DNA of 8,992 bases, from the NCBI GenBank assembly GCA_014730235.1, contig WJIO01000449.1:1-8992 (forward strand), given 5' to 3'. Below, piece after piece: positions 1-8,992 of this stretch. The stretch's first letter is position 1, and every line of letters starts with the position of its first letter. This stretch comes from Candidatus Poribacteria bacterium (GTDB lineage: Bacteria; Poribacteria; DTPJ01; WJIO01). The translations under genes were made by a program, and so were the position numbers. Under the pieces are notes generated by a model, which worked only from the letters and a program-made list of their open reading frames with translations, was not told where the DNA came from and did no database searches.

Positions 1-1762
1 CCCATACATTCGCCACTTTCATGATATTTTGGATAACCTTTTCTTTGGCGGTACGGAAAACGACTGTATTAGATCCAAAAAAGGTGGGAACTTTCATCTT
101 TTCGTGACCACCGGTCAACTCCAATAGTCGCCCCTTTTTGATAGGGAAAAATTTCTTGCCTGTCCATGGAGAAAAATCCCGAGATATTTCCCATGCTACG
201 GAAAGGCTTTCCACATTGACAAGCAATTCCTCTCCCTGCCACCAGACCAGTGCACCACGATAAAAACCATCCATTGTTTCAGGAGCTATTCCACCGTTGA
301 AGAGAGTGTGCAGTTTTTTCGATGTGGGCGACTTTATATCAGGGTTCTTCGCAAGCTCATCAGAATATGATTTGAGCATGTGAATAATGGTCTTTGAATC
401 CGCCAGATCTGCTCTTATGTCATTCATTATAGCAGGATCTACATCTCCATCCACTGGATCTGTCAAGGTTAAAGTTGTGAATTTATCATGTACTTCAACC
501 GGTGGTTCTGATATGGGAAGTATAGTCTCTACAGCGGGTAGCGGCATTTCAAGGTGTGGGAAAAGACGGCGTGCCTCAGCGTTCCAATCTTCCTCCCATA
601 GCAGAAAATATCCAAAGTGCTGATAATGGTAGATATCATGTTCCGCCTTGGGATTGTAGCGTTCCAGCAGACGTGTAGTAGCAAAAAGCACCTGCCCCAG
701 ATATAGGCCATCGGCGATTTCAACCAACTCATCAATGAGGTATGTGAGTGGTGGGAAGTTATCCAGCCCGGTGTATCGGTAATTGAGTCGAAATACTTCT
801 CTGGGAGTTCCCTTATAGATAGAAAAGGCGCAGTGGGCTGCGAAATGCCCACCATTCCGCTCGTGTCCATACTTCAGCTTTTCAGCATTTGGTGGATCTT
901 TCAATTGCCACATAAATGTCAGAATTGAGTTAGCCGCAACGTTGATGGGGGCATGTTCAATGATATTGAAATGATTAATACCGCGATATACCGGCAAATC
1001 TTCAGGGAGAGTGTTCTCCAGAGACTGCTTTCGGTCACCTTCAGCCATAGGCGTATAGCTTTTGCCTACCCAGGGAGCGACTCCGCCGATGGCTTTGCCC
1101 CATATATAGCCAAGGATATTTCCATATTCAGCTGCGACACCCTGAAGGTCACCGGTACGCAAAGGAATGGCAACACCATAGTAATGACCACCCAAGCAGT
1201 CCGGCACCAAACCAAGTTCAAATAATCTTTGCAATTTGCGATATGGAAGAGCATTGTTGTCTAACTCACCCTCAAGCTCCGTCATATATTTTTTCATCAT
1301 CTCGAGAATCGAGGCCTTGTTTAACAAATCTCCCTTGATCTGCTTGACCAGATCGTCCTCAACATCAATATTCTCAAGACATGTAAGAGTTGTAAGTTTT
1401 TCATGAGAGATAACCGGGAGCACTTCAATGGAGCGAACCCCGTTAGCTGATAAAGTTTCAGCAGGGATTTTTAGCTGAAACTCCTCATGCGGCGATGCGT
1501 TGAATCTAGTCGCTTCTTCTGTAGTATATATTGCTTTGCTGGATACAGTTTTCACTGTTATGTAAATGTCCGGCTTTTTTTCAAACAGGTCTTTGAACTT
1601 TTTTTCATCATATATTATACGAAATTTTCCATCTGCATTTGATATAACTTCCCCAAGAAGGTCATCAAAACGGTGATCTTTATCAAACGCGCTTACAATA
1701 ACCCCTGGTACTTTCTGACCGCTTTCGGCTTCCTGCACCTGACCTGAAATTTCAAAATTCAT
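1..1762 (-). CDS. Transthyretin-like domain protein with tandemly duplicated module (3' end missing)
   Basis: The frame stays open for 587 codons from the ATG at 1762 to the left edge, so the C-terminus lies outside the window. Residues 1-85 look like a transthyretin/carboxypeptidase-regulatory-like beta-sandwich (ISGQV, a PGVIVSAFDKD stretch, DGKFRI, then a KDLFEKKPDIYITV stretch); I know such domains as accessory modules. Residues 121-375 form a module with KLQRLF near 176, GHYYG near 192, PWVGK near 230 and a DELVEIADGLYLGQ block at 344-357. A second copy starts near 426 (DKFTTLT, KLHTLF, GFYRG, SPWTGK) and continues off the window. I cannot name an enzymatic activity. No signal peptide is seen. 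The 1762 start is chosen because AAGGAG lies 9 nt upstream; an in-frame ATG at 1813 would add 17 residues but has no ribosome binding site. It is the last visible gene of the minus-strand cluster. Confidence 0.85.
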   Translation of the reverse strand, partial: MNFEISGQVQEAESGQKVPGVIVSAFDKDHRFDDLLGEVISNADGKFRIIYDEKKFKDLFEKKPDIYITVKTVSSKAIYTTEEATRFNASPHEEFQLKIPAETLSANGVRSIEVLPVISHEKLTTLTCLENIDVEDDLVKQIKGDLLNKASILEMMKKYMTELEGELDNNALPYRKLQRLFELGLVPDCLGGHYYGVAIPLRTGDLQGVAAEYGNILGYIWGKAIGGVAPWVGKSYTPMAEGDRKQSLENTLPEDLPVYRGINHFNIIEHAPINVAANSILTFMWQLKDPPNAEKLKYGHERNGGHFAAHCAFSIYKGTPREVFRLNYRYTGLDNFPPLTYLIDELVEIADGLYLGQVLFATTRLLERYNPKAEHDIYHYQHFGYFLLWEEDWNAEARRLFPHLEMPLPAVETILPISEPPVEVHDKFTTLTLTDPVDGDVDPAIMNDIRADLADSKTIIHMLKSYSDELAKNPDIKSPTSKKLHTLFNGGIAPETMDGFYRGALVWWQGEELLVNVESLSVAWEISRDFSPWTGKKFFPIKKGRLLELTGGHEKMKVPTFFGSNTVVFRTAKEKVIQNIMKVANVW

Positions 1763-1770
1763 TTTATCTA

Positions 1771-1777
1771 TCTCCTT
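1771..1777 (-). promoter_or_regulatory. Ribosome binding site deciding the start at 1762
   Basis: The minus strand reads AAGGAGA here. The GGAG core is 9 nt before the ATG at 1762, and the competing in-frame ATG at 1813 has nothing comparable. This favours separate translation of the large gene rather than initiation further upstream. Confidence 0.7.
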
Positions 1778-1781
1778 ACCG

Positions 1782-1798
1782 TTTTCGCTTAGCGAAAA
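1782..1798. repeat. Inverted repeat next to the ribosome binding site
   Basis: TTTTCGCT and AGCGAAAA are perfect 8-bp arms around a single T. As RNA the innermost pair would open, giving about 7 bp with a 3-nt loop. It sits 4 nt upstream of the AAGGAGA site of the 1762 gene, so it could affect translation of that gene. No T-run follows it, so it is not a clear terminator. Confidence 0.5.
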
Positions 1799-1811
1799 TG
1801 CTCCATCTGCC

Positions 1812-1842
1812 ATACACTTATACTTTTGAGATACAAGTGTAT
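1812..1842. repeat. Inverted repeat in the 102-nt gap between the last two genes
   Basis: Perfect 8-bp arms ATACACTT (1812-1819) and AAGTGTAT (1835-1842) enclose a 15-nt AT-rich loop. It lies after the stop codon of the 115-residue gene and before the large gene. It may be an RNA processing or attenuation hairpin, or a protein-binding dyad. No U-tract follows it on the minus strand. Confidence 0.4.
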
Positions 1843-1864
1843 AGCACAAGGACACCTTGGTCTC

Positions 1865-2212
1865 TCAGAAGAAGTTTCCTATATCTGCTTTCAGCTTATC
1901 GATTCTGTCCTGAATATCCCTGGATATTTTCTTTGCTTTTTCTTCTATCTCCTTAGATACCAGGTCTTTCTCATTTATCTTTGTCAGAACTTTTTTCATG
2001 TTTTCAGCTTGAGTGACGAAATCATTATAATCTTCCTTTTCTATTTCGCCTCGATCCAAATACTTTTCGGCAGATAAAACAAAGCGATCCATAACTGCAC
2101 TCAATGAGAGGTCAACTTCTATTTTCTTAACATCAACCTCTCTGAGTGGCGGCTCTTTCAGACTTTTTTCCCAGAGTGCATCAAATTGCTCTGAAGTATT
2201 ATTTTTCATCAT
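1865..2212 (-). CDS. Small helical, coiled-coil-like protein of unknown function
   Basis: 115 residues, highly charged and rich in Lys, Glu, Asp and Ile. The sequence from about residue 62 to 112 (NDFVTQAENMKKVLTKIN, then KEIEEKAKKI and DRIDKLKADI) has the spacing of hydrophobic residues expected of a long amphipathic helix or coiled coil. Residues 1-60 also look helical. There is no signal peptide, membrane segment or catalytic motif, and I do not recognise a family. AAGGGA lies just upstream of ATG-ATG at 2212/2209; either ATG could serve. Only 20 nt separate it from the preceding gene's stop, so the two are almost certainly co-transcribed. A structural partner or chaperone for the neighbouring beta-rich proteins is a guess. 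Its frame continues past the TGA, with no further stop, into the 1762 gene. Confidence 0.75.
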   Translation of the reverse strand: MMKNNTSEQFDALWEKSLKEPPLREVDVKKIEVDLSLSAVMDRFVLSAEKYLDRGEIEKEDYNDFVTQAENMKKVLTKINEKDLVSKEIEEKAKKISRDIQDRIDKLKADIGNFF

Positions 2213-2232
2213 CGTTTTCCCTTCCAGGTGTA

Positions 2233-3189
2233 TTATCCACTGATATTGTTTACATTTATTTGCCTAAGTTCAACGTCCTTTAATACAATTCCTCTTATAT
2301 CTATTGGAACGCTTATACTCTCAATCATCGCCTGATCGATATTGGCGGATAGGGTTACATCCTGAAGGAGCATTGATCCAATGCTCATATGAGCTACTGG
2401 CTGAACCCAGAACGTAAAGCCAAAAATCCCAAAATTGACGCTGATCCCTCTCTTAGTTGCTACACCATCGATTAATATTGCATCACTTTGAATATTATCA
2501 GCAGAAGCCGCTGGAACCTGTAACTGGGATACCGCCGCACCGGGCAAGACGAGGTCAGAATTTGGTTGAAATCGCTCTATTTTTGCCTCTTTAGTAGAAG
2601 TTCTGGGAACATTAACGTTACTCAGGTTAAAATTCCCGAGTCCTAGGCCACTTAACTGGAAGCCGTCGGCAGGTACGGTAGTTTCCTTTGCATCCAGATC
2701 ATCAAAACTCCCGCCGCCTAAATCCAGATTGGTAATAGGTTTTATATTAGCATTTACATCTTCCACAGATAGGGATGGAATTGTCAGGTCTATGTTTTCC
2801 AACGAAGGAACCTGAACATTACCAACAGATATCGGAAACCACAACGAACCTAAATTCTCTGTGCCGCTGTCATCATATACCCATATGTCAATCCACCAAT
2901 CAAGTGATAATTTTAGTTCCAGGAGGATCTTCACGTCCTGAAGGAATGCGTTGCCTGAATGTACCCCAGCAGTGGTATTCTGCAATATAAGCTTGTCAAT
3001 CTTGGCTTCACCCAGTACTACCTTATCTATATCAATATCTCTGATAGTTCCTGAAGCTGCCGCCAACTGCATTATATTGATTTTTCTTGCAACCACAGCA
3101 ATAATGTCAGATAGACGCTCTCTTAAAAGACTATCCAAATCATTGGAAGCCATCACGTTTTCAGTCTTCTTAATTTTTTTGTCCGCCAT
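2233..3189 (-). CDS. Beta-rich repetitive protein of unknown function
   Basis: 318 residues. Residues 1-45 are charged and probably helical; the rest has short alternating hydrophobic strands with many Asn, Asp, Gly and Ser, suggesting a beta-solenoid or beta-sandwich. There appear to be two related halves: residues 60-140 (FLQDVKI, a DWWIDIWV patch) and 234-318 (LLQDVTL, VLKDVEL). Between them lies a Gly/Asn-rich centre containing GFQLSGLGLGNFNLSNVNVP (177-196), a motif style I have seen in unannotated bacterial proteins but cannot name. No signal peptide, membrane helix or catalytic motif is visible. The start is supported by AAGAGG about 9 nt upstream. A 118-nt gap separates it from the protease gene, so a secondary promoter is possible, though I saw no convincing one. 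A structural or binding role is inference. Confidence 0.75.
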   Translation of the reverse strand: MADKKIKKTENVMASNDLDSLLRERLSDIIAVVARKINIMQLAAASGTIRDIDIDKVVLGEAKIDKLILQNTTAGVHSGNAFLQDVKILLELKLSLDWWIDIWVYDDSGTENLGSLWFPISVGNVQVPSLENIDLTIPSLSVEDVNANIKPITNLDLGGGSFDDLDAKETTVPADGFQLSGLGLGNFNLSNVNVPRTSTKEAKIERFQPNSDLVLPGAAVSQLQVPAASADNIQSDAILIDGVATKRGISVNFGIFGFTFWVQPVAHMSIGSMLLQDVTLSANIDQAMIESISVPIDIRGIVLKDVELRQINVNNISG

Positions 3190-3307
3190 TGTTATTTTCC
3201 TCTTATGAATAAATTATATTTTCCACAGTGCTTATATATCTTTAGCTGCAATAATGAGTTGATCTTTCCTTTCGTGTTCCATAGAAATGATAACTATAAA
3301 AACAAAG

Positions 3308-5728
3308 TTATGTTAAAAAATCTAATCCGTGTATTATCCTACCCATTCGAGTGATAAATCGTATTTCTCGCATCCAATCAATATACTTAAGTGTAACTGT
3401 ATTCTCCTTTTTATCGAGGGATAATACGGCAAACCCATTGTTTCCCCGGTCCGGTCGCACACCAGTAGATTCGGGGAATCGCGGTCGAGTTTCCAAGAAT
3501 CTGGCACGTTCTCTCAAAGTTCCCTTAACATCACCCCTGTCAATTCGGGAATATGGATAGCCGCCATGTCCTATACAGCTTCCGATAAATGGCGCGTCTT
3601 CTGCGCGTCGATAAAGTGCACAGTAATGCTCATTTCCCCAGAACCAGAGATCGATTAATCCGTCGCGCGCAAAACGGTCCATATCTCTGATCAACAAATC
3701 ACTGTTTTCACCAGATTTGTAGCTATAAGGTTCGTTGGCGCTCAATAGGATGTTGATCATGCCATTAGTGCGCTTATACTCAAGCTGTGCCGCCAGCCAC
3801 TCGACTAATTTATTTTCACAATGTCTGCCATCTGTATGATAGGCGGTATCAATACCGATAATCTGGAATTGGTCAGATCGGATGCAGAAATAGCTTCCCT
3901 CTTGCTCGTGCAATTGAGATTTATTTCTCCGATCATCAATGCATTGAAAGTATGGAAATCCTCCTGAAAGCATCTCATGATTGGCGTTAAGAGCAAATAG
4001 ACGCGCCTTTTGGATCAATCTCTCCAGTGGCTTTGTGAAGTTATTCTGAAATTCCGTATGTGTCCCGGCATAATAGACATCTCCTAAGTGAATGGCGTAA
4101 TCAAGAGCTGGTTCCCAATTCGCCATGTGCAGCGCAATATAAAGTGAATGATAGAGACCTGTTCCAAAATCGCTAAACAAGCCAATGTTGATCTTACCAT
4201 CGTTGGCAACAGGATCTGCCATAGTATAAACAAATCGGCTGGAATAATCCTCTGCCCATCGAAATGGTGCCTTATTGAATTTCCCAATTTTCTCAGCGAT
4301 AAATTTCCCAGCGGCATGTTTGATCCATCCAGCAGCATCTCTTTTCTCCTCATACTTACTCAACGCCGGATCGATGGGAATTTTATCAGTCATGTCTGAA
4401 AAATTGAAATTGGATGGTAATTTTACCTGACCTTTACCCCAATCTGATGGCGGCCATGCTGCCTCAAGTTCGGCACTAAAGGCAGATTCCATCACTGCTT
4501 CATTGACAATTCCATCTTTAGAATTATCAGCGATCCATTTTAATCGCTCAAGAGCCCCGATTAAATCACCAGCAGTAAGCTCGCTATCCCAGATTCCCTG
4601 GAAATATGCAAGTGTGAGATCAGGATCATTGCGAAGTGACTCCCGGATAAATTCGACTGATTCAATTGACAGCTCCTCAAGCTTTTCCGTAGTCTGAACG
4701 GAGGTTTCTGTCCTAAAGTAAACTTTTGGTGTTCTTATCGCTTTTATCGCCTTATCTATTTGATCTGATAGTATCCAGATGGGCACTGAATAATTTGCTT
4801 CGAGATATGATCCTGCATAGTGAAGTCCAATCACCTTTCCTGAATCCAGATCAATAACAGGGCTTCCGGAACTGCCACCAAGTGAAGTGTAATCTGAGAC
4901 TAGCTCATTCGCCCTGGGAGATGAATCATCGGCAAGTGGATCATACTGGATCTGTCTTAGACGTCCTGGGGCCATCCGTTTTACGCCAAATATGCCATCG
5001 AAAATCCTGGCCTGCAGCTTTGCTGGTAATCTGGAATCAAAAGCGGGATATCCGATAGTGCAGACTAGAGTACCTTGAGAACCATCCACCAATATCTCAG
5101 GCATTTCCCGGACATATTCAAGCGGCTCTGGTAAGCTATGTCCATTAGCTGGCTTAACTTCCAATAGAGCAAAATCAAGAGAAGTGCCAATCTTTATCAC
5201 TCTAATAATGCTGTGTTCCAAATCTGGATTGCGACCATGCTCTTCAGCAAAGTCAATTACGGGTTTAAATCCAGAACGGATACTCCCATCTGCAGAGGAA
5301 AACACCTCGGTAACATGGTGATTAGTAAGTAATATGTTTGGGGCAACCATGAAACCAGTACCAATATGATGTTCAGTGTTTCTAAGAAAGCCACCATAAT
5401 CCTCAAAACGCAGATCAATCCTTCCGATCGACGGGATCGACGGGATAATCTTTTCACGTCTTGATGTTAAACGCTTGTTCCATTCTAAACTTTTGGGTTC
5501 CTCAAATTCTCCGTTGACGATAAATAAAACTGGACGACCACGGCTGAGTACAATAGCCTCAAGTTCCTTAACATGCTTTTTTCCGACCTCTTCTGGCTTA
5601 TCTCGCACCTGACTCAGGACCTTATTCTCCAATTTATCTTTGTCAACATGTGGAGCCAGAATCTCCTGATTCCAACTCATTAGTTGGTGGAGATATGAAA
5701 GTGCTTTGCTTTCTAATGAATGACTCAT
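3308..5728 (-). CDS. Trypsin/V8-like serine protease fused to purple-acid-phosphatase-like metallophosphoesterase
   Basis: 806 residues in two enzymatic domains. Residues 1-95 are a helical lead. Residues about 100-335 are a chymotrypsin-fold protease: GTGFMVAP then TNHHV gives His138, SLDFALLEV gives Asp185, GGSSGSPV gives Ser287, so the triad looks complete. Residues 345-480 are a helical linker of unknown type. Residues about 500-806 match the calcineurin/purple acid phosphatase superfamily: SDFGTG (Asp520), HLGDVYY (Asp550, Tyr553), NANHE (Asn583, His584), then CIGHGG downstream. The two later metal motifs are altered: LLSANEP replaces the usual V-x-x-H, and GNEH replaces GHEH. The protease is therefore probably active, while the phosphoesterase may be impaired or changed. 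There is no signal peptide, so cytoplasmic action or non-classical export is likely. It starts 17 nt after the propeller gene's stop, with AAAGGTAGG upstream, which supports operon membership. Confidence 0.9.
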   Translation of the reverse strand: MSHSLESKALSYLHQLMSWNQEILAPHVDKDKLENKVLSQVRDKPEEVGKKHVKELEAIVLSRGRPVLFIVNGEFEEPKSLEWNKRLTSRREKIIPSIPSIGRIDLRFEDYGGFLRNTEHHIGTGFMVAPNILLTNHHVTEVFSSADGSIRSGFKPVIDFAEEHGRNPDLEHSIIRVIKIGTSLDFALLEVKPANGHSLPEPLEYVREMPEILVDGSQGTLVCTIGYPAFDSRLPAKLQARIFDGIFGVKRMAPGRLRQIQYDPLADDSSPRANELVSDYTSLGGSSGSPVIDLDSGKVIGLHYAGSYLEANYSVPIWILSDQIDKAIKAIRTPKVYFRTETSVQTTEKLEELSIESVEFIRESLRNDPDLTLAYFQGIWDSELTAGDLIGALERLKWIADNSKDGIVNEAVMESAFSAELEAAWPPSDWGKGQVKLPSNFNFSDMTDKIPIDPALSKYEEKRDAAGWIKHAAGKFIAEKIGKFNKAPFRWAEDYSSRFVYTMADPVANDGKINIGLFSDFGTGLYHSLYIALHMANWEPALDYAIHLGDVYYAGTHTEFQNNFTKPLERLIQKARLFALNANHEMLSGGFPYFQCIDDRRNKSQLHEQEGSYFCIRSDQFQIIGIDTAYHTDGRHCENKLVEWLAAQLEYKRTNGMINILLSANEPYSYKSGENSDLLIRDMDRFARDGLIDLWFWGNEHYCALYRRAEDAPFIGSCIGHGGYPYSRIDRGDVKGTLRERARFLETRPRFPESTGVRPDRGNNGFAVLSLDKKENTVTLKYIDWMREIRFITRMGRIIHGLDFLT
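5426..5443. repeat. 9-bp tandem duplication inside the protease gene
   Basis: GATCGACGG occurs twice in a row. On the coding strand it duplicates the tripeptide Pro-Ser-Ile (SIPSIPSIG, residues 97-102) just before the protease domain. It keeps the frame and probably only changes linker length. Confidence 0.8.
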
Positions 5729-5745
5729 GATCTACCTACCTTTAA

Positions 5746-6987
5746 TTACTCGCGAGATCTAGTCTCACTGTGATGAAAACCAAGATGAAATCCCTGTCTT
5801 CCAAGCCTATATTGGGGAGTTTTAGTGTATTTATCCCTTCGAAATGGTAATAACTCGCTGTAGAGTTTTTTGAACGTCCAACGGTCATAAACCGAAATAA
5901 CGTTATAGCCTCTGTTTGCAGCAAAGATATAGTTTCCCTGCGGTGAAACCCGCGCAGCATAGATACCATCCAGAATACGCCATCCTGTTACCTGAAGTGT
6001 TTGTAAAAGCAGGTGGGTATTAATTAATACAGGACGTCTGCTCATCGAACCCAATAAATTTTTAAATCTCTGACGCCATAGACGTGCTCGTTTCCAATAA
6101 GACGGTTTGCAATTGAGCACTCTACTTTCGTCAAAACCATCAAGATTAATCTCTACAACTGTATGACTTCCACCACTGGCCACAAAGAGGTAGTTGTCAT
6201 CTGTAACTCCCACATCTGAATTCAGGTGAATTGGGAATTCTGACCCACAACTCCAAACGCGTATTATCTTAGCAGTAGGGAGATCGACCTCAAATATATA
6301 CTCACGCGTATATGCCGGTGACCAATCTACGTAATCTTCTTGCTCTGTTGCAAACGAGTATGTCAAAGCATAGCCCACTGGTTTGTTTGGATGCACGCAA
6401 CAATGCCAAACAGTTCCGGGCAAATTAATCACACTGGATCGCTTTTCTGGGTCTGGCTCTTTTAGATCAAAGACTGCAATCTGACGCGCGTCCGTATCCT
6501 CAGGCCCTAGGTCCCCTATAAGTATATATCTGCGGTTGGGATCCCAACGGATTTCGTGAGCGTTGAAAAGCCCATGCGGTCCAAGCTTTTCAGGCTTTTT
6601 CAATTTATCTACATGAAAACGATATAGGTTATCACCTATCGCCCCTATAAAAGTTTTATTATCCGGATACCAGAGATGATGTGTATTTGCGCGCAACCGG
6701 TAATCGCATTTCTCAAAATATTGTGTTGCCTGCCTCGCTATTATCTTCATATCCTGAGAATTTGATATATCAAGGAGCACTATTTGTTGACTGAAGTTAC
6801 CAAGTAGAGCCAATTCGCCATTGGGTGATAACGAAACGTTATGGGCACCGCTTATACCATGATAGTGCTGTATATAGTATTTTTGCTCCGGCCAGTCAAA
6901 TCGAATAATTCCTGCACTACCTATCAATCCATCAAGATGCGGACCATCCAACGCCATATAAACACTAAATCGTTCACTGCTTTCCAT
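5746..6987 (-). CDS. YVTN/lactonase-type beta-propeller protein
   Basis: 413 residues with repeated propeller-blade signatures: NVSLSPNGELALLGN (50-64), NKTFIGAIGDNLYRF (110-124), RYILIGDL (153-160), YLFVASGGSHTVVEINL (266-282) and NYIFAANRGYNVISVYD (352-368). Six or so blades can be traced. Blade openings often carry histidine (GAHN 49, THHL 103/104, NAHE 144, VWHC 195, PIHL 254), which could face the central channel. A basic insert lies at about 295-320. No signal peptide or membrane segment is present. Such folds include lactonases, metal-binding oxidases and protein-binding scaffolds; I cannot choose among them. The start at 6987 is preferred over the in-frame ATG at 7029 because AAGGGGG lies 7 nt upstream of it. 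It is the first gene of the minus-strand cluster, with a sigma-54 promoter upstream and the protease gene 17 nt downstream. Confidence 0.85.
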   Translation of the reverse strand: MESSERFSVYMALDGPHLDGLIGSAGIIRFDWPEQKYYIQHYHGISGAHNVSLSPNGELALLGNFSQQIVLLDISNSQDMKIIARQATQYFEKCDYRLRANTHHLWYPDNKTFIGAIGDNLYRFHVDKLKKPEKLGPHGLFNAHEIRWDPNRRYILIGDLGPEDTDARQIAVFDLKEPDPEKRSSVINLPGTVWHCCVHPNKPVGYALTYSFATEQEDYVDWSPAYTREYIFEVDLPTAKIIRVWSCGSEFPIHLNSDVGVTDDNYLFVASGGSHTVVEINLDGFDESRVLNCKPSYWKRARLWRQRFKNLLGSMSRRPVLINTHLLLQTLQVTGWRILDGIYAARVSPQGNYIFAANRGYNVISVYDRWTFKKLYSELLPFRRDKYTKTPQYRLGRQGFHLGFHHSETRSRE

Positions 6988-6994
6988 TTTGTTT

Positions 6995-7001
6995 CCCCCT
7001 T
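6995..7001 (-). promoter_or_regulatory. Ribosome binding site deciding the start at 6987
   Basis: The minus strand reads AAGGGGG with 7 nt to the ATG at 6987. The longer alternative start at 7029 lacks a comparable site, so the protein is taken as 413 rather than 427 residues. Confidence 0.65.
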
Positions 7002-7085
7002 GAACGTGTTGCCGACTCCAAAACTTCAATCTCGCAGCAAAAAGAATCGCAATATAAATTGTCTTCTATGATAACATGAATTTAT

Positions 7086-7102
7086 AGCAACATGTGTGCC
7101 AA
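7086..7102 (-). promoter_or_regulatory. Sigma-54 (-24/-12) promoter for the five-gene cluster
   Basis: The minus strand reads TTGGCACACATGTTGCT. This matches the sigma-54 consensus TGGCAC(G)-N4-TTGC(A/T) except for A in place of the G after TGGCAC. Exactly 10 nt lie between the GG (-24) and GC (-12) dinucleotides, as required. Transcription should start near 7075, leaving a leader of about 88 nt before the propeller gene. Such promoters need an AAA+ activator bound upstream. The exact match, orientation and location in an intergenic region make chance less likely, but it is unproven. Confidence 0.65.
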
Positions 7103-7122
7103 AATCCAAAAAATGCGTCATA

Positions 7123-7159
7123 GGTGAATCAGGCAATGATCTGTATTTGCATATTCACC
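7123..7159. promoter_or_regulatory. Interrupted dyad, possible activator binding site
   Basis: GGTGAATCAGGCAA (7123-7136) is nearly the reverse complement of TTGCATATTCACC (7147-7159): the outer seven bases GGTGAAT/ATTCACC match perfectly and the inner GCAA/TTGC matches after a one-base offset. Its centre lies about 66 bp upstream of the predicted sigma-54 start. It could be the enhancer for the activator, which normally binds a palindrome upstream of such promoters. Confidence 0.4.
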
Positions 7160-7296
7160 AAGATAACAATAGAGTTACAGCAGAATCATTTTTGGTTAAT
7201 TATAGAATTCAAATTATGCTAAGGAAAGACGGGATAAAGGAAATCCCATGAATTGCTGTTGGTCACCGCCCAGCATCATTGGCTTGCACCCAACGT
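7160..7296. other. Non-coding, AT-rich stretch
   Basis: No open frame with coding character, no RNA gene and no clear promoter is seen. A short GGGAT/ATCCC inverted repeat near 7233-7249 is too small to interpret. The 6988-7296 gap as a whole holds the leader and promoter of the minus-strand cluster and the tail of the pseudogene remnant to its right. Confidence 0.5.
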
Positions 7297-7422
7297 TTAG
7301 ATTGATCCGCATAGTCCAAACCCTTTAGAGTATTTGCTAACCACGTATATACCGACAGCCACCAGTAAAGTGCCAATAATTATGTGGACAGTTATGGGAT
7401 CATGCAATTCACTACCGGACAC
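7297..7422 (-). pseudogene. C-terminal remnant of an EamA/DMT-family transporter
   Basis: The minus-strand frame ending at TAA 7297-7299 reads ELHDPITVH, then IIIGTLLVAVGIYVVSK, then a short tail KGFGLCGSI. A Pro-(I/L)-T motif followed by a hydrophobic helix of the IGxLLVxxGxY type is the characteristic last transmembrane helix of EamA drug/metabolite transporters. Only about 38 codons survive. No start or upstream helices exist: directly upstream lies the transposase remnant, so the gene is truncated, perhaps by that element. The reading is from memory of the family; the fragment is short, but the pattern is specific. Confidence 0.6.
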
Positions 7423-7425
7423 ATT

Positions 7426-7722
7426 TTACTCGACCCGATGGAAAGCAACAGGTATCTCCATTTCCTGATTCATGAAGTAATCTAATAGACGTAATCCCAA
7501 CTGGAAGAGACTCAGATCGCAGCGTTTGGTTCGGGGAATGATCCTGCTCCATCCCTGTTGAATGGATAGGTTACCCAGATAGATGATCCAGATGTAAGCC
7601 AGACAATCTGCTATCATCAGTTGGGCAATTCTGGCTGGGTCGTTAAGATGGCTTTTGTGCAAGTGGAACCCACGGCTTTTCTGGTCAGAGAACAGTGTTT
7701 CAATACAGAACCGCAGTAGCAT
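7426..7722 (-). pseudogene. C-terminal remnant of an IS4-family transposase
   Basis: The 98 codons from 7722 down to TAA 7426 read LLRFCIETLFSDQKSRGF, then HLHKSHLNDPARIAQL, then RCDLSLFQLGLRLLDYF. The R-x3-E-x6-K spacing in RFCIETLFSDQK is the end of the IS4 Y-R-E-K signature, including the third catalytic acidic residue of the DDE triad. The expected Tyr three residues before Arg is not there, and everything N-terminal, with the first two catalytic Asp residues, is missing. The frame upstream runs directly into a palindromic repeat, so the 5' part was deleted or replaced. The ATG at 7722 is incidental. Not functional as a transposase. Confidence 0.8.
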
Positions 7723-7735
7723 CCCTGCCTGTGTT

Positions 7736-7755
7736 GTCGGGCAAGGATGCCCGAC
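7736..7755. repeat. Perfect palindrome, REP-like element
   Basis: GTCGGGCA-AGGA-TGCCCGAC: 8-bp GC-rich arms with a 4-nt loop, followed by CTAC. An imperfect partner, GCATCCCTGCCTG at about 7719-7731, resembles the reverse complement of CGGGCAAGGATGC at 7738-7750. This style of hairpin is commonly dispersed in many copies in some environmental bacterial genomes; copy number cannot be judged here. It marks the broken end of the transposase remnant. Confidence 0.6.
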
Positions 7756-7838
7756 CTACTATTCCATTTTGTCAAAGCATCGCGCTGGAGTTATTCAGGA
7801 TAGAAAATTAAAAGACCATACCCGCAGAAGAATAAATC

Positions 7839-7866
7839 TTGTTTTTGTGTTTGCATCTGCTATACT
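7839..7866 (+). promoter_or_regulatory. Weak sigma-70-like promoter candidate
   Basis: TTGTTT (7839-7844), a 16-nt spacer and TATACT (7861-7866) preceded by TGC, an extended -10. It points toward the 8095 gene, but the leader would exceed 200 nt and the -35 is poor. Confidence 0.25.
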
Positions 7867-7899
7867 AATATTAGCTCGATGTAAGAAGCTCTATCATTT

Positions 7900-7923
7900 C
7901 ATTCCAGCGAAAGCAGAAATCCA
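7900..7923. repeat. Degenerate copy of a dispersed palindromic repeat
   Basis: CATTCCAGCGAAAGCAGAAATCCA resembles the widespread bacterial repeat built as ATTCCCGC-GAAA-GCGGGAAT, but the arms have drifted (ATTCCAGC against ATTTCTGC). Probably a decayed, inactive copy. Confidence 0.45.
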
Positions 7924-7980
7924 GAACGAAGCCATGTTCAATCTTCAGCACCGCCAAAAGAACAAAACCGACTGATCAAT

Positions 7981-7996
7981 ATATCGGTTACGATAT
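7981..7996. repeat. Short palindrome upstream of the propeller sensor gene
   Basis: ATATCG-GTTA-CGATAT, perfect 6-bp arms with a 4-nt loop, about 100 nt before the 8095 start. It could be an operator, but a palindrome this short can occur by chance. Confidence 0.3.
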
Positions 7997-8094
7997 GGAT
8001 AATAATTGCTGAAGATAGTATAGAAAAACAGGCGATTTTCCACAATTGCAGGGGAATCCGGAAGAAAACTAATTGGCTTCACCGGAGACAATAT

Positions 8095-8970
8095 ATGCGT
8101 ATATGGCTATATATCCTATATATCTTGCTGCTAAATTTACTCCTGAGCGTTACTCAAGCACAGGAAGCAGTCAGCATCGGCGGAACTTTGTTTATGCTTG
8201 ACGGTAAAACTCCCCATGTGTTTGTGCCAGTCCAAGCAATGAGCGATGGCGAAGTGAAGGTCACTACCTTGAGCGGTGGCGATGGGAAGTATGAATTCAA
8301 CAACATCAAGCCGGGAGTTTACCACCTGAGATGTCAGACTTTGAAGGGATATGTATATTACAGCACCCGCAATAAAAAGGCAGAGACGGATGCCCCCGGA
8401 AAGGCTGTACGCGCTGCTCCCGGAGATTCCATTAGGGACATTAATTTCTATTTTCCACCGTTCAAGAAGGGTTCATGGAAAAACTATGATACCTTAGATG
8501 GATTGGCATACAATATTATTAGCGATGTTCATCGCGATCTGGAAGGGATAATGTGGTTTGCCACTTTTGGAAGCGGTATTTCCCGATATGATGGTAATAA
8601 ATTTACCAATCTCACTACTAAAGATGGCCTTGCCCATAACTATGTTTTTTCCATTCATAGCGGTCTGGATGGTACTATATGGTTTGGCACTGGAAGCGGC
8701 GTTTCTAAATATGATGGAGATGAATTCAGCACTTTTGCTGCGGAAAGCGAATTATCAGGTAGTCCCGTTCGCGATATATACCGTAACTCAAACGGCGCGA
8801 TGTGGTTTGCCACACTTGGAAATGGTGTATTTCGCTATGATGGAAACCATCTTGCCAATTTAAAAGTAGAAGACGGGCTTGCCAAGCATAAAAATATTGT
8901 TCCCTTTGAAGTCCTAAGAAAATACGGGAGGAATAATACGGGGTTGGCAAAAAGAAGACGCATCCATTAG
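8095..8970 (+). CDS. Secreted regulator-propeller sensor protein, truncated
   Basis: 291 residues. Residues 1-22 are a signal peptide with a long hydrophobic core, likely cut after TQA. Residues 27-88 resemble a carboxypeptidase-regulatory-like domain (GGTLFMLDGKTP, GDGKYEFNNIKPGVY). Residues 122-130 (PFKKGSWKN) lead into two-component-regulator propeller repeats: DGLAYN...MWFATFGSGISRYDG (135-167), DGLAHN...IWFGTGSGVSKYDG (177-208) and the PVRDIYR...MWFATLGNGVFRYDG unit (224-250). A fourth starts with DGLA at 260 and stops matching; the last 28 residues are basic and unrelated. Full members usually carry many more repeats and a membrane-linked signalling output, so this looks 3'-truncated. 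GGAGA sits 6 nt before the ATG. It is transcribed divergently from the minus-strand cluster, beyond the remnants. Confidence 0.75.
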   Translation: MRIWLYILYILLLNLLLSVTQAQEAVSIGGTLFMLDGKTPHVFVPVQAMSDGEVKVTTLSGGDGKYEFNNIKPGVYHLRCQTLKGYVYYSTRNKKAETDAPGKAVRAAPGDSIRDINFYFPPFKKGSWKNYDTLDGLAYNIISDVHRDLEGIMWFATFGSGISRYDGNKFTNLTTKDGLAHNYVFSIHSGLDGTIWFGTGSGVSKYDGDEFSTFAAESELSGSPVRDIYRNSNGAMWFATLGNGVFRYDGNHLANLKVEDGLAKHKNIVPFEVLRKYGRNNTGLAKRRRIH

Positions 8971-8992
8971 AATATGTGTAAAGGACTTAGAG
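8884..8992. other. Foreign sequence after the propeller breakpoint
   Basis: From about 8884 the plus strand no longer encodes propeller sequence in any frame. The 8095 frame adds 28 basic residues and stops at 8968-8970. A second plus-strand frame is open from 8918 to the right edge (including GWQKEDASIRICVKDLE) and could be part of another gene, but it is too short to identify. Confidence 0.4.

What the first reader, a model, noticed from the sequence alone, without database searches (positions are those of the whole stretch)
3308..5728. Phosphoesterase half has lost two second-metal histidines while keeping first-metal ligands
Seen: LLSANEP where purple-acid-phosphatase-like enzymes have V-x-x-H, and GNEH where they have GHxH. 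Kept: Asp520, Asp550, Tyr553, Asn583 and His701. In purple acid phosphatases the V-x-x-H histidine and the first His of GHxH both bind the second metal (M2), while the last His and the Tyr bind M1. Both losses hitting one metal site suggests selective conversion to a mononuclear or non-catalytic domain, perhaps a sensor or regulator of the attached protease, rather than random decay.
Basis: partly seen in the sequence, partly recalled or inferred. Interest (0 to 1): 0.72.

Follow-up and report, generated by a model that had tools for sequence, protein, structure and literature searches.

The report
Protease-linked phosphoesterase with rebuilt metal site
A bacterial protein joins an apparently intact protein-cutting domain to a phosphate-cutting-type domain whose second metal site has lost both of its histidines; nine relatives share this change, so it is an old, maintained redesign rather than decay, although what the altered domain now does is untested.

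Summary
Observation confirmed. In the 806-aa window protein (trypsin-like protease plus purple-acid-phosphatase-type metallophosphoesterase, MPE) the V-x-x-H histidine is Ala664 (followed by Asn665) and the first His of GHxH is Asn699. Asp520, Asp550, Tyr553, Asn583, His584 and His701 are intact. I found nine further proteins (Acidobacteria, one Myxococcales) with the same changes: position 664 is A/S in 10/10, 699 is N in 10/10, 665 is N/D in 10/10, while 85/85 other relatives keep His at 664 and 699. With the trait columns masked, the ten form one clade (support 100/100), and close pairs show purifying selection (dN/dS about 0.1-0.17). So this is a single, maintained remodelling, not decay or a sequencing error. 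One correction: Asn583 is an M2 ligand in purple acid phosphatases, so M2 loses two of four ligands. The invariant Asn replacement argues for a rebuilt site. A protease is fused or lies in a nearby gene in several members, and canonical relatives sit beside trypsin, caspase or TIR genes, suggesting a defence/conflict module. Regulation of the protease, metal content and loss of hydrolysis are inferred, not shown. New variant of a known kind.

The parts
3308..5728 (-). 806-aa gene: trypsin-like protease, helical linker, altered metallophosphoesterase
   Evidence: ORF and Pfam; sole copy in the genome
4823..5362 (-). trypsin-like protease domain, residues 123-302; apparent triad His138 (5317-5315), Asp185 (5176-5174), Ser287 (4870-4868)
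   Evidence: PF13365 E 1e-12; motifs TNHHV, LDFALL, GSSGSP read by eye (motif positions)
4364..4675 (-). helical linker, about residues 352-455, shared with most altered-clade members
   Evidence: alignments A2 and A5; helices predicted; tblastn matches in L115, L019, L020
3311..4210 (-). metallophosphoesterase domain of purple-acid-phosphatase fold, residues 507-806
   Evidence: AlphaFold pLDDT 88, pTM 0.89; best match human purple acid phosphatase 2bq8 Z 27.4, rmsd 2.8 over 270 residues
3734..3739 (-). Ala664-Asn665 in place of the V-x-x-H metal-2 histidine and its neighbour
   Evidence: 10/10 family A or S at 664, N or D at 665; 85/85 others His at 664
3632..3634 (-). Asn699 in place of the first His of GHxH (metal 2)
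   Evidence: 10/10 family Asn, 85/85 others His
3626..3628 (-). His701, kept metal-1 ligand
   Evidence: 95/95
4169..4171 (-). Asp520, kept metal-1 ligand
   Evidence: 95/95
4079..4081 (-). Asp550, kept bridging ligand
   Evidence: 95/95
4070..4072 (-). Tyr553, kept metal-1 ligand (PAP-type GDxxY)
   Evidence: 10/10 family; 75/85 others Tyr, 10/85 Phe
3977..3982 (-). Asn583 (metal-2 ligand in PAPs) and His584 (catalytic His of GNH), both kept
   Evidence: 95/95 each

Best explanation
[quoted passage not shown] Shown by computation: the substitutions, their strict conservation, a single clade, purifying selection in close pairs, the predicted fold, and a recurring protease association. Inferred: the domain still binds one metal ion at M1 (Asp520, Asp550, Tyr553, His701), cannot run normal two-metal phosphoester hydrolysis, and now acts as a ligand-binding (phosphate- or nucleotide-like) regulatory domain for the linked protease in a modular defence/conflict system.
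For: Ten family proteins share the changes and 85/85 other relatives lack them (members found). One clade at 100/100 with trait columns masked and long-branched rows L053, L060 and L096 left out. dN/dS about 0.11 for the pairs L018/L020 and L116/L117, 0.17 for L017/L018. Six metal or catalytic residues invariant 10/10. PAP fold. Protease link: fused in the window, and by eye in L019 and L115 (WHVL, GDCA, GGDSG motifs, no Pfam hit); a gene with a C-terminal Endonuclease_NS domain and, by eye, a similar protease half lies two genes upstream in L018 and L020 (Pfam run on L018 only); a trypsin-endonuclease gene lies about 3.5 kb away in L022. Canonical relatives: trypsin directly downstream in L032, L042, L044, L048, L087, followed by caspase in L032, L048, L087; TIR genes near five plasmid relatives, with caspase genes in four; the L022 contig also carries an nSTAND1-EAD1 protein.
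Against: No metal content, activity or binding was measured. Retention of every M1 residue plus Asn583 and His584 fits a surviving catalytic function as well as a sensor. No protease was identified next to L017, L021, L116 and L117 (contigs short for some). Of five window ORFs scanned with Pfam, none is an endonuclease, caspase or NTPase.
Confidence: 0.45

Rival explanations
1. The domain is still an enzyme: the second site is re-liganded with oxygen donors (Asp550, Asn583, Asn699, perhaps Asn/Asp665) and binds a harder ion such as Mg, Ca or Mn, or M1 alone supports a different reaction.
For: Replacements are not free to vary: Asn 10/10 at 699, Asn/Asp 10/10 at 665, and the kept metal and catalytic residues invariant. 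MslH, a calcineurin-fold epimerase, works with one Ca(II) (PMC10406935), so new chemistry on this fold is precedented.
Against: MslH and Dbr1 keep the beta (M2) pocket with Asn and His ligands, the pocket altered here. No coordinates were available to check ligand geometry.
Confidence: 0.33
2. A pure scaffold or structural domain with no ligand or metal, like VPS29-type non-catalytic MPE folds.
For: Loss of two metal ligands; GAP50 (3tgh), titled as an anchor protein, and VPS29 (2a22) are among the structural matches.
Against: Six metal or catalytic residues invariant across ten divergent members, which a bare scaffold would not need.
Confidence: 0.15
3. Lineage-specific decay or sequencing error in this assembly.
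For: The window gene comes from a fragmented draft genome (451 contigs).
Against: Same substitutions in nine other proteins from other genomes, single clade, purifying selection in close pairs.
Confidence: 0.02

Closest known systems
Mammalian purple acid phosphatase (TRAP, PDB 2bq8, 1ute)
   Same: Fold (Z 27, rmsd 2.8 over about 270 residues); M1 residues, bridging Asp, Asn and catalytic His conserved
   Different: Both M2 histidines replaced; [quoted passage not shown]
Bacterial MPEs beside TIR, caspase or trypsin genes (e.g. L011, L048, L087)
   Same: Sequence relatives outside the clade; protease partners recur
   Different: Keep SHHQ and GHEH, so presumably two-metal enzymes
NucA-trypsin conflict systems (System 3 of Kaur et al. 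2020, PMC7159879)
   Same: The window protease half matches proteins annotated as DNA/RNA non-specific endonucleases; the altered MPE sits near a trypsin-endonuclease gene in L022 and two genes from an Endonuclease_NS gene in L018
   Different: The window protein carries an altered MPE, and no endonuclease was found among the window ORFs scanned with Pfam
Single-metal MPE-fold enzymes MslH and Dbr1
   Same: Structures with one metal in an MPE fold (PMC10406935, PMC4176325)
   Different: They keep the M2 (beta) pocket and lack a metal at M1; here the M2 pocket is the one altered

Membership tests
Calcineurin-like metallophosphoesterase, purple-acid-phosphatase type | PAP-like fold | tested here: met
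   AlphaFold model pLDDT 88; PAPs fill ranks 1-8 by Z
Calcineurin-like metallophosphoesterase, purple-acid-phosphatase type | M1 ligands Asp, bridging Asp, Tyr, last His | tested here: met
   Asp520, Asp550, Tyr553, His701
Calcineurin-like metallophosphoesterase, purple-acid-phosphatase type | M2 histidines (V-x-x-H and first His of GHxH) | tested here: not met
   Ala664 and Asn699; lost in 10/10 of the family, kept in 85/85 relatives
Calcineurin-like metallophosphoesterase, purple-acid-phosphatase type | phosphoesterase activity with two metals | not testable with these tools
   needs protein
NucA-trypsin conflict system | trypsin-like peptidase of that kind | tested here: met
   tblastn to plasmid proteins annotated as DNA/RNA non-specific endonucleases, matching the protease half, E down to 1e-29
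NucA-trypsin conflict system | NucA-type endonuclease in the locus | tested here: inconclusive
   Pfam scan of five of the window's ORFs found none, but the window spans only 9 kb; Endonuclease_NS is present in the loci L022 and L018
Single-metal MPE like MslH or Dbr1 | intact beta (M2) pocket | tested here: not met
   both M2 histidines replaced

The most novel reading that the evidence does not exclude
A purple-acid-phosphatase-fold family whose M2 site has been rebuilt with Asn/Asp donors while M1 is kept, working as a one-metal or hard-metal ligand-gated switch (or with a new chemistry) that controls a fused protease in bacterial defence.
Probability: 0.3. Interest if true: 0.75.

Novelty: new variant of a known kind. 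Interest (0 to 1): 0.5.

Why it matters
Calcineurin-type phosphoesterase domains are predicted nucleotide phosphodiesterase effectors in bacterial conflict systems (PMC7159879, PMC8195603). A conserved subfamily with the M2 histidines exchanged for Asn and Ala/Ser, with proteases fused or nearby in several members, offers a clean natural comparison (GHxH versus GNxH relatives) for how a two-metal hydrolase becomes something else, and whether such domains gate proteolytic defence enzymes.

Tried and rejected
Relatives by exact peptides of the window protein in genome contigs: none. Window's own phylum: no other member among 84 genomes by profile nor at E 1e-5 by protein. Phage records: no match. 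Viral contigs: six then four relatives (three of them the same loci); none of the six aligned has the GNxH change, and L097 reads HN at 664-665 but keeps His699. Single-sequence search against the PDB gave only weak hits to influenza hemagglutinin chains, taken as chance; the profile gave purple acid phosphatases. PADLOC: matches to the protease half only, best a family named nacht, E 7e-10. Neighbouring window genes (propeller, 318 aa, 115 aa) have no tblastn match in the other fetched loci. The linker folded alone had low confidence (pLDDT 73), so I did not search its fold. GAP50: no paper on its structure was found in the library searched, only papers that mention it. Alternative M2 histidine two residues on (position 666) exists in six family members but is Glu or Gln in the other four including the window, so it is not a general replacement.

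Full report
What is there. On the minus strand, 5728..3308 encodes 806 residues without a stop: a trypsin-like protease domain (PF13365, 123-302) and a metallophosphoesterase (PF00149, 514-702). The apparent protease triad is intact by motif: His138, Asp185, Ser287. The genome holds no second copy and no other of 84 same-phylum genomes has one by profile, so the gene is rare there; horizontal arrival is a likely but untested reason.

The observation. LLSANEP and GNEH are as reported (codons read). A profile of 64 relatives aligned to human purple acid phosphatase (E 1e-14) places residue 664 at the V-x-x-H ligand and 699/701 at the GHxH pair. A profile of the altered family alone shifts the first stretch by one residue, opposite 665; 664 is the better choice because 85/85 unaltered relatives have His there, whereas 665 is His in 79 and Gln, Tyr or Asn in six. 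In purple acid phosphatases (established knowledge) M1 is bound by Asp, bridging Asp, Tyr and the last His, and M2 by the bridging Asp, the Asn of GNH, and the two histidines lost here.

It is a family trait. A genome scan returned 80 relatives; six carry GNxH, and whole-genome searches added three more. Across ten members: 664 A9/S1, 665 N4/D6, 699 N10, with Asp520, Asp550, Tyr553, Asn583, His584 and His701 all 10/10. Across 85 others: His at 664 and 699 in all. The tree built with the trait columns masked, and with long-branched rows L053, L060 and L096 left out, puts the ten in one clade at 100/100. An earlier quick tree with all rows agrees. Close pairs show dN/dS of about 0.11 (L018/L020, L116/L117) to 0.17 (L017/L018); in the more distant pairs synonymous sites near saturation, and I do not lean on them. 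Family-specific changes also occur outside the metal site, for example Ser (9) or Thr (1) at 717 where 55/57 others have Arg, and Phe (9) or Leu (1) at 621 where 55/57 have Trp.

Distribution. In 396 genomes drawn from the phylum of G100 two have a member, and in 377 from the phylum of G102 one.

Fold. AlphaFold of residues 352-806 (pLDDT 88, pTM 0.89) matches mammalian purple acid phosphatases best (Z 27.4, rmsd 2.8; Foldseek agrees). Model residue 313 (Ala664) follows a strand at 307-312 and model residue 348 (Asn699) follows a strand at 343-346, as expected for ligand positions. I could not measure distances.

Neighbourhood. In L019 and L115 the altered MPE is fused to an N-terminal region that I read as a trypsin-like protease by its motifs; Pfam finds nothing there at the cut-off used, and the window's protease does not match it by tblastn, which suggests separate fusions. 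In L018 the order is a gene with a C-terminal Endonuclease_NS domain and a similar N-terminal half, an animal-type haem peroxidase, then the altered MPE; L020 has the same three-gene order by sequence similarity, preceded by a GMC oxidoreductase. In L117 the order is GMC oxidoreductase, a patatin/DUF3376 protein, then the altered MPE. In L022 the altered MPE is the C-terminal half of a ceramidase-domain protein, near a GDSL-MPE protein, a trypsin-endonuclease gene about 3.5 kb on, and an nSTAND1-EAD1 protein. Unaltered relatives: an ORF scan shows a trypsin gene directly downstream in L032, L042, L044, L048 and L087, with a caspase gene after it in L032, L048 and L087; tblastn places a trypsin shortly downstream also in L026, L043, L051 and L084; L035 has trypsin and MPE in one protein. 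Plasmid relatives L011, L012, L013 and L015 have TIR and caspase genes; L014 has a TIR-domain gene and CHAT-domain genes.

Mechanism and rivals. Best supported: a remodelled, still metal-competent pocket; most likely one metal at M1 and no ordinary phosphoesterase activity, used as a ligand-binding regulator of a protease. The main rival is a re-liganded or one-metal enzyme, favoured by the strict Asn at 699 and Asn/Asp at 665. Two MPE-fold enzymes with one metal in their structures, MslH and Dbr1, keep the pocket that is altered here. The link to defence rests on neighbours and on published predictions for such gene sets, not on any test.

Noticed in passing
window 5746-7029 (-): Beta-propeller protein (Lactonase-like, PF10282 just over cut-off) directly upstream of the protease-MPE gene, same strand, 17-base gap; possible operon.
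   Followed up: partly
window 2233-3189 and 1865-2212 (-): 318-aa and 115-aa proteins downstream on the same strand with no Pfam family over cut-off and no match in the other fetched loci.
   Followed up: partly
L022:6145-8640 and 1687-5223: One Myxococcales contig holds a GDSL-lipase-MPE protein reading WAHEH in place of WGHEH and a ceramidase-altered-MPE protein.
   Followed up: partly
L097 (viral contig): MPE reading THNQ: first His kept, second His replaced by Asn, with GHEH intact.
   Followed up: no
L018, L020, L117 neighbourhoods: Altered MPE in gene sets with GMC oxidoreductase (L020, L117), haem peroxidase (L018; L020 by sequence similarity) or patatin (L117): an unusual oxidant/lipase set.
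   Followed up: partly
window 8095-8970 (+): 291-aa protein with a two-component-regulator propeller repeat (PF07494) near the end of the window, possibly truncated.
   Followed up: no
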